A stretch of DNA of 64,000 nucleotides from assembly GCF_024055725.1 (NCBI RefSeq), contig NZ_JAMXMX010000013.1, forward strand, positions 124,001-188,000. Reading direction: 5' to 3'. The translations under genes and the position numbers were made by a program. The notes under the pieces are model-generated. The model was given only the letters and a program-made list of their open reading frames with translations, was not told the origin of the DNA and searched no databases. The stretch is from Actinoallomurus spadix (GTDB lineage: Bacteria > Actinomycetota > Actinomycetes > Streptosporangiales > Streptosporangiaceae). How positions within the stretch are numbered: position 1 is the first letter of the stretch; each line of letters opens with the position of its first letter. Below are positions 1 through 64,000 of the stretch, piece after piece.

Positions 1-969
1 GAGAAGGACGTCGCCTACCGCTCGACGGTGCCGGGTGTCGCCCACGCGTGCGGCCACGACGTGCACACGACGGTGCTGCTGGGAGTGGCCGGGTTCTTCG
101 CACGGCAGGCGGCGGCCGGGCTCCTGCCCGGCCGGGTGCGCCTGATCTTCCAGCCGGCCGAGGAGACGCCCGGGGGCGCCCTCGACGTCCTGGCGGCCGG
201 TGGGATCACCGGCGTCGACCGCATCTTCGCGCTCCACTGCGATCCGCGCGTGGAGGTCGGCCAGGTCGGTCTCCGGGTCGGCCCGATCACCGCGGCGTGC
301 GACAAGGTCAACGTCCACGTGGCCGGACCGGGCGGCCACACCGCCCGCCCCCACCTCACCGCCGACCTGGTGTACGCCCTGGCGAAGATCGTCACGGAGC
401 TGCCGGCCGCCCTGTCGCGGCGCGTCGACCCGCGGTCCAGCCTCAGTCTGGTGTGGGGGCGCGTGTCGGCCGGATCGGTGGCCAACGCGATTCCGGACGA
501 CGGTATCGCCCAGGGCACGGTGCGCTGCTTCGACGAGGAGGCATGGCACTCGGCGCCCGAGCTCATGAAGACGCTCCTGAACTCGGTCGCCAGCGCGTAC
601 GACGTCAAGGCCGAACTGGAGTACGTCCGTGGCGTCCCCCCGACCGTGAACGAGAAGAGCAGCGTCGAGCTGCTCGGTGAGGCCGCGGCGCTGGTGCTCG
701 GCGAGGACGCGGTGGTCCCCACGCCGCAGAGTCTCGCCGGCGAGGACTTCGCCTGGTATCTCGAATCGATCCCTGGAGCGCTCGCCCGTCTCGGCGTGGC
801 CCCGCCCGCGATGGTCGGCGCCTACGACCTGCACCGCGGCACCTTCGACGTGGACGAGCGCTGCATCGCCAGCGGAATCCGGATGATGTCCGCGGTCACG
901 ATGCTCGCGCTCCGCGCCGGACCCCGGCAGCTCGATCCGGGGGTGATCGACGACGTCGCCATCGCCTGA
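1..969 (+). CDS. M20-family amidohydrolase, 3' part (5' end outside window)
   Basis: The reading frame is open from base 1, so the start lies upstream. The visible 322 residues belong to the M20D amidohydrolase/carboxypeptidase family, which hydrolyses N-acyl amino acids or related amides with a dinuclear metal centre. The metal-site motif HACGHDVHTT is near the start, followed by QPAEETPGGA with its paired acidic residues, and GEDFAWYL near the C terminus. The dimerisation domain occupies the middle. There is no signal peptide in the visible part. It converges on the dioxygenase gene with only 2 nt between the stops. In mycobacteria amiA/amiB-type amidohydrolases sit in the same neighbourhood as deoD, pmmB and lpdA, which are also in this window; that comparison is from memory. 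The exact substrate cannot be read from the sequence. Confidence 0.9.
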   Translation, partial: EKDVAYRSTVPGVAHACGHDVHTTVLLGVAGFFARQAAAGLLPGRVRLIFQPAEETPGGALDVLAAGGITGVDRIFALHCDPRVEVGQVGLRVGPITAACDKVNVHVAGPGGHTARPHLTADLVYALAKIVTELPAALSRRVDPRSSLSLVWGRVSAGSVANAIPDDGIAQGTVRCFDEEAWHSAPELMKTLLNSVASAYDVKAELEYVRGVPPTVNEKSSVELLGEAAALVLGEDAVVPTPQSLAGEDFAWYLESIPGALARLGVAPPAMVGAYDLHRGTFDVDERCIASGIRMMSAVTMLALRAGPRQLDPGVIDDVAIA

Positions 970-971
970 TC

Positions 972-1673
972 TCAGGCGTCCCGCGCCCGGATGAGGACAC
1001 GGCGAAGGTGCCGCCGGCGGTCGGTGAACCCGTTCCGTGAGTGCATCATGCGCCAGTTGTCCCAAACCAGCATCGCGTTGCGTTGGATCTTGATCGCGAC
1101 GTGGTTGGCCTGAAAGAACTTCAGCCCCGCCGTGACGTAATGACGCGCGAGATCGCTCCCGTTCTCGGCCTGCAGGTCCAGAGTGCTGAACCGCATGACC
1201 AGCGTGCCCGAATGGTGGCTCAGGATCCGGTGCCGGGAGTGCTGGTCCACTCCTTCTCTCGCCAAGAGTGTGCGTGCCGAGCGCCAATTCTGTTCCTCGG
1301 TCAAGAGGCGATGGCGCTCTTCGGGAGTCAATTCGTCGAGGAAGGAATAGCCGTCCGCGAGGGTGGTCTCGCCGCCGGGGCCCTCGCCTTCGGTGACGCA
1401 CCACAGGGCGACATAGCGCGGTGGCAGGTCCGGGAATTCGTACCATTCCGTGTGCGGGGGCAGGGCGGCGGTGCTGTAGGCGCCCGTGTCGGCGTCCGTA
1501 TCGGGCCGAACGTCGCGGACGAGCTCGCCGCCGTACTGCGGCATCGGCGGCCCGAGTCGGCGTAACCAGGAAAGGTGGTCGAAGCCTTCGGGAATGGCGG
1601 CGACGTAGGAGAATCCGCGGCTTGACAAATCGGCCATGACCTGCCTGGCGTCGAGGTCTCCGTCTTCGCGCAT
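972..1673 (-). CDS. TauD/TfdA-like Fe(II)/2-oxoglutarate dioxygenase
   Basis: This encodes 233 residues of the TauD/clavaminate-synthase-like fold, which uses non-haem iron and 2-oxoglutarate to oxidise small molecules. The proximal iron motif is seen in PPHTEWYEFPDLPP (H-x-E). The distal half is NWRMMHSRNGF followed by an Arg-rich end, matching the distal His and the 2-oxoglutarate-binding Arg. The protein is short for the family (usually 270-330), and the frame stays open upstream into the WD40 gene. The ATG at 1673 is chosen because AAGGGG lies 8 nt before it, while the longer frame would overlap the NTPase gene deeply. It lies just downstream of that NTPase in the same orientation (83 nt gap), so co-transcription is possible. 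The substrate is unknown; SyrP-like hydroxylases of amino acids or secondary metabolites are the nearest group I recognise. Confidence 0.8.
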   Translation of the reverse strand: MREDGDLDARQVMADLSSRGFSYVAAIPEGFDHLSWLRRLGPPMPQYGGELVRDVRPDTDADTGAYSTAALPPHTEWYEFPDLPPRYVALWCVTEGEGPGGETTLADGYSFLDELTPEERHRLLTEEQNWRSARTLLAREGVDQHSRHRILSHHSGTLVMRFSTLDLQAENGSDLARHYVTAGLKFFQANHVAIKIQRNAMLVWDNWRMMHSRNGFTDRRRHLRRVLIRARDA

Positions 1674-1755
1674 TTTGTCAACCCCTTCGTCCGGCGCAGT
1701 ATAACCCAGCGTCAGTGCCTCCAGCGTGGCCGGCCCGGCGGGCGCCGCGAACGGT

Positions 1756-4700
1756 CTAAGACCTGACCGGTGGGGTGAAGGTGAACTGATAGATGCCGCC
1801 GACGACTCCGAGGCACAGCGTTCTGCCGCTCGCGAACCAGCACACGTCGTTGGGTCGTCCATTCGTGCGCATCGCCGCGGCCGCACACCAGGTCCTCGCC
1901 TCCCAGATTCGCAGGGTGATGTCGGCGCCGGTGGTGGCGAGCCAGGCGCCGTCGGGGGAGAAGGCGCAGGCGGTGACCGTGTCGGTATGGCCGTCCAGGA
2001 TGACGTGTTCGGTCCAGGTGGCGGTGTTCCAGACGCGGATGGTGTGGTCGGCGCCGGTGGTGGCGAGCCAGGCGCCGTCGGGGGAGAAGGCGCAGGCGGT
2101 GACCGTGTCGGTATGGCCGTCCAGGATGACGTGTTCGGTCCAGGTGGCGGTGTTCCAGACGCGGATCGTACGGTCCGCGCCGGTGGTGGCGAGCAGCCGC
2201 CCATCCGGGCTGACGGCGCAACCGGTCACGTCGCCGGTGTGACCCCTCAACCGGCGCTCTTCCGTCCACGTGGCGGTGGCCCACACGCGAATCTCGCGGT
2301 CGGCGCCGCACGTGGCGAACCATGACCCGTCGGGGGCGATGACGCAGTCCAGGATCGCCTCCGTGTGCCCCAGCAGCGTGGCGTACTCCGCGGGCGGGGC
2401 ATCGGCACCCCATACGGCCACGAGGTGGTCGTTGCCGACCGCGATCAGCCACGTCGAGTCCGGTGCGATGGCGCAGCTGGTGACCGACCGGTTCTGCTTG
2501 TGCGCCGCACCCCGTCGATGTTCGGTGGACATGTCCCAGATCCGGACGTTGTGATCGGCACTGCCGGTGGCGAGCCACTCCCCGGAGGGAGCGAACGCGC
2601 AGACCATCACGGCGTCGGTATGGCCGCGCATCAGGGCCTCCTCACTCCAGCCGCTCGCGTTCCAGATGCGAACGGTGCGATCGAAGGAGACGGAGGCGAG
2701 CCGTCTGCCGTCCGGCGAGAAGGCGCAGCGCCCGATGATCTCGGTGTGGCCGGTCAGGGTGGCGTGCACCGTCCATGAGGCGGTGTCCCAGATCTTGACG
2801 GCGCGGTCGGCGCCGACGGTGGCGAGCCATTCGCCGGTCGGTGAGAAGTCGCATCCGGTGACGACGTCGGTGTGCCCGAGCAGGATCGCGTGCTCCTCCT
2901 CCGCGGCGATGTCCCAGACGCGGACGGTCTGATCGGTGCCGGTGGTGGCGAGCCACCTGCCGTCGGGAGAGAACGCGCAGTCCCTGATCATGTCGGCGTG
3001 CCCGCGGATGACGGTGCGTTCCTTCCACGTGCTCGTATCCCAGACGCGGATGCTGCTGTCCGCGCCGACGGTGGCGAGCGAGCCGCCGTCGGGGGAGAAG
3101 TCGCATCCGGTGACGACGTCGGTGTGCCCCCGCATCGTGGCGTGTTCGACCCAGAGGGTGGTGTCCCACACGCGGATGGCGTGGTCGGCGCCGACGGTGA
3201 CGAGCCAGGCGCCGTCGGGGGAGAACGCGCAGATCGCCATCGGATCGTGCCGGTCGTCGAGGACGGCATGCGCGGTCCAGGTGGTGGTGTTCCAGATGCA
3301 GACGGTCGCGTCGGTGCCGGCGGTGGCGAGCAACGTGCCGTCCGGGGACACCGCGCAGCCGGTCACCGTGCCCTCGTGAACAGGGAACACCCGTACGAGC
3401 GCGGGGTCCACCGGAGGGATGGGCCAGCGGTTGGTGAGCCTGGCGACGTTCGAGGACAGTGTCGCCTCAAAGGCGTCCACCAGCTCGCGGAGCTCCGGGA
3501 TCTCGTACAGCCGGCTGACGAGAAGGTCGGCATGTGAGTGCGGCGGATCGATGGGGCCCAGGAGATGGCTCTTGCGGGCCAGGGCGCGACGCAGGATGCC
3601 GATCGTCATGTCGTCGACCCGGACCAGATCGGACTCGTACGAGGCCAGGCCGAATATGCGGATCCGCTCCTCTCCCCACCGCAGGTCCGACACCAGCTCC
3701 TTCAGGGCCTCATGCCGTCCGGCCTCGGCGAGGTGGTAGGTCAGCTGGCGCCACAGGTAGATCTCGGTCGGCGGCAGCAGCCACCAGCGGTCGTCGTTTC
3801 CCGGGAGCAGCGTGCGGGCCGCGTCGAGGAACGCGGCGTTCACCGCGGTCATGCGCGTGCCCAGCTGGTGGCGGAGATGGTCGCGGATGACGTCGTGGAG
3901 CTGGAGGGAGGACGAGCCGCGACGGTAGGCCTTCACGAGGGACAGATCCGCCAGCTCCTCGCATAGCCGGCGGGTCTCCGTCAGCGTCAGCCCCCAGAGC
4001 AGGCTGAGCATGGAGAGCGGGATGTCGGTGTCCTCGGCGAAGATCCCCAGGCGGTAGTACCGGTCGCGGTCCACCTCGGACAGCGGCTGCAGGCTCAGCG
4101 ACACCGTGAGTCCGACGGCGTGGTCGCGTCTCGACTGGAAGCGGAGGTCGAGGTAGGCCGGTCCCTCGACCGTGAGCTGGTCCGCGACCAGCCGTGCCGC
4201 CTCTTCGGCGGTGACGCCGTCCCTGATGTGCCGGTGGATGACCGCGTTGACCATGGCCATGAGCAGGGGCCAGTGCCCGGTGAGGTTCAGCAGTTCGGCC
4301 ACCATCTTGGCCGGCAGGCTGGGCAGTTCCCGGCAGATGAGGGCGCGGGACTCGTCGCCTTCCATCTCGTCGACGTGGACGGCCTTGGCCGTGTCGGGGA
4401 GGACCGCGGGGGTTCGGGTCGTGACGAGTAATGTCGTTCTCGCGCCGAACAGGAATGGTTGCAGCTGGTCGGCCGACCAGACGTCGTCCAGCACCAGGAG
4501 GGTCGGCGGACGGTCGGAGAGAAGGCGGCCGAGGTGGCGTCCTGCCTGTTCCGCGCCGGCGAATTGCGGTCGTTCGCCGGTCAGCTGGGCGGCCAGGTCG
4601 TTCGCGATGGTGGCCAGATCCGAACCGCGGCGGTCGACGCCGATCGTGGCCCAGAGAAGCCCGCCGGGGTATCTGGCGCGCACCTCGTCGCGCGAACACA

Positions 4701-5064
4701 CCTGGACGGTGAGGGTGGTCTTCCCGAAGCCGCCGGCGCCGTAGACCGCGGTCACCCCGATGACGGACGGCCCTTCGCCCGTCAGCAGGTCCGACAGTTC
4801 TCCGGCCAGTGCCGGTCTGTCGATGGGTTCTTCGATGCGCGGCAGCATCCACGGGGGGGACTTCTTTTTCTGCCCCGGCGTGGCGTCGTCTCCTCGCCGG
4901 TACTCGAGAGCGGTCCATACGAGGCCGGCGAGCACGATCGCCCCGAGGATCCACCAGCGCCACTGGCCGGGATTGAAATCTCCGGTCGCCATATTGATCA
5001 ATGCGCTGACGATGATCCCGATTCCGATCACCGCGGCTGAGCGCACTGCAGGGCGTTTGGTCAT
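1756..5064 (-). CDS. STAND (NB-ARC) NTPase with WD40 propeller repeats, membrane-anchored
   Basis: This encodes 1102 residues. Two hydrophobic segments (about residues 10-28 and 36-54) precede a charged linker. An NB-ARC-type NTPase follows, with P-loop GAGGFGKTT at 109-117, Walker B LVLDDVW at 190-196 and a later TTRT sensor. Helical winged-helix/arm regions run to about 550. From about 555 to 1070 there are at least twelve WD40 repeats of roughly 42 residues, each ending in IW/VW and mostly starting with GHT, and then a degenerate tail. Proteins of this layout are signal-sensing STAND ATPases; some take part in regulation, stress or anti-phage responses. No recognisable effector domain is present, only the membrane segments. 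Two adjacent repeats are encoded by identical DNA (see the repeat entry). The ATG is followed by basic residues, consistent with a membrane anchor. Its function is not known. Confidence 0.9.
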   Translation of the reverse strand: MTKRPAVRSAAVIGIGIIVSALINMATGDFNPGQWRWWILGAIVLAGLVWTALEYRRGDDATPGQKKKSPPWMLPRIEEPIDRPALAGELSDLLTGEGPSVIGVTAVYGAGGFGKTTLTVQVCSRDEVRARYPGGLLWATIGVDRRGSDLATIANDLAAQLTGERPQFAGAEQAGRHLGRLLSDRPPTLLVLDDVWSADQLQPFLFGARTTLLVTTRTPAVLPDTAKAVHVDEMEGDESRALICRELPSLPAKMVAELLNLTGHWPLLMAMVNAVIHRHIRDGVTAEEAARLVADQLTVEGPAYLDLRFQSRRDHAVGLTVSLSLQPLSEVDRDRYYRLGIFAEDTDIPLSMLSLLWGLTLTETRRLCEELADLSLVKAYRRGSSSLQLHDVIRDHLRHQLGTRMTAVNAAFLDAARTLLPGNDDRWWLLPPTEIYLWRQLTYHLAEAGRHEALKELVSDLRWGEERIRIFGLASYESDLVRVDDMTIGILRRALARKSHLLGPIDPPHSHADLLVSRLYEIPELRELVDAFEATLSSNVARLTNRWPIPPVDPALVRVFPVHEGTVTGCAVSPDGTLLATAGTDATVCIWNTTTWTAHAVLDDRHDPMAICAFSPDGAWLVTVGADHAIRVWDTTLWVEHATMRGHTDVVTGCDFSPDGGSLATVGADSSIRVWDTSTWKERTVIRGHADMIRDCAFSPDGRWLATTGTDQTVRVWDIAAEEEHAILLGHTDVVTGCDFSPTGEWLATVGADRAVKIWDTASWTVHATLTGHTEIIGRCAFSPDGRRLASVSFDRTVRIWNASGWSEEALMRGHTDAVMVCAFAPSGEWLATGSADHNVRIWDMSTEHRRGAAHKQNRSVTSCAIAPDSTWLIAVGNDHLVAVWGADAPPAEYATLLGHTEAILDCVIAPDGSWFATCGADREIRVWATATWTEERRLRGHTGDVTGCAVSPDGRLLATTGADRTIRVWNTATWTEHVILDGHTDTVTACAFSPDGAWLATTGADHTIRVWNTATWTEHVILDGHTDTVTACAFSPDGAWLATTGADITLRIWEARTWCAAAAMRTNGRPNDVCWFASGRTLCLGVVGGIYQFTFTPPVRS
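1921..2166. repeat. Perfect 120-bp tandem duplication inside the WD40 region
   Basis: Bases 1921-2040 and 2047-2166 are identical over 120 bp, with a 126-bp period equal to one 42-codon WD40 repeat. The flanking repeats share the protein pattern but have diverged DNA, so this pair is a recent duplication or gene-conversion product. Confidence 0.95.
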
Positions 5065-5156
5065 ACGCCGTATTATGCCGAGCCGATAGTGCGGATTGTC
5101 GGCTTAGGGAGCGTATATTAAGTTGTAACGTGATGGCGACCGCCTGTGGTGATCGA

Positions 5157-6134
5157 TCAATCGGCCCCTTGGCTCTCGGAAGGGGCGACCAGGACGTTGG
5201 TGAAGAATCCGAAATCGACGTTTCCGCCGGAGAGTACGGCCACGGTACGGCCGGCCGGTAGACGATCTTTATTGAAGAGATAGGCCGCCACGGTGACGGC
5301 GCCGCTCGGCTCGACGATGAGATGAGCGGACCGCGCGAGGTGGGCGACCGCGTCGGTGATCTCCTCCTCGGAAACGGTCACGAGGTCGTCGAGGTGCGTC
5401 CGGAGATGGGCGAAGGTCAGGTCGGAGAGGTTCGTGCGCAGCCCGTCGGCGACGGTGCGGCCGGTTCTGGTCATCGGCCAGGTGCAGAGCCGCCCGCTGC
5501 GCAGGCTCTCCGCCGCGTCGGCGGCGAGTTCCGGCTCGACGCCGATCACCGAGGCCGACGGCCGGAGCGACTTGACCGCGGTGGCGACACCGGAGGCGAG
5601 TGCGCCGCCGCCGACCGGGACCAGGACCACGTCCACCTCGGGGAGGTCCTCGACGATCTCAAGGCCGACGGTGCCCTGTCCGCCGATGACGTCCGGGTGA
5701 TCGAACGGCGGGATCAGCGCGAGTCCCTCCGTCTCGGCCAGCCGGGTGGCGACGTCCTTGCGTTCCGCGGGCGGGACCAGCACGATCTCCGCGCCGAGGG
5801 ACCGGGTCGCCGTCACCTTGACCTGCCGGGCGTCCTCCGGCATGACCACCGTGCAGGGAACGCCGAGGGCACGGGCGGCGTAGGCGAGTGCTTGCGCGTG
5901 ATTACCCGATGAGTACGTGATGACTCCCCGGTCGCGGAGACTCGGCGGGCACCGGCGGATCGCGTTGTACGCGCCGCGGATCTTGAAGGACCCGGTCGTC
6001 TGGAGATTCTCCGGCTTGAGCGAGAGAGAGCCGTGACCTGCCGCCCAGGGGCAGGGCAGTAACGGGGTGTGAACGACGAGGTCCGTTATCGAGGTGGCCG
6101 CGGTCCGGATGTCGTCGATCGAGACGAGTTCCAC
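5157..6134 (-). CDS. PLP-dependent threonine/serine dehydratase-like protein
   Basis: This encodes 325 residues of fold-type II PLP enzymes close to threonine dehydratase/serine racemase. The Schiff-base lysine is in TTGSFKIRGAYNAI (about residue 51). The substrate loop SSGNHAQALAYAA follows, and the glycine-rich phosphate loop is VPVGGGALASG. Length fits the catabolic/short form; the C-terminal ACT regulatory domain of biosynthetic IlvA is absent. The expected reaction is deamination of threonine or serine to a 2-oxoacid via an enamine/imine. The RidA-type gene 39 nt upstream in the same orientation supports this, because RidA proteins clear the reactive enamine. Serine racemase or a hydroxyaspartate-type dehydratase remain alternatives. 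Confidence 0.88.
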   Translation of the reverse strand: MELVSIDDIRTAATSITDLVVHTPLLPCPWAAGHGSLSLKPENLQTTGSFKIRGAYNAIRRCPPSLRDRGVITYSSGNHAQALAYAARALGVPCTVVMPEDARQVKVTATRSLGAEIVLVPPAERKDVATRLAETEGLALIPPFDHPDVIGGQGTVGLEIVEDLPEVDVVLVPVGGGALASGVATAVKSLRPSASVIGVEPELAADAAESLRSGRLCTWPMTRTGRTVADGLRTNLSDLTFAHLRTHLDDLVTVSEEEITDAVAHLARSAHLIVEPSGAVTVAAYLFNKDRLPAGRTVAVLSGGNVDFGFFTNVLVAPSESQGAD

Positions 6135-6173
6135 AAACCCCTCCGTCGGGTCGGTGCCCTGGTGCGGGCTGAG

Positions 6174-6557
6174 TCAGCTGAGTGCCATGGCGATCGCGTC
6201 CACCGCTATCCGCCGTCCTCCGGCGAGTCTGACGACGGCGGCCGTGCGCGCGGGCGGATCGATCGGGAACGCCTCGGCGTAGACCTTGTTGATGATCGGA
6301 AGGTCTGCCGTGTCGACATAAAGGATCGTCATCTTGACGACACGGCAAAGGTCCGAGTCGGCGGCCCGCAATGCGCGGGTCACGTTGGTGAATGCCTGCC
6401 GGCACTCCGCCTCGAACTCGCCGGGCGGCACTTGGTCGGTCACGGGGTCGACGCCGGCCTGGGCCGACACGAACACCAGGGGCCCCGCTTTGACGGCGGG
6501 GGAATAAGGCCCCAGTGCGGGAGGGAATTCGGGTCCGTCAAGGGCTTCTGGGGTCAT
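6174..6557 (-). CDS. RidA/YjgF-family enamine/imine deaminase
   Basis: This encodes 127 residues of the Rid (YjgF/YER057c/UK114) family. Typical features are GPYSPAVKAGPLVFVSAQAG near the N terminus, the central region with VVKMTILYVD, and a C-terminal RTAAVVRLAGGRRIAVDAIA. Family members form trimers and hydrolyse enamine/imine intermediates released by PLP enzymes. The conserved arginine that binds the carboxylate is expected in the C-terminal segment, where RTAAVVRL is visible. It is the first gene of a likely two-gene operon with the dehydratase. The ATG at 6557 begins the family-length protein, with GGAG-like sequence upstream. Confidence 0.9.
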   Translation of the reverse strand: MTPEALDGPEFPPALGPYSPAVKAGPLVFVSAQAGVDPVTDQVPPGEFEAECRQAFTNVTRALRAADSDLCRVVKMTILYVDTADLPIINKVYAEAFPIDPPARTAAVVRLAGGRRIAVDAIAMALS

Positions 6558-7278
6558 GGTGCCTCTCCGCGTCCATCAAGTCGGACCTGGGAACCGTGCA
6601 CACGCTAGCGCATTGAGTGGCGTCACCGACGCCCAATGGCAAGAGGGGATTGTTTCAGGGCGGTTTCTCGGATATGTGTGGTTGTGGCGGTCGGCGGCCC
6701 GGCTTTGATCATCTGATTTCATTACCGCGGCGCTGCGGCCCGTCTTGCGACAATGTACGTCCGTGCCCGCGGAGCGTCATCCACCGTCCACTGCGCAAAT
6801 CTCTTTTCCGTGCGCCCGAAATCAGGATGATCGGCGGGACCTGTTCCACGGCGCACGCCAGGGCGTGGACGCGCCGATCCGGGGCACCTCGATCCGGACT
6901 TCCGCCGATCATCGAAGGCGTCCGGGCCCCGTGTACCCATCGCACCGGCCGTCGTCGCGGGACCGCGCCGGCGGCATCACCGTGCGCGCCCTCCGGAGAG
7001 GCCGCGGAGCCCGTTCGCGCCACGGGTTCCGGGTCGCCGCGGCGGCGGCCGTCCCCCGCTCCCGCCCGTGGGAGGACCGCCTCGGCGGCGCTGGGGTGTC
7101 GTAGGCCACTGCCCGGCCGGCGCACCACGGCCTGACCTGTGTCGATGCGCTTTCGCCTTGATAACGGACGCGTTGCGACACGCTGGTTCTGGTTCGTTCC
7201 GCTCCTGGCTCCGACTATGGTCCGAGAGATTCGTGCCAAGAAGCACATTTCGGGCGGGGTCTAATTGGAGGAGCTACC
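6558..7278. other. Intergenic region, no gene recognised
   Basis: These 721 bases separate the divergent RidA operon and the nucleoside transporter operon. Several open frames cross the stretch but their translations are arginine/proline-rich with no family features, and they do not match the codon-position bias of the neighbours. Only the ribosome-binding site GGAGGAG at 7267-7273 ahead of the lipoprotein gene is clear. No riboswitch fold was recognised. Confidence 0.6.
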
Positions 7279-8325
7279 TTGCGCCGTGCAGTGAAGATGA
7301 CCGCCGTCGCGGCGAGCGCGGTGCTTGCACTCAGCGCCGCGGGCTGTGGCGGCAAGAAGGCCAGCACCGGCGGCGGTGGCGGCGGCGACAGCAAGAAGAT
7401 CGTCAAGGTCGGTCTCGCGTACGACGTGGGCGGCCGTGGCGACAAGTCGTTCAACGACGCCGCGTACGCCGGCCTGCAGAAGGTCCAGAGCGAGCTGAAG
7501 CTCGACATCAAGGACATTGAGGCCAAAGAGGGCGAGAGCGACAACGACAAGATCCAGCGGCTGCAGCTGCTGGCCCAGTCGGGCTACAACCCGGTGATCG
7601 CGGTCGGCTTCGCGTACGCCGGGGCGCTGGGCAAGGTCGCGCCGAAGTTCCCGACCACCAAGTTCGCCATCATCGACGACAACACGGTCCAGCAGCCGAA
7701 CGTCGCGGACCTGCTCTTCGCCGAGAACGAAGGCTCCTACCTCGTCGGCGCCGCGGCGGCCAAGAAGTCCAAGACCGGCCACATCGGCTTCATCGGCGGC
7801 GTGGCGACCCCGCTGATCAAGAAGTTCGAGGTCGGCTATACCGCGGGCGCCAAGAAGGTCAACCCGAACATCAAGGTCGACGCCAAGTACATCTCCCAGC
7901 CGCCGGACTTCGGTGGCTTCAAGGACCCGGCCAAGGGCAAGACGATCGCCCAGGGCATGTACGACCAGGGCGCCGACGTGATCTACGCGGCGGCGGGCCT
8001 GTCCGGCACCGGCTCGCTGCAGGCGGCCGCCGGGGCCAAGAAGTGGTTCATCGGCGTCGACTCCGACCAGTACCAGACCGCGGCCGCGGACGAGAAGCCG
8101 TACGTCCTGACCTCGATGCTCAAGCGCATCGACACGGCGGTGTTCAACTTCGTCAAGGGTGTCGGCGAGAACCAGTTCCAGAAGGGCGACCAGCGGTTCA
8201 CCCTCAAGAACGACGGTGTCGACTACTCCAAGTCGAACCCGACGGCGCTGGGCGACCTGCCGTCGACCATCGACGACCTGAAGCAGCAGATCGTCTCCGG
8301 AAAGATCACACCGCCCGAGAAGTGA
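7279..8325 (+). CDS. BMP-family nucleoside-binding lipoprotein
   Basis: This encodes 348 residues of the BmpA/Med basic-membrane-protein family, the substrate-binding component of nucleoside ABC importers. A signal peptide with lipobox LSAAGC gives a lipidated cysteine near residue 23, followed by a Gly/Ser-rich linker. The mature part contains VGLAYDVGGRGDKSFND, the typical first strand and ligand-binding loop of the family, and later FIGGVATPLIKKFEVGY. Translation starts at TTG 7279, preceded at 5 nt by GGAGGAG; the next in-frame ATG falls inside the signal peptide. The ABC ATPase and two permeases follow, then cytidine deaminase and thymidine phosphorylase, so the ligand is most probably a nucleoside. 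Confidence 0.92.
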   Translation: MRRAVKMTAVAASAVLALSAAGCGGKKASTGGGGGGDSKKIVKVGLAYDVGGRGDKSFNDAAYAGLQKVQSELKLDIKDIEAKEGESDNDKIQRLQLLAQSGYNPVIAVGFAYAGALGKVAPKFPTTKFAIIDDNTVQQPNVADLLFAENEGSYLVGAAAAKKSKTGHIGFIGGVATPLIKKFEVGYTAGAKKVNPNIKVDAKYISQPPDFGGFKDPAKGKTIAQGMYDQGADVIYAAAGLSGTGSLQAAAGAKKWFIGVDSDQYQTAAADEKPYVLTSMLKRIDTAVFNFVKGVGENQFQKGDQRFTLKNDGVDYSKSNPTALGDLPSTIDDLKQQIVSGKITPPEK

Positions 8326-8340
8326 CGGCGGTAAGGGCTC

Positions 8341-8378
8341 GGGCCCGGGTGGACGGCTTCGGCCTCCCTCCCGGGCCC
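8341..8378 (+). terminator. Intercistronic hairpin after the binding-protein gene
   Basis: GGGCCCGGG at 8341-8349 pairs perfectly with CCCGGGCCC at 8370-8378 across a 20-nt loop. There is no T-tract. Such hairpins between a binding-protein gene and its transporter genes usually stabilise the upstream message or cause partial termination, giving more binding protein than permease. That role is inferred here. Confidence 0.55.
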
Positions 8379-8397
8379 ACTGGCGCGGGAGCAGGTC

Positions 8398-9918
8398 ATG
8401 TCCACGACTGAGCCGGCGGTCGAGCTGCACGGCATCACCAAGCGCTTCCCCGGCGTCGTGGCCAACCACGACATCGACATCACGGTCGCGGCGGGCACCG
8501 TCCACGCGATCGTCGGGGAGAACGGCGCGGGCAAGTCGACCCTGATGAAGATCCTCTACGGCATGCAACGGCCGGACGAGGGCACGATCAAGGTCAATGG
8601 CGAGGTCGCCGACCTCCATTCGCCGTCCGACGCCATCGCGCGCGGCATCGGCATGGTGCATCAGCACTTCATGCTCGCCGACAACCTGACCGTCCTGGAG
8701 AACGTCGTCCTCGGCGCGGAGAGGCTCCACGGCATCGGCGGCGGCGCGCGGCGCCGCATCCGGGAGATCTCCGACCAGTACGGCCTCGGCGTCGAGCCGG
8801 ACCGGCTGGTCGAGGACCTCGGCGTCGGCGCCCGCCAGCGCGTCGAGATCCTCAAGGTCCTCTACCGCGGAGCGCGGATCCTCATCCTCGACGAGCCCAC
8901 CGCGGTGCTCGTACCGCAGGAGGTCGACGAGCTCTTCGCCAACCTCGAGGACCTCAAGCGCGAGGGCCTCACGGTCATCTTCATCTCGCACAAGCTCGAC
9001 GAGGTCCTCAAGGTCGCCGACGCGATCACCGTGATCCGCCGGGGCACGACCGTGGCCTCCGCCGATCCCAAGGAGGTCTCCGCGCGGCAGCTCGCCGAGC
9101 TCATGGTCGGCAGCGAACTGCCGGTCCCGGAGCTGCGCGAGTCGACGGTCACCGACGTTCCCGTGCTGACCATGGAGAACGTCACCGTCCGCGACGCCAC
9201 CGGCCGCGCCGTCGTGGACGGCGTGTCCCTCACCATCCACGAGGGCGAGATCCTCGGCATCGCCGGGGTCGAGGGCAACGGCCAGGCCGAGCTCGTCGAG
9301 GCGATCATGGGCATGCTGCCCGCCGAGTCCGGCGTGATCCGGCTCGGCGGCGAGGACCTGTCCGGCCGGTCGACGCGGCGCCGCCGGGAGATGGGCGTCG
9401 GGTTCATCCCCGAGGACCGGCACCGGCACGGCCTGCTGCTGGAGTCCCCGCTGTGGGAGAACCGCGTCCTCGGCCACCAGACCCGGTCTCCGAACGTCAA
9501 GGGCATCCTCATCGACCGCGCCGGCGCCCGCCGGGACACCGAGCGGATCGTCGAGGAGTACGACGTGCGGACCCCCGGCATCGACGTCAGCGCGGACTCC
9601 CTGTCCGGCGGCAACCAGCAGAAGCTGATCGTCGGCCGGGAGATGTCCGGTAACCCGAAGCTGCTGATCGCCGCGCACCCGACCCGCGGGGTCGACGTCG
9701 GCGCCCAGGCGGCGATCTGGGACCATCTGCGACGGGCGCGGGCCGAGGGGCTGGCGGTGCTGCTCATCTCCGCCGACCTCGACGAGCTGATCGGCATGTC
9801 GGACACCCTGAGGGTGATCCTGCGCGGCCGGCTCGTCGGGGAGGCCGACCCCGCGACCATCACTCCGGACGAACTCGGCTCCCTCATGACCGGCGCCGCA
9901 GAGGGGAGCGTGGCGTGA
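8398..9918 (+). CDS. Nucleoside ABC transporter ATP-binding protein (NupO/YufO type)
   Basis: This encodes 506 residues with two ABC ATPase domains in tandem, the layout of sugar/nucleoside importers. Domain 1 has Walker A GENGAGKST (about residues 40-48), a divergent signature near GVGARQRVEILK, and Walker B ILILDEPTA. Domain 2 (from about residue 260) has a degenerate P-loop, GVEGNGQAE, with no GKS/T, a clear LSGGNQQK signature and IAAHPTRGVD in place of the usual Walker B/D-loop. One defective site is normal in this subfamily. It ends in a GTGA overlap with the first permease gene, indicating translational coupling. Confidence 0.93.
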   Translation: MSTTEPAVELHGITKRFPGVVANHDIDITVAAGTVHAIVGENGAGKSTLMKILYGMQRPDEGTIKVNGEVADLHSPSDAIARGIGMVHQHFMLADNLTVLENVVLGAERLHGIGGGARRRIREISDQYGLGVEPDRLVEDLGVGARQRVEILKVLYRGARILILDEPTAVLVPQEVDELFANLEDLKREGLTVIFISHKLDEVLKVADAITVIRRGTTVASADPKEVSARQLAELMVGSELPVPELRESTVTDVPVLTMENVTVRDATGRAVVDGVSLTIHEGEILGIAGVEGNGQAELVEAIMGMLPAESGVIRLGGEDLSGRSTRRRREMGVGFIPEDRHRHGLLLESPLWENRVLGHQTRSPNVKGILIDRAGARRDTERIVEEYDVRTPGIDVSADSLSGGNQQKLIVGREMSGNPKLLIAAHPTRGVDVGAQAAIWDHLRRARAEGLAVLLISADLDELIGMSDTLRVILRGRLVGEADPATITPDELGSLMTGAAEGSVA

Positions 9919-11009
9919 TCGCCAACCTGCTCGCGAAGTCGTACGCGCGGACCGCCGTCGCGGCGCTCGTCGCGCTCGTCTTCGCGATCGTCGTGACCTC
10001 GATCGTGCTGTCGGTGAGCGGGTTCAACCCGCCGTCGACGTTCCAGGCGATGTTCGATTTCGGCAAGGAGCCCGACAGCGTCGTCAACACCGTGAACCGC
10101 GCGGCGGCGTACTACCTGTCCGCGCTCGCGGTCGCGATCGGGTTCCGGATGAACCTGTTCAACATCGGTGTCGACGGGCAGTACCGTCTCGCCGCCATGC
10201 TCGCCGCCGCGGCGGGCGGCGCGTGGGCGCTGCCGCCCGGGCTGCGCCAGGTCGTGATCATCCTCGTCGCGGTCGTCGTCGGCGGTGCCTGGGCGGGCAT
10301 CGCGGCGATCCTCAAGGTGACGCGCGGCGTCAGCGAGGTCATCTCCACCATCATGCTGAACTTCATCGGCACCGGGGTGATCGCGTTCCTGCTCAGCCCG
10401 AACCGCCTCGCCGCGAAGGTCGCCGGCAGCAACAACATCGGCACCAAGCCCATCGGCTCCTCCGGCCGCGTGCCCGGGATCTCCTACCCGGGCAGCGACC
10501 TGAAGATCTACGGTCTGGTCCTGCTCGCGGTGCTGGCCGGCCTCGGATTCTGGTTCGTCATCAACCGGACGCGGTTCGGCTTCGACCTGCGGGCCACCGG
10601 CCTGTCGCAGAGCGCGGCGGTCGCGAGCGGCGTGGACGCCAAGCGCATGGTCGTCATCGCGATGGTCCTGTCCGGCGCGGTCGCCGGCCTCGTCGGCATG
10701 CCGCAGCTGCTCGGCGGGTCGTACTCCTACTCGCTGGACTTCCCGACCGGCATCGGCTTCACCGGTATCGGCATCGCGCTGCTCGGCCGGAACAACCCGG
10801 TCGGCATCGCCTTCGCGTCGCTGCTCTGGGCGTTCCTGGACCAGTCGTCGCAGATCCTCGAGTTCAACGACATCCCGAAGGAGATCGTCGCCATCACGCA
10901 GGCGGCGGTGCTGCTGTCGGTGGTCGTCGTGTACGAGATCGTCAACCGGGTGGGCCGGCGCATGGACCAGCGGCGCGTCGCCGCGGAACTCGGAGAGGCG
11001 GCGGCGTGA
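9915..11009 (+). CDS. Nucleoside ABC transporter permease 1
   Basis: This encodes 364 residues of the BPD_transp_2 (LivH/RbsC-like) permease family with about eight to ten membrane segments. The family signature FRMNLFNIGVDGQYRLAA is near residue 80, and the conserved EVISTIMLNFIG comes later. The start is GTG 9915 within the upstream stop (GTGA). It pairs with the next permease to form the membrane channel of the nucleoside importer. The C terminus is basic and cytoplasmic. Confidence 0.92.
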   Translation: MIANLLAKSYARTAVAALVALVFAIVVTSIVLSVSGFNPPSTFQAMFDFGKEPDSVVNTVNRAAAYYLSALAVAIGFRMNLFNIGVDGQYRLAAMLAAAAGGAWALPPGLRQVVIILVAVVVGGAWAGIAAILKVTRGVSEVISTIMLNFIGTGVIAFLLSPNRLAAKVAGSNNIGTKPIGSSGRVPGISYPGSDLKIYGLVLLAVLAGLGFWFVINRTRFGFDLRATGLSQSAAVASGVDAKRMVVIAMVLSGAVAGLVGMPQLLGGSYSYSLDFPTGIGFTGIGIALLGRNNPVGIAFASLLWAFLDQSSQILEFNDIPKEIVAITQAAVLLSVVVVYEIVNRVGRRMDQRRVAAELGEAAA

Positions 11010-11061
11010 GGAACCTCGATCGTTCGGCGTACGGCTCGGAGCAGGCAGGCAGGGAGGGCGC

Positions 11062-12321
11062 ATGATCGACCAGGAGGTCCGTACGCCGGCGCCCCGGACC
11101 GGGGGTGTCCGGGCGTTCCGCGGCCGACGGGCGCTGACCATCGGGCTGGGCGCCTTCGCCGCCCTCATCCTGCTGCGGCTCATCACCGGCGAGAGCGACA
11201 TCACCTCGAGCGGGACCATGAGCGCGATGCTCGGGCTCGCCGTGCCCATCGGGATGGCCGCGATGGGCGGCCTGTGGTCCGAACGCTCCGGCGTCGTCAA
11301 CATCGGCCTCGAGGGCATGATGGTGTTCGGCACGTGGGGTGCCGCCTTCGGGGCCTACTTCGGCCACAGCCCGTGGCTGGGGCTTCTCGCCGGGATCATC
11401 GCCGGGGCGCTCGGCGGCCTGCTGCACGCGGTCGCCACCGTCTCGTTCGGCGTCGACCACATCGTCTCGGGCGTCGCGATCAACATCCTGGCGCCGGGCG
11501 TCGCGCGCTACCTGTCGGACCTGTTCTTCACCCACGAGAGCGGCGGCGGCGCGACCCAGTCGCCGCAGCTTCCGCACTTCCCGACGTGGAGCGTCCCCGG
11601 CGTCGGCGGTCCGCTCGGCGACCTCGAGAAGCACCACTGGATCCTGATCTCCGACCTCGCCGGGCTGATCCGCGGGCTGCTGACGAACCTGTCCCCGGTC
11701 ACCCTCACCGCCGCCGCCCTCATCCCGATCTCCTTCTACCTGCTGTGGCGTACGGCGTTCGGCCTGCGGCTGCGGTCCTGCGGGGAGAACCCCCTCGCCG
11801 CCGAGTCGCTGGGCGTGAAGGTCTACACGATGAAGTACGCCGCGGTGGTGATCTCGGGGGCGTTCGCCGGGGTCGGGGGTACGTTCCTGGCCATGGTGGC
11901 GTCCTCGAACTACCAGGAGGGCCAGGTCAACGGGCGCGGCTTCATCGGCCTCGCCGCGATGATCTTCGGTAACTGGCGTCCGGGCGGCGTCGCCGCGGGC
12001 GCTGGCCTGTTCGGGTACGCCGACGCGCTGCAGCTGCGCGGTGGCGCGAGCGCGGTCCACGCCATGTTGCTCCTGCTCGGCGCCGGCCTGCTGGCCCTCG
12101 CGGTCTGGCACGCGTACCGGCGCCGGATGGTCACGGCGGTGGTCTCGGCCGTCGTGGCGGTCGGGCTCCTCGCCTGGTTCTTCCTGACCGACGAGCTGCC
12201 CAAGGAGATCGTCACCTACAGTCCGCACATCACGACGCTGCTCGTGCTGGCGTTCGCGGCGCAGCGCCTGCGCATGCCGGCGGCCGACGGGCTGACCTAC
12301 CGACGCGGAGGAGGACACTGA
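11062..12321 (+). CDS. Nucleoside ABC transporter permease 2
   Basis: This encodes 419 residues of the second BPD_transp_2-type permease, with SGVVNIGLEGMMVFG as the family signature. An extended loop runs around residues 160-190 and there are extra C-terminal hydrophobic segments. It lies 52 nt after permease 1, with AGGCAGGGAGGGCGC ahead of the ATG. Its stop overlaps the cytidine deaminase start by one base (TGATG), so import and catabolism of the nucleoside are coupled in one transcript. Confidence 0.92.
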   Translation: MIDQEVRTPAPRTGGVRAFRGRRALTIGLGAFAALILLRLITGESDITSSGTMSAMLGLAVPIGMAAMGGLWSERSGVVNIGLEGMMVFGTWGAAFGAYFGHSPWLGLLAGIIAGALGGLLHAVATVSFGVDHIVSGVAINILAPGVARYLSDLFFTHESGGGATQSPQLPHFPTWSVPGVGGPLGDLEKHHWILISDLAGLIRGLLTNLSPVTLTAAALIPISFYLLWRTAFGLRLRSCGENPLAAESLGVKVYTMKYAAVVISGAFAGVGGTFLAMVASSNYQEGQVNGRGFIGLAAMIFGNWRPGGVAAGAGLFGYADALQLRGGASAVHAMLLLLGAGLLALAVWHAYRRRMVTAVVSAVVAVGLLAWFFLTDELPKEIVTYSPHITTLLVLAFAAQRLRMPAADGLTYRRGGGH

Positions 12322-12719
12322 TGGCCGACATCGACTGGGACGCGCTCCGGGAGGCCGCCCGCGCGGTGATGGCGAAGGCGTACGCCCCCTACTCCGGCTT
12401 CCCGGTGGGTGCCGCCGGGCTGACCGACGGCGGGCGGATCGTCGCCGGCTGCAACGTCGAGAACGCCTCGTACGGCGTCGGCCTGTGCGCCGAGTGCGGG
12501 CTGGTCTCGACGCTGCACGGTACGGGCGGCGGGCGGCTGGTCGCCGTCGCCGTCGTGGACCGGCACGGCGCCCCGCTGATGCCCTGCGGGCGCTGCCGTC
12601 AGCTGCTGTGGGAGCATGGCGGCCCTGACATGCTGCTGGAGACCGTCAGCGGCATCCGGCCGATGCGCGAGGTGCTGCCCGACGCCTTCGGCCCCGACGA
12701 CCTGGAGAGCCGAGCGTGA
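12321..12719 (+). CDS. cdd: Cytidine deaminase
   Basis: This encodes 132 residues, the length of the homotetrameric bacterial enzyme that hydrolyses cytidine/deoxycytidine to uridine/deoxyuridine. Zinc-binding and catalytic residues are visible: CNVENASYG, then CAECG (Cys and catalytic Glu), and PCGRCRQ with the two other zinc cysteines. The N-terminal AYAPYSGFPVGAA is typical. It overlaps the permease upstream by 1 nt and the thymidine phosphorylase downstream by 4 nt (GTGA). Confidence 0.96.
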   Translation: MADIDWDALREAARAVMAKAYAPYSGFPVGAAGLTDGGRIVAGCNVENASYGVGLCAECGLVSTLHGTGGGRLVAVAVVDRHGAPLMPCGRCRQLLWEHGGPDMLLETVSGIRPMREVLPDAFGPDDLESRA

Positions 12720-13996
12720 GTTTCGACGCCGTCGACGTCATCCGTACGAAGCGGGACCGCAGGGAGCTGTCCGACGCGCAGATCGACTGGACGATCGGCG
12801 CCTACACCGAGGGCGTCATCGCCGAGGAGCAGATGTCCGCCCTCGCCATGGCGATCCTGCTCAACGGCATGACCCGGCGCGAGGTCGCCCGCTGGACCGA
12901 CGCGATGCTCCGCTCCGGCGAGCGGATGGACTGGTCCGGGCTGAGCCGTCCCACGACGGACAAGCACTCCACCGGCGGGGTCGGCGACAAGATCACCCTG
13001 CCGCTGGCGCCGACCGTGGCCGCCTGCGGCGCGGCCGTGCCGCAGCTGTCCGGCCGCGGCCTCGGCCACACCGGCGGCACCCTCGACAAGCTGGAGTCGA
13101 TCCCCGGCTGGCGCGCGTCGCTGTCCAACGAGGAGATGCTGGCCGTCCTGGACCGGACGGGCGCCGTGGTGTGCGCGGCCGGCTCCGGCCTCGCACCCGC
13201 CGACCGCAAGCTGTACGCCCTGCGTGACGTCACCGGCACCGTCGAGTCGATCCCGCTGATCGCCAGCTCGATCATGTCGAAGAAGATCGCGGAGGGCACC
13301 GGCGCGCTGGTGCTGGACGTCAAGGCCGGTTCCGGGGCGTTCATGAAGAGCGTGGTGCACGCCCGTGAACTGGCCCGCACGATGGTCGACATCGGCACCG
13401 ACCACGGCGTGCGGACCGTCGCGCTGCTGACCGCGATGGACACCCCGCTCGGCCGTACGGTCGGCAACGCCCTGGAGGTCGACGAGTCGGTCGAGGTCCT
13501 GGCCGGCGGCGGCCCCGAGGACGTCGTCGAGCTGACCGTCGCCCTGGCCCGCGAGATGCTGGCCGCGGCGGGTCTGACGGACGCCAAGGACCCGGCCGAC
13601 GCGCTCCGCGACGGCTCCGCCATGGACGTCTGGCGGACCATGATCTCCGCGCAGGGGGGCGACCCGGACGCCCCGCTCCCGGTCGCCAAGGAGACCCACG
13701 AGGTCCTCGCGGCGGAGTCCGGCGTGCTGTCCCGCCTCGACGCCTACGGCGTCGGCGTCGCGGCCTGGCGTCTCGGCGCCGGCCGGGCGCGCAAGGAGGA
13801 CCCGGTGGCCCACGCCGCGGGCATCGTCCTGCACGCCAAGCCTGGCGACCTCGTCCGCGCGGGACAGCCGCTGATGACGTTGCACGCCGACGACCCGGAG
13901 CGGTTCGAGCGCGCGCTGGCCGCCCTGGACGGCGCGGTGGAGATCGGCGAGCGGGAGGACGCCCGCCGCCCCCTCATCCTGGAGCGGATCGCCTGA
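12716..13996 (+). CDS. deoA: Thymidine phosphorylase
   Basis: This encodes 426 residues of pyrimidine-nucleoside phosphorylase, which splits thymidine or uridine with phosphate to give the base and (deoxy)ribose 1-phosphate. The motif KHSTGGVGDK (phosphate/nucleoside site) is near residue 82, followed by SGRGLGHTGGTLDKL, the family signature, and later VKAGSGAFMK. The GTG start overlaps the cdd stop. Both substrates would be supplied by the importer upstream and by Cdd. The gene ends against a convergent DUF4190-like gene with no spacer. Confidence 0.96.
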   Translation: MSFDAVDVIRTKRDRRELSDAQIDWTIGAYTEGVIAEEQMSALAMAILLNGMTRREVARWTDAMLRSGERMDWSGLSRPTTDKHSTGGVGDKITLPLAPTVAACGAAVPQLSGRGLGHTGGTLDKLESIPGWRASLSNEEMLAVLDRTGAVVCAAGSGLAPADRKLYALRDVTGTVESIPLIASSIMSKKIAEGTGALVLDVKAGSGAFMKSVVHARELARTMVDIGTDHGVRTVALLTAMDTPLGRTVGNALEVDESVEVLAGGGPEDVVELTVALAREMLAAAGLTDAKDPADALRDGSAMDVWRTMISAQGGDPDAPLPVAKETHEVLAAESGVLSRLDAYGVGVAAWRLGAGRARKEDPVAHAAGIVLHAKPGDLVRAGQPLMTLHADDPERFERALAALDGAVEIGEREDARRPLILERIA

Positions 13997-14287
13997 TCAG
14001 GCGTTGCCGGAGGACGCGGCGGCGGCGATGAGGACCACGACGATGATCACGACCGCGATGGCGATGATCGCGGTGCCGATCGCGCCGAGGACCACGCCCG
14101 CCGTCGCCTGACCGTCGCCGCCGAGGTACCCGCCGCTCTCGCGGATCCGCCGCTTGGCCGACAGGCCCATGAACAGGGCGATCGGTGCCAGCAGCCCGCA
14201 CAGCACGAGCCCGAGGATGCCGAGGACCATCGAGGTCGTCGCTCCGCTGTCGTCCTGCGCGGGCGGCGGTGCCGGGTACTGGTACAT
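13997..14287 (-). CDS. Small DUF4190-like membrane protein
   Basis: This encodes 96 residues: a short proline-rich cytoplasmic head (MYQYPAPPPAQ), a segment with SMVLGILGLVLCGLLAPIALFMG, a basic loop, GGDGQATAGVVLGAIGTA and a long C-terminal hydrophobic helix. This arrangement matches DUF4190 proteins, whose function is unknown. A longer frame opens upstream, but the ATG at 14287 gives the normal family N terminus. It converges with deoA. Confidence 0.8.
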   Translation of the reverse strand: MYQYPAPPPAQDDSGATTSMVLGILGLVLCGLLAPIALFMGLSAKRRIRESGGYLGGDGQATAGVVLGAIGTAIIAIAVVIIVVVLIAAAASSGNA

Positions 14288-14493
14288 GAACCGCACCCTA
14301 GAGGACCGCGGCCGGTAGCGGTACGGCCGAGCGGCCAGATCCGGCATCCCCCGCGCCGGCGGCCCGGCGCCGCAGTACGGGGCGGCGTCTCTGATCGAAA
14401 ACCCGGAATCCGGCTCGCCGGCAGAGCGAATACGAGCGGCATCCGGTAGGCGCGGGGGCCGGGCGGCGATGTGAATCGCGGACGGCCGGTAAT

Positions 14494-15588
14494 GTGCGTG
14501 ACGTGACCAACCGTCCTGTGCTCGACGACATCCGGCGGGCCCCCAAGGTGCTCCTCCACGATCACCTCGACGGCGGGCTGCGGCCGGAGACCATCGTGGA
14601 TCTCGCCCGCCAGACCGGCTACGACGCGCTGCCCACCACCGACCCGGTGCGGCTGCGCACCTGGTTCGCCGAGGCGTCCGACTCCGGATCGCTGGAGCGC
14701 TACCTGGAGACGTTCGACCACACGGTCGGCGTCATGCAGACCGCCGAGGCGCTCACCCGCGTCGCGTACGAGTGCGCCGAGGACCTGGCCAAGGACGGCG
14801 TCGTCTACGCGGAGGTCCGCTACGCGCCCGAACAGCACACCCGCAAGGGCCTGACCCTGAACGAGGTCGTCGAGGCGGTGCTGCGGGGATTCGCGGAGGG
14901 CGGCCGCGACCACGGCATCCGGGTCGGCACGCTGCTCACCGCGATGCGCCACCAGGCCCGCAGCATGGAGATCGCCGAGCTGGCCGTCCGCTACCGCGAC
15001 GAGGGCGTCGTCGGCTTCGACATCGCCGGCGCCGAGGCCGGCTACCCGCCCACCCGGCACCTCGACGCGTTCGAGTACCTCCAGCGGGAGAACGCCCACT
15101 TCACCATCCACGCGGGCGAGGCGTTCGGCCTGCCGTCGATCTGGCAGGCGATCCAGTGGTGCGGCGCCGACCGGCTCGGCCACGGCGTGCGCATCATCGA
15201 CGACATCGCCGAGCGCGAGGGCGAGAGCCCCCGGCTCGGGCGCCTCGCCGCGTACGTACGGGACAAGCGCACTCCGCTGGAGATGTGCCCCAGCTCCAAC
15301 GTCCAGACCGGCGCCGCCAAGTCCATCGCCGAGCACCCCATCGGCCTGCTCCGCCGCCTGTACTTCCGGGTCACCGTCAACACCGACAACCGGCTGATGA
15401 GCGGCACGACGCTGTCGGAGGAGTTCGCCAAGCTCGTCGAGGCGTTCGGCTACGACTGGGACGACCTGCAGTGGTTCACGGTCAACGCCATGAAGTCCGC
15501 GTTCCTCGGCTTCGACGAGCGCCTCGAGCTGATCAACGGCGTCATCAAACCGGGGTTCGCGCAGCTGAAGTGGCGATCGCACCCGTGA
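14494..15588 (+). CDS. add: Adenosine deaminase
   Basis: This encodes 364 residues of the amidohydrolase superfamily. The zinc ligands HDHLDGG lie near the N terminus. The catalytic region is IHAGEAFG, with HGVRIIDD and NTDNRLMS supplying the further His and Asp residues. The enzyme converts adenosine or deoxyadenosine to inosine or deoxyinosine, feeding purine nucleoside phosphorylase encoded 9 kb away. GTG at 14494 or the in-frame GTG at 14503 could start it; the conserved region begins soon after both. Its stop overlaps the next gene (GTGA). Confidence 0.95.
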
Positions 15589-16202
15589 CCGCCGCCGTGT
15601 TCCCCAAGACCCCGCCCGGCGCGAAGGTGTTCCGGTCGAGCGCCGCCCGCTTCTTCGGCTGGGCCTGGATGGTCTTCGCCGCGGCCAACCTCGCCGACAT
15701 CATCTGGCGTGGCCACGACGCCGCCTCGGTGGTCGCCGCGACGGTCATGCTGCTCGGCTGCGGCGTCGCGTACGTCGGGGCGCTCCGGCCCCGGATCGTC
15801 GCCGACGAGGAGGGTGTCCGGCTGCACAACCTGCTCCGTGACGTCGAGGTTCCCTGGCGCGGCGTGGAGCGCCTGGAGGGCGGCGACGCCGTGTACGTCC
15901 ACGCGGGCGGCCGCCGGTTCCGCGCCTTCGTGCTGCAGATCTCCCCGCGCAACCGGGCGCGGTTCGAGGCGAAGGCCCGCCGCCAGGAGCGGAAGCTGCC
16001 CGACCACGTCGCCGACCACGTCCAGGGACGCACCCACACCGACTACGCGGTCGAACAGCTTCGGGAGATGGCCGGGCAGCGTTCCCGGGGCGCGAAGGAC
16101 GGCGCGACCGAGCCCACCGTGACCTGGGCCTGGCCCGCCGTCGTCGCGGTGGCCGCCCCGGCCGCCGCCTTCGTGATCGCTCTTCTCATCGCGCTGCTCT
16201 GA
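15585..16202 (+). CDS. PH-domain-like membrane protein
   Basis: This encodes 205 residues. Two hydrophobic segments (about residues 20-60, [15 protein letters not shown] and [17 protein letters not shown]) are followed by a compact beta-rich domain starting [17 protein letters not shown] and containing [10 protein letters not shown]. This pattern is that of small bacterial PH-like domain proteins of actinobacteria. A basic stretch follows, and the final 25 residues are a third membrane helix. The GTG at 15585 gives a 4-nt overlap with add; an earlier in-frame GTG at 15570 is possible. The role is unknown, and position suggests co-expression with add. Confidence 0.75.
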
Positions 16203-16220
16203 CACGGTCACGCGAGCGGC

Positions 16221-17579
16221 TCAGCGGGTCACCGCCTCCACCGCGGGAACCCGGATCGTGCGCAGGGCGGCGCCGACACCCGTTCCGAGGGTGAGGACCG
16301 CCGCGGCGGCGACGACCGCCAGGTAGGTGCCCGCGCCGATGTCCGGCAGCGCGTGTCCCGTCCGGGCGATGCTGTAGGGCACGATCGTGAAGAGCCCGGC
16401 GACCGCCCCGGAGACGACCCCGAGCAGCGTCAGGATGACGCCTTCCACGATCACCGTCCGCAGGACCTGACCCGGTGTCACCCCGACGAGCCGTTGCCGG
16501 GCGGACTCGCTCTGGCGGTACGTCATCGCCGCGACCAGGGTGTTGATCAGCATGATCGCCGAGAACACCACCAGCATTCCGATGACCGTGAAGTTCAACG
16601 TCTCGATGGTCTTCTCGTCGGCCGTCGCGACCGCCCCGGACGCGGCGGTGGCCGCGTTCTCGATCGACTGCATGTACAGGGTGCCGGTGGCGATGCCGGT
16701 GAACAGGATGATCGGCATCAGCGTTCCCGCGAGACGGCCGGCGCGCCGCCGCACGTACTGCACCGTCAGGTAGGCGGGGACGCCGCCCATCCGTTCCAGC
16801 GGGCGGGCGAGGGCGGCCGTCACCCGGCCGATCAGGACCGGGCCCGCCAGCGCCAGGCCGATGGAGACCCAGATGGAGGTCTGCCCGGCCGTCTGCATCG
16901 CGTCGGAGCCCTTGCCGCGCATCGCGGTCGCGGTCGTGACGGCCAGGCTCGCGCCCAGCACGAGGAAGAACACCGCGGCGGCCTTCCGCTTGCGGCTCAT
17001 CCGGGCGTCACCCGTGGCGGCGTTCCGGAGCGACTCGGCCGCGCGGGTCCGCACGGTGCCCCGTACGGCGATGACCGCCGCGGTGATCGCGGCCGTGAAC
17101 GTCACGCCCAGCCCGATCCCCAGCGCGTACGGCCCGAAGGCGAAGTGAATGCCGCCGTCGACCCGCTTGCTCGAGACCAGCAGCGACAGCAGACCCCGGC
17201 CGGCCAGGGCCGCCGGCAGGATCGCCGCCAGCCCGGCGGCCAGCGCCACGACGGCGGTCTCAACGACGATCATCCGGCCGATCTGCATCGGCGTGGCGCC
17301 CACCTGCTTCAGCAACGCCATCTCGTCACCGCGCTGCCGCACCACCAGGGTCAGCGTGGACGTGACCGAGAACACCACCATGATGAGTCCCCAGCCGCCG
17401 ACGACCGTGGCCATGGTGACGAGCGAGGTCCTGCTGGTGGAGGGCACTCCGTCACCCATGGCGGTGTCCAGCAGCGAGGCGAAGGCCATCACCATCGCCG
17501 CCCCGAACACCATCGAGACGAACGTCGCCAGGAACCCACCGGCACGATGCCGCAACGAGCGAAGAGCCAACCCGAACAT
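16221..17579 (-). CDS. FtsX-type ABC transporter permease
   Basis: This encodes 452 residues of the MacB/FtsX/LolC permease class with two FtsX repeats. The first contains TLVVRQRGDEMALLKQVGATPMQI and the second TYRQSESARQRLVGVTPGQ, each with its short conserved loop and flanked by membrane helices (about eight in total). Such permeases act with an ATPase in lipoprotein, peptide or drug export or in envelope signalling; they do not import. It starts 2 nt after the stop of the ATPase gene, so the two form one operon. Confidence 0.9.
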   Translation of the reverse strand: MFGLALRSLRHRAGGFLATFVSMVFGAAMVMAFASLLDTAMGDGVPSTSRTSLVTMATVVGGWGLIMVVFSVTSTLTLVVRQRGDEMALLKQVGATPMQIGRMIVVETAVVALAAGLAAILPAALAGRGLLSLLVSSKRVDGGIHFAFGPYALGIGLGVTFTAAITAAVIAVRGTVRTRAAESLRNAATGDARMSRKRKAAAVFFLVLGASLAVTTATAMRGKGSDAMQTAGQTSIWVSIGLALAGPVLIGRVTAALARPLERMGGVPAYLTVQYVRRRAGRLAGTLMPIILFTGIATGTLYMQSIENAATAASGAVATADEKTIETLNFTVIGMLVVFSAIMLINTLVAAMTYRQSESARQRLVGVTPGQVLRTVIVEGVILTLLGVVSGAVAGLFTIVPYSIARTGHALPDIGAGTYLAVVAAAAVLTLGTGVGAALRTIRVPAVEAVTR

Positions 17580-17581
17580 GA

Positions 17582-18367
17582 TCAGACCTCCGTCTCGTCG
17601 CGCCGCGCGGTCCGGTCGCCCAGGTGGGTCATCCGCTCCGCCACGGCCTCGGCCGTCGGCCGGTCGAGTTCTCCGGCGAGGCGGCCGTCGGCCAGGAACA
17701 CGACCGAGTCCGCGTACGAGGCGGCGACCGGGTCGTGGGTCACCATCACCACGGTCTGGCCGTGCTCGTGCACCGCCCGCATGAGGAGGCCGAGCACCTC
17801 CCGCGCGCTGCGCGTGTCGAGCGCGCCGGTCGGCTCGTCCGCGAAGATCACCGAGGGATTCGTCACGAGGGCCCGCGCGATGGCGACCCGCTGCTGCTGG
17901 CCACCGGACAACTCCGCCGGCAGGTGCCGCAGCCGGTCGCCGAGCCCCATTCTCGTCAGGACGTCACGGGCGTACCGGCGGTCCGCCTTCCGGCCGGCCA
18001 GCCGCAGCGGAAGCGTCGCGTTCTGCAGCACGTCGAGGGTGGGGAGCAGGTTGAACTGCTGGAAGATGAACCCGATCCGGCGCCTGCGGAACTTCGTCAA
18101 CTCGGTCTCGGAGCCGCCGCTCATCTCGGCGCCGTCGACGAACACCTTCCCACCCGTCGGCCGGTCGAGCCCCGCCGCGCACTGCAGCAGCGTGCTCTTA
18201 CCGGAACCGGACGGCCCCATGACCGCCGTGAACGTCCCCTTCCGCAGGCTGAGTGAGACACCGTCCAGCGCGGTGACCTGTGTCCCGTCCGTACCGTAGA
18301 CCTTCCGTACCGAGACGAGCCGCAGCGCCTCGGAGCCGCTCGTGGGGAGCGTGACCTGTCCGTTCAT
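17582..18367 (-). CDS. MacB/LolD-type ABC transporter ATP-binding protein
   Basis: This encodes 261 residues. It carries Walker A GPSGSGKST, Q-loop QFNLLPTL, signature LSGGQQQR, Walker B VIFADEPTGALD and switch His in VTHD. The DEPTGALD variant is characteristic of the MacB/LolD subfamily that partners FtsX-type permeases. The chosen ATG at 18367 has GAAGGG 8 nt upstream; the longer frame would overlap the MFS gene. It lies 46 nt downstream of the MFS gene in the same direction. Confidence 0.93.
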   Translation of the reverse strand: MNGQVTLPTSGSEALRLVSVRKVYGTDGTQVTALDGVSLSLRKGTFTAVMGPSGSGKSTLLQCAAGLDRPTGGKVFVDGAEMSGGSETELTKFRRRRIGFIFQQFNLLPTLDVLQNATLPLRLAGRKADRRYARDVLTRMGLGDRLRHLPAELSGGQQQRVAIARALVTNPSVIFADEPTGALDTRSAREVLGLLMRAVHEHGQTVVMVTHDPVAASYADSVVFLADGRLAGELDRPTAEAVAERMTHLGDRTARRDETEV

Positions 18368-18413
18368 GATTTCGCCCTTCCATGGCGCCGTTGCGCGCCC
18401 TACGAGGACGAAA

Positions 18414-19643
18414 CTAGGGAAGGCCGGAGGACTTCTCGATGGGCCTGACACACCGGCGGTGGTGTACCTGGCACCACCTAGGGTCCCGACGGCCGGCCGC
18501 CGGGATCGAGTCGAGCGCCCAGACGGCGAGTGCGCACAGCGCGAAGGCCGCGCCGAGGACGGTGGGGCCGATCCAGCCGGTTCCGCCGAACAGGGCCGTG
18601 GTCGCGGCCGCTCCCAGGGCGGAACCGAGGGAGTAGAAGACCATGTAGGCGCCGATGGTGGTGCTGGTGCGGTCTGGGTAGGCGCTGGTGAGGGTGTGCT
18701 GGTTGCTCACGTGCACGGCCTGCACGGCGAAGTCGAGCAGGATCACACCGAGGATCAGCAACGGCAGCGACCATGGGAGCTGTCCGATCGCGGCCCAGGA
18801 GGCGAGCAGGAGTGCGAGCGCGATGCCGGTGACCCGGCGCGCGTGCCCGGCATCGCCCCAGCGTCCGGATCGGGCGGCGCCGAGAGCCCCGGCGAGCCCG
18901 GCGACGCCGAAGAGCCCGATCTGTGCTTCGCTGAGGTGCCATGGAGCACCGGCCAGCGGCAGGGCCATGCCGCTCCACAGGGTGCCGAACGAGGCGAACA
19001 GGAAGAACGCGATCAGCCCGCGGCCGAGGAACATCGGCTGGACGAACAGCCCGCCGAAGGACCGGAGGACCTGCCCGTAGCGTGCCGTGTCCGGGCGGAC
19101 CTCCGCGGGCAGCAGGGTGAGGGCGAGCGGTGCGAGGACGGCGGCGAGGACCGCCAGGGTCAGGTAGACGCTCCGCCATCCCCACAGGCCGGCGAGGATC
19201 CCCGCGATGACACGTGCGCCGAGGATGCCGATCACGACGCCCGAGGTCACGACGCCGAGGTTGCGCCCGCGCTCGGCGGACGGGGAGACCGATGCCGTGT
19301 ACGCGACGGTGGTCTGCACCACGACCGCGAACACGCCCGCGGCGGCCAGTCCGGAGAAGGCCACCCAGGCGACCGGGGCGGCCGCGGTGATCGCCATGCC
19401 CGCGGCCACCAGGGCGAGATGCGCGGCGATCAGACGCCTGCGGTCGAGCACGTCGCCCAACGGCACCAGCAGCACCAGCCCCGCCAGGTAGCCGAGCTGA
19501 CCGGTGGCCACGAACCAGCCGAGTGAGTCGGCCGGGACACCCAGGTCGCGCCCCATCGGGCCCAGCACCGGCTGCCCGGCGTAGACGCTCGCCACCGCCA
19601 CCCCGCACACGGCCGCCGGCAGCAGCCTCGTTCTCCAGTGCAC
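18414..19643 (-). CDS. MFS transporter (drug-efflux type)
   Basis: This encodes 409 residues with twelve predicted membrane helices and the MFS loop 2-3 motif GDVLDRRRLI. The signature and length fit a 12-TM H+-antiporter of the multidrug-efflux group. GTG at 19643 is preferred because AGGGAGG ends 7 nt upstream; a TTG at 19667 is possible. The gene is divergent from the HxlR regulator with a palindrome between them, which suggests regulation by that protein. The C terminus is unusually basic (RRDPRWCQVHHRRC). Confidence 0.88.
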   Translation of the reverse strand: MHWRTRLLPAAVCGVAVASVYAGQPVLGPMGRDLGVPADSLGWFVATGQLGYLAGLVLLVPLGDVLDRRRLIAAHLALVAAGMAITAAAPVAWVAFSGLAAAGVFAVVVQTTVAYTASVSPSAERGRNLGVVTSGVVIGILGARVIAGILAGLWGWRSVYLTLAVLAAVLAPLALTLLPAEVRPDTARYGQVLRSFGGLFVQPMFLGRGLIAFFLFASFGTLWSGMALPLAGAPWHLSEAQIGLFGVAGLAGALGAARSGRWGDAGHARRVTGIALALLLASWAAIGQLPWSLPLLILGVILLDFAVQAVHVSNQHTLTSAYPDRTSTTIGAYMVFYSLGSALGAAATTALFGGTGWIGPTVLGAAFALCALAVWALDSIPAAGRRDPRWCQVHHRRCVRPIEKSSGLP

Positions 19644-19660
19644 GGACACACCTCCCTTTG

Positions 19661-19723
19661 GTTGCAATTTGCAACTCTTGGGAGGCTAGGCGAGAATGGT
19701 TCCAGAACGCAACTCTTTGGAGG
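19661..19723. promoter_or_regulatory. Putative HxlR operator region between MFS and regulator genes
   Basis: An inverted repeat GTTGCAA-T-TTGCAAC occupies 19661-19675. A 15-bp direct repeat (GCAACTCTTGGGAGG at 19671-19685; GCAACTCTTTGGAGG at 19709-19723) differs at one base, with the second copy forming the ribosome-binding region of the regulator gene. The arrangement suits binding of a dimeric winged-helix regulator controlling both genes. This is inferred from symmetry and position. Confidence 0.6.
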
Positions 19724-19727
19724 GGTG

Positions 19728-20177
19728 ATGGACGCCGGCGGACAGCGCCCCGCGTGGACCGATCCGAGCTGCCCGGTCGCCCGCACGGTCGATCTGGTCG
19801 GCGACCGGTGGAGCCTGCTCATCGTCCGCGACGCGATGGACGGCGCCCGGTCGTTCACCGACTTCCAGCAACGCACCGGCATCGCCCGCAACATCCTCAC
19901 GGACCGGCTTCGCAGGCTCGCCGCCCACGGCCTGCTCACCCAGGTCGACGCCCCGTCGGGCAGACGCAGGCTGTACGCGCTCACCGAGGCGGGCAAAGAC
20001 CTCTTCCCGGTGATCGTCACGCTGCGGCAGTGGGGCGAACGTCATGCCTTCGAGGCGGGCGAGACGCACTCGGTCCTGGTCGACGGCGATGGCGCCCGCG
20101 TGCCCGACCTCCTGCCCGTGGCGGCGAACGGATCGCCGCTGACGAGCGACACGACCTCGGTGCGCCGGCACACCTGA
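19728..20177 (+). CDS. HxlR-family transcriptional regulator
   Basis: This encodes 149 residues. The HxlR winged-helix domain is clear from CPVARTVDLVGDRWSLLIVRDAMDGARSF through RTGIARNILTDRLRRLAAHGLL to GRRRLYALTEAG, including the N-terminal Cys that is redox-sensitive in some relatives. It has GGAGGGGTG before the ATG at 19728. It is divergent from the MFS transporter and probably represses it in response to an aldehyde, quinone or drug-like signal, as is common for the family; the signal is not known here. Confidence 0.92.
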   Translation: MDAGGQRPAWTDPSCPVARTVDLVGDRWSLLIVRDAMDGARSFTDFQQRTGIARNILTDRLRRLAAHGLLTQVDAPSGRRRLYALTEAGKDLFPVIVTLRQWGERHAFEAGETHSVLVDGDGARVPDLLPVAANGSPLTSDTTSVRRHT

Positions 20178-20231
20178 TCCCCGGCGCGCCGCTCCCCGAC
20201 CCCGCCGAAGGCCCACCGCCCTGTAACGCGA

Positions 20232-20264
20232 ACGACCCCGGACTTAAGAAGAGTCCGGGGTCGT
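20232..20264 (-). terminator. Rho-independent-like hairpin downstream of tRNA-Gly
   Basis: A perfect 13-bp stem (ACGACCCCGGACT at 20232-20244 with its complement at 20252-20264) encloses a 7-nt loop. It lies 26 bases beyond the 3' end of the minus-strand tRNA and also 55 bases beyond the HxlR stop, so it may act in both directions. Confidence 0.8.
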
Positions 20265-20289
20265 GCCGATGTCCTGAGACATCATCGAG

Positions 20290-20362
20290 AGCGGACGACG
20301 GGATTCGAACCCGCGACCCTCACCTTGGCAAGGTGATGCTCTACCAACTGAGCCACGTCCGC
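20290..20362 (-). tRNA. tRNA-Gly (anticodon GCC)
   Basis: The 73-nt cloverleaf on the minus strand has acceptor GCGGACG paired with CGTCCGC, D-arm GCTCAGTTGGTAGAGC, anticodon arm CACCT-TGCCAAG-GTG with GCC as the anticodon, and T-arm GCGGGTTCGAATCCCGT. CCA is not encoded. Confidence 0.97.
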
Positions 20363-20392
20363 GTGACTCCACAAGAATACCGGATCTCGGGG

Positions 20393-21034
20393 CTAGACGA
20401 GACCGGCGTCGTGGGCGAGCAGGGCGACCTGGACCCGGTTGTTGAGCTCGAGCTTGGCGAGCAGCCGGGACACGTGGGCCTTCACCGTGGCGACGCTCAT
20501 GTACAGCTCGGAGCCGATCTCGGCGTTCGACTTGCCCTGGCCGATGGCGATGACGACCTCGCGCTCACGGTCGCTGAGGCGCGCGAGGCGTTCCTGCGCC
20601 GGATTCGGGCGGGTGTGGGCCACATGGGCGATCAGGCGGCGGGTGACGCTGGGGGACAGGATCGGCTCGCCCGCGGCGACGCGCCGGATCGCGTCGATGA
20701 TGTCGCCGGGCGGGGTGTCCTTGAGGAGGAACCCGGCGGCCCCGGCCCGCAGGGCCCGCAGCACGTGCTCGTCGGCGTCGAACGTGGTCAGGATGATGAC
20801 CTCGGGGGGTCCCTGCCGGGCGCGGAGGGCCTCGGTCGCGGCGAGGCCGTCCATGCGGGGCATCCGGATGTCCATGAGGACGACGTCCGGCGCGTGCTCG
20901 GCGACGAGCGGGGCGACCTCGGCGCCGTCGCCCGCCTCCGCGACGATCCGCAGGTCGTCGGCTCCGGCCAGCATCATCGACAGGCCCGCACGGACCAATG
21001 CGTCATCGTCGACGATCAGCACGCGAATGGTCAC
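20393..21034 (-). CDS. NarL/LuxR-family response regulator
   Basis: This encodes 213 residues. The receiver domain begins VLIVDDDALVRAGL (acidic pair DD), with phospho-acceptor Asp in VVLMDIRMPRMDG, the Thr in LTTFDADEHVL and the Lys in GFLLKDTPP. The C-terminal LuxR-type helix-turn-helix is LSDREREVVIAIGQGKSNAEIGSEL with TVKAHVSRLLAKL. The GTG at 21034 is chosen; another in-frame GTG lies a few codons upstream. It is the second gene of a two-component operon, 48 nt after the kinase. Confidence 0.94.
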   Translation of the reverse strand: MTIRVLIVDDDALVRAGLSMMLAGADDLRIVAEAGDGAEVAPLVAEHAPDVVLMDIRMPRMDGLAATEALRARQGPPEVIILTTFDADEHVLRALRAGAAGFLLKDTPPGDIIDAIRRVAAGEPILSPSVTRRLIAHVAHTRPNPAQERLARLSDREREVVIAIGQGKSNAEIGSELYMSVATVKAHVSRLLAKLELNNRVQVALLAHDAGLV

Positions 21035-21082
21035 GTGGGACACACTAACGGCGCGCACCGGCCGGCGGCGGGTTCCGCTCGA

Positions 21083-22342
21083 TCACGGCCGCACGCCGGC
21101 TGCCCCGGCCGGGGTGGTCTCGCCGGGCCAGGGCAGCCACGCGCGGACGCGGAACTCCCCGTCCGGAGTCGGGCCGTGTTCGAGGCGCCCGCCGGACAGC
21201 AGGGCGCGCTCGGCGAGCCCGATCAGCCCGGTGCCCGAGCCGGGGATGCCCGACGCGGTGGCGACGAGCGGGTTGCGCACCTCGATGGTGAGGTCGGTGC
21301 CCGCCGTTCCGCCGACGACGACGGTCACGGTGGCGTCGGGGGCGTGCTTGCGGGCGTTCGTCAGGGCCTCCTGCACGGTGCGGTAGGCGCTGCGCCCGAG
21401 CGCGGTGGGGATGGCGTCGCCGTCGTGCAGCCGGTTCTCGTAGACCACGGTCATCCCCGCCCGCCGCGACTCGTCGATGAGCGTGGGCAGGTCACCGAGG
21501 TTCGGCTGGGGGCGTTCGGGCGTCTCCTCGGCCGTGTCCTCGCGGAGCACGCCGATCACCTCGCGCAGGTCCTGAAGCGCCTGGTGCGCGCTGGCCCGGA
21601 TCACGCCCGCCGCCTTGGCGATCTCGGTGGGGGGAGCGTCGGGGCGGAACTCCAGCGCTCCCGCGTGCACGCTGAGCAGGGAGATGCGGTGGGCGAGCAC
21701 GTCGTGCATCTCCCGGGCGATGCGGGCGCGTTCCTGGTGCCGGGCCTGCGTGACGCGGAGCTGCTGCTCGGCCTCCGCCCGCAGCGCCCGCTCCCGGAGG
21801 GACAGGATGAGCTGCCGCCGGGCACGGACGAACAGCCCCCACGCCACGACCGCCGCGACGACCACGGCGCCCCACAGGAGCCCCGCCCAGTACGCCTGCG
21901 TGGGATCGGGGAAGACGGCGGTGTAGAGGGCGTTGACGACGAGGTGCACCAGGGCGACCAGTGCCACCGTACGGAAGGGCCGGTGCACGGCCACCGTGAA
22001 CAGCGCGATGCAGGCCGCTCCCGCGACGCTCACGGACAGGACGCTCACCGTGCCCAGGGCGATCCCGAGCTCCACGGGACGGCGCCGGCGCCACCACAGC
22101 GCGAGGCAGCCGAGCGCGCCGATCAGAACGTCGGGCAGTCGCGGCGGATGATGGGGGGCCGGCGAGCCTTGGGACGTCACGAACAGCATGAGGCCGCCGA
22201 AGGACATCGCCAGGATGAAGCAGGCGATGTCGACCGCCCAGTCGCGGGCCGACCGGGGGACCCGGTCCGTCGGGTCGGGGGCCGCGAGCAGGGCGGGGAG
22301 GAGGGACGGGTGGTCGGGTCGGGAGACCGCCATACCGCTCAT
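21083..22342 (-). CDS. NarL-type sensor histidine kinase
   Basis: This encodes 419 residues. Five or so N-terminal membrane helices (about residues 25-155) carry no large extracellular domain, so the signal is probably sensed within the membrane. The HisKA_3 phospho-acceptor His is in RARIAREMHDVLAHRIS. The HATPase has EALTNARKHAPDA and GSGTGLIGLAERA. ATG at 22342 or 22333 could start it. The upstream region holds the 35-bp tandem repeat. The kinase and regulator genes form a standard actinobacterial pair of unknown stimulus. Confidence 0.92.
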   Translation of the reverse strand: MSGMAVSRPDHPSLLPALLAAPDPTDRVPRSARDWAVDIACFILAMSFGGLMLFVTSQGSPAPHHPPRLPDVLIGALGCLALWWRRRRPVELGIALGTVSVLSVSVAGAACIALFTVAVHRPFRTVALVALVHLVVNALYTAVFPDPTQAYWAGLLWGAVVVAAVVAWGLFVRARRQLILSLRERALRAEAEQQLRVTQARHQERARIAREMHDVLAHRISLLSVHAGALEFRPDAPPTEIAKAAGVIRASAHQALQDLREVIGVLREDTAEETPERPQPNLGDLPTLIDESRRAGMTVVYENRLHDGDAIPTALGRSAYRTVQEALTNARKHAPDATVTVVVGGTAGTDLTIEVRNPLVATASGIPGSGTGLIGLAERALLSGGRLEHGPTPDGEFRVRAWLPWPGETTPAGAAGVRP

Positions 22343-22401
22343 GACCGTCAACGGTAGATCCTCGCGCGACGAGGCGACATCGGCCGAAAGTCGACGCCGC
22401 C

Positions 22402-22560
22402 GTGACCTCGGTCGCACCTCATCGGTCGCCGCCGTGACCTCGCTCGTACGTCACCGGTCACCGCCGCCGTGACCTCGCTCGTACGTCACCGGTCACCGCC
22501 GCCGTGACCTCGCTCGTACGTCACCGGTCACCGCCGCCGTGGCCTCGGTCGTACCTCACC
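22402..22560. repeat. 35-bp tandem repeat, about 4.5 units
   Basis: Copies beginning at 22434, 22469, 22504 and 22539 have an exact 35-bp period (the last is slightly diverged), and a partial, less exact copy begins at 22402. Each junction contains GGTCAC-CGCCGCC-GTGACC, a perfect 6-bp stem with a 7-nt loop, and each unit also contains CGTACG and GTCACCGGTCAC symmetry. The array fills the space between the kinase start and the mutase stop. Confidence 0.93.
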
Positions 22561-22571
22561 GGGCGAGACGC

Positions 22572-24221
22572 TCAGAGGCCGAGGACTCCGGCGAGATCGT
22601 TGCGGAGGACCGTCAGCGCGGTGTCGGCCCTCATCCGGGCGCCGGCGACCGAACCGGTGACCGGCTCGACGACCTCGAGGTAGCACTTGAGCTTGGGTTC
22701 GGTCCCCGACGGGCGGACGACGACGCGGCCGCCCTCCGACAGGCGGAAGCGCAGGCCGTTCGTCGGCGGGAGACCGCCGAGCCCGGCGGACAGGTCGTCC
22801 ACGCCCGTGACCGTGCGGCCGCCGAGCCGGTCCGGCGGCGTCGCGCGCAGCCGGTCCATCGCGTCCGTGATCAGCGACAGGTCGGCCACCCGTACGGACA
22901 GCTGCGCGGTGGCGTGCAGGCCGTACCGGCGCGCCTGGTCGTCGAGGAGGTCCAGGAGGGTACGGCCCTCGGCCTTGGCCTCGGCGGCCAGCGCGGCGAC
23001 GGCCAGCGCCGCGCCGATGCCGTCCTTGTCGCGTACGGGGACGCCGTCGTCACCGCCGACGCAGTAGCCGAGGGCCTCCTCGTAGCCGTACACGAGCCGG
23101 TCGCGGTCGGTGCCCGCCTTCATGATCCACTTGAAGCCGGTCAGCGACTCGGCGTACCGGACGCCGTGCGCCGCCGCGATCTTCCCGAGCAGCGAGGACG
23201 ACACGATGGTGGTGACGACGAGCCGGTCGGGCCCGCTCGTGTGCCGCAGGACGTGCTCGGCGAGCAGTGCGCCGACCTCGTCGCCGGTCAGCATCCGCCC
23301 GCCCACGGCCACGGCGCAGCGGTCGGCGTCCGGGTCGTTGGCGATCACCAGGTCGTGGTCCTTGCCCAGGTCGAGGGCCAGGTCCATCGCGCCGGGCTCC
23401 TCCGGGTTGGGGAACGCGACGGTCGGGAAGTCCGGGTCGGGCCGGGACTGCTCGGCGACGACGTCCGGCACCGCGAACCCGCTCCACGCGAACGCGCGGG
23501 CCAGCACCTCCCCGCCGACCCCGTGCAGCGGCGTGTAGGCGGCCGAGACGCCCCGCGCGGTGCCGAGCGGCAACCGCGACAGCGCGTGCAGGTAGGCGTC
23601 CACGATGCCGTCGTCGAGGAGGTTCCAGTCCGTACCGCGCGGCAGTTCGTCGATCCGCCCGACGGCGTCGATCGCCTGGGAGATCTCCGCGTCCAGCGGC
23701 GGGATGATCTGCGCGCCGTCGCCCCAGTAGACCTTGTAGCCGTTGTCCCGCGGCGGGTTGTGGCTCGCGGTGACCATGACGCCGGCGTCGGCGCCGAGGA
23801 AGCGGACGGCGTACGCGAGGACGGGTGTCGGCAGTGGCCGCGGCATCAGGTGGACGGTGACGCCGGCTCCGGCGAGCACGGCGGCGGAGTCCTCGGCGAA
23901 CACGTCGGACTTGTGCCGGGCGTCGTACCCGATCACGACGGAGGCGCCGTTGCCGGGCCGCTCGAACCGCTCGGCCGCGTCCTCGGAGGTCAGCACGGTG
24001 GCGAGGCCGGCGGCGGCCCGCATGACCGTCACGCGGTTCATGCGGTTCGGGCCGGCCCCGAGCTCGCCGCGCAGGCCGGCCGTGCCGAACTCCAGTTTCG
24101 CCCCGAACCGCTCGGCCAGCGCCGCCTCGTCGCCCAGCAGGGCCCGCAGCTCCTCGCGGGTCTCGGGGTCGGGGTCCTGGGCCAGCCACTCCTCGGCCTG
24201 CGGCCGGTATACGTCGCTCAC
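22572..24221 (-). CDS. Phosphohexomutase (phosphomannomutase/phosphoglucomutase family)
   Basis: This encodes 549 residues, alpha-D-phosphohexomutase superfamily. The phosphoserine loop is TASHNPPRDNGYKVYW, the metal-binding loop DPDADRCAVA, the sugar-binding loop GYEEALGYCVG and the phosphate-binding loop RPSGTEPKLKCY. It interconverts hexose or pentose 1- and 6/5-phosphates; beside nucleoside phosphorylases it could also process (deoxy)ribose 1-phosphate. It starts at GTG 24221 with GGGAAGGGA upstream, 19 nt after the PNP stop, so it is in the same operon. The mycobacterial counterpart in this neighbourhood is called pmmB. Confidence 0.93.
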   Translation of the reverse strand: MSDVYRPQAEEWLAQDPDPETREELRALLGDEAALAERFGAKLEFGTAGLRGELGAGPNRMNRVTVMRAAAGLATVLTSEDAAERFERPGNGASVVIGYDARHKSDVFAEDSAAVLAGAGVTVHLMPRPLPTPVLAYAVRFLGADAGVMVTASHNPPRDNGYKVYWGDGAQIIPPLDAEISQAIDAVGRIDELPRGTDWNLLDDGIVDAYLHALSRLPLGTARGVSAAYTPLHGVGGEVLARAFAWSGFAVPDVVAEQSRPDPDFPTVAFPNPEEPGAMDLALDLGKDHDLVIANDPDADRCAVAVGGRMLTGDEVGALLAEHVLRHTSGPDRLVVTTIVSSSLLGKIAAAHGVRYAESLTGFKWIMKAGTDRDRLVYGYEEALGYCVGGDDGVPVRDKDGIGAALAVAALAAEAKAEGRTLLDLLDDQARRYGLHATAQLSVRVADLSLITDAMDRLRATPPDRLGGRTVTGVDDLSAGLGGLPPTNGLRFRLSEGGRVVVRPSGTEPKLKCYLEVVEPVTGSVAGARMRADTALTVLRNDLAGVLGL

Positions 24222-24240
24222 GTGTCCGTCCCTTCCCGGC

Positions 24241-25041
24241 TCAGAGGGCCCGCAGGGCCTTGCCGAGCAGCGCGCCCATCCGCTCGGCGGCGGCCCGTCC
24301 GGCGGCCAGCACCTCCTGGTGGTCCAGTGGCTCGCCGGTCAGGCCGGCGGCGATGTTCGTCACCAGGGAGATGCCCAGGACGTCCGCGCCGCCCTCACGG
24401 GCCGCGATCGTCTCCAGGACGGTGGACATGCCGACCAGGTCCGCGCCCATCATGCGCAGCATCCGGATCTCCGCCGGCGTCTCGTACGACGGGCCGGGCA
24501 GCGCGGCGTAGACGCCCTCGGCGAGGCTCGGGTCGATGTCCTTGACGAGGGACCGCAGGGCGGGGGAGTACGCCTCGGTCATGTCGACGAACGTCGGGCC
24601 GGAGATCGGGTTGTGGCCGGTGAGGTTGAGGTGGTCGCTGATCAGTACGGGGTCGCCGACCTTCTGCCACTCCGGGCGGGTGCCGCCCGCGGCGTTGGTG
24701 AGCACGATCGTCCGGACCCCGGCCGCCAGCGCGGTGCGGATGCCGTGCACGACCGGCCGCACGCCCCGCCCCTCGTACAGGTGGGTGCGGCCGAGGAAGA
24801 TCAGGGCCCGCCGGTTCCCGACCTCGACGACGCGGACGGTGCCCGCGTGGCCCGGCACCCCCGGCTCGGCGAATCCGGGCAGCTCCGTCACGGGGATCTC
24901 GTCCGCGGCCGCGCCGAGCGCGTTCGCCGCCGGCACCCAGCCGGACCCCATCACGAGGGCGACGTCGAAGGAGTCGGCGGTCAGGCGTCGCTTCAGCGCG
25001 TCGGCCGCCGATCGGGCCAGTTCGTAGGCGTCATTGCTCAC
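24241..25041 (-). CDS. Purine-nucleoside phosphorylase
   Basis: This encodes 266 residues of the trimeric PNP/MTAP class. It has VMGSGWVP, the phosphate-site GRTHLYEG with [22 protein letters not shown], and the base-binding [27 protein letters not shown]. It phosphorolyses inosine, guanosine and deoxy forms to base plus ribose 1-phosphate, completing the purine path after Add. GTG at 25041 is the start. It is followed by the mutase gene in the same operon. Confidence 0.95.
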
Positions 25042-25074
25042 AAGCGGACAGACTACCCACGGCGTACGCGCTGA

Positions 25075-25527
25075 TCAGTCGCCGAGTGACTTGCACGGGC
25101 GGGTGCGCAGATCCTTGACGTAGTCGTCCGGCGCCCCGGCCTTCTCGGCCGCGTCGGCGAGGATGCCGAGGTACCGCGCCGACGGCAGGCCGCCCTCGTA
25201 GGCGTCGAGGACGTAGAGCCAGGCGAGGACGTCGCCGTCGAGGGTGGCGATCCGCACCCGGATCTTGCGGTAGACGCCGAGGGCCGCCCCCTCCCACTCG
25301 TCCAGCGCCTGCTCGTCGAGCTCGGGAACGTCGTAGAGCACGACGAAGACGTGCTCGTCGGCGTCCTCGACCACGGTGGCGAGGGCGCCTTCGAAGCCGA
25401 CGTTCTCACCGCCGAAGGTCAGCCGCCAGCCCTTGAGCCAGCCGGTCGTGCGCAGGGGTGAGTGCGGAGCGCGCTCCGCCATCTGCGCGGGATCCATGTT
25501 GGAGGCGTACGCCGCGTACAAGGCCAC
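25075..25527 (-). CDS. Gamma-glutamylcyclotransferase-like (AIG2/GGCT fold) protein
   Basis: This encodes 150 residues. The N-terminal LYAAYASNM corresponds to the Y-G/A-S-N substrate loop of GGCT enzymes. Later, WEGAALGVYRKIRV and AWLYVLDAYEGGLPSARYLGILADAA continue the fold. Family members cyclise gamma-glutamyl groups, but many bacterial ones have no proven activity. It starts with GTG 25527, divergent from the LpdA-like gene with 70 nt between, and precedes the PNP gene by 33 nt. Confidence 0.85.
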   Translation of the reverse strand: MALYAAYASNMDPAQMAERAPHSPLRTTGWLKGWRLTFGGENVGFEGALATVVEDADEHVFVVLYDVPELDEQALDEWEGAALGVYRKIRVRIATLDGDVLAWLYVLDAYEGGLPSARYLGILADAAEKAGAPDDYVKDLRTRPCKSLGD

Positions 25528-25597
25528 GGTCGCCCAGCGTACGGCCTTAGTGGGCGCGGCGGCGTGTCAACCCCGGGAGTGCGGGAGAATGACCGAT

Positions 25598-26983
25598 ATG
25601 ACACGCGTAGCCATCCTCGGAGGCGGCCCCGGCGGCTACGAATCCGCCCTGGTCGCGGCACAACTGGGCGCGGACGTCACGCTCGTGGAGCGCGACGGGC
25701 CCGGCGGGGCCTGTGTTCTCACCGATTGCGTGCCCTCCAAGACGCTCATCGCGACCTCGACGCGCATGGCGGTGCTGTCGGAGTCGGTGTCCCTCGGCGT
25801 GCGGTTCTCCGGCGGTTCGGACGGCGAGGTCGGCGGGCCGGAGGTCGACCTGCCGCTGGTGAACAAGCGGGTGAAGGAGCTGGCCTGGGCCCAGTCCGCC
25901 GACATCGAGAGCCGGGTCGCGGACGAGGGCGTGCGCATCATCCGTGGTGCGGGCCGGCTCGTCGACCCGCAGATCGTGGCCGTCGGCGACGAGCGGATCC
26001 ACGCCGACGTCGTCCTGATCGCCACCGGCGCGACCCCGCGGGTCCTGCCCGGCGCCGAGCCCGACGGCGAGCGCATCCTGAACTGGCGCCAGCTCTACGA
26101 CCTGCCGGAGCTGCCCGAGGACCTCATCGTCGTCGGCTCGGGCGTCACCGGCGCCGAGTTCGCCGGCGCGTACCTCGCGCTCGGCTCCCGCGTCACGCTC
26201 GTCTCCTCCCGCGACCACGTCCTGCCCAACGAGGACGAGGACGCCGCGCGCGTCCTGGAAGAGGTCTTCCAGCGCCGCGGCATGAACCTCCTCGCCCGCT
26301 CCCGCGCCGCCGGGGTCAAGCGCACCGCCGACGGCGTCGAGGTGACGCTCACCGACGGCCGTACGGTCACCGGCTCGCACTGCCTCATGACGGTCGGCAT
26401 GGAGCCCAACACCCGTGGCATGGGTCTGGAGGAGGCCGGCGTACGCCTGGACGAGCGCGGATTCGTGCAGGTCGACAAGGTGTCCCGGACGTCCGCGCCG
26501 CACGTGTACGCCGCCGGGGACTGCACCGGCATCCTGATGCTCGCCTCGGTCGCCGCCATGCAGGGCCGGATCGCGATGTGGCACGCCCTCGGCGAGGCCG
26601 TGCAGCCGCTCAAGCTCGGCTGGGTCGCGGCGAACATCTTCACCGACCCGGAGGTCGCCACGGTCGGGGTGTCCCAGGCGCAGATCGACTCGGGCGAGGT
26701 CCCGGCCCGGATCGTGAAGCTGCCCCTCTCGACCAACCCGCGCGCGAAGATGCAGGGCTTCCTGGACGGCTTCGTGAAGATCTTCTGCCGGCCGGCCACC
26801 GGCATCGTGCTCGGCGGCGTGATCGTCGCGCCCCGGGCGAGCGAGCTGATCCTGGGCCTGTCGATCGCGGTGCAGCAGCACCTGACCGTCGACCAGGTCG
26901 CCCACACCTTCGCGGTGTACCCGTCCGTGTCCGGCAGCATCACCGAGGCCGCCCGCCGCCTCATGCAGGAGTCGGCCTACTGA
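25598..26983 (+). CDS. lpdA: LpdA-type NAD(P)H-dependent flavoprotein (quinone reductase)
   Basis: This encodes 461 residues of the pyridine-nucleotide disulfide oxidoreductase fold. The FAD loop is ILGGGPGGYESA, the CX4C pair CVLTDC is followed by VPSKT, the NAD(P) loop is VVGSGVTGAEFA and the FAD end is YAAGDCTG. The C-terminal HTFAVYPSVSGS lacks the catalytic HxHPT of lipoamide dehydrogenases. In Mycobacterium tuberculosis the corresponding LpdA is an NAD(P)H quinone reductase, not E3; unlike that enzyme as I recall it, both cysteines are present here. ATG 25598 is used because the upstream ATG at 25589 sits almost on the GGGAG ribosome-binding site. Confidence 0.88.
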   Translation: MTRVAILGGGPGGYESALVAAQLGADVTLVERDGPGGACVLTDCVPSKTLIATSTRMAVLSESVSLGVRFSGGSDGEVGGPEVDLPLVNKRVKELAWAQSADIESRVADEGVRIIRGAGRLVDPQIVAVGDERIHADVVLIATGATPRVLPGAEPDGERILNWRQLYDLPELPEDLIVVGSGVTGAEFAGAYLALGSRVTLVSSRDHVLPNEDEDAARVLEEVFQRRGMNLLARSRAAGVKRTADGVEVTLTDGRTVTGSHCLMTVGMEPNTRGMGLEEAGVRLDERGFVQVDKVSRTSAPHVYAAGDCTGILMLASVAAMQGRIAMWHALGEAVQPLKLGWVAANIFTDPEVATVGVSQAQIDSGEVPARIVKLPLSTNPRAKMQGFLDGFVKIFCRPATGIVLGGVIVAPRASELILGLSIAVQQHLTVDQVAHTFAVYPSVSGSITEAARRLMQESAY

Positions 26984-26990
26984 CGGAGGA

Positions 26991-27749
26991 TCACGGGCCC
27001 GCGGCGCCCCACGTCAGGGACAGACCGGACGCGGCGCGGTCGGTGCTGATCTCCATCATGCTGCCGAGGATGGTGGCGTGGTCGTCGACGATCGCGGCGC
27101 CGTCCAGCGTGTACGTGATCCGCTCGCTCGTGAACACCGGGCTGCCCGCCGGCTCCTTCAGATGCTCGGCGAGGGCGGCGTCCAGCAGTCCGGGGCGGAT
27201 CGTCTCGGCGGCGCGGGCCACGGCCACCCCGGCGTCCGCGAGGGCCCCGTACAGCGAGACGCCGGTGAAGTCCCGGTCCCGTACCGCCTCGGCGTGCGGC
27301 TGCCGGACCCAGGACACCTGGTGGATCGCGGGACGCCCCGCGAACTCGCGAAGCCGCTCCAGCCGCAGCGCCGTCTCGCCGGGCCGGGCGCGCAGCCGCG
27401 CGGCGACGCCGGCCGGGACCTCGCGCACCGACCGCGCGAGCACCACCGTGCGCACCTCGTGACCCTGCTCGCGCAGGTCGTCGGCGAGACTCCGCAGCGA
27501 CCCGAGCTGGTACGCCAGGTGCGGCGGCGCGACGTACGTGCCGCGCCCGTGCCGCTGCACGATCAGCCCCTCGTCGCTGAGCCGCCGCAGCGCCTGCCGG
27601 AGCGTCATCAGCGTCACGCCGTACGAGGCGCTGAGCTCCCGCTGCGGCGGGAGCGCCTCGCCCGGCGCGTAGTGACCCGCGCGGATCTTCGCGGCGAGAT
27701 CGGCGGCGATGGTGCGGTACCTCGCCTCGTGGCCGGGGTCCCGGGCCAT
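26991..27749 (-). CDS. GntR-family (HutC/UTRA) transcriptional regulator
   Basis: This encodes 252 residues. The winged helix runs YRTIAADLAAKIRAGHYAPGEALPPQRELSASY and VTLMTLRQALRRLSDEGLI with QRHGRGTYV. A UTRA ligand domain follows (residues ~95-245), with LRLERLREFAGRPAIHQVSWV and a GVSLYGALADAG segment. HutC-type members bind palindromes centred on TCTAGA or similar and respond to small metabolites. It lies downstream of trpA (35 nt) in the same orientation, and matching palindromes lie before trpB, so it may autoregulate the operon; this is inferred. Confidence 0.9.
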   Translation of the reverse strand: MARDPGHEARYRTIAADLAAKIRAGHYAPGEALPPQRELSASYGVTLMTLRQALRRLSDEGLIVQRHGRGTYVAPPHLAYQLGSLRSLADDLREQGHEVRTVVLARSVREVPAGVAARLRARPGETALRLERLREFAGRPAIHQVSWVRQPHAEAVRDRDFTGVSLYGALADAGVAVARAAETIRPGLLDAALAEHLKEPAGSPVFTSERITYTLDGAAIVDDHATILGSMMEISTDRAASGLSLTWGAAGP

Positions 27750-27784
27750 CGGCCTCCCTCTCCTCCGCGCGGCTCGCCCCGCGC

Positions 27785-28588
27785 TCAGGTCCTCTCGTCG
27801 AGTGCTCGGCGAATCTTAGCCAGGAAGGCCCCGACGTCGTCCGGTCCGGCCCCGTCCAGCACCTGCCGCATCAGCGCCGCGCCGATGACGACGCCGTCCG
27901 CGCCGCGCGCGGCGGCCACCGCCTGCTCGGCGGTCGAGACGCCGAACCCGAGGAGCACGGGACGGTCGGTGCCGCGCCGGATCCGCTCGGCCGTCGTCGT
28001 CGCCGACGCGGCCAGCGCGGCCCGTTCGCCGGTCGTGCCCATCAGCGAGACGGCGTAGACGAACCCGCGGCTGCGCGCGGCGATCTCCGCCAGCCGTGGT
28101 TCCGGGGTCGCCGGGGAGGCGAGCAGCGCCAGGTCGACGCCCGCGGCGGCCGCGACGCCGGCCAGCTCACCGGCCTCGTCCACCGGCAGGTCCGCGACGA
28201 TCAGCCCGCTGACCCCGGCCGCCCGCAGCGCCGCGCAGAACGCCTCCGGCCCGTCCCGCAGGACCAGGTTGTAGTACGTGCTGGCGACCAGCGGCACCGC
28301 CGGCTCGCCCAGCGCGGCCAGGTCGGCGAGGATCCCGCGCACCGACGTGCCGCGCGCCAGCGCCGCGTGCGACGCCTCCTGGATGGTGACGCCGTCGAGG
28401 GTCGGATCGCTGAACGGCAGCCCGACCTCGATCGCGTCGGCCCCCGCCTCCGCGAACGCCCGCAGGTACGCGGTCCAGTCCGGGGTGATCCCGCCGGTGA
28501 CGTACGGCATCAGCAGCGTACGGCCCTCGTCGCGGCGGGCGCGCAGGCGCCGCTCCAGCGACCCCGGTGTCATCGTCACGCCGGTCAT
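27785..28588 (-). CDS. trpA: Tryptophan synthase alpha chain
   Basis: This encodes 267 residues, TIM-barrel alpha subunit that splits indole-3-glycerol phosphate to indole. The catalytic Glu is in [22 protein letters not shown] together with the Asp, and the phosphate loops [13 protein letters not shown] and [10 protein letters not shown] are present. The ATG at 28588 overlaps the trpB stop (ATGA), giving tight coupling of the two subunits. A longer open frame upstream is a shadow across trpB. Confidence 0.96.
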
Positions 28589-29802
28589 GCCATGGCCTCC
28601 ATCAGCGTCGAGGTGTCCTTGTCGCCCCGCCCTGACAGCGTCAGCATCACGGTCGCGCCGGACGGCAGTTCCCCGTCGCCCGCCGCGCGGATCACCCACG
28701 CGACCGCGTGCGCGGACTCCAGCGCGGGCACGATCCCCTCGGTCCGGGCCAGGCGCACCGCCGCGCCGACGACCTCCTTGTCGGTGACCGTGACGTACCG
28801 CGCCCGGCCCAGGTCCCGCAGGTGGGCGTGCTCGGGGCCGACGCCCGGATAGTCCAGGCCGGCCGCGATCGAGTGGGCCTCGGTGATCTGCCCGTCGTCG
28901 TCCTGCAGGAAGAGCGAGCGGACGCCGTGCAGCACCCCGGCCCGGCCCCGGGTCGCCCCGGCGCCGCCCTCGGCCTCGACGCCGACGAGCCGCGCGGGAC
29001 CGTCGGCGAACCCGGCGAACGTGCCCGCGGCGTTCGACCCGCCTCCGACACAGGCCACGACGTAGTCCGGCGCGCCGGAGGGCAGCGCGGCCGCGCACTG
29101 GCCGCGCGCCTCCTCACCGATCACCCGCTGGAACTCCCGGACCATCCACGGGTACGGGTGCGGCCCGACGACGGAGCCCATGCAGTAGTGGGAGTCCTCC
29201 AGCGCGCCCACCCAGTGGCGCATCGCCTCGCTCGTGGCGTCCTTGAGCGTCCGGCTGCCCGTCGTGACCGGGACCACCTCGGCGCCGAGCAGGCGCATCC
29301 GGAAGACGTTCAGCGCCTGGCGTTCGATGTCGCGCTCGCCCATGAAGACGGTGGCCCGCAGGCCCAGCAGCGCGGCGGCGGTCGCGGTCGCCACCCCGTG
29401 CTGCCCGGCGCCCGTCTCCGCGATCAGCCGGGTCCGGCCCATCCGGACGGCCAGCAGCGCCTGCCCCATCACGTTGTTGATCTTGTGGGAGCCCGTGTGG
29501 GCCAGGTCCTCGCGCTTGAGCAGGATCTCGACGCCCAGCTCGGCGGACAGGCGCCGCGCCCGCGTCAGCGGCGTCGGCCGGCCGACGTACTCGGCCAGCA
29601 GCGCCGCGAGCTCGGCGCGGAAGGCCGGGTCCGCCCACGCCGCCCGGAAGGCGTCCTCCACCTCGCCGCACGCCGCCACCAGCGACTCCGGCGCGTACCG
29701 GCCCCCGTGCCCGCCGAACCTGCCCCGCGCCCCGGGATCGCCCATCACGGTGGTGCGGGGAACCGCCTCCCGCACCGGCCGCGACCGTACGTCCGTCACC
29801 AT
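28585..29802 (-). CDS. trpB: Tryptophan synthase beta chain
   Basis: This encodes 405 residues. The PLP lysine is in HTGSHKINN, the glutamate region [15 protein letters not shown] follows, and the phosphate loop VGGGSNAAG is further on. It condenses indole with serine. The ATG at 29802 has GGGAGG about 5 nt upstream. Only trpB and trpA are present; trpC and the other biosynthetic genes are not next to it. Twin palindromes lie immediately upstream of the ribosome-binding site. As the operon ends with a GntR gene, its control may differ from attenuation. Confidence 0.96.
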
Positions 29803-29813
29803 GCCGCCTCCCA

Positions 29814-29848
29814 GAGATCTAGAACTCTTCGACTGAGTTCTAGAACTC
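29814..29848 (-). promoter_or_regulatory. Twin palindromic operator before trpB
   Basis: GAGTTCTAGAACTC at 29835-29848 is a perfect 14-bp palindrome. GAGATCTAGAACTC at 29814-29827 is the same site with one change. Their starts are 21 bp apart, two helical turns. The TCTAGA core resembles sites of HutC-type GntR regulators such as DasR. The adjoining GntR product is the obvious candidate ligand. They lie directly upstream of the trpB ribosome-binding site. Confidence 0.75.
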
Positions 29849-29871
29849 TAACCCGGAACTCGGGCATGCGA

Positions 29872-29900
29872 AAGGCCTGGCCGGAAATCGGCCAGGCCTT
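29872..29900 (-). terminator. Hairpin downstream of the DUF5313 gene
   Basis: A perfect 12-bp stem (AAGGCCTGGCCG at 29872-29883 and complement at 29889-29900) with loop GAAAT lies 71 bases after the DUF5313 stop in transcription order and before the trpB operator. There is only a weak T-tract. Confidence 0.65.
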
Positions 29901-29970
29901 GGGGAAAAGTTGTCCACAGGTTGTGGACGGTCACTGTGGACGAGTCCTGTGGATTACGCGGACCACGGGG

Positions 29971-30312
29971 TCAGTGTGGGGGATGACCGCGCTGTGGATC
30001 GTCGGGTACGGGCAGGCCGTGCTGGCGCAGCCGCGCCTGCCGGATGTCCGCGAAGTTGATCGCGACGACGAACGTGCTGCTCAGCAACGCCAGCGCCACG
30101 ACGGCCACCCGGATTCCCCACTCCGCCGGCAGCAGCGCGAGCCCCACGCAGACCGGGGTCATGAGAGCGAGGTGGCGGACCATCATGCGGCCACGCCACC
30201 CCGCGTCGGTCAGATCGTGCCGCACCCAGCCGAGGTTCTCCGGAGGAAGCCGGAACCCCATGGCGTAGCGGGCCCGCCGCAGCGGGCCCGGGTCACCGGG
30301 CAGCCGGGTCAG
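29971..30312 (-). CDS. DUF5313-family small membrane protein, probable CTG start
   Basis: This encodes 113 residues if started at CTG 30312, 96 if started at the first ATG (30261). The CTG is preceded at 6 nt by GGAGG, whereas the ATG has no ribosome-binding site. The extra 17 residues include PGPLRRARYAMGFRLPP, the usual N-terminal DUF5313 pattern. No ATG, GTG or TTG occurs between the upstream stop and position 30261. The remainder has WVRHDLTDAGWRGRMMVRHL, two membrane helices and ARLRQHGLP. The frame begins only 15 bases after the TPM-like gene stop, so the two are translationally linked. The function of the family is unknown. Confidence 0.75.
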   Translation of the reverse strand: MTRLPGDPGPLRRARYAMGFRLPPENLGWVRHDLTDAGWRGRMMVRHLALMTPVCVGLALLPAEWGIRVAVVALALLSSTFVVAINFADIRQARLRQHGLPVPDDPQRGHPPH

Positions 30313-30324
30313 CGCGAACCTCCG

Positions 30325-31665
30325 TCACCAGTCGCCGCCGCCACCGAAGTCGCCGCCACCGTCGAAGCCGCCGAAGTCGCCGCCGCCGATGTCGAAGCCA
30401 CCACCGTCACCGCCGCCGTCTCCGCCGCCGAAGCCCCAGCCGCCGTCGTTGTCGTTGCCGGCCTCGTACCCGGCCATGTAACCGGCGTCGTAGCCGCCGT
30501 GGCCGCCGAAGCCCCCGCTGAACATCGAGCCCAGCGCGGTGCCGATCAACAGGCCGCCCAGCATGTCGCCGCCGCCGAAACCGGAGTAGTAGCCCCCGGC
30601 GTACGGCGCGTACATCGGCCCGGCGTCCCAGTACGGCCGCCGCTGACCGCCGATCGAGACCAGGCGGGCGTCCGGGTCCACGCCCGACAGCACCCGCTGC
30701 GCGTCGGCCGCGCAGGCCGGAACCGACCGGGGCTGGCCGCCCGCGGGCGCCCACATGACGTCCTGCACCGACGGGCCGTGCTGCGGGTTGAAGAAGCAGG
30801 GGGCACGTCGCTCGGGCACCGGCCGGCCGTCCAGGCGGGCCCGCACCGCCGTCATGTAATAGCGGCCGTCCGCCAGCGCCTCGGTGACTTGGCTCATGTC
30901 CTGCGGACGGCGCGCCTCGTCGACCGCGGCCTTCGCCCGGTCGTAGGAGTCCATGGCGCGCTGGTAGTCGTCCCGCGCGGCCGGGTCGAGGTTCGGGTCC
31001 ATCACGTTGAGGTTCAGCCCGGTGATGTCCTCACCCAGCCGGGTGACGTCCTCGTAGACGTTCTCCTTGAGCTCGGCCAGCTGCCTGGCCTCCCGCTCCT
31101 TCCGCCGCTTACGGGCGAAGAAGATCAGGCCCACGACGCCCAGGACGATGAGGATCAGGACGCCCAGCACCACGAACCCGGCCGTCGCCGAGCCCGACTT
31201 CTTGTCGGAGATCGCCTTGTCGAAGCGCTTGTTCAGGTTGAGGACCAGGTCCTTGAGGTTGGACGAGTCACCCCGCGCCTGGGTCACCAGCGTCCGGACC
31301 TTGCTGCTGCCCAGGCCATCGTGCGTGCCCGCGAGGATCCGCCGGCCGGAGCCGTCGAGCAGGATGAGCGTGCCCTTGCGCCCCAGAGCGCTGTCGAGCT
31401 GCCGCAGGCCCGAGGAACTGACGCGATCCTGCTTCACCACGGCGATCCGGATGGTCGACTCGTCGTCCTTCAGCGCGTTGACCACGGATTGCTTGTCGGA
31501 ACCGGACATCGTCGCACCCGCGTCCGAGGACAGGTAGAACCGCTGGCTCTTCAACCCCTGGACGACGTTCTGGAACGGATCGGCGTTCGCCGGGACGGCG
31601 AACGCGAACAGCAGTGCGACGACGGCGGCCACGGCGGCGGGAATCGTCGAACGGCGAATCTTCAT
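30325..31665 (-). CDS. TPM-like secreted/membrane protein with Gly-rich tail
   Basis: This encodes 446 residues. A signal peptide (VAAVVALLFAFAVPANA) is followed by an extracytoplasmic domain of about 150 residues with TIRIAVVKQD and GTLILLDGSGRRILAG, resembling TPM/YgcG-type proteins. A membrane helix (GFVVLGVLILIVLGVVGLIFF, about residues 176-196), a basic stop-transfer, and a coiled-coil-like cytoplasmic region (about 200-260) follow. The final 100 residues are very rich in Gly, Tyr, Phe and Asp. Such proteins may take part in membrane repair or envelope maintenance, but no activity is established. The ATG at 31665 opens the signal peptide. Confidence 0.78.
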   Translation of the reverse strand: MKIRRSTIPAAVAAVVALLFAFAVPANADPFQNVVQGLKSQRFYLSSDAGATMSGSDKQSVVNALKDDESTIRIAVVKQDRVSSSGLRQLDSALGRKGTLILLDGSGRRILAGTHDGLGSSKVRTLVTQARGDSSNLKDLVLNLNKRFDKAISDKKSGSATAGFVVLGVLILIVLGVVGLIFFARKRRKEREARQLAELKENVYEDVTRLGEDITGLNLNVMDPNLDPAARDDYQRAMDSYDRAKAAVDEARRPQDMSQVTEALADGRYYMTAVRARLDGRPVPERRAPCFFNPQHGPSVQDVMWAPAGGQPRSVPACAADAQRVLSGVDPDARLVSIGGQRRPYWDAGPMYAPYAGGYYSGFGGGDMLGGLLIGTALGSMFSGGFGGHGGYDAGYMAGYEAGNDNDGGWGFGGGDGGGDGGGFDIGGGDFGGFDGGGDFGGGGDW

Positions 31666-31883
31666 GGCGCCTTCAAGTGATCAGTGTGGTTGCTTTGACT
31701 AGCTTCGACGAACCAGCGGTCGGGATGGTTCCGTGCACACGCCGGTGCCGCCGCGCGACACCCCGTGCACCAGGACGTCCCAGAGCCGAGCGTAACCGAT
31801 GGCGAGCATCACGTTACGCCCCGCTCGGACGTGCTCTTCCGGGTGGCCCCCGGGTGCCCGGCGCGCCGGTCCGGGCCGCCGGC

Positions 31884-33650
31884 TCAGGCGTCCTTGATCT
31901 CGCAGATCACGGCGCCGTTCGAGACCGTCTGGCCGACCTGCGCGGCCAGGCCCGTCACCGTGCCCGCCTTGTGCGCCGTCAGCGGCTGCTCCATCTTCAT
32001 CGCCTCGAGCACCACGATCGTGGCCCCGGCCTCCACCGCCGTGCCGTCCTCGACGAGGATCTTGACGATGGTGCCCTGCATCGGGCTGACCAGCGCGTCC
32101 CCGCTGGCGGCGGCCCCGCCGGCCTTCTTGCCGCCCTTGCGCCGGGCCGGCGCCGCCGCGCGGCCCGTGGCGACCGGGCCGGGATCGCCCGCCGAGGCGC
32201 CCAGGCCCGCGGGGAGCACCACCTCGAGGCGCTTGCCGCCGACCTCGACGGTCACCCTCTCCCGCTCCGCCGGCTCGGCCGCCTCGACCGCCGCGTCGTA
32301 CGGCGCGATCGTGTTGTCGAACTCGGTCTCGATCCAGCGCGTGTGCACCCGGAACGGCTCGTCGGTGAACGCCGGGTCCTCGATCACCGTCCGGTGGAAC
32401 GGGATGACCGTCGGCATGCCCTCGATCTCGAACTCCGCGAGCGCCCGCCGCGCCCGCTGCAGCGCCTCCGTGCGGTTCGCGCCGGTGACGATCAGCTTCG
32501 CGATCATCGAGTCGTACATCTGCGGGACGGTCATGCCCTCGCCGAACCCGCTGTCCAGGCGCACGCCCGGACCGGTCGGCGCGCTCCACCGGGTGATCGT
32601 CCCCGGCGCGGGCAGGAAGTTGCGGCCCGCGTCCTCCGCGTTGATGCGGAACTCGATCGAGTGCCCGCGCAGGGCCGGGTCGTCGTACCCCAGCTCCTCG
32701 CCCTCCGCGACGCGGAACTGCTCCCTTACGAGGTCGACGCCGGCGACCTCCTCGGTCACCGGGTGCTCGACCTGGAGGCGGGTGTTCACCTCGAGGAACG
32801 AGATCGTGCCGTCCTGGCCGACGAGGAACTCGCACGTGCCCGCGCCGACGTACCCGGCCTCGCGCAGGATCGCCTTGGAGCTGGAGTACAGGGTCGCCAG
32901 CTGCTCCTCGCTCAGGAACGGTGCCGGGGCCTCCTCCACGAGCTTCTGGTGCCGCCGCTGCAGCGAGCAGTCACGCGTGGAGACGACCACGACGTTCCCG
33001 TGCCGGTCGGCGAGGCACTGGGTCTCCACGTGACGGGGCTTGTCGAGGTACCGCTCGACGAAGCACTCCCCGCGCCCGAACGAGGCGACCGCCTCCCGGA
33101 CCGCCGACTCGTACAGCTCGGGGATCTCCTCCATCGTCCGCGCGACCTTCAGCCCGCGGCCGCCACCACCGAACGCCGCCTTGATCGCGATGGGCAGCCC
33201 GTGCTCCCGCGCGAACGCCACCACCTCGTCGGCGTCCTCGACCGGGTCCTTGGTGCCCGCCACCAGCGGGGCGCCGACCTTCTGCGCGATGTGCCGCGCC
33301 TGCACCTTGTCGCCCAGCGCCATGATCGCGCTCGGCGGCGGGCCGATCCAGGTCAGCCCGGCGTTCGTCACCGCCTCGGCGAACTGGGCGTTCTCGGACA
33401 GGAAGCCGTAGCCCGGGTGCACGGCGTCGGCGCCGCTCTCCTTGGCGATCCGCAGCAGCTTGTCCATGTCGAGGTAGCTCTCGGCCGCGGTCGACCCGCC
33501 CAGCGCGTACGCCTCATCCGCGACCCGCGCGTGCAGCCCGTCCAGGTCGGGCTCCGAGTAGACGGCGACACTGCCGATTCCCGCGTCCCGGCACGCCCGC
33601 GCGATACGGACGGCGATCTCACCCCGGTTGGCGATCAGGACCTTGCGCAC
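31884..33650 (-). CDS. accA: Acetyl/propionyl-CoA carboxylase biotin carboxylase-BCCP subunit
   Basis: This encodes 588 residues. Biotin carboxylase ([18 protein letters not shown]-grasp loop [13 protein letters not shown], and [14 protein letters not shown]) occupies residues 1-450. The C terminus is a biotin carboxyl carrier domain with the biotinylated Lys in EAMKMEQP (about residue 550). It carboxylates biotin for transfer to acyl-CoA by the beta subunit. GTG at 33650 starts the family-typical N terminus, with GAGGAG 7 nt upstream; the frame stays open further. The partner beta and epsilon genes are 29 kb away in this window, beyond the accessory block. Confidence 0.95.
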
Positions 33651-33961
33651 GTACGACTCCTCGCTCTTGCCGATCAGAGAGAGTTTAGGCAACCCCGCTC
33701 CGCGCGCGCTCAAGGGCCGCCCGGTTATGGCGATCTCCAGAGTAACCAATCACTTGCTCGGCTGCCGCCGTCGCCCGTCGCCACCCTGGCGCTCCCGCCC
33801 CGTCCGCCGCCTACCGGCGGGCGCCGAAACGCGTCGGCATCTTCCTGCTTTGCCCATTTTGTGAGAGTGGATGGCCGCAAACGGACAAGGAGAGGGGTTC
33901 CGCCGGCCTCCTGCCGATGCTTGATTGCACAGACGGGCTGACAGCGAACGGAGAGAATCCG
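33651..33961. other. Divergent intergenic region, nothing recognised
   Basis: These 311 bases separate the accA start and the WXG100 start. A GGAG precedes the WXG100 ATG. I see no clear -10/-35 pair, hairpin or operator symmetry here. Confidence 0.6.
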
Positions 33962-34231
33962 ATGGGTGGCATCTACGGTGGCGATCCCGACGCCATGAAG
34001 AGGCTCGCCGGCCTCTTCCAGAAGCACGGCCAGGAACTCGACCAGATCATCCGGGACCTCAACGCGAACACCCAGAGCAGCCAGAGCATCTGGCAGGGTC
34101 CCGGGGCCAACCGGTTCCGCGAGGCGTGGGCCCAGGCGAAGCCGTCCTTCGACAAGATGGTCGTCGCCTTCCAGGAGGCCCACCGGGACATCAACAGCCG
34201 CGCCGAGGGTTTCCGCAACGTCGGCAAATAG
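33962..34231 (+). CDS. WXG100-family (ESX-type) small protein
   Basis: This encodes 89 residues of the EsxA/EsxB-like helical hairpin family, substrates of type VII secretion. The WXG turn is IWQGPGANRFREAW (about residues 43-56), with amphipathic helices on both sides and no signal peptide. The C-terminal YxxxD/E export signal is not evident. The start ATG 33962 has GGAGAG upstream. A lone WXG100 gene is present, 12 kb from the FHA-FtsK/EssC-like gene; the intervening DNA contains mobile material, so the two may once have been closer. That link is inferred. Confidence 0.85.
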   Translation: MGGIYGGDPDAMKRLAGLFQKHGQELDQIIRDLNANTQSSQSIWQGPGANRFREAWAQAKPSFDKMVVAFQEAHRDINSRAEGFRNVGK

Positions 34232-34283
34232 CCCCGCTGTCATGCATGCCAGCCCCTAGGGGGCCCGGTCGCGCCGCACCTTC

Positions 34284-35606
34284 CTATTCGGATGCGGTGG
34301 CCGGTGCCCGGCGTCTCAGGACCAGCCATCGGCCGGTCAGGCCGACGGTGAACATGACGACGCCGGCGAGGACGGACCGCAAGGGCAGGGCGGCGACCAG
34401 GGTCAGGCAGCCGGCGGTGCCGAGCACGTTGAGCCAGCGTGGCCATCGGCGATCGGGCGCAGGCTGGGTGAAGGCCGCGGCGTTGGCGATGGCGTAGTAG
34501 ACCAGAACACCGAAAGAGGAGAAGCCGATCACGCCGCGCAGATCGGCGATGGCCACCAGGGCGCTCACCACGACGGCGAGGGCGATCTCGGCGTGGCGTG
34601 GTACCCGGTACCGCGGATGGACGGCGGCGAGCAGGCCAGGCAGGTCACGGTGCCGGGCCATGGCCAGGCCGGTGCGGCCGATCCCGGCCATCAACGCCAG
34701 CAGCGCGCCGAGCGCCGCCAGCGCACCACCGACTCGCACCACCGGGGCCAACGCCCCGGCCCCCGCCGTCTCGACGGCAGTGGTCAGTGGCGCGGGCGCC
34801 GCGGCGAGCCGATGCGGCCCGGCGGCCAGCAACACCGCGACCCCGACCACGAGGTAGACGGCCACGGCGATGAACAGCGCGATCGGAATCGCGCGGGGAA
34901 TGGTGCGCGCCGGGTCCCGGACTTCTTCCCCCATGGTGGCGAGGCGGGCGTAGCCGGCGAAGGCGAAGAACAGCAGGCCCGCGGACTGAAGGACGCCGTA
35001 GACGCCGCCGGCTTGCCAGTCGCCGAGGTCGCCCGTGCCGATGTGCCCGCCCACCGCGATACCCACGACGACGACGGCCAGGGCGGTCAGGCTGGTGGCG
35101 ACGAGCACCCGGGTGAGCCGGGCGGTCCTGGTCACGCCTCGGTAGTTGAGCGCGGCCAGGCCCAGCACGCCCGCGATGGCGACGACCCGTTGTACCCACC
35201 AGGGGCCGGGGACCGCGTAGGAGGCGAAGGTGAGCGCCATGGCGGCGCATGAGGCGGTCTTGCCGACGACGAATCCCCATCCGGCGGTGAACCCCCACCA
35301 GTGGCCGAGGCGCTCGCGGCCGTAGATGTAGGTGCCTCCGGAGACCGGATACACCGCCGCCAGTTGCGCGGAGGCGACCGCGTTGCAGTACGCGATCACC
35401 GAGGCGATCACCAGCCCGATCAGCAGTCCCGTGCCGGCGGCCCGCGCCGCGGGGCCGAACGCGGCGAACACGCCCGCGCCGATCATCGACCCGAGTCCGA
35501 TCACGACCGCGTCACCGGTGCCCAACCTGCGCGCGAGGTGGTCCCCGCCACCGGAACCCGGCCCGGCCGATCCGGATACGTCCCGGGGCTGAGGTCGCGA
35601 TGTCAC
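34284..35606 (-). CDS. APC-family amino acid permease
   Basis: This encodes 440 residues with about twelve membrane helices. The APC first helix motif is GLGSMIGAGVFAAFGPAAR, followed by the TM3 region and GEEVRDPARTIPRAIPIA, the conserved cytoplasmic segment after TM6. These are amino acid/polyamine/cation transporters. The start GTG at 35606 has GAGGAGGT 4-5 nt upstream; a longer frame covers the ArsR operator and is rejected. It is divergent from the ArsR-ArsC fusion, and the operator lies 24 bp from its start, so it may be under the same control. A permease of this family is not a known arsenite pump. Confidence 0.87.
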   Translation of the reverse strand: MTSRPQPRDVSGSAGPGSGGGDHLARRLGTGDAVVIGLGSMIGAGVFAAFGPAARAAGTGLLIGLVIASVIAYCNAVASAQLAAVYPVSGGTYIYGRERLGHWWGFTAGWGFVVGKTASCAAMALTFASYAVPGPWWVQRVVAIAGVLGLAALNYRGVTRTARLTRVLVATSLTALAVVVVGIAVGGHIGTGDLGDWQAGGVYGVLQSAGLLFFAFAGYARLATMGEEVRDPARTIPRAIPIALFIAVAVYLVVGVAVLLAAGPHRLAAAPAPLTTAVETAGAGALAPVVRVGGALAALGALLALMAGIGRTGLAMARHRDLPGLLAAVHPRYRVPRHAEIALAVVVSALVAIADLRGVIGFSSFGVLVYYAIANAAAFTQPAPDRRWPRWLNVLGTAGCLTLVAALPLRSVLAGVVMFTVGLTGRWLVLRRRAPATASE

Positions 35607-35629
35607 CGGCCACCTCCTCGACACTATTC

Positions 35630-35647
35630 CATCAAACTCGTTTGATG
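35630..35647. promoter_or_regulatory. ArsR-type operator
   Basis: CATCAAAC-TC-GTTTGATG is a perfect inverted repeat. It contains ATCAA-N6-TTGAT at 35631-35646, the published consensus half-site arrangement for arsenic-responsive ArsR repressors. It lies 13 bp before the ArsR-ArsC start and 24 bp before the permease start. Confidence 0.8.
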
Positions 35648-35660
35648 TATCGTCCGGGGC

Positions 35661-36440
35661 ATGGCGTCGTCGAGTCAAGCCACCCCGGCGTTCGTACGCC
35701 TGGCCGCCCACCCGCTGCGCTGGCGGCTGTTGACCGAGCTCGCCACCGGTGACCTGCGGGTCCGCGAGCTCACGGCGCTGGTCGCAGCGCCGCAGAACCT
35801 GGTCTCCTACCACCTGCGGGTACTCCGCGACGGCGGTCTGGTCACCGCCACACGCAGCAGCTTCGACGGTCGCGACAGTTACTACCGGCTGGACCTGGCC
35901 CGCTGCGCGCAGGCCCTGGCCGGTACCGGGGCCGCCCTGCATCCGGCACTGCGTTGCGTCCCCACACCCCCGGTGTCTCCGGCCGGCCGGCGGCGCCGGT
36001 CCCGGCCGGCGGTGTTGTTCCTGTGCACGGGCAACAGCGCGCGCTCACCGATCGCCGAGGCCCTGCTGCGCCATCACCTCGCCGACGACCTGTTCGTGAC
36101 CAGCGCCGGCAGCCGACCCAGATCGGAGACGCACCCCCAGGCGGTTCAGGTGCTGCGCGAGCGGTACGGCATCGACATCGCCGGCCGGCGGCCGCGCCAT
36201 TTGGACACCCTGCGCGGTCACCGGTTCGATTACGTGATCACCTTGTGCGACAAGGTCCGTGAGGTCTGCCCCGAATTCGGCGACCACACGCGACGGATCC
36301 ACTGGAGTGTCCCCGACCCGGCCGCGACCGGCCGCACCGAGCACGGCCATGACTCGTTCGCCCGCGCGGCCGCGGACATCGACACACGCATCCGCTACCT
36401 GCTGCCCGTCCTCGCACAGACCCCGGAGGCTCGCCCATGA
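35661..36440 (+). CDS. ArsR regulator fused to arsenate reductase (ArsC, LMW-PTP fold)
   Basis: This encodes 259 residues. Residues 1-95 form an ArsR winged helix (HPLRWRLLTELATGDLRVREL and SYHLRVLRDGGLV). A basic proline linker leads to a LMW-phosphatase-fold reductase from about residue 115 with the active-site loop CTGNSARSP (CX5R). A further pair CDKVREVC is spaced as in thioredoxin-linked ArsC, and DPAATGR supplies the general acid Asp. Arsenate would be reduced by the C-terminal part and arsenite sensed by the N-terminal part. The usual ArsR metalloid cysteines are not evident in the HTH domain. Start ATG 35661; its stop overlaps the VOC gene by 4 nt. Confidence 0.9.
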   Translation: MASSSQATPAFVRLAAHPLRWRLLTELATGDLRVRELTALVAAPQNLVSYHLRVLRDGGLVTATRSSFDGRDSYYRLDLARCAQALAGTGAALHPALRCVPTPPVSPAGRRRRSRPAVLFLCTGNSARSPIAEALLRHHLADDLFVTSAGSRPRSETHPQAVQVLRERYGIDIAGRRPRHLDTLRGHRFDYVITLCDKVREVCPEFGDHTRRIHWSVPDPAATGRTEHGHDSFARAAADIDTRIRYLLPVLAQTPEARP

Positions 36441-36823
36441 CGGCACCCGACCACTACGCCGCCGTCCGCTACCTCGTCGATGACGTTCAGACGGCCGTCG
36501 ACTTCTACACCACCCACCTTGGCTTCACCGCGGGCAGCAGTGCCGCTCCCGCTTTCGCCGACGTGGTCCGCGGGCCGCTGCGGCTGCTGCTGTCCGGGCC
36601 CGCCAGCTCAGGCGCCCGTTCCACCCCCGCCGACGCCGATGTCGCAGGCCGTAACCGCATCCACTTGATCGTCGACGACCTGGACGCCGAGATCTCCCGG
36701 CTGCGCGCAGCGGGCCTGCCGTTCCGCAGCGAGGTGGTGGCGGGCCCCGGCGGGCGCCAGATCCTGCTCGCCGATCCCGCGGGCAACCTGATCGAACTGT
36801 TCGAACCCGCCCGTCGGCATTAG
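36437..36823 (+). CDS. VOC-superfamily (glyoxalase/bleomycin-resistance) protein
   Basis: This encodes 128 residues with two beta-alpha-beta-beta-beta modules. Visible pieces are VRYLVDDVQTAVDFYTTHLGF, IHLIVDDLDAEISRLRAAG and QILLADPAGNLIELFEP; the last Glu is a metal ligand in many relatives. The ATG overlaps the preceding stop. It lacks the cysteine pair of the arsenical lyase ArsI, so only general VOC membership is claimed. Its stop codon TAG forms part of the TTAG target duplication of the adjoining element, so the element inserted exactly at its end without cutting the coding sequence. Confidence 0.85.
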   Translation: MTAPDHYAAVRYLVDDVQTAVDFYTTHLGFTAGSSAAPAFADVVRGPLRLLLSGPASSGARSTPADADVAGRNRIHLIVDDLDAEISRLRAAGLPFRSEVVAGPGGRQILLADPAGNLIELFEPARRH

Positions 36824-36866
36824 GCCGTGTCTGACAAATGGCCTTCGAGGGCCCGGCTTGTCCTAG

Positions 36867-37568
36867 CTAGCGGGCGAGATGCTGGAGCCAGTCGTGCAGG
36901 AGTGCGGTCTCGACGGGGCGGAGCGGGACGGTAGCTGGATCCGCCCCGCTGAGGGCGGCATCGAGCGCGAGGGCGCGAGCGGCGAGGGTCGGGTCTGGGG
37001 CTGGACTCGTGTCGGTGGTCAGGGCGTCTACGAGTGCTTCCCGCATGCGTGGTGAGACCTCTGGGTCGCGGTCGCTCTCGGGGATGCCGATCAGGGAGAG
37101 CGTGACGCCGGTCACCGCTGCCAGGGTGAGGTGGGCGGCAAGGACAGGCGGTACCCGTAGGCGGCCGTCGGAGGCGGCGCGGGTGAGGAATGTCATGAGG
37201 AGTTCCTGAGCCTCCCGCGCGGCGGGTGGGCGGCGGCCAGGGCGGTCGGTGCCGTACATCAGCAGGTAGAAGGCGGGGTGCTTCAGGCCGAAGTCGACGT
37301 GCATGTCCCATCCGCGGCGCATGTCGTCGACCGGGTCGCCGCTCGGCGTCAGAGTGTGCTTCTGGGCCAAGTACAGGTCGAAGGCGTGGATGGCCAGCGC
37401 CGAAAGGAGCCCGTCCTTGTCACCGAAGAGCTGGTACAAGGAGGCGGCCCGGATGCCGGCCGCCGCTGCGACGGCGCGGGTGGAGAGCGCCTGGGCGCCC
37501 TCCCGTTCCAGGAGTTCGGCTGCCACTTCCAGGATCTGTCGGCGACTGCGGGTCTTCGCATCATCCAC
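36867..37568 (-). CDS. TetR-family transcriptional regulator
   Basis: This encodes 233 residues. The N-terminal helix-turn-helix has ILEVAAELLEREGAQALSTRAVAAAAGIRAASLYQLFGDKDGLLSAL. The C-terminal ligand region includes HPAFYLLMYGTDRPGR and LAAHLTLAAVTGVTLSL. GTG at 37568 starts it. It is divergent from the aldo/keto reductase across 85 bp, so it likely regulates that gene. It lies inside the inverted repeats of the mobile unit, with its stop 30 bases from the left repeat. Confidence 0.9.
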   Translation of the reverse strand: MDDAKTRSRRQILEVAAELLEREGAQALSTRAVAAAAGIRAASLYQLFGDKDGLLSALAIHAFDLYLAQKHTLTPSGDPVDDMRRGWDMHVDFGLKHPAFYLLMYGTDRPGRRPPAAREAQELLMTFLTRAASDGRLRVPPVLAAHLTLAAVTGVTLSLIGIPESDRDPEVSPRMREALVDALTTDTSPAPDPTLAARALALDAALSGADPATVPLRPVETALLHDWLQHLAR

Positions 37569-37653
37569 GTTGCAATGCTACGCCATAAGGAGTAACACTG
37601 ATTCAGGCGGTGGTACGGAAAATAGCGTTACAGCGATACGGCGGGAGAGGTTG

Positions 37654-38532
37654 ATGAATCGTGTGGGATACGGCGCCATGCAGCTCGCGGGCCCTAAGGT
37701 CTGGGGATTCCCGGACGACCCGGAGGCGGCGCGGCGGGTGCTGCGCCTGGCCGTGGAACTGGGCGTGACCTTCTTCGACACCGCCAACGCCTACGGGCCG
37801 CGCACGGTGAACCAGCTGATCGGGCAGGCGCTGGGACCGATCCCCGAGGGCGTGATCGTGGGCAACAAGGTCGGCGCAGAGCGCGGCCCGGACAAGTCCT
37901 GGATCGTCGACGGCCGCCCCGAGACGGTCCGGCGGCAGGTCCACGAGGCCCTTACCGATATGGGAACGGACGCGAGCGAGCTGACCTACCTCCGACTCGT
38001 CGGCGACACCCCCGGCGCGCACCAAGACGTACCGCTGGAGGAGTCGCTCGGCGCACTCGTCGAGCTGCGAGACCAGGGACTGATCCGCCGCATCGGCCTG
38101 TCCGGCGCGTCCCCGCAGATGCTGGCCCGTGCCCAGCAGATGACCCCCATCGTGGCGGTGCAGAACCGTTTCAACCTGCTTGACCGCAGCGGCGTCCAGG
38201 TCCTCGCCGACTGCGAGACCCAGGGCATCCTCTTCATCCCCTACTTCCCGCTTGCCGCTGGGCGGCTGAGCGACCACCAGGAGCTGACCGGCCCGGCAGA
38301 GCGCCTGGGCGCCACATCGGCCCAGATTGCACTGGCCTGGCTGCTGCGCCGTTCGCCCTCCATGGTCGTCATCCCCGGCACGAGCAGTACCGACCACCTC
38401 CGGTCCAACATCGCAGCTTCCGAGGTTGCCGAACAGTTGACCGACACCGAGGTCGCGCGCCTGACCGGATTCGTCGACGAGTCGCAAGCGGCCCTCGGCC
38501 AGCCCACGCCTCCCGCTCAGAGCCACCGCTGA
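37654..38532 (+). CDS. Aldo/keto reductase
   Basis: This encodes 292 residues of the AKR TIM barrel. Its N terminus GYGAMQLAGP, AVELGVTFFDTANAYGP (catalytic Asp and Tyr), KVGAERGPDKSW (Lys in strand 3) and the cofactor segment VVIPGTSSTDHLRSNIAAS are visible. The catalytic His normally near residue 120 is replaced in the stretch LTYLRLVGD, so activity on carbonyls may be altered. The start ATG 37654 has GGGAGAGG upstream. It forms a regulator/enzyme pair with the TetR gene within the mobile unit. The substrate is not predictable. Confidence 0.87.
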   Translation: MNRVGYGAMQLAGPKVWGFPDDPEAARRVLRLAVELGVTFFDTANAYGPRTVNQLIGQALGPIPEGVIVGNKVGAERGPDKSWIVDGRPETVRRQVHEALTDMGTDASELTYLRLVGDTPGAHQDVPLEESLGALVELRDQGLIRRIGLSGASPQMLARAQQMTPIVAVQNRFNLLDRSGVQVLADCETQGILFIPYFPLAAGRLSDHQELTGPAERLGATSAQIALAWLLRRSPSMVVIPGTSSTDHLRSNIAASEVAEQLTDTEVARLTGFVDESQAALGQPTPPAQSHR

Positions 38533-38545
38533 ACAAGGGTCCCGG

Positions 38546-39155
38546 GGATGTCGCTATCGGCCCTCGGTGGACTCCACGATCAACGAGCACATCAGCACGC
38601 CGCCGGCGCCCGTAAAAGGGGAAGCCGACGGGGACGAACTGGCGGATTCGGAACGCTCGGCGACGTGGCAGGCCCTCGGCCGGTCCCGGGGCGGTCTGAC
38701 GACCAAAGTCCACCTGGCCGTCGACGGCCGCGGCCTCCCACTCGCCCTGGTCCTCACACCGGGCAACGTCCACGACGCCACCATGGTCGAAGCGGTGATG
38801 GATGCGGTCCGCATCCCGCGCGTGGGCAAGGGCCGGCCCCGTACCCGCCCGGACAGAGTCCTGGGCGACAAGGCGTACTCGTCCCGGGCCATTCGGGCGT
38901 GGTGCAGGCGTCACGGCATCGCCGCCACCATCCCGGAACGTCGAGACCAGCAGGCCAATCGGCTCCGCCGGGGCTCCAAGGGAGGCCGTCCGCCCGTCTT
39001 CGACGCACAGGCACCGCAACGTCGTGGAGAGAGGCTTCAACCGGCTCAAACAGTTCCGCGCCGTCGCAACCCGCTTCGACAAACTCGCCACCCGCTACCG
39101 GGCCGGACTCGAACTCGCCTCACTCATCCTGTGGCTCCGCCAACCAGCATCGTGA
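38546..39155 (+). pseudogene. IS5-family DDE transposase remnant, truncated and frameshifted
   Basis: The three catalytic residues are each recognisable but in shifting frames: Asp in VDSTI, then RAHQHAAGARKRG in another frame, back to ALGRSRGGLTTKVHLA and GDKAYSSRAIRAW (second Asp), and finally NVVERGFNRLKQFRAVATRFDKLA (Glu) after another shift near 39000. The N-terminal domain, about 100 residues, is absent, the remnant starting only about 14 bases after the reductase stop. The last codons are followed at once by the right inverted repeat. The protein cannot be functional as read, unless the shifts are sequencing errors or programmed slippage at the AAAAGGGG run (about 38612-38619). Confidence 0.88.
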
Positions 39156-39201
39156 TCATTGTCAGACACGGCTTAGTTCCCCCGCACGGCCGCGGCCGCT
39201 C

Positions 39202-39316
39202 GGATCGGGAACGCCTGGCCGAGGCGGACGTACAGGCCGTGGCCCTCGACGATCTCCTCGAAGCGGTACGCCTCGTCCGGCCTTCCAGGACGGCGAGCAC
39301 GCCCGGCTCACCGCGC
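39202..39316 (-). pseudogene. Scrambled remnant of the FtsK/EssC-like gene 3' end
   Basis: Bases 39202-39244 match 46381-46423 with about four changes. Bases 39238-39316 match 46694-46773 with a few changes and one missing base. Both parts have the same orientation as the intact gene. The roughly 270 bases between the two matches are missing, with a short shared G-T/C-C-G-T/C-GGCC at the junction. The decoded pieces are GEPGVLAVLEG and VRLGQAFPI, corresponding to the end of the third ATPase domain and C terminus of the 1497-residue protein. Confidence 0.8.
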
Positions 39317-39372
39317 TGCCACGCATGCCGGGGCCTACGAGTCCCGGCCGCGCGTGACAGTACCTCCCTGGG

Positions 39373-40281
39373 TCAGAACGTGACCCAGCGCTGATCATCG
39401 CCGGTCCGGATGGATCGCAGCCGTCGTCGCAGCTCCCGCAACGACTCTTCATCGGCATGCGCGTTGCGTAGTAGGGCGGTCAGAGTGCTCAGTTCACGGA
39501 TGTCCTTGAGCACTGAATAGCCGGACCACGTGGTGATGTCATGACCGTACGCCGCGATGAAGGCGTCACGGTCAGCTTCCGGCAGGCCGAAGCGGACCGC
39601 GGCCAATGTCGGAACCAGATCCATCTCGCGGGGACCCCAGCTGACCGAATCCCAGTCACTCAAGACGACGCGTGCGCCATCGCGAAGGACGTTACCGCGC
39701 CACGCATCTCCGTGGATCATCCCGGGTGGCAACGAGAAGTCGAGGCACTCGTAGTCTGCGATCAGCCGGCGGCACCGGTCCAGCAGCCAGCTCCGCTCGG
39801 ATTCGGTTATGGCGCAGCTGAGTTCAGCAGCGCGGCGCACAGAACGCAGCGGCTGGTATCGGCGCAGAGGAAGCTCGGGCAGGGGAAGGCTGTGCAACTG
39901 CCGGAGAAGGCGTCCCAGATCGGCGGCTGTCGGAGGTTCACCTTCTTGGGGCAGATAATTCCAGAAGGTCACGACGCAATCGTGAGCTTGGAGCGGCTCG
40001 TCGATGAGCGGCGTCACCGTGGGGAAGTCGTACGTGGCAGCAAGCCACTTGGTCACAGATAGCGCTCTTGCTGCCGTGTCGATCGTGCGAGGAGAAGTAG
40101 CCCGCGCGACCCGTGCTACGGCGCCCGCTTCGGGCAGGTGGTAGACGGCACTCGCGAACAGGCGGATCAGGCGGGCGCCGAGTGTGCTCACCTGCGCCGC
40201 GGCGCACGCGGCTCGAAGGGCGTCGGTGCTTCTGGCCTCGAAGTTTCCGTCCTCAGGTGGGGTGAGAGGTCGGGCATGCAT
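39373..40281 (-). CDS. APH-family phosphotransferase
   Basis: This encodes 302 residues with the kinase-like aminoglycoside/choline phosphotransferase fold. The catalytic loop is MIHGDAWRGNVLRDG (Asp and Asn), and the metal-binding Asp lies in VVLSDWDSVSWGPREMDL. The N-terminal lobe has FASAVYHLP and later DCVVTFWNYLP, the hinge. Start ATG 40281 has GGAGG 5 nt upstream. Such proteins phosphorylate antibiotics, choline, homoserine or sugars; nothing in the sequence fixes the substrate. It sits in the accessory island between the gene remnant and the tRNA-Thr half. Confidence 0.87.
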   Translation of the reverse strand: MHARPLTPPEDGNFEARSTDALRAACAAAQVSTLGARLIRLFASAVYHLPEAGAVARVARATSPRTIDTAARALSVTKWLAATYDFPTVTPLIDEPLQAHDCVVTFWNYLPQEGEPPTAADLGRLLRQLHSLPLPELPLRRYQPLRSVRRAAELSCAITESERSWLLDRCRRLIADYECLDFSLPPGMIHGDAWRGNVLRDGARVVLSDWDSVSWGPREMDLVPTLAAVRFGLPEADRDAFIAAYGHDITTWSGYSVLKDIRELSTLTALLRNAHADEESLRELRRRLRSIRTGDDQRWVTF

Positions 40282-40340
40282 ATCAGCCTCCAAGGTCGCT
40301 GGCAGAGTCCGGACGGCTGTGGACGTGCGTGAGCCTGACG

Positions 40341-40380
40341 CGTAATGAAGAGGCCGTCGGTTCGATTCCGACAGGCAGCT
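40341..40380 (+). other. tRNA-Thr(CGT) 3' half, probable attachment-site remnant
   Basis: The 40 bases read as the 3' half of a tRNA from the anticodon onward: CGT-AA, stem TGAAG, variable AGGCC, T-arm GTCGG-TTCGATT-CCGAC, acceptor AGGCAGC and discriminator T. No matching 5' half (acceptor GCTGCCT, D-arm, stem CTTCA) precedes it. Identity that begins at the anticodon loop and runs to the 3' end is the classical crossover segment of tyrosine integrases. The tRNA's own terminator follows. Confidence 0.75.
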
Positions 40381-40386
40381 CGTCCA

Positions 40387-40421
40387 TGAAGAGGGCGTCT
40401 CCCCAGGAGACGCCCTCTTCA
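40387..40421 (+). terminator. Terminator of the tRNA-Thr half
   Basis: A perfect 16-bp stem (TGAAGAGGGCGTCTCC at 40387-40402 with its complement at 40406-40421) closes a CCA loop. It begins 7 bases past the tRNA 3' end. Confidence 0.88.
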
Positions 40422-40535
40422 TCCTCCCGCGCGTACGCGACAGCTGGCAGCGCGGTTGCACCACCAGTTGCAGTCGGCCGGTGGCACCATGATCACTGGT
40501 GTCTGCTGCGCTCTAAAGGCAGCGCACGCCAGGGA

Positions 40536-40820
40536 TCACGAGCGGTCACCGGCCAGGGTCGGGGAAGTGGCTGACCGGACGTTCCGGTGCGGGGGTGCAG
40601 GGGCGCCCAGCGTCCAGTGCGCGCCTTGGCGTGGGTGGGGCCATGGCCAGGACTGTGCGTGGATGATCGCGCCGGTCAGTTGTTCGGGATCTGCCGCTTC
40701 GACGAGCCGCCAGCCGGCAGGGGGCGGTATAAGGGCCCACCAGGAGCGCGTGCGGTGGCCGTACCATAGGATCAGTCCGGGGAACCGTCGCCGTAGCGTC
40801 GCGGTCGGGTCACCTGCCAC
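40536..40820 (-). CDS. Small hypothetical protein of accessory type
   Basis: This encodes 94 residues beginning (GTG) with AGDPTATLRRRFPGLILWYGHRTRSWWALIPPP. The pattern LRRRFPG-x-LWYG and WWAL recalls short proteins often found next to DNA-binding proteins in streptomycete accessory DNA, usually without known function. Its start overlaps the stop of the 96-residue gene upstream by 11 nt, so the two are translated together. No signal or membrane segment is visible. Confidence 0.6.
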   Translation of the reverse strand: MAGDPTATLRRRFPGLILWYGHRTRSWWALIPPPAGWRLVEAADPEQLTGAIIHAQSWPWPHPRQGAHWTLGAPAPPHRNVRSATSPTLAGDRS

Positions 40821-41100
40821 GGGGCCCGCGCCTGACGTCGCGCGTCTTGAGGTATTCCGTGATACGTGTCGCCGCGCCCGCAGGGTCGTCGATCTCGTGG
40901 TGCTCGTAGTCGTCGCGACGCCAGACGAACGATTCGCCTGAGGTATCGATTTCGACCCATACCTTTGGGTCAGTCAGTTCGTGTCGCACCGACAACGCCG
41001 GACGTGCGTCGCTCAAAGCGACACGGACCCCACAGGCGGCCAGTTCTCGGCAGAGTGCGACCAGCGCGTTGAGCTTTTGCTTTTGGTCTGGTTCGTGCAC
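40810..41100 (-). CDS. Small hypothetical protein
   Basis: This encodes 96 residues starting at GTG 41100, with GAGGGG 6 nt upstream. The sequence has an N-terminal helix (QKLNALVALCRELAACG) and then a beta-rich part with VWVEIDTSGESFVWRRDDYEHHEIDDP. No known domain is recognised. It is the first of a two-gene unit and divergent from the regulator at 41292 across 191 bp. Confidence 0.65.
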   Translation of the reverse strand: MHEPDQKQKLNALVALCRELAACGVRVALSDARPALSVRHELTDPKVWVEIDTSGESFVWRRDDYEHHEIDDPAGAATRITEYLKTRDVRRGPRGR

Positions 41101-41291
41101 CTTGACCCCTCTTTGTGGACGTCGACCCGGCGCCATAAGTGGTGTTCATGCCGCCGGTTCAGCTCTCTGCGAGCCTTGCGGAGGGGGTGTTGCAGCGCGG
41201 TGCCGCGCCTACTTCATCTCGGCCTTCTTGATATCGATTCGCCTCATCTCTGTCTCCTCCGGTGTTACATTCGCTGGGACGGGAGGCGGAT

Positions 41292-42245
41292 ATGACTACT
41301 TCGTCGGTGCGACTGAGGACTCTCTTGTGGGAACGTCATTGGCAGACCCATCGGACTTTCAATGCCGAATATGACAAAGCAGCCCGGAAAGTCGATCCGT
41401 CACTTGTCGGCACAGGGCCGAGCCGTGCCCAGCTGCATCGCTGGACGGCTGGCCAGGTCAAAGGGCTGCCCTACTCCGATCACTGCCGGGTGCTGGAGAA
41501 GATGTTCCCCGGATGGACCGCGGAACAGCTATTCGAGCGGCTCGACGGGGACCAGGACGCGGACACGCACGAATGCAGACGAGAGGCCTCCAACCCGGTT
41601 CCGCCAACCGCCGGCCTTCCAATCGCTACGGCGGTAGCCACGCCACCGATCAACATCCGGCCCTACGTCGAGGCAGCCTTCGATTGTGAACACGTCGCGA
41701 TCGACTTCTTCGGCCTGTCCGGCGAGACGCTGCACGGCGTCATTCAAGAACCACTCGACAAGATCCGCACCGGCCAGCTCAAACCGCGGAGCCTCGCACT
41801 GCGCATCCTCGTGCCCGATGTGTCCAAGCCGATGGCCGTACCGTGCCGCAGTGAGGACCTGGGCGATGACCCGGAGTTCCGCGAGCGCACGAGTCGGATC
41901 ATGCTGCGCCACGGGCAAGCCATCCTGGACTCGGTCGAGGAACTGGCCGACCTAGGCATCCTCGACAGCGCCAAGGCCGAGATCCGCGTTCACGACTGTC
42001 CGCCGCTGTTCAAACTCTGCATCGTGAACAACGAAGAGGTCTTCTTCGGTTTCTACCCGATCAGGCAACATGTCGTGCAGATCCAGGGCACACCGCATCA
42101 CATGTTCGACCTGATGGGGAAGGAAGCAAGCTTGTTCCGACACACCGTCCATGACGGCTCAGCCGTCGGGGCACAGTACGTCGCCCAGGCCCGCCAGTGG
42201 TTCAACACCGTCTGGGAGACGATCAGCCGCGAGTTCACCGGATGA
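41292..42245 (+). CDS. XRE-like DNA-binding regulator (accessory type)
   Basis: This encodes 317 residues. The N-terminal 75 residues (LRTLLWERHWQTHRTFNAEYDKAAR, PSRAQLHRWTAGQVKGLPYSDHCRVLEKMFPG) have the layout of XRE-like actinomycete regulators. A C-terminal domain of about 190 residues contains FFGLSGETLHGVIQEPLDKI and SLALRILVPDVS with HGQAILDSVEELADLG, probably a ligand or effector domain (a PLD-like or toxin-like role is not shown). Start ATG 41292 has GGGAGG upstream. Its stop overlaps the following HAD gene (ATGA). Such regulator/HAD pairs are common in Streptomyces; the signal is unknown. Confidence 0.75.
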   Translation: MTTSSVRLRTLLWERHWQTHRTFNAEYDKAARKVDPSLVGTGPSRAQLHRWTAGQVKGLPYSDHCRVLEKMFPGWTAEQLFERLDGDQDADTHECRREASNPVPPTAGLPIATAVATPPINIRPYVEAAFDCEHVAIDFFGLSGETLHGVIQEPLDKIRTGQLKPRSLALRILVPDVSKPMAVPCRSEDLGDDPEFRERTSRIMLRHGQAILDSVEELADLGILDSAKAEIRVHDCPPLFKLCIVNNEEVFFGFYPIRQHVVQIQGTPHHMFDLMGKEASLFRHTVHDGSAVGAQYVAQARQWFNTVWETISREFTG

Positions 42246-42949
42246 CCCCGCCCCGTACTGCCCTGGCCGAGGTCCTGGCCCGCAGCCGGTATCTGCTGTT
42301 CGACTTCGACGGCCCCATCTGCGGCATCTTCTCCGGACTGCCCGCCCCCACCATCGCTGCCCACCTACGCGACCTGGTCACGGCAGAAGGCGTCAAGATC
42401 ACGGGTGTCGCCGCAACCTCCGGTGATCCGTTCGACGTGTTGCGTTACGCCGCGACCATCAGCCCCGACCTCACCCAGACCGTCGCGGACGGGCTGCGTG
42501 CCGTGGAGCTCCGCGCCGTCGAGGTAGCCGACGCCACCCCACACGCCCGACAGGTCATCGAAGCGGCCCATAATGACGGACGCGCCATCGCCGCCGTCAG
42601 CAACAATTCCCGGCAAGCAGTCGCGCGCTACCTCACGACCGCCGGCCTCGCACCACTGTTCACTGCCATCATCGGCCGCACCGAACCAGACCCCCGGCTG
42701 CTCAAACCCGACCCCCACCTGATCGGGCAGGCCGTCAAGGAGCTGAGTGCGGCGCCCGCCGACTGTGTCCTGATCGGCGACTCCCTCAGCGACATCGAGG
42801 CAGCACACAACGCCGGAACGCCCAGCATCGGCTACGCCAACAAGCCCGGCAAACTCGAACGCTTCACCACCGTCGGAGCCGACGCCGTTATCACAGACAT
42901 GGCCGAACTCATCCCGCACCTCACCAGGCGGCAGCCCGCTACCGACTGA
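42242..42949 (+). CDS. HAD-superfamily hydrolase
   Basis: This encodes 235 residues. The nucleophile loop is LLFDFDGPICGIFSGLP (the DxD reads DFDG), motif II is in AVSNNSRQAV, motif III Lys in LLKPDPHLIGQAV, and motif IV DS..DIEAAHNAG. This is the phosphoglycolate-phosphatase-like branch with a helical cap. It starts at ATG 42242, coupled to the regulator. The substrate is not known; it may act on a signal handled by the regulator. Confidence 0.9.
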   Translation: MTPPRTALAEVLARSRYLLFDFDGPICGIFSGLPAPTIAAHLRDLVTAEGVKITGVAATSGDPFDVLRYAATISPDLTQTVADGLRAVELRAVEVADATPHARQVIEAAHNDGRAIAAVSNNSRQAVARYLTTAGLAPLFTAIIGRTEPDPRLLKPDPHLIGQAVKELSAAPADCVLIGDSLSDIEAAHNAGTPSIGYANKPGKLERFTTVGADAVITDMAELIPHLTRRQPATD

Positions 42950-43918
42950 CGGGAAATAGCAAGACACCGCCGCGAGCACCAGACAAGACAGCAGCGCCCC
43001 AGGGGGCGAAACGGCTAGACCTGTGTCAGGTCTTGGGACCTGTGTGACAGATCCGGCTCCGGAGGTGGGTGACACTCCGGCGTGATGATCTGTCGTTCTT
43101 GTTCTGGCCTGACGCTACCGGGTCTGAGGCTGAGTGGTCAGCCAGCCCACGGGTGTGGGCCTTGCTCCAATACGGCGAGGGGTGCTGGCTCGTGGGTTGG
43201 CCACAGGTCGAGCCGATAGAGGAAATGATCGCCGTACTCGGAGTCGTTGCGCCCCAACCGATGCGGAACGCCGCTAAAAACCGTAGGCCAGCCCACCGGA
43301 AGGTCGCCCGTTCTCCCCGCTGCGTGAGCCTCCCAGCCGTGCCCGCCGTATCAACGCCAGGCCGCGACGCGGTCGGCAGAGCCGAAGCCTTGACGCACCG
43401 GGCACGGCCGGAAGACATCGCAGCTACGCGGAGAACAGGGGAGGAAGAGGAGCGACCGCGAAGGCCGTAACGATCGCAGTGGATGGTTGCGCAGCCCACG
43501 GAGTCGGGGCGATCGCTGCGGCCCCCGCTTCCGTTCCTCGGGCCGTGACCGGCCCTGCGGTACGGGTCGGGGTTGCCCTCGAATAACCGGGGAGCGGCGG
43601 ATAGCAACCGACGCCTGCGGCAGGCACACGCCCGGCACCCTCTACCTCGGGACAGGCACCGCGAACAGGGCTGTTGTCACTCCTAAAACGTGGAAGGTCG
43701 GCGGTTCGACCCTGCCTCTGCCCGCCACCATACTTGATCTGCGGGCAGACCTCGGAGCGAACTCGCCTGGGTTTTTCTGGCGGCCACGGCACGATAAGCC
43801 AGCCGGGGAGATGCAGCACCGAGGCACAGGAGATAGCTCTCACGGCGTTCTAGTTCAGCTTGATGCTGTCGACGTCCGAGGACTTCCGCTTGCTCACTTT
43901 CTGGATTTTCCCTTCGTG
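42950..43918. other. Accessory region without a recognised gene
   Basis: These 969 bases hold no frame I can assign. An open frame at 43069-43470 (+) reads DDLSFLFWPDATGSEAEW and then loses any domain-like pattern. A tRNA-like remnant lies at 43648-43727 and a small palindrome GACCTGTGTCAGGTC at about 43018-43032. GC content falls towards the right end. Confidence 0.6.
43648..43727 (+). other. Degenerate tRNA-like remnant with encoded CCA
   Basis: The 3' part is tRNA-like: T-arm GGCGG-TTCGACC-CTGCC (one G-T pair), acceptor strand TCTGCCC, discriminator G and encoded CCA at 43725-43727. A possible 5' acceptor GGG(A)CAGG is found at about 43648. The anticodon region forms at most four pairs and no D-arm is clear, so it is a remnant or attachment-type fragment and not a working tRNA. 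Confidence 0.4.
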
Positions 43919-44287
43919 CTATCTAATGCTGCAGTATATATTTATGGGCTTTCGATCCACTATCGGGACTGATATGCGCTGAGGCGGTCCACACTGAATC
44001 TCTCCATTGTCTCCAGCGTTCGCGCTAATGATGTATTTCCCGTCGGGAAGCTTGAATTTGAAATGACCGGAGGTGATGCTCTCGCGTTTAATTATCTGCT
44101 GCCTTGAATCGGTGACAATTACTTTTGCTTTCTTTGGCGGGTGATGTCGGTCCGGCCACGGCCCGCCGGACAGTCGAATTGTTCCAACGACATCGCGTTC
44201 ACTGCTTGGCGAAGCAGAGGCGCAACTTGTCGCGCCAAGCGAAAGTAGGACAAATGAAGATAGTATTCGGGTTCTGATGAAGGTCAT
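43919..44287 (-). CDS. Small lipoprotein with beta-sandwich-like domain
   Basis: This encodes 122 residues. A lipoprotein signal (IRTRILSSFVLLSLGATSC) puts the lipidated Cys at about residue 22. The mature part has DVVGTIRLSGG, KKAKVIVTDSRQQIIKRESI, GHFKFKLPDGKYIISA and ends INIYCSIR, reminiscent of carboxypeptidase-regulatory-like/transthyretin beta-sandwich domains, though not certain. GC content is about 47% where counted, much lower than the genome. It lies downstream of another exported-protein gene, with a hairpin between. Confidence 0.7.
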   Translation of the reverse strand: MTFIRTRILSSFVLLSLGATSCASASPSSERDVVGTIRLSGGPWPDRHHPPKKAKVIVTDSRQQIIKRESITSGHFKFKLPDGKYIISANAGDNGEIQCGPPQRISVPIVDRKPINIYCSIR

Positions 44288-44308
44288 GCCTGCTCTCCGA
44301 GCGCGAGC

Positions 44309-44341
44309 CAGCAGGGTAGCGTGATGCGCGCCACCCTGCTG
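44309..44341 (-). terminator. Hairpin between the two low-GC exported-protein genes
   Basis: CAGCAGGGT at 44309-44317 pairs with ACCCTGCTG at 44333-44341 across a 15-nt loop. It lies 21 bases after the upstream gene's stop in the minus direction. Confidence 0.55.
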
Positions 44342-44362
44342 ATTGTGAGTGATGTGTTTGCT

Positions 44363-45436
44363 CTATCTTATCGTCTGCACAGCCCCATAGATGGATAGAT
44401 TGATGGGGTGTGAGCTTATGCCCCAATCGAGAAGGTCACCGCTTGAAGTTTCGATCGTCATCGTCAGGAACTTCCCGTGGGGAAGCTTGTTGCCGGCAGG
44501 GACTCTTGCTTGGTAGCCGATGAAGTTACCGGAGGTTTGAACGACGGTCACAGGTACCTGCTTTTGGATCGCTCGCTTGCCAATCAGCTGGACCTTCGGC
44601 TCTGACGTTTCTGTAGTCTCGATTTTTCCTGGTGATGGCTCTCCGTTGCTCTTAGCGAGGCTGCGCAGTGTCGTATTGATACTGCCGGGTGTGGCAGGCC
44701 GGGCCTCCGAGGGCGTGTTATGCTCCGGCGCCTTCGCCAGGTCGTAGCATGTGTCGGCGCTGTTTACTGCAAGGCGCGTATATGGGGTGATCCAGCCGAC
44801 AGCAAAGCCTCCCCGAGTGAAAGGCTTTGGATGGTAGCTTGCGGAATTCCATCCGTTGTGAACGCTGCCTTTTGTGTCAGTGTAGGTTAGGTTGCGTATG
44901 TCTGCTTCGGCGCGAGCGTGAGGGTCCGTGGACTCCATCCCGACATCCGCATTGATTGCCGACACTCCGGGCACGGTAGCGGTTCCCATGTTGACTCCGT
45001 CTTCGCGGACTCTCCACTTTCTATCCGAATCCAAGTCCAACGAAAATGACCTTGAAAAATTCTCTCCAGTAACCCCAATGCTGTGCTCGTGATAGTCGCC
45101 GTCATAGCCTTCTGCCCAGAAGTGATGTACAGCCGTCCCCCATGGCTTTCCGACGGTGTCGCCTGCTTCGACCCATCTAGCGCCGTCGGTATCGAGGCCA
45201 ACCCACATCTCGCTGGTCAGCATAAAGACGGATGTGTCGGTGACTGCAAAGCACTGGTAATCCGGGTTCACGAAGCCTTCCACGCCATTGATCGCTTTAA
45301 CTTCCCAATGCATGATTGCGCGACAGTGAGCCTGCCAGGTGCAGATGTCGTCGGCGTGTGCTGATCGGGGACCTGTTAGGAATCCTGCCATGCCCAGGGT
45401 GACCGCAGATGCTAGGGCAGCGAAACGCTTGGTCAT
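44363..45436 (-). CDS. Secreted protein of unknown function (low GC)
   Basis: This encodes 357 residues. A classical signal peptide (KRFAALASAVTLGMAGFLTGPRSAHA) with cleavage after AHA is followed by a region with three cysteines early on (DICTWQAHC, then YQC) and WVGLDTDGARW. Later there is a Ser/Thr-rich linker (about 235-275) and a C-terminal segment. No family is recognised. Start ATG 45436 has GAGGAG 8 nt upstream; a second ATG 15 nt before it lies on the ribosome-binding site. Codon usage and low GC differ from the neighbours, suggesting transfer. Confidence 0.75.
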   Translation of the reverse strand: MTKRFAALASAVTLGMAGFLTGPRSAHADDICTWQAHCRAIMHWEVKAINGVEGFVNPDYQCFAVTDTSVFMLTSEMWVGLDTDGARWVEAGDTVGKPWGTAVHHFWAEGYDGDYHEHSIGVTGENFSRSFSLDLDSDRKWRVREDGVNMGTATVPGVSAINADVGMESTDPHARAEADIRNLTYTDTKGSVHNGWNSASYHPKPFTRGGFAVGWITPYTRLAVNSADTCYDLAKAPEHNTPSEARPATPGSINTTLRSLAKSNGEPSPGKIETTETSEPKVQLIGKRAIQKQVPVTVVQTSGNFIGYQARVPAGNKLPHGKFLTMTIETSSGDLLDWGISSHPINLSIYGAVQTIR

Positions 45437-46331
45437 CGAAAAACTCCTCACTTAACGCCAATGCCTTCGTTGGGAAGCTACTAGTTGTCAATTAGTTAGT
45501 CAAGGCGCTCATGTGTAGTTCTTGGGGTTTAGCTCTTTAGAATGGCCATTAGTGGCCAGATGGTGTTTACCTAGGTTTCGGTAGGGGCTTAATCGATCCG
45601 CTAGCGAAGCGGGCTTGCAGGCAAGTGATGCGAGTTGTGCTTCAAATTTTTACCGCCGGATTCATTGCTCGCGCCTCGGCTTGCAGGGCTGACATGCCTT
45701 AGTGCGGCAGTCCTCCACCGAGCCCGTTAGATGGTGGTCGCGCTGCCAGAAGCAGGTGGGCAGCGCAAACCTGTGTCATGTCCTCTGCTCCTGCCCCAAT
45801 GACCCGGGCCACTCCGCGGTTCCTCCCTCCATCTCCCCGAAAGCTGGCTGGAGGCAGAGCTAGGGCGTCCTGGCACCCACCCGCTCAGCTAACCAAGCCA
45901 AAACATTGCACACTCACTGCGGGCGTGTATCGCCTATCGGTGGCATCGTCGAAAGCGGCGGGCCGAGAGCCATGCCGCGGGATATACGCGGGATGATCTA
46001 CGAGCGAGACGGTCATGACACGATGCAAGGCCAGGTCACAGCGGAGGGAAGCCGTGAACGCCGACCCTCTGTAAATCCGCCTGCGCTCGGTGTGGTGTCT
46101 CCTGCTGTACAGCACAGAAGTACAGCAACACCGCCGTACAACACCAGGCGGGCCCGCACGGCATCGCACGTCCGAGAAGGGCGAGCCAGCGGTGACCGTG
46201 ATCCTGCCGGTAGTTCGCAAAGGATCGTATAGGTGGTCGGTGTTTGTCCCTCGCGAACCTGACAGAGGGCAGACGCTTCGCTGGCACGCCGCTTCGCTCG
46301 GATTATGTGGGTGATGAGTGTTTTGGGTGCC
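45437..46331. other. Accessory region without a recognised gene
   Basis: These 895 bases run from the secreted-protein start to the stop of the FtsK/EssC-like gene. Open frames are short or low-complexity; one at 45906-46232 (+) has no domain. TGTACAGCACAGAAGTACAGC near 46110 is a partial repeat. GC content recovers towards 46300. I see no integrase, transposase or RNA gene. Confidence 0.6.
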
Positions 46332-49300
46332 TTACCGGTAGTGGCTCGATCGTTGGTTGGTGGGTGGGCAGACGGCTGCCTGGATCGGGTACGCCTGGCC
46401 GAGGTGGACGAACAGGCCGCGGCCGGTGGGGCCGTCCAGGGAGATCTGGCGGGGGAGGCGGAGGTTGAAGACGTCGCCGTCGTCCGGGGAGCTCACGGCG
46501 AGGAGGACGCCGGTGCGGGAGCGTCTCGTCTCGGCGATGTAACCGCTGTAGCCGCGGGCCAGGTCCTGGGTCGTGCCGGCGATGACGAGGGCCTGCTCGG
46601 CGTCGCGGGCCGCGCGGAGCGCGCGGAGCAGCACGTCGTCGAAGGAGCTGGCGTCGAGCAGCTCGGCGTCGTCGACCACCACGACGTACCGGTCGTGGCC
46701 CTCGACGATCTCGTCGAAGCGGTACGCCTCGTCCAGGCCCTCCAGGACGGCGAGGACGCCCGGCTCGCCGCGCAGGTCGCGGAGCGGGGAGCGGCGCGGG
46801 CAGACCAGGACGACCGGCACGGTGCCCTCGCCGATCCGCGGGTCGAGCAGCGATCGCACCATCGTCATCAGGACGGTCGAGCGGCCGGAGCGGGGCGGGC
46901 CGGCGACGGTGAAGCCGGGGCCGTCGGCGAGGAGGTCGGCGCCGATCGGGGCGAGTTCGTCGCCGCCCGCGCCGACGAGCGCCCACAGCGGCGACGGGGC
47001 GGTGAAGTCCGGGTCGAGGGACAGGGCCTCGGCGTAGGTGACGTGGACCGGGAGCTCGTCGACGTGGAGAGGGCGCTGGGCGCGGGCCGGCCGGTCGTAC
47101 GTGCGCTCGGCCTCGCGCGCGAGGCGTTGCAGGGCGGCGACCTGGGCGGTGCCGGCGGCGACCTCGGTGAGCAGGGCGATCTGGGACTCGCGCAGGGCGC
47201 CGTCCGGGCCGACCGCCTCCAGGACGCGACCCGGTGGCAGGTCGGAGGGGAGGTGGCGTTCGTCGAGGCCGGCGTAGGCGTAGTCGTTCGGGTCGGCCAT
47301 GCGGAGGACGAGGCGGCCGTCGAAGACAGTGGAGATCTGGCCGGTGAGGCCGGAACGGTCGCCGGTGAAGACGGCGCGCAGGCCGACGGCGGCGCCCTCG
47401 CGGAGGAGGCGCAGGAGGGAGTCGACGAGGCGGCCGTAGTCGTAGTTCTCGAACGCGGCGACGTAGCCCTCCCAGCGGTCCAGCAGGAGGAGCATCCAAG
47501 GGAGGCGGTCGGCGGGCGCGGCGGCGGTGCGCTGTTCGGCGAGGGAGGAGAAGCCGGTGGCGGCGAGGATCTGCTGGCGGCGGCCGACCTCGGCGTGGAG
47601 GCGGGCGAGGAGGCGTTCGAGGCGTTCGGTCTGGTCGCGGCCGACGACGGCGCCGCAGTGCGGGAGGGCGACGAGGGGGAGCAGGGCGTTGCCGCCGCAG
47701 TCGATGGCGTACAGGTGGGCGTCGGAGGGAGCGCAGGTGGCGGCGAGGGAGCCGGCGAGGGTGCGCAGGACCGTGGAGCGGCCGGAGCGCGGCGAGCCCG
47801 CGACGTACACGTGGCCGCCCTGGACGAGGTCGAGGGCGAGGACGGAGCGGGTCTGGGCGGACGGCAGGTCGGTGAGGCCGAACGCGAGCGGCGGCACGTC
47901 GTCGTGGTCGGTGAACACGGCGGGCAGGTCGCCGAGGGTGACGCGGGCCGGGAGGGGCTCGAGCCACGGCGCCGGCTGGTCGTCGAGGCCGGCGCGGTCG
48001 GCGGCGTCGCGGATCGCGGCGACGAGGGCCCGCAGGTCGGTGATCGTGGTCGCGTCGTGGTCGGCCGGGCCGGTCACCGGGAGGGGACGGCCGAGGCCCT
48101 GCCAGGGGAGGGGGACGACCTCGGCGGGGGTGGTGGCGTGGGCGCCGGGGCGGCGGCCGCCGATGCGGGCCGACTGGACCGCGTGCGGTGCGGCGGCGCC
48201 GGATCGTACGTAGCAGCGGCCGGGCGTGGCCTTGGAGATGCGGGCGGCGGACGGGTCGTCGATGATGTCCGTGGACTCCTCGGGCGCGGTGACGCGCAGG
48301 GCGATCCGCAGGTTGGTGTTGGCGCGGATGTCGGCGGTGACGACGCCGGCGGGGCGCTGGGTGGCGAGGAGCAGGTGGACGCCGAGGGACCGGCCGCGGC
48401 GGCCGATGTCGACGAGACCGTCGACGAAGCCGGGAAGCTCGGCGGCGAGGGTGGCGAACTCGTCGATGACGAGGACGAGGCGCGGCATCCGGATGGAGGC
48501 GCGCGGGTCGCCGTCGTCGTGCAGCTCGCAGTAGTCCTCGATGTCCTTGGCGCCGGCGTGCAGGAGGATCTCCTCCCGGCGCCGTAGCTCGGCGCCGAGG
48601 GATTCGAGGGCGCGTTCGGTGAGGTGGCCGTCGAGGTCGGTGACCACTCCGGTGACGTGCGGGAGCGCCGCGCAGTCCTGGAACGCGGCGCCGCCCTTGT
48701 AGTCGATGAGGACGAAGGTCATCTCGTCGGGGCGGTTCGCGACGGCGAGGGACGCGATGAGGGTCTGCAGGAGCTCGGACTTGCCGGCGCCGGTGGTGCC
48801 GGCGATGAGGCCGTGCGGTCCGTCGACGCGCAGGTCGACGGTGAAGACGCCGTCGGCCGACAGCCCGATGGGGACGGCGGTGGTACGCCCGCCGGCGGCC
48901 CAGACGGCCTGGACGTGGGCGGCGGTGGGGTTCTGCATGCCGAGGACGTCGAGGAGCCGGGCCTCGCGGGGGACGGCCGACTCGGCGTCGTCGCGGGACA
49001 CGTCCCGTACGGGGGCGAGGGCGCGGGCCATGCGGTCGCACCAGCCGGTGGAGACCTGGTCGGCGAGGATCGGGCCGGCGGAGTCGAGGCCGTGGCCGCG
49101 CAGCCGTACGTGCGTGGGGTGGTCCCAGTCCCACATCGCGACGGCGGTGCACTCCTCCGGCAGGAGACGTTCGTCGTCGTCGATGCAGATCGCGTGCAGC
49201 CCGTACGCCGGGCCGCTGGACAGGACCTGCGGCATGCCCGGCATCCGGCGCAGGCGGCGCGCGCCGTCCATGACGAGGAGGATGTTGTACGGGCCGGCGC

Positions 49301-50825
49301 CCTGGGGGCCGAAGAGGCCGCCGGTGGAGCGGTCGGCGGTGCGGCGGCGTTCGGTGACGCGGATCGCCAGCTCGGTGATGCGGTGCGCGACGGAGGCGGG
49401 GTCCGCGCCGATCAGGGCGACGCACTCCTCGCCCTCGCGGGGGGCGGAGTGCGGCAGCCAGCGGACCCAGTTCCAGTGGTCGCCGCCGTCGGGGTCGGCG
49501 CAGAGCACGACGATGGCGAGGTCGCGGGGGCTGTGCAGGGCGGCGGCCTGCGCGACGAGCCAGCGGGCGAGCGCGCGGGAGCGGTCGCGGGGGCCGGCGA
49601 GCCCGATGACGCCGAGGTCGGCGAGGGGCAGGGTGACGGGGACGGCGTGGGCGACGGGCTGTTCGGGCATGACGGGGTCGGTGTCGCCGCCGCGACCGGG
49701 GACGAGCTCGATGTTCGCGGGCTGGTCGGCGAGGCCGACGCGCAGGTGCAGGGTGTCGGCGTCGGAGCGGCGGCGTTCCCAGAGCCGCCGGCGCGGGCCG
49801 GTGGCGGTCAGCAGCACCTCGGCGGGGTCCGGCGCGAGGGCGCGGCGGTCCTGCTCGTCGGCGTGGCGCAGTTGCTCCAGCGCGGCGTCGAACTCCTCCT
49901 TGGCCCGCCGATGGGCCTTCATCGCCCTCTTGTAGGAGGTGCGGCCGTACATCCGGTCGCCGATCCACTCGCCGACCTGGATGACGGGGTACGCGAGCGC
50001 CATCAGCGCCCAGTACCACTGGCCGGTGACGACGGCCATGACGACGCCGGTCGCGGCGAACAGCAGTGAGCCGAGGAGCCGGAGCCGTACGCGCTGCGTC
50101 TTCGGCGGCTCCTGCGGGACCTCCAGCCTGGTGCGCCGCTCGGGCGGCAGCAGGCGGGGCGGCCGGTTGTAGGCGAGCCCGCCGTCGTCCAGCGGCGCGA
50201 GGTGGGCGTCGGGGGCGGTGGCGGGGACGTAGGTCAGGACGGACGAGCCGACGGTCAGCATCGCGCCGGGCCGCCACTGGGCGGTGCCGTCGAGCGGGGC
50301 TCCGTCGAGGAGGGCGTCGCCGGCGGCGGCGACGGCGACGCTGACGGTGACGCGGTGCGACTCGACCGTGACGGTCAGGGCGTGCGCGGGGACGGCCGGG
50401 TCGCCGAGGCGTACGTCCACGTCGGGGCCGCTGCCGAAGGTCGTCTCGCCGATGCCGACGCGGTGCACGGCGCCCGCGGCGGGGCCGCCGGTGACGCGGA
50501 TCTCGGCGCTGCCGGTGGGCTCGGTCAGGACCGTCGCGACGGCGCCGGCGGGGTCGAGGGCCACGAGGGCGCCGTCGCGCAGGACCCGCGCGGCGGGCAC
50601 GGCCGGATCGAGCATGCGGCCGCCCGCCCACAGGGGCGGCGCGGATTCGGGCACCCAGCGTGCGCTTGGTAGGTGGACGACTTCCGCGAGGGCCTCTTTG
50701 ACCGGCTCGGTGTTGAGCGCCGTAATTAGTGATCTCGCAACGGTTTCTACCGTCATATCGGAATCACCGTTGACCACGACGTCACGGGGACCTTGATCGG
50801 TCATCACCGTGAGCGAGATTCGCAT
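46332..50825 (-). CDS. FHA-domain FtsK/SpoIIIE ATPase (EssC/EccC-like, type VII secretion family)
   Basis: This encodes 1497 residues. An FHA-like domain occupies about residues 95-175 (VGIGETTFGSGPDVDVRLGD). Two membrane helices lie at about 250-285. Three FtsK/SpoIIIE ATPase domains follow: D1 with intact Walker A GTTGAGKS (about 675) and VLVIDEFATLAAELPG (Walker B), D2 GSPRSGRST (about 1015) and D3 GPPRSGRST (about 1313), where the Walker lysine is Arg. Degenerate D2/D3 are usual in EssC/EccC. The ATG at 50825 has GGAGGGG upstream. It is divergent from the Tad operon and has a 3' remnant duplicate at 39202. Expected role is ATP-driven export of WXG100-type proteins or, in actinomycetes, an associated conduit; the substrate is not shown. 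Confidence 0.9.
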   Translation of the reverse strand: MRISLTVMTDQGPRDVVVNGDSDMTVETVARSLITALNTEPVKEALAEVVHLPSARWVPESAPPLWAGGRMLDPAVPAARVLRDGALVALDPAGAVATVLTEPTGSAEIRVTGGPAAGAVHRVGIGETTFGSGPDVDVRLGDPAVPAHALTVTVESHRVTVSVAVAAAGDALLDGAPLDGTAQWRPGAMLTVGSSVLTYVPATAPDAHLAPLDDGGLAYNRPPRLLPPERRTRLEVPQEPPKTQRVRLRLLGSLLFAATGVVMAVVTGQWYWALMALAYPVIQVGEWIGDRMYGRTSYKRAMKAHRRAKEEFDAALEQLRHADEQDRRALAPDPAEVLLTATGPRRRLWERRRSDADTLHLRVGLADQPANIELVPGRGGDTDPVMPEQPVAHAVPVTLPLADLGVIGLAGPRDRSRALARWLVAQAAALHSPRDLAIVVLCADPDGGDHWNWVRWLPHSAPREGEECVALIGADPASVAHRITELAIRVTERRRTADRSTGGLFGPQGAGPYNILLVMDGARRLRRMPGMPQVLSSGPAYGLHAICIDDDERLLPEECTAVAMWDWDHPTHVRLRGHGLDSAGPILADQVSTGWCDRMARALAPVRDVSRDDAESAVPREARLLDVLGMQNPTAAHVQAVWAAGGRTTAVPIGLSADGVFTVDLRVDGPHGLIAGTTGAGKSELLQTLIASLAVANRPDEMTFVLIDYKGGAAFQDCAALPHVTGVVTDLDGHLTERALESLGAELRRREEILLHAGAKDIEDYCELHDDGDPRASIRMPRLVLVIDEFATLAAELPGFVDGLVDIGRRGRSLGVHLLLATQRPAGVVTADIRANTNLRIALRVTAPEESTDIIDDPSAARISKATPGRCYVRSGAAAPHAVQSARIGGRRPGAHATTPAEVVPLPWQGLGRPLPVTGPADHDATTITDLRALVAAIRDAADRAGLDDQPAPWLEPLPARVTLGDLPAVFTDHDDVPPLAFGLTDLPSAQTRSVLALDLVQGGHVYVAGSPRSGRSTVLRTLAGSLAATCAPSDAHLYAIDCGGNALLPLVALPHCGAVVGRDQTERLERLLARLHAEVGRRQQILAATGFSSLAEQRTAAAPADRLPWMLLLLDRWEGYVAAFENYDYGRLVDSLLRLLREGAAVGLRAVFTGDRSGLTGQISTVFDGRLVLRMADPNDYAYAGLDERHLPSDLPPGRVLEAVGPDGALRESQIALLTEVAAGTAQVAALQRLAREAERTYDRPARAQRPLHVDELPVHVTYAEALSLDPDFTAPSPLWALVGAGGDELAPIGADLLADGPGFTVAGPPRSGRSTVLMTMVRSLLDPRIGEGTVPVVLVCPRRSPLRDLRGEPGVLAVLEGLDEAYRFDEIVEGHDRYVVVVDDAELLDASSFDDVLLRALRAARDAEQALVIAGTTQDLARGYSGYIAETRRSRTGVLLAVSSPDDGDVFNLRLPRQISLDGPTGRGLFVHLGQAYPIQAAVCPPTNQRSSHYR

Positions 50826-51050
50826 TACCCCTCCGGATTCGCCGTCTGCCGGACCAGGATAGAGAGGGTTCCGGGGTCTCTCCAGCGGCTTCGACCGAGT
50901 GCAGTCTTGATCACTTAACAGGACGGCGACATCCGGGACGAAACAATCTGTGGATGCCGCATTGACGCGGAGCGGTAAGGACGGAACGATGGTTCGCCGC
51001 GTCCCGTCAACGCCGACAGTCCGCAATCCCCCGAATTGGCGGAGTATCCA

Positions 51051-51902
51051 GTGACGACGAGCAGTGATCGCAAGAGCGTCGCCGACACCTCCGGGCGGCC
51101 GTCGCTCGCGGTGGCGGCCGGCCACCGGATTCCCGTGCCGCCCCGGGAGCGCAAGCCGGCGATGGCGGCGCTGGCCGTCCTGCTCATCGTCGGAGGCGCG
51201 CTGGTCAGCGCCTATCTGGTGATGGCCAGCGGGCAGCGCGTCCCGGTCATCCGGGTGGCCAAGCCGGTCGCCGCGGGGCAGCGCATCCCGGCGTCCGCGC
51301 TCCAGGAGGTCCAGGTCTCCTCGACCGGCGGCCTGGACTACATTCCGTGGCGGGACCGCGCGAAGGTCACGCAGACGTACGCGACCGTCACGCTCGTCAG
51401 CGGGTCGCTCCTGACCAACGGGATGATCAGCACGGCCGCGTCGGCGGCCAAGGGCACCGTCGTCGTCGGGCTGGCGCTCAAGCCCGGTCAGCTCCCGGCG
51501 GGCGGCCTGCACCCGGGCGACCGCGTCGCGGTGTACGCCGTGGCGGTCGAGGGACAGACCGCGATCCAGGCCGGTGCCGTGCTCGCGCCGGCCGCGATGG
51601 TCTACGACGTCGCCGGGCCCGGTCAAAACGACATCCAGAGCGACCAGGTCCAGGTGTCGGTGACCGTGCCCACGGACGAGGCCCCGCTCGTCACCCAGGC
51701 CGCGTCGGCGGGCGCGGTCGCGGTGGCCGTCCTCGCGCCCGGCGAGCAGGCGTCCGGGAAACGGCCGCGCGCCGCCACCGCCCCGACCGCCGTGCCCCCG
51801 ACGCCGCAGCAGTCGGCGACCGGCCGGCAGCCGGCCCCCGGCCGCACAACACCACACCGGCCGTCCTCCGGCGCCTCCGGTGGCGCGACGGGCAGGCCCT
51901 GA
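51051..51902 (+). CDS. CpaB/RcpC-like SAF-domain pilus protein
   Basis: This encodes 283 residues. A cytoplasmic head is followed by a membrane helix (MAALAVLLIVGGALVSAYLVMAS, about residues 38-60) and a SAF domain with VIRVAKPVAAGQRIPASALQEVQV and LLTNGMIS. The distal part is VGLALKPGQLPAGGLHPGDRVAVYAV and ends in a Pro/Thr/Gly-rich tail. These proteins stabilise Tad/Flp pili outside the membrane. GTG 51051 has GGCGGAG 6 nt upstream. Its stop overlaps the next gene by 1 nt (TGATG). Confidence 0.88.
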   Translation: MTTSSDRKSVADTSGRPSLAVAAGHRIPVPPRERKPAMAALAVLLIVGGALVSAYLVMASGQRVPVIRVAKPVAAGQRIPASALQEVQVSSTGGLDYIPWRDRAKVTQTYATVTLVSGSLLTNGMISTAASAAKGTVVVGLALKPGQLPAGGLHPGDRVAVYAVAVEGQTAIQAGAVLAPAAMVYDVAGPGQNDIQSDQVQVSVTVPTDEAPLVTQAASAGAVAVAVLAPGEQASGKRPRAATAPTAVPPTPQQSATGRQPAPGRTTPHRPSSGASGGATGRP

Positions 51903-52942
51903 TGGGGCTCATCGTCCTCGCGGCCGACAAGGGAGCGCCGGGCGTCACGACCGCCGCGATCGCCATCGCGGCGGTGTGGCCGCGCCCGGTGCTGCTGGCC
52001 GAGTGCGACCAGGCGGGCGGCGACCTGGTCTACCGGCTGCCCGCCGAGGACGGCGGCATGCTCAACCCCGCGCGCGGCATGCTCAGCCTCGCCGCCACCG
52101 CGCGGCGCGGGCTGCGCGCCGACCAGGTATGGGAGCACACGCAGCGGCTCGTCGGCGGCCTCGACGTGCTCGTCGGTCTCACCAACGCCGAGCAGGCGCA
52201 GGGGCTCACCTGGCTGTGGGGCCCCCTCGGCCGCGCGTTCGCGGGTCTAGGCGCCCCGGCCCCGTACGCCGACGGCGCCGCGCATCCCGCGAACGGCACG
52301 CCGCCGCACGGCCTGACGGCCAACGGCACCCCGCCGAACGGCCTGACCGTGAACGGCGCGCATCCCGGGGCCGGCGCCACGCCCGGCGCCGAGCGGCCGG
52401 GGAACGGCACGACGCCGAGCGGCGGGTTCCCCGTCCAGGGCGGCCCGCAGGGCATCGCAGCGGCCGCTCCCGCGCTCCAGACCCCGGTGGACGTGGTCGC
52501 GGACTGCGGGCGGCTGGGCGCCGGATCGGCCGTGACCGACCTGCTACGCGAGGCGTCCACCATCGTGCTGTTCACCCGCGCCACCCTCGAACAGGTCGCT
52601 CACCTGCGCGAACGCATAAACGCGCTCGCCACCGAACTCGGCGGTCACGCCGCGCCGCCGATCGGGGTCGTCGTCGTGGCCGATCCCCGCGAATACCGGA
52701 CCGCCATCACCGAGGTCGGCCGCATCATTTCCCACGCCGAATTGCCCGCGAGCGTTCTGGGGGGTTTCGCGCTGGATCCCAAGGGTGCTGAAATGCTGAG
52801 GGGACGTTGGGGCGGGAGGCTTGACAAATCACTGCTGATTCGTTCGGCCCGGCAGATCGCGGGCGATCTCGCCGCGCGGGTCGCGGGCGGCCCGGAGGGC
52901 CGCGAGGCGCAGGGAGCGGCTAGTGGATCACAGTCTCGTTAA
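51902..52942 (+). CDS. CpaE-like (MinD/ParA-type) Tad protein, Walker lysine missing
   Basis: This encodes 346 residues. The N terminus IVLAADKGAPGVTTAAIAIA is the deviant Walker A position of ParA/MinD proteins, but the second lysine is Val (GVTT, not GKTT). The switch region has LLAECDQAGGDL. Residues about 125-175 are a low-complexity, Pro/Gly/Asn/Thr-rich insertion with ANGTPPHGLT-like repeats. Then VDVVADCGRLGAG and a C-terminal dimer/targeting part follow. Related proteins place Tad pili at the cell pole; the loss of the lysine suggests a structural role here. It overlaps the CpaF gene by 20 nt. Confidence 0.85.
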   Translation: MGLIVLAADKGAPGVTTAAIAIAAVWPRPVLLAECDQAGGDLVYRLPAEDGGMLNPARGMLSLAATARRGLRADQVWEHTQRLVGGLDVLVGLTNAEQAQGLTWLWGPLGRAFAGLGAPAPYADGAAHPANGTPPHGLTANGTPPNGLTVNGAHPGAGATPGAERPGNGTTPSGGFPVQGGPQGIAAAAPALQTPVDVVADCGRLGAGSAVTDLLREASTIVLFTRATLEQVAHLRERINALATELGGHAAPPIGVVVVADPREYRTAITEVGRIISHAELPASVLGGFALDPKGAEMLRGRWGGRLDKSLLIRSARQIAGDLAARVAGGPEGREAQGAASGSQSR

Positions 52943-54224
52943 GCGACTCCGGCAGGAGGTGGGCGGGCGGCTCGCCGACCAGCGCCGGCTCGACGCCGCG
53001 AACGGCATCGCGCCGATGCTCCCGGAGGACGAGCGCCAGTTCGCCCGCGCCCTGATCGGACAGGTCCTCGAGGAGTACGCCCGCGCGGAGATCGCCGCGG
53101 GCCGCCGCCCGCCGAACGCCGAAGAGGAGGAGCAGCTCGCGGCCGGCGTGCACGCCGCCCTCTTCGGCGTCGGACGCCTCCAGCCCCTGCTCGAGGACCC
53201 CGAGATCGAGAACATCGACGTCAACGGCTGCGACCGGGTGTTCATCGGGTACGCCGACGGCCGGGAGGTCATGGCCGAGCCGGTCGCCGAGTCCGACGAG
53301 GAGCTCGTCGAGCTCATCCAGATCCTGGCGGCCTACAGCGGGCTGTCGAGCCGGCCGTTCGACTCCGCCAACCCGCAGCTCGACCTGCGGCTGCCCGACG
53401 GGTCCCGGCTGTCCGCCGTCATGGACGTCACCGTACGGCCCGCGCTATCGATCCGGCGGGCCCGGCTGGGCAAGGTGTTCCTGTCCGACCTCGTCGGCAA
53501 CGGCACCCTCAGCACCGAGATCGGCCTGTTCCTGCGGGCCGCCGTCGCCGCGCGCAAGAACATCATGATCGCCGGGGCGACGAACGCCGGGAAGACGACC
53601 CTGCTGCGCGCCATCGCCAACGAGATCCCCACCGCCGAGCGGCTCATCACCGTCGAGCGCGCCCTCGAGCTCGGGCTCGACCAGTTCCCCGAGCTGCACC
53701 CGAACGTCGTCGCCCTGGAGGAGCGCCTGCCGAACTCCGAGGGCCAGGGCACGATCACGATGGCCGAGCTCGTCCGCCGGTCGCTGCGCATGAATCCCTC
53801 CCGCGTCATCGTCGGCGAGGTCCTCGGCGACGAGATCGTCACGATGCTCAACGCCATGACGCAGGGCAACGACGGTTCCCTGTCCACCATCCACGCGAAC
53901 TCCTCCTGGGAGGTGTTCAACCGCATCGCGACGTACGCCCTGCAGTCCGACGAACGCCTGCCGATCGAGGCGACGCATATGCTCATCGCAGGTGCCATCG
54001 ACTTCGTCGTCTTCATCGAGAAGCGCAACGACTACGCCCAGGGCGGTCGGCTGCGGCGCTTCGTCTCCAGCATCCGCGAGGTGACCGGCTGCGACGGCCG
54101 CGTGCTGTCCAGCGAGATCTTCGAGCCCGGCCCGGACGGCTCCGCCGTGCCCGCCGCGCCGATCGCCTGCGCCAACGAACTCGTGCCCTTCGGCTACGAC
54201 CCGGCCCGCGGGGTCTCCTGGTGA
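52923..54224 (+). CDS. cpaF: CpaF/TadA-type pilus assembly ATPase
   Basis: This encodes 433 residues of the VirB11-like secretion ATPase family. The N-terminal domain is about 130 residues, followed by a Walker A GATNAGKTTLLRAI (about residue 218), the Asp-box, Walker B MNPSRVIVGEVLGDE with the His-box STIHANSS, and the arginines of the linker. It powers pilin polymerisation as a hexamer. GTG 52923 begins within the preceding gene. It ends in a GTGA overlap with tadB. Confidence 0.95.
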   Translation: MDHSLVKRLRQEVGGRLADQRRLDAANGIAPMLPEDERQFARALIGQVLEEYARAEIAAGRRPPNAEEEEQLAAGVHAALFGVGRLQPLLEDPEIENIDVNGCDRVFIGYADGREVMAEPVAESDEELVELIQILAAYSGLSSRPFDSANPQLDLRLPDGSRLSAVMDVTVRPALSIRRARLGKVFLSDLVGNGTLSTEIGLFLRAAVAARKNIMIAGATNAGKTTLLRAIANEIPTAERLITVERALELGLDQFPELHPNVVALEERLPNSEGQGTITMAELVRRSLRMNPSRVIVGEVLGDEIVTMLNAMTQGNDGSLSTIHANSSWEVFNRIATYALQSDERLPIEATHMLIAGAIDFVVFIEKRNDYAQGGRLRRFVSSIREVTGCDGRVLSSEIFEPGPDGSAVPAAPIACANELVPFGYDPARGVSW

Positions 54225-55186
54225 GCGGCGGTCTGACCGACCTCGCCGCGCTGCCCGCGATCCTCGCGGGCGCGATGGCCGGCGGCGGCGTGTTCCTGCT
54301 GATCCTCGCCCTCCGCGGCGTACGCCCCCGGCCCGGACGGCCGACGGGACGCAGCCGCGAGGAGATCATCCGCACGCTGAGCACCCGTACGGCGCTGGCC
54401 GTCATCGCCGGCGTCGTCGTGCTGATCGTCACGCAGTGGCCGGTCGCCGCGCTCGGCAGCGGCCTGCTCGTCCTCGGCTGGAACACCGTCGGCGGCGGGG
54501 CGGCCGAGGAGCGCCGCGCGATGGCCCGGCTGGAGGCCCTCGCCGCCTGGACCGAGTCGCTGCGCGACACGATCGCCGGCGCGGTCGGCCTCGAACAGGC
54601 CATCCCCTCCTCGCTGCGGGCCGTCGCCCCGGTCCTGGAACCGCACGTACGGACCCTGGTCGACCGCCTCCACACCCGCGTGCCGCTCGCCGACGCGCTC
54701 CGCAGGTTCGGCGACGAGCTGAACGACCCGTCCGCCGACCTCGTCGTCGCGGCGCTCATCCTGAACGCCCGGCTGCGCGGCCCGGGCCTGCGCGACATGC
54801 TCGGCGCGCTGTCCACCTCCGCCCGCGCCGAGCTCGACATGCGGCGCCGCGTCGAGGCGAACCGCCGCACGACGCGCCGCAGCGTCCAGATCGTCGTCGG
54901 GGTCTCGGTCGGCACCGCGATGCTCCTCGCCGTCTTCAACCGGTCCTACGTGAAGATGTACGACACAGTCACCGGCCAGCTCGTCCTCGGTGTGGTCGTC
55001 GGGCTGTTCGCCCTCGGGTTCATCTGGCTGCGCCGGCTCGCCAGGTACGAGATGCCGCAGCGCTTCCTCGGCGGCACCGACACCGACCGGCCCGGCGTGC
55101 CCGCCGAGGTCCCCGAGACGGTCGCGCGCTGGCAGGGCCGTACGGGCACCGGCCCCAACCCCACGGTCAAGGGAGGCACGCGATGA
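54221..55186 (+). CDS. tadB: TadB-like inner-membrane platform protein
   Basis: This encodes 321 residues with the type II/IV secretion F (GspF) core region RRAMARLEALAAWTESLRDTIAGAVGLEQAI and LADALRRFGDELNDPSADLVVAAL, and with membrane helices at about 10-30, 60-85, 220-245 and 255-280. It acts as a platform under the CpaF ATPase. GTG 54221 starts it with 4 nt overlap at both ends (ATGA to TadC). Confidence 0.9.
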   Translation: MSGGLTDLAALPAILAGAMAGGGVFLLILALRGVRPRPGRPTGRSREEIIRTLSTRTALAVIAGVVVLIVTQWPVAALGSGLLVLGWNTVGGGAAEERRAMARLEALAAWTESLRDTIAGAVGLEQAIPSSLRAVAPVLEPHVRTLVDRLHTRVPLADALRRFGDELNDPSADLVVAALILNARLRGPGLRDMLGALSTSARAELDMRRRVEANRRTTRRSVQIVVGVSVGTAMLLAVFNRSYVKMYDTVTGQLVLGVVVGLFALGFIWLRRLARYEMPQRFLGGTDTDRPGVPAEVPETVARWQGRTGTGPNPTVKGGTR

Positions 55187-56097
55187 CGATCGCACTGCTG
55201 GCCGGGGCGATCTTCGGGCTCGGCGGCTACCTCCTGTTCCGAGCGTTGTTCCCGCCCCGGCCGGGGCTGGCGGCGCGCCTCGCGGCCTTCGACACGGCCC
55301 GCCGGCGCGGCGAGACCGCGCCGGAACGCCGCCCCACCGGCGACTCGGGACGGTTCCCCGGGCTGCGCGCCCGGGTCGGCCGCTCCCTGGCCGCGTTCTA
55401 CCAGGCACGGGGATGGCAGCAGCGCTCGGCCCGCGCGGACCTGGCCCTGCTGGACCGGTCCTTCGAGGGATTCCTCGCGACGAAGTTCCTGCTGTCGGCG
55501 GCGGCGATCGTGTTCATTCCCCTCCTCGCCGGCTACTTCGCCATCCTGGGCCTCGGCGTCGCGGTCTCCGTCCCCGTCTGGGTCGGCCTGTTCTTCGCCG
55601 TCATCTTCTTCCTGCTGCCGGACCTGCAACTGCGCCAGGAGGCCGCGGCGCGGCGGCGCGACTTCCGGCACGCCGTCAGCGCGTTCCTCGACCTCGTCGC
55701 CATGAACCTCGCGGGCGGGCGCGGCGTGCCCGAGGCCCTCATGACCGCGGCGAACGTCGGGGACGGCTGGGCGATGCGCCGCATCCGCGACGCCCTGTCC
55801 AACGCGCGCATCACCGGCATCACGCCGTGGCAGGCGCTCGGACGGCTCGGCGAGGAGATCAGCGTCGACGAGCTCCGCGACCTGTCCGCGGCGCTCGCGC
55901 TGGTCGCCGACGACGGGGCCAAGGTCCGCCAGTCGCTGGCCGCCCGCGCCGTCAGCATGCGCAGCCGCGAGCTCGCGGACATCGAGGGGAAGGCGGGTGA
56001 GCAGTCCCAGTCCATGCTCGTCGCCCAGCTGCTGCTGTGCGCCGGTTTCTTGATCTTCCTCGCCTATCCGGCGGTGATGCGGGTCATCGCCACCTGA
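55183..56097 (+). CDS. tadC: TadC-like inner-membrane platform protein
   Basis: This encodes 304 residues, second GspF-like platform protein. A basic N-terminal part is followed by helices at about 105-150, then the conserved segment HAVSAFLDLVAMNLAGGRGVPEAL and DELRDLSAALALVADDGAKVRQSLAARA and a C-terminal helix (LLLCAGFLIFLAYPAVMRVI). ATG 55183 overlaps the tadB stop. Confidence 0.9.
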   Translation: MTIALLAGAIFGLGGYLLFRALFPPRPGLAARLAAFDTARRRGETAPERRPTGDSGRFPGLRARVGRSLAAFYQARGWQQRSARADLALLDRSFEGFLATKFLLSAAAIVFIPLLAGYFAILGLGVAVSVPVWVGLFFAVIFFLLPDLQLRQEAAARRRDFRHAVSAFLDLVAMNLAGGRGVPEALMTAANVGDGWAMRRIRDALSNARITGITPWQALGRLGEEISVDELRDLSAALALVADDGAKVRQSLAARAVSMRSRELADIEGKAGEQSQSMLVAQLLLCAGFLIFLAYPAVMRVIAT

Positions 56098-56134
56098 CGA
56101 CGAGGACCGTCCCCCGAGACATCCGAGGTGTTCC

Positions 56135-56371
56135 ATGCAGTGGTTGAATCCGATGAACGACCCCGTCGTCGTCTACGTGCGGTCCCACGTCGAGGCGCGC
56201 ATCGAGCGGCTCCGCGAGGACTCCGAAAGGTCACGGGGCGCCTCCGCGATCGAGTGGGCGATCATCACCGGGATCCTCGCGCTCATCGCGATCACCGTCG
56301 GCTGGGTGATCTTCCGGCGGGTCAAGTCCGCCGCCAACAAGATCAACGTTGACAACGGTCCTGGAGGCTGA
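56135..56371 (+). CDS. Flp-like type IVb pilin
   Basis: This encodes 78 residues. A cytoplasmic leader of about 35 residues ends in ERSRG, followed by the mature N terminus ASAIEWAIITGILALIAITVGWVIF with the Glu at position 5 required of type IV pilins. A short basic tail follows. The cleavage Gly is before ASAIE. The leader is much longer than in proteobacterial Flp, as usual in actinomycete Tad loci. ATG 56135 has GAGGTG upstream. The prepilin peptidase is not in this window. Confidence 0.9.
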   Translation: MQWLNPMNDPVVVYVRSHVEARIERLREDSERSRGASAIEWAIITGILALIAITVGWVIFRRVKSAANKINVDNGPGG

Positions 56372-56372
56372 G

Positions 56373-56810
56373 GTGCGCCACCGGACGACGCGGGAGGGCG
56401 CTGCGGCGGACGAGGGCGCGAGCACCCTCGAACTCGCGTTGCTGACGCCGATCCTCCTCATGGTCATCCTGCTGGTGGTCCAGTTCGCGATGGTCTACCA
56501 CGCCCGGCACGTGGCGCTCGCGGCGGCGCAGTCCGGCGCCCGGGTCGCCCGCGAGAGCGGGGCCGCCGACTGGAAGGGAGAGGCGGAGACGAAGGCACGC
56601 GAGTACGTCCGGCGGATCGGCCCGGAGCTCCTGACCGGCGTGACACCGCAGGCCGGCGGCGACCAGAAGACGCGGTGGGTCACGGTGACCGGCAGCGCGG
56701 TGCGGGTCGTGCCCTTCCTCACGTTCCACGTCAGCCAGCGATCCGGCGGGCCGATCGAGTGTTACCGGCCCGACGTCGGCGCCGGCACGACCTGCGCGGA
56801 CCGGCCGTGA
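56373..56810 (+). CDS. TadE-like minor pilin
   Basis: This encodes 145 residues of the TadE family (pseudopilin-like). The N-terminal region has DEGASTLELALLTPILLMVILLVVQFAMVYHARHVALAAAQSGARVAR, with the Glu at position 5 after the Gly cleavage point. The exposed part has KAREYVRRIGPELLTG and VTGSAVRVVP, with two Cys near the end (IECYRPDVGAGTTC). GTG 56373 with GGAGG 5 nt upstream is chosen over a TTG at 56349. It overlaps the next gene by 4 nt. Confidence 0.9.
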   Translation: MRHRTTREGAAADEGASTLELALLTPILLMVILLVVQFAMVYHARHVALAAAQSGARVARESGAADWKGEAETKAREYVRRIGPELLTGVTPQAGGDQKTRWVTVTGSAVRVVPFLTFHVSQRSGGPIECYRPDVGAGTTCADRP

Positions 56811-57283
56811 CGAGCCCCGCGGCGAACCCGAACCCGAATCCGCATCCGAAACCGGACCAGCACCGGGACCGGAACCCGGACCGGGACCGGGGCACGATGG
56901 CGCTGGAGATGGCCATCCTCACCCCGGTGCTCGTGGCGTTCATGATGCTGATGGTCGGGCTCGGCCGGATCGTGGAGGCCCACGGCCAGGTGGAGGGCGC
57001 CGCGCGGGACGCCGCCCGCGCCGCCTCGGTCGCACGCGACCGGACGACCGCCCGGTCCGACGCCGAGCAGGCGGCTCAGGCGACCCTGAACGGCGGCAAG
57101 CGGTGCCGGGGCGGGCCGCGCACGGAGCCGGACTTCCGCGACTGGCGTCCGGGCGGCCAGGTCACCGTCACGGTGCGGTGCGACATCGACCTGGGCGGGC
57201 TGTCCCTGATCGGGCTGGCCGCTTCCCGGACGATGGTCGGTACGGCGACCGCTCCCCTCGACACGCTGCGGAGGATCGGTTGA
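56807..57283 (+). CDS. TadE-like protein
   Basis: This encodes 158 residues. An Asn/Pro/His/Asp-rich head (about 25 residues) precedes DRGTMALEMAILTPVLVAFMMLMVGLGRIVEAHGQVEGAARDAARAAS, the TadE-like hydrophobic segment with Glu. The exposed part has GGQVTVTVRCDIDLGGLSLIG. Start GTG 56807 (GTGA overlap). It is the second TadE-like minor pilin of the operon. Confidence 0.87.
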   Translation: MTSPAANPNPNPHPKPDQHRDRNPDRDRGTMALEMAILTPVLVAFMMLMVGLGRIVEAHGQVEGAARDAARAASVARDRTTARSDAEQAAQATLNGGKRCRGGPRTEPDFRDWRPGGQVTVTVRCDIDLGGLSLIGLAASRTMVGTATAPLDTLRRIG

Positions 57284-57720
57284 CGCGGTGGCATCGGGCG
57301 GTGGCCGAAGACCGCGACCGTGGGACGGTCGCGATGTTCACCACGATCTTCGCCCTGTTCGTGATCGTGCTGGCCGGCCTGGTCGTCGACGGCGGCCAGG
57401 CGATCCACGCCCGCCAGCGCGCGGCGGACATCGCCGAGCAGGGCGCCCGCGCCGCGGCCGACGAGATCGACCTGGACGTCCTGCGGCGTACCGGGCAGGC
57501 GCGGATCACCGACCCGCGCGCGGCCTGCGCCCGCGCCGAACGCCTCGTCGCCGCCTACCCCGAGGTGACGGGGCGGGCCAAGTGCCAGATCGAGGGCGGC
57601 CGTACCGCGCGGGTCGTCGTACAGATCAAGGTCCGGCTGCAGCTCCTCGGCATCATCCCCGGCTTCAACGACTTCACCATGACGTCGGCGGCGACCGCCC
57701 ACCCTCAGGAGGGGATCTGA
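57280..57720 (+). CDS. TadG-like pilus protein
   Basis: This encodes 146 residues. A short N terminus with RDRGTVAM is followed by FTTIFALFVIVLAGLVVDGGQAIHARQRAADIAEQGARAAADEID, the conserved Tad-associated membrane segment and repeat (TadG/RsaF-like). It has two Cys. TTG 57280 overlaps the previous stop (TTGA) and is preceded by GGAG; a GTG a few codons later is an alternative. Confidence 0.85.
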   Translation: MTRWHRAVAEDRDRGTVAMFTTIFALFVIVLAGLVVDGGQAIHARQRAADIAEQGARAAADEIDLDVLRRTGQARITDPRAACARAERLVAAYPEVTGRAKCQIEGGRTARVVVQIKVRLQLLGIIPGFNDFTMTSAATAHPQEGI

Positions 57721-57754
57721 TGAGACCGGTCACTCCTCCGGCGAAGGAGAATCC

Positions 57755-60700
57755 GTGAGTACCATCCGGCGACCGCCGGTGCGGATCGATCGCGGGCGCG
57801 GGCCCGGTGACGTGGCCGTCGGCGTGCTCGCGCTCGCCGCCATCGCCGCGCTGCTGGCCGGTGTGCCGTTCGCGCTGGTCACCTTCTTCGGCTCGCCGAT
57901 TCCCAGCCGGCCGCCGTCGATGGAGACGCTGACGCAGCGGCTCGACACCGCCGCGCTGATGCGCATCCTCGTCATCGTCGTGTGGCTGGCGTGGCTGCAG
58001 CTGGCCGCCTGCGTGCTCGTGGAGGTGTACGCCGGGATCCGCGGGGTCGGCGTGCCCGCCCGGGTGCCGTTCGCCGGTGGACCCCAGGCGGTCGCGCACC
58101 GGCTCGTCGTCGCCGCCCTGCTGCTGTTCACCGCCACGACGGTGGTCGTGCCCGCGCTGACCGCGCCGCGCGCCACGCACGTCCAGGTCAAGGAGCCGCC
58201 ACGGCAGCAGCCGCGGCCGGCCGAACGCCCCGAGACCGTGGCCCGGCAGGCTCCGGAGCAGGACGCGGCGCCGACCCCCATGGAGGAGAACGCCGTCCGC
58301 AAGATCTACCGGGTCCGGCCGCCGGAGGGACGGCACCACGAGAGCCTGTGGGAGATCGCGGAGAAGTGCCTCGGCGACGGCCGCCGCTACCGCGAGATCT
58401 ACGCGCTGAACAAGGGCAAGGTGCAGCCGGACGGCACCCGGCTGACGATGGCGAGCCTGATCCGGCCCGGCTGGGTCCTCGACATGCCGGCCGACGCCAC
58501 GCACGTCGAGGTGATCCACCGGGGGCCGCACGACGGGCAGCACGAGCACGGCGTGCCCCACGCCCAGGTTCCCGGCGGCGTCCACCACCGCAGCGGCGTC
58601 ACCACCGAGCAGCAGGCGGTCGACGCGGCCCGGCGGGCGGCTCGCCAGGAGGCGCGGGACCATCAGGCCGGTCACGAGGCGCACGAGGGAAGCGGGCCGG
58701 GAGCGGAGCACCAGGGCGGCGCCGCGTCGGGTCGCCCGCCCGCCGCGCGGCCGCCGCAGGCGACCTCACCGGGCACGGCCCCGCCGGCCCGGCCGCCCGC
58801 GCACGCGTCGCCGCGCGCCGAGCATCCCACTCCGGCCCGGCCGGAGCATTCCGGGCACCCCTCCGAGCAGCGGCAGTCACCCGCCGGGCAGGGGCAGTCA
58901 CCTGCCGAGCAGCACAGGCCCGCCGAGCAGCATCGGCCCGCCGAGCGGCAGCCGTCCCACCTGCCGGCCTTCGGCTGGCCCGAGGAGCTCGCGGTGGCGT
59001 CGCTCCTGGCCGCCGGAGTGCTCGCCGTCCTCGGCCGCCGCCGGCGCGAACAGCTGTGGCGGCGGGCGTTCGGCACCAGGATCGCCCGGCCCGACGGGGA
59101 GGCCGCGCTCGCCGAGCAGGCCCTGCGCATCGGCGCGGACACCGACGCGACCCGCCTGCTCGACCTCGGCCTCCGGCAGATGTCTCAGGCCCTCGCCGCC
59201 GAGGGGCGCACGCTGCCCACCGTGTACGGCGTGCACCTCGGCGCCGACAGCCTCGACCTGTGGATCGCGCCCGCCGACCGCAACCCGCCGGCGCCCTGGG
59301 AGGAGTACGACAACGGGCAGGTCTGGCGGCTGAACGCCGGCGCCCTCGACGGGATGGCCACCGCCGACCTCGCCGACGTCCTGGCGCCGTACCCGGGGCT
59401 CGTCTCGATCGGCACGAACGACACCGGCCGGATCCTCGTCGACCTGGAGACCGCGCACGGGCTGATCTCCCTGCAGGGCCCGGACGAGGTGCGCCGTGCC
59501 GTCCTCGCCGCCGTGGCCGTCGAGCTCGCGACGAACCGCTGGTCCGACCACATGCGGATCACCCTCGTCGGCTTCGGCGAGGAGCTCTCGCTGATCGCGC
59601 CGGACCGCATCCGGGCCGTCGCCACCCTCGCCGAGGCGCTGCCGGAGCTGGAGAGCCGGACCGAGGAGGTGCGGCAGGCCCTCGCCGCCTCGGGCGCGGA
59701 CTCGGTGCTCACCGGCCGCTGCCGCGGCGTGTTCGGCGAGGCGTGGATGCCGCACTACCTGATCATGGCCGACCCGCCGGCGCCCGACGAGGCCGAACGC
59801 CTGGTCGCCCTGGCCCGTACCGGTCAGCGGATGGCGGCCGGGTACATCGTCGCGGGTGAGACGCCCGGCGCCACGTGGACCTGGGACGTCACCTCCGACG
59901 GGCGGCTCCGCGCCGGGGTCCTCGGTTTCGACGTCGAGGCCCAGCTCGTTCCCGAGCGGCACTACCGGGCCGTCCTCGAGCTGTTCCGCACGGCCGGGCG
60001 GGCGGACGGCGTCCCGTACGGCGGCCTCGACGAGGAGCCGTCGACGGCGCCCGTCATGGGCGAGGTACGGCCGGCCGTCGACATCCGGATCCTGGGCCCC
60101 GTCGAGGTGGACGCGCCGGGCGTCGTCGAGGAGAGCCGCCGGGCGCTGTGCACCGAGGTGCTCGTTCACCTGGCCACCCATCCCGAGGGCGTGCACCCGA
60201 CCGTGCTGGGCGGCGCGGTGTGGCCGCGCGGGGTCTCGGCGCCGGTGCGCGACGCCACCGTCGCCCGGGTCGCCGACTGGCTCGGCCGCGACTCCCGTGG
60301 CCGCCCCAACCTGTACTACGACGAGAGCGGCCGGATCCGGCTCGGGTCGGAGGTCCGGGTCGACTGGGAGATGTTCCGCTGGCTCGTCTGGCGGTCCGCC
60401 GCCGAACCCGCCTCCGAGACGGCCTACCTCGCCTACGCCCTCGACCTCGTACGGGGCCCGCTGCTGGACGGCCGCCCGCGCGGCCGGTACTCCTGGCTGG
60501 CCGCGGAGGACCTGGAGTACGAGGCGACCGCGCGCGTCGCGGACGTCGCGCACCGGCTCGTGCTGATGCGCCTGGACGACGGCGACGCCCGGGGCGCGGT
60601 GTCGGCGGCCCGCGCCGGCCTGCGGCTGGCCGTGGAGGACGAGGGCCTGTGGCGGGACCTGCTGCGCGCGACCCACGCGACGGGCGACCAGGCCGCGGTG

Positions 60701-60829
60701 TACGACGTCGTCGACGAGCTGAGCGAGCGCGTCACCGCCGACCCGTTCGCCGCGCAGTTGCAGCCGGAGACCGAGGCGCTGGTCGAGGAGCTCGTTCCCC
60801 AGTACCGCGTCGCCGAGGGAGCGGGCTGA
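57755..60829 (+). CDS. LysM-BTAD membrane regulatory protein of the Tad locus
   Basis: This encodes 1024 residues. Three membrane helices (about 18-46, 67-93 and 108-130) precede a LysM-like domain (about 177-245, with RHHESLWEIAEKCLGDGRRYREIYALN and VLDMP). A long Pro/Ala/Gln/His-rich linker and a further helix (about 410-430, LAVASLLAAGVLAVLG) follow. The cytoplasmic remainder has a domain with RVAVAAV-type region (about 480-700) and a C-terminal SARP/BTAD-like portion from about residue 776 (DIRILGPVEVDAPG, then the helical BTAD part). Related proteins sit at the end of actinomycete Tad clusters. The membrane location of a BTAD domain suggests envelope-linked signalling, not direct DNA binding. 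Confidence 0.8.
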   Translation: MSTIRRPPVRIDRGRGPGDVAVGVLALAAIAALLAGVPFALVTFFGSPIPSRPPSMETLTQRLDTAALMRILVIVVWLAWLQLAACVLVEVYAGIRGVGVPARVPFAGGPQAVAHRLVVAALLLFTATTVVVPALTAPRATHVQVKEPPRQQPRPAERPETVARQAPEQDAAPTPMEENAVRKIYRVRPPEGRHHESLWEIAEKCLGDGRRYREIYALNKGKVQPDGTRLTMASLIRPGWVLDMPADATHVEVIHRGPHDGQHEHGVPHAQVPGGVHHRSGVTTEQQAVDAARRAARQEARDHQAGHEAHEGSGPGAEHQGGAASGRPPAARPPQATSPGTAPPARPPAHASPRAEHPTPARPEHSGHPSEQRQSPAGQGQSPAEQHRPAEQHRPAERQPSHLPAFGWPEELAVASLLAAGVLAVLGRRRREQLWRRAFGTRIARPDGEAALAEQALRIGADTDATRLLDLGLRQMSQALAAEGRTLPTVYGVHLGADSLDLWIAPADRNPPAPWEEYDNGQVWRLNAGALDGMATADLADVLAPYPGLVSIGTNDTGRILVDLETAHGLISLQGPDEVRRAVLAAVAVELATNRWSDHMRITLVGFGEELSLIAPDRIRAVATLAEALPELESRTEEVRQALAASGADSVLTGRCRGVFGEAWMPHYLIMADPPAPDEAERLVALARTGQRMAAGYIVAGETPGATWTWDVTSDGRLRAGVLGFDVEAQLVPERHYRAVLELFRTAGRADGVPYGGLDEEPSTAPVMGEVRPAVDIRILGPVEVDAPGVVEESRRALCTEVLVHLATHPEGVHPTVLGGAVWPRGVSAPVRDATVARVADWLGRDSRGRPNLYYDESGRIRLGSEVRVDWEMFRWLVWRSAAEPASETAYLAYALDLVRGPLLDGRPRGRYSWLAAEDLEYEATARVADVAHRLVLMRLDDGDARGAVSAARAGLRLAVEDEGLWRDLLRATHATGDQAAVYDVVDELSERVTADPFAAQLQPETEALVEELVPQYRVAEGAG

Positions 60830-60835
60830 AGGTCC

Positions 60836-62029
60836 CTACCGGTAGATGCCGGTGTGGCCCAGGGAGAACCGGCCGGGCTGCGGGAAGACGCACAGGCCGT
60901 GCGGGGCGGGTCCGGCGGGGAGCCGCCGGATGACCCGCCCGGTGCGCGTGGAGACGGCGAAGACCGTGTCGGCCTGCCGGGCGGACAGCCACAGCACCCG
61001 GCCGTCCGCCGACACCCCGCCCATGTCGGGCGCGGCCGGAAGCCGCCACCGGCCGGCCAGGCGGCGTTCGGCGACGGAGATCAGCGAGACGGTCCGCGCG
61101 GCGCCGTCGGTGACGTAGAGGGTGGCGGCGTCGCGGCTGGGGTACAGCCCGTGGGCGCCGCGCCCGGTGGCGATGAACCCGGCCGGCCGCAGGCTCGCGG
61201 CGTCGACGGCCCACACGCCGCCGCGACCCGCGTCGGCGACGAAGAAGGCCGTGCCGTCCGGCGCCAGGCGGACGTCCCGGAGCAGTGCGTCGCCGGCGAG
61301 GGGGGCCGTCCCCGCGGCGACCCGCCGCTGGAGGTCGACGCGGACCAGCCGCCCGCCGCCGCACGCCACGGCCATCGTGGATCCGTCGGCCGACAGGTCC
61401 GCCGCCGCCGGGTCGGGGCAGGGCAGGGCGACGGCCGACCGGAGCCGGAGGGTCCGCGGGTCGCGGATCTCCAGCCGTCCCGGCCGCGCGCCCAGGACCA
61501 GGGCGGACCGGCCGTCGAGCGTGAAGTACAGGTCGACGGGATCGGGGACCGGCACCGTACGGCCGCGCGTGCCGGTGCGCGCGTCGATCGGCAGGAGCCC
61601 GGCCGCCTCCGTGACCCACAGCGTCCGCAGGTCCCAGGAGGGAACGACCTGCCGTGGCACGCGCCCGACCGGGATGCGGCGGATCGGGCGGTACGTGCGG
61701 GCGTCGACCACGTCGATCGCGGTACCGCCGCTGACCGGGACGTATACCCGAGGCGGCAGGCGACGCGCGACGGGCCCGAGCATGCCGGCCCGCGTCGCGG
61801 CGTAGACCCCCGACGGCCGGTCGGGCGAGGCGGCGGGCCGGCCGAGCGGGGAGGGCGGCGGCGTGACGGGCGGCCGGACGTACGGCGCGGGCCCGCCCAG
61901 CGCCAGGACCGGTGACCCGGGCCCCGGCCGACCCCGGAAGGGCACCGTCCGGCACCCGCAGAGCGCCGGCCCGCCGACGGTCAGCGTCAGCGCGACCGCG
62001 ACCCGCGACGCCGCTCTGCACCCCTTCAT
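60836..62029 (-). CDS. YVTN beta-propeller lipoprotein
   Basis: This encodes 397 residues. A signal peptide with L-C-G-C lipobox (residues ~22-25) and a Pro-rich linker precede a seven-blade-like series: VYVPVSGGTAIDVVDARTYRPIRRIPVGRVPRQVV, TLWVTEAAGLLPIDARTG, ALVLGARPGRLEIRDPR, VACGGGRLVRVDL, FFVADAGRGGVWAVDAASL, TLYVTDGAARTVSLISV and VLWLSARQADTVFAVSTRTGRVIRRLP. Propellers of this kind (YncE/YVTN) bind ligands or partners without defined enzymology. It converges on the Tad operon end with 6 nt between stops. It may be an accessory envelope protein of the Tad system. Confidence 0.85.
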   Translation of the reverse strand: MKGCRAASRVAVALTLTVGGPALCGCRTVPFRGRPGPGSPVLALGGPAPYVRPPVTPPPSPLGRPAASPDRPSGVYAATRAGMLGPVARRLPPRVYVPVSGGTAIDVVDARTYRPIRRIPVGRVPRQVVPSWDLRTLWVTEAAGLLPIDARTGTRGRTVPVPDPVDLYFTLDGRSALVLGARPGRLEIRDPRTLRLRSAVALPCPDPAAADLSADGSTMAVACGGGRLVRVDLQRRVAAGTAPLAGDALLRDVRLAPDGTAFFVADAGRGGVWAVDAASLRPAGFIATGRGAHGLYPSRDAATLYVTDGAARTVSLISVAERRLAGRWRLPAAPDMGGVSADGRVLWLSARQADTVFAVSTRTGRVIRRLPAGPAPHGLCVFPQPGRFSLGHTGIYR

Positions 62030-62074
62030 ATGCGCCGGACTCTAGCCGCCCGAGGGCGGATCGTGAGCGTGTAA

Positions 62075-62509
62075 TTACGAAGAGGTCGCCATCGGCTCGA
62101 ACGGATTGAGCGTACGCACGCCGGTCCGCTCGACATCCTTGACGTTCCGCGTGACGAAGGTCCAGTCGTTCAGGTACGCCGTCGCCGCCATCAAGCCGTC
62201 GACGACAGGGATCGGCGACACCGCTTGCCATCGTCCCCAGATGATCGCCGCCGCGGTGTCGACCGGGATGATTCGCGAGGCGTATTGCTCCTTGATTCCG
62301 GTCAGCCAGGCGGCCAACGTGGTCGCCTGGGGAAGGTCGCGCTTACTGAGCTGGTGGATGCCGCGTGTGAGTTCCCCAATGACAAGGGAGCTGAGGTACT
62401 CGGTGGAGCCTTCGATCGAGCGGTACCAGGCGCGCACGTTCGGGTCGCATCCACGTGACTTCCGGAGTTCGGAGACCACATTCGTGTCGAGGAGGTAGGC
62501 CACTCTCAC
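62075..62509 (-). CDS. VapC-like PIN-domain RNase toxin
   Basis: This encodes 144 residues. Conserved acidic residues of the PIN domain are in LLDTNVVSEL, VIGELTRGIHQL, VVDGLMAATA and VTRNVKDVE. Such toxins cleave RNAs using Mg2+. GTG 62509 overlaps the antitoxin stop (GTGA), so the pair is translated together and the gene order antitoxin-toxin is normal. Its functional status is not shown. Confidence 0.9.
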   Translation of the reverse strand: MRVAYLLDTNVVSELRKSRGCDPNVRAWYRSIEGSTEYLSSLVIGELTRGIHQLSKRDLPQATTLAAWLTGIKEQYASRIIPVDTAAAIIWGRWQAVSPIPVVDGLMAATAYLNDWTFVTRNVKDVERTGVRTLNPFEPMATSS

Positions 62510-62799
62510 TCCTCGAGGAGGAACGATATGTCGCGCCCATAGTCCTCGTCACGCTTGATGAGGTCGTCGAAGTCCTCTGGGAACGGGGGTCCGGACAGCA
62601 GGTAGTCGTGGAAACTCATCCTCTTCGCCTGCGTATGGCGGTATTCGCTCATGTCGATGATGACTGCCACCTCTTCCCCGTGCCTCGTGATGATTTGGGG
62701 GCCTTCGTCGTGGGCCCGGCGTAGGACCTCACTGAAGCGCTGCTTCGCCTCTTGGACCTGCCAGTGCTGTGCTGGGTCGCGATCGTGTGCTGCGGGCAT
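62506..62799 (-). CDS. Phd/YefM-family antitoxin
   Basis: This encodes 97 residues. The N-terminal DNA-binding domain is WQVQEAKQRFSEVLRRAHDEGPQIITRHGEEVAVIIDMSEY. A flexible acidic C terminus (DFDDLIKRDEDYGRD) probably binds and blocks the PIN toxin. ATG at 62799. A GTCTAGAC palindrome at 62824-62831 lies 25 bp upstream and could be the autoregulatory operator. Confidence 0.9.
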   Translation of the reverse strand: MPAAHDRDPAQHWQVQEAKQRFSEVLRRAHDEGPQIITRHGEEVAVIIDMSEYRHTQAKRMSFHDYLLSGPPFPEDFDDLIKRDEDYGRDISFLLEE

Positions 62800-62877
62800 G
62801 CCATCACTCTCCTCTGTCCATACAGTCTAGACCGAGGGGGCATTCCGTGTTCACCTGAACACGAAGTGTGCTGGTAT

Positions 62878-63093
62878 TTACGGCAGGGCGCTGGTGCGCC
62901 AGGTGCCGGGGCCGTGGGGGAGGGGGCGGCGGAGCCGGCGGGAATGGTCGGCCCAGGCCGAGCGGCGCCGCGGGGGCGTCGCCCGCGCCGCTTCGGCGGC
63001 GCGGGCCCGTGCGGTCAGCACCGCCACGAGGGCGGCGATATCCTCCGGCGTCGCGTCTCCGCGCACGACCTGCAGGAAGGGGCGCTCGCTCAT
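62878..63093 (-). CDS. accE: Acyl-CoA carboxylase epsilon subunit
   Basis: This encodes 71 residues, the small actinobacterial subunit AccE/PccE. It contains PFLQVVRGDATPEDIAALVAVLTAR, the conserved core, and SAWADHSRRLRRPLPHGPGTWRTSALP. It promotes assembly of the alpha and beta subunits. Its start lies 11 nt after the stop of the beta-subunit gene, so the two are co-transcribed. Confidence 0.93.
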   Translation of the reverse strand: MSERPFLQVVRGDATPEDIAALVAVLTARARAAEAARATPPRRRSAWADHSRRLRRPLPHGPGTWRTSALP

Positions 63094-63104
63094 CAGGTCC
63101 TCTC

Positions 63105-64000
63105 CTACAGCGGGATGTTGCCGTGCTTCTTGGGCGGCAGGGTCTTGCGCTTGTCGCGGAGCGCGCGCAGCGCCTTGACGACCTGGCCGCGCGTCTCGGA
63201 CGGCTTGATCACCGCGTCGACGTAGCCCCGGGACGCGGCGATGTAGGGGTTGGCGAGGGTGTCCTCGTACTCGGTGATCAGCTCGGCCCGCCGGGTGTCG
63301 GGGTCCTCGGCGGCGGCGAGCTCACGGCGGTACAGGATGTTGACCGCGCCCTGCGCGCCCATCACGGCGATCTGCGCGGTCGGCCACGCCAGGTTGATGT
63401 CCGCGCCGAGGTGCTTGGAGCCCATGACGTCGTACGCCCCGCCGTACGCCTTGCGGGTGATCACGGTGACGAGCGGGACGGTGGCCTCGGCGTAGGCGTA
63501 CAGCAGCTTGGCGCCGTGCCGGATGATGCCGTTCCACTCCTGGTCGGTGCCGGGCAGGAAGCCGGGGACGTCGACGAAGGTCAGCACCGGGATGTTGAAC
63601 GCGTCGCAGGTGCGGACGAATCGCGCGGCCTTCTCCGACGCCTCGATGTCGAGCGTGCCGGCGAAGTGCATCGGCTGGTTGGCGACGATCCCGACCGAGC
63701 GGCCCTCGACGCGGCCGTACCCGCAGATGATGTTCGGCGCGAACATCGCGTGGACCTCGAGGAACTCGCCGTCGTCGAGGACGTGCTCGATGACGGTGTG
63801 CATGTCGTACGGCTGGTTCGGCGAGTCCGGGATGAGCGTGTCGAGATCGAGGTCCTCGTCGGTGATCTCCAGTGCCGCCGCGGCGTCGTACGCGGGCGGG
63901 TCGGACAGGTTGTTCGACGGGAGGTACGACAGCAGCGTCTTGACGTACTCGATCGCGTCCTGCTCGTCCGACGCCTGGTAGTGCGCGACCCCGGACTTGG
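63105..64000 (-). CDS. Acyl-CoA carboxylase beta (carboxyltransferase) subunit, 3' part
   Basis: The frame is open to the window end, so the start is outside. The visible 297 residues include [98 protein letters not shown] and [22 protein letters not shown], all hallmarks of the propionyl-CoA carboxylase beta (AccD/PccB) group. It transfers CO2 from biotin on the AccA-type subunit to acetyl- or propionyl-CoA. Which acyl-CoA is preferred cannot be read from this part. Confidence 0.95.

What the first reader, a model, noticed from the sequence alone, without database searches (positions are those of the whole stretch)
36820..39176. Passenger-carrying IS5-like unit with perfect inverted repeats and TTAG duplication
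14-bp perfect terminal repeats and a 4-bp duplication bound 2349 bp containing a TetR regulator, an aldo/keto reductase and a damaged IS5-type transposase. A simple element of this group is under 1 kb. The insertion point coincides with the TAG stop of the VOC gene. A transposition unit that has captured a regulator-enzyme pair is uncommon for this group and may represent a 'transporter IS' not described before.
Basis: partly seen in the sequence, partly recalled or inferred. Interest (0 to 1): 0.75.

Follow-up and report, generated by a model that had tools for sequence, protein, structure and literature searches.

The report
Jumping gene carrying a regulator-enzyme pair
A small bacterial jumping gene has swallowed a regulator gene and an enzyme gene; the same package sits at unrelated places in two other actinobacteria, and its relatives carry other genes the same way, which suggests how simple jumping genes turn into gene carriers.

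Summary
In detail: perfect 14-bp inverted repeats (36824-36837 / 39159-39172) and a TTAG duplication bound 2349 bp with a TetR gene, an aldo/keto reductase gene (AKR) and the 3' half of an IS5-type transposase. It is a real transposition unit. The package (cargo 92-94% identical) lies between the same ends at unrelated CTAG sites in Actinomadura nitritigenes L46 (both ends) and Streptomyces sp. NBS 14/10 (left end seen). The copies lost different parts of the transposase, so their ancestor was TIR-TetR-AKR-transposase-TIR, about 2.7 kb: a transporter IS. TetR and AKR are open in all three and under purifying selection; the nearest IS-free pair found is 92.5% identical.

The parent IS (simple form about 0.93 kb, YTAG target) often carries passengers: of 30 best-matching loci examined, 19 do (methyltransferase, 2OG-Fe oxygenase, short ORFs), 7 are simple, 4 undetermined. 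Where both are visible, passengers lie between an extra outer IS end and a decayed inner one. Two loci keep larger inverted remnants of a second IS (212 bp at 98%; about 117 bp). I infer capture by erosion of an inverted IS pair; for the AKR unit itself the origin of the outer end is undecided. No helper transposase was found in the window's genome.

The parts
36820..36823 (.). left copy of the 4-bp target duplication TTAG (contains the TAG stop of the VOC gene)
   Evidence: L004 has CTAG on both sides, L036 CTAG on its left
36824..36837 (+). outer left terminal inverted repeat, 14 bp perfect
   Evidence: same sequence in L004 and L036
36838..36866 (+). rest of the outer left end, shared by the three unit copies; the ten IS-free TetR-AKR pairs compared do not match here
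   Evidence: matches of IS-free pairs start at 36867-36871
36867..37568 (-). passenger 1: TetR-family regulator, 233 aa, GTG start
   Evidence: PF00440 E 1.9e-12; open in 4 of 4 sequences checked
37569..37653 (.). intergenic region between the divergent TetR and AKR genes (inferred operator/promoter)
   Evidence: gene positions; function inferred
37654..38532 (+). passenger 2: aldo/keto reductase, 292 aa
   Evidence: PF00248 E 1.8e-48; NF007695 280.6 bits, cut-off 280; best PDB match pyridoxine 4-dehydrogenase 8te8, E 4.3e-62
38533..38566 (+). junction between cargo and transposase; the inner IS left end and transposase start present in L036 are missing here (about 361-bp deletion)
38567..39155 (+). 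remnant of an IS5-family DDE transposase (3' half, frame broken)
   Evidence: NF033580 101 bits, below its cut-off of 110 for a whole protein, and PF01609; 76% DNA identity to a simple IS over 311-929 of 931
39159..39172 (-). right terminal inverted repeat, 14 bp perfect
   Evidence: L004 has it with one mismatch
39173..39176 (.). right copy of the target duplication TTAG
36437..36823 (+). target-site gene: VOC/glyoxalase-like protein whose TAG stop lies in the duplication; coding sequence not interrupted
   Evidence: homologues without this insertion in two congeners

Best explanation
A transporter IS (tIS) of the IS5 family. An IS of about 0.93 kb that inserts at YTAG lay beside a TetR-AKR gene pair, close kin of a pair still found without an IS in a genome of the genus of the Actinomadura copy. 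An extra IS end beyond the pair was used together with the distal end of the IS, so that IS ends, regulator, enzyme and transposase moved as one unit of about 2.7 kb. The inner end decayed, which tied the passengers to the element. SHOWN: shared interior between the same ends at three unrelated sites; target duplications at the two copies with both ends; different transposase lesions; a decayed inner end in two copies; constrained passengers; passengers in many related IS copies. INFERRED: that the extra outer end is what remains of an eroded inverted second IS copy; that the transposase was whole when the unit first moved; transfer between genera; TetR control of AKR. The window copy is now probably immobile.
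For: Second copy L004 (Actinomadura nitritigenes, also held as G256): 92.2% over 1748 bp and 85.6% over 390 bp, CTAG on both sides. Third copy L036 (Streptomyces sp. NBS 14/10): 93.8% over 1748 bp, CTAG on the left, N-terminal transposase half kept. Five flank stretches of 396-400 bp from the three loci share nothing beyond a 12-bp match. The 27-bp left end (up to 3 mismatches allowed) occurs in 2 of 345 genomes of the order, the own one included. Tree: window and L004 are sisters (0.965), IS-free L005 is next; nine other IS-free pairs are 77-81% identical to the window. dN/dS among the three copies 0.09-0.28. The inner left end in L036 and L004 scores 11.7 bits, the next best place in the cargo -4.7 and -0.7; 1 of 200 and 0 of 200 shuffles reach it. 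Group context: 19 cargo, 7 simple, 4 undetermined of 30 loci. Large remnants of an inverted second copy at L119 and L106.
Against: No exact empty site. No copy with the whole transposase was found. L036 runs into other DNA, so its right end and duplication are unknown. The outer left end of the AKR unit matches the right-type and the left-type IS end equally (14 of 18 each), so the inverted-copy origin is not proved for this unit. The three copies rest on one sequence per genome; all three lie in assemblies of many contigs.
Confidence: 0.9

Rival explanations
1. Chance: an ordinary chromosomal TetR-AKR pair next to an IS5 relic, with fortuitous inverted and direct repeats.
For: IS-free TetR-AKR pairs occur in relatives.
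Against: 0 of 500 shuffles; same ends with the same interior in two other genomes at other sites; the ends resemble those of the IS group and abut its YTAG target.
Confidence: 0.01
2. Mobile insertion cassette: the transposase was already broken before the unit reached this site, and a related IS moved it in trans.
For: The transposase is incomplete in all three copies; perfect ends are kept in the window although the transposase is lost; one search of the own genome shows no other IS of this group.
Against: The lesions differ between copies and L036 keeps the start of the transposase, so decay after insertion fits equally well; many methyltransferase-bearing relatives match the simple IS over nearly its whole length.
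Confidence: 0.3
3. Capture by a fortuitous or newly formed end (use of a look-alike end beyond the gene) rather than by erosion of an inverted second IS copy.
For: In the AKR and methyltransferase types the outer end resembles the right-type and the left-type IS end equally (14 and 14, 12 and 12 of 18), and no transposase sequence follows it.
Against: L119 has a 212-bp inverted copy (98.1%) and L106 about 117 bp of an inverted right end; the four short-ORF outer ends compared match the right-type end at 17-18 of 18 and the left-type at 13-15.
Confidence: 0.35
4. The three copies are one inherited ancestral locus, not separate insertions.
For: One unit per genome was seen.
Against: Flanks unrelated over the 396-400 bp compared; different 4-bp flanks (TTAG and CTAG).
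Confidence: 0.02

Closest known systems
Transporter IS (tIS), described for several IS families (PMC9330008, PMC3129680, PMC7986276: passages seen)
   Same: Single IS whose terminal repeats enclose passenger genes unrelated to transposition plus the transposase
   Different: The passages I saw name no IS5-family tIS; here passengers recur in one IS5 subgroup, with a decayed inner end and, at two loci, remnants of a second IS that suggest how they got in
IS5 family, IS427 group (PMC3281130: passages seen)
   Same: Simple form 904-930 bp here, 832-865 bp there; IR of about 14 bp; two overlapping transposase frames; short target duplication
   Different: 2349 bp with two host genes; 4-bp YTAG duplication, while most members listed there have 2 bp
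Mobile insertion cassette (MIC; named in PMC3129680, passages seen; definition partly recalled)
   Same: IS ends around passengers without a working transposase: the present state of the window copy
   Different: The fragments show an ancestor that carried transposase sequence
Composite transposon
   Same: Two IS ends around passengers; L119 still looks like a composite with one shortened inverted copy
   Different: In the window unit only one IS with coding sequence is left; the other side is a bare end

Membership tests
Transporter IS (tIS) | one pair of IS terminal repeats encloses passengers | tested here: met
Transporter IS (tIS) | passengers unrelated to transposition | tested here: met
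   TetR and AKR; IS-free homologues
Transporter IS (tIS) | the unit is found at more than one site | tested here: met
   window and L004 with both ends, L036 with the left end:
Transporter IS (tIS) | transposase present within the unit | tested here: inconclusive
   3' half in window and L004, 5' half in L036; no copy with all of it
IS5 family (IS427-like) | IS5-type DDE transposase | tested here: met
   NF033580 6.9e-29 on the fragment, below the whole-protein cut-off of 110 bits; relatives annotated IS5 family transposase at the match
IS5 family (IS427-like) | transposase encoded in two overlapping frames read by frameshift | tested here: inconclusive
   two frames in most relatives that show both motifs; annotated CDS of 890 nt, not a multiple of 3; frameshifting itself not shown
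IS5 family (IS427-like) | short target duplication at a TA-containing target | tested here: met
   TTAG/TTAG, CTAG/CTAG; flanks of relatives mostly YTAR, with exceptions
IS5 family (IS427-like) | ISfinder group assignment by comparison with its reference copies | not testable with these tools
   ISfinder not available
Mobile insertion cassette | passengers between IS ends, no transposase gene at all | tested here: not met
   half a transposase remains
Composite transposon | two IS copies flank the cargo | tested here: not met
   only one IS match in the genome

The most novel reading that the evidence does not exclude
This actinobacterial IS5 subgroup repeatedly turns into unit transposons by a ratchet: an inverted second copy beside a gene erodes to its bare terminal repeat, the inner end of the intact copy decays, and the gene is locked in. 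At least five passenger kinds (TetR-AKR, methyltransferase, 2OG-Fe oxygenase, a 132-aa and a 445-aa ORF), and probably two more short ORFs, were captured in this way, making the group a standing gene-capture system in Streptomyces and its relatives.
Probability: 0.55. Interest if true: 0.65.

Novelty: new variant of a known kind. Interest (0 to 1): 0.52.

Why it matters
How an IS becomes a gene-carrying transposon is usually inferred from end states (my general knowledge). Here one IS group shows simple copies, loci that keep large inverted remnants, and finished units with only a bare end, at the same kind of YTAG target, so the order of steps can be tested. It also shows that a metabolic regulator-enzyme pair, not only resistance genes, can travel in a unit under 3 kb between actinobacterial genera, and that 'IS5 transposase' annotations can hide passengers.

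Tried and rejected
Chance repeats: rejected (and the two other copies). Two IS copies around the pair in the window: rejected, the own genome has a single match. Empty site: the window's left flank searched in 8 genomes of the genus (own one included) gave VOC loci without this insertion in G011 and G007, but the window's right flank does not align there. The right flank searched in 61 family genomes (own included) gave, outside the own genome, only short or downstream matches; it looks like a decayed partial duplicate of 46373-46773. L004's right flank in 65 genomes of its genus (own included) gave one other, partial match that does not reach the junction. No match of the unit in phage records and none of its first 20 bases in viral contigs. 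Plasmids: no record with 80% of the unit, none with 80% of left end plus cargo. Passengers of the short-ORF types have no Pfam match; their reading frames are conserved without stops in the relatives compared (109 aa: 2 of 2; 63 aa: 3 of 3, one only over 53 residues), but their function is unknown. Co-variation of the outermost 4 bases of the two ends was seen and left open. One of the 15 rows of the end profile is probably a right end, not a left one. In one search, matches of about 33 bp or less and a second, weaker VOC-like match in L091 were set aside. In one search, rows covering less than 60% of the range were dropped (54 and 48 rows kept). In one search, L059 is listed as simple although it is the full-length IS of the L119 locus; in the count of 30 I put it with cargo.
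Full report
OBSERVATION. The sequence shows TTAG (36820-36823), GCCGTGTCTGACAA (36824-36837), the reverse complement (39159-39172) and TTAG (39173-39176), bounding 2349 bp. In 500 dinucleotide shuffles of 36500-39500, 5 had any perfect 14-bp inverted pair at least 2 kb apart and 0 had one with equal 4-bp flanks. Within the 8.02-Mb genome the 14-mer occurs with up to one mismatch only at these two places. Inside lie a TetR gene (minus), a divergent aldo/keto reductase gene (AKR, plus) and the 3' half of an IS5-family transposase.

THE SAME PACKAGE ELSEWHERE. A DNA search of 341 genomes of the family, own one included (the match list is cut at its lower end), showed one other genome, G256, with matches reaching both ends. 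It is Actinomadura nitritigenes L46: brought the named contig, with the same contig number and length. Copy L004 is 92.2% identical over 1748 bp and 85.6% over 390 bp, with CTAG outside each repeat. A scan of the genome collection for exact matches to the first 20 bases of the unit gave two loci: that one and L036, Streptomyces sp. NBS 14/10, 93.8% identical over 1748 bp and again preceded by CTAG. Five flank stretches of 396-400 bp from the three loci share nothing but a 12-bp match, so I take these as separate insertions. A 27-base version of the left end, with up to 3 mismatches, occurs in 2 of 345 genomes of the order, the own one and G256.

DIFFERENT LESIONS REVEAL THE ANCESTOR. L036 keeps the N-terminal half of the transposase and then runs into other DNA that includes a serine-recombinase-like ORF (that name is recalled, not searched). 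L004 keeps the first residues of the transposase and the C-terminal half, with an internal deletion. The window lacks about 361 bp covering the inner IS end and the transposase start (coordinates) and has a second short frame-shifting deletion. Together the copies point to an ancestor of the form end - TetR - AKR - transposase - end, about 2.7 kb (my sum). I did not build that sequence.

ORIGIN OF THE CARGO. Of the loci fetched, ten (L005-L014) hold the pair without the IS ends (motif scan, about 1500 bp on each side). Their homology to the window starts at 36867-36871, that is, at the TetR stop codon (for L012 a first 60-bp piece from 36869 and the rest from 36940). L005, from the genus of G256, is 92.5% identical to the window; the nine others are 77-81% identical to it. 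A tree puts window and L004 together (0.965), with L005 next; L036 was not in that tree. TetR and AKR are open in window, L004, L036 and L005. dN/dS among the three unit copies is 0.165, 0.183 and 0.229 for TetR and 0.090, 0.284 and 0.185 for AKR, so the passengers are constrained while the transposase decays; part of that divergence could predate the capture. The AKR meets the NCBIfam subfamily NF007695 (280.6 bits, cut-off 280), and its nearest solved relatives are pyridoxine 4-dehydrogenase and AKR13B2. The TetR reaches no equivalog cut-off. That TetR represses the AKR in response to an aldehyde-type compound is an inference from the divergent arrangement.

THE PARENT IS AND ITS OTHER PASSENGERS. 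Relatives of the transposase in plasmids and genomes show the simple IS: 904-930 bp where both ends were read, left end TGTCTGATAATTGATCTT, right end (reversed) TGTCTGACAAATGATCAC, mostly flanked by CTAG or CTAA. In 199 genomes of the genus of the Streptomyces copy, 128 matched at E up to 1e-30 (only two candidates per genome were scored). I examined the 30 loci that the call fetched, which are its best-scoring places and not a random sample. Nineteen carry cargo: 13 methyltransferase (L061-L067, L069, L070, L072, L074, L075, L083), one with the 109-aa ORF (L068), two with the 63-aa ORF (L071, L087), one oxygenase (L073, enlarged as L106), one with a 445-aa ORF (L059, enlarged as L119) and the AKR copy itself (L088, the same place as L036). 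Seven are simple (L060, L076-L080, L084), four undetermined (L081, L082, L085, L086). Basis. The seven simple and four undetermined loci show no match to the methyltransferase or the short ORFs. Weak points of the count: in L070 and L075 the methyltransferase is present but no outer end was found; L087 lacks a YTAG flank; L073/L106 has a truncated transposase.

The methyltransferase type is 1.62-1.67 kb, with one shorter (1330 bp) and one longer (2743 bp) exception among 17 with both ends read. In 19 of 19 distinct loci tested against L043, 206-209 of 209 residues align without a stop (L018 and L109 are one place). Both outer flanks are CTAG in 10 of 17; the other 7 have CTAA, CTGG, CCAG or GTAA on a side, or are out of register by one base. 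The 109-, 63- and 132-aa passengers have no Pfam match; the first two are conserved without stops in the relatives compared (2 of 2 at 77-94%, 3 of 3 at 66-76%, one of these over 53 residues only).

HOW THE CARGO GOT IN. In cargo-bearing copies the native left end lies inside the element, with its tip altered, and a second end lies outside the cargo. In L036 and L004 this inner end sits between AKR and transposase: profile score 11.7 against -4.7 and -0.7 for the next best place, reached by 1 of 200 and 0 of 200 shuffles (one of the 15 profile rows is probably a right end). The window has lost it (no such peak). At L119, in mirror arrangement, a 445-aa ORF (no Pfam match, tested from residue 40 on) lies between a full-length IS and a 212-bp inverted fragment, 98.1% identical to its left end, with CTAG outside both outer ends and an altered inner right end. 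At L106 the outer end is followed by about 117 bp of an inverted IS right end with an internal gap, then a 2OG-Fe oxygenase gene (PF13640 2.1e-07), then the IS. The short-ORF outer ends compared match the right-type end at 17-18 of 18 bases. I read this as a series: inverted second copy, shortened copy, bare end. For the AKR unit the outer end matches both end types at 14 of 18, and for the methyltransferase type at 12 of 18 each, so for these two the series is only an extrapolation.

Transposase trees (54 and 48 rows) place window and L004 together (0.995) on a branch of their own and the 132-aa, oxygenase and 445-aa carriers next to simple elements, which suggests several captures; several supports are below 0.9, and the methyltransferase carriers fall in more than one place.

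INSERTION SITE. All three AKR copies abut a TAG that is the stop codon of an ORF: the VOC gene in the window, a 140-aa ORF in L004 and an unverified 82-aa ORF in L036. This fits a YTAG target. That CTAG is rare inside genes of GC-rich genomes is recalled, not tested. Congeners G011 and G007 carry VOC homologues without this insertion, but no relative aligned across the whole site.

PRESENT STATE. The window copy has a broken transposase, and no other IS of this group was found in its genome at E up to 1e-6 (71 contigs, so copies could hide in gaps). It is probably immobile, and would work like a mobile insertion cassette if a helper arrived.

WHAT IS KNOWN. Transporter ISs are described in general terms in PMC9330008, PMC3129680 and PMC7986276 (passages seen); IS427-group features are in PMC3281130 (passages seen). 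These passages name no IS5-family tIS. Five searches of open papers (listings only) showed no title or abstract about such an element; ISfinder and most subscription papers could not be consulted. I therefore rate it a new variant of a known kind.

Noticed in passing
window 39193-39316 and 46373-46773: The DNA just right of the unit is a partial, internally deleted duplicate (pieces of 87% and 92% identity) of a stretch 7 kb further on, so the right flank looks like a gene remnant.
   Followed up: partly
window 35661-36440: A single 259-aa protein joins an ArsR-type HTH domain to a low-molecular-weight phosphatase domain (arsenate-reductase-like, recalled), followed by the VOC/glyoxalase gene.
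   Followed up: no
L119 3864-6703: 445-aa ORF between a full-length IS and a 98.1% identical 212-bp inverted fragment, CTAG outside both: looks like a recent capture.
   Followed up: partly
L015, L016, L017, L043, L045, L061-L067 and others: A conserved class I SAM-dependent methyltransferase rides on an IS5-type element of about 1.67 kb in Streptomyces and in genomes of the family of the window's host, intact in 19 of 19 tested loci.
   Followed up: partly
table of element ends: The outermost four bases of the two ends differ between elements but often match each other within one element (for example AGCC/GGCT, GGGG/CCCC); reason unknown.
   Followed up: no
L120 (inverted partial copies at 1704-2061 and 6347-6557 beside a full IS 7063-7990): Another cluster of inverted partial IS copies around other genes, possibly a further intermediate. 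Its full IS is L060, counted as simple.
   Followed up: no
window 37484-37499 and 38298-38313: A perfect 16-bp direct repeat, one copy in the TetR gene and one in the AKR gene; may be chance in GC-rich DNA.
   Followed up: no
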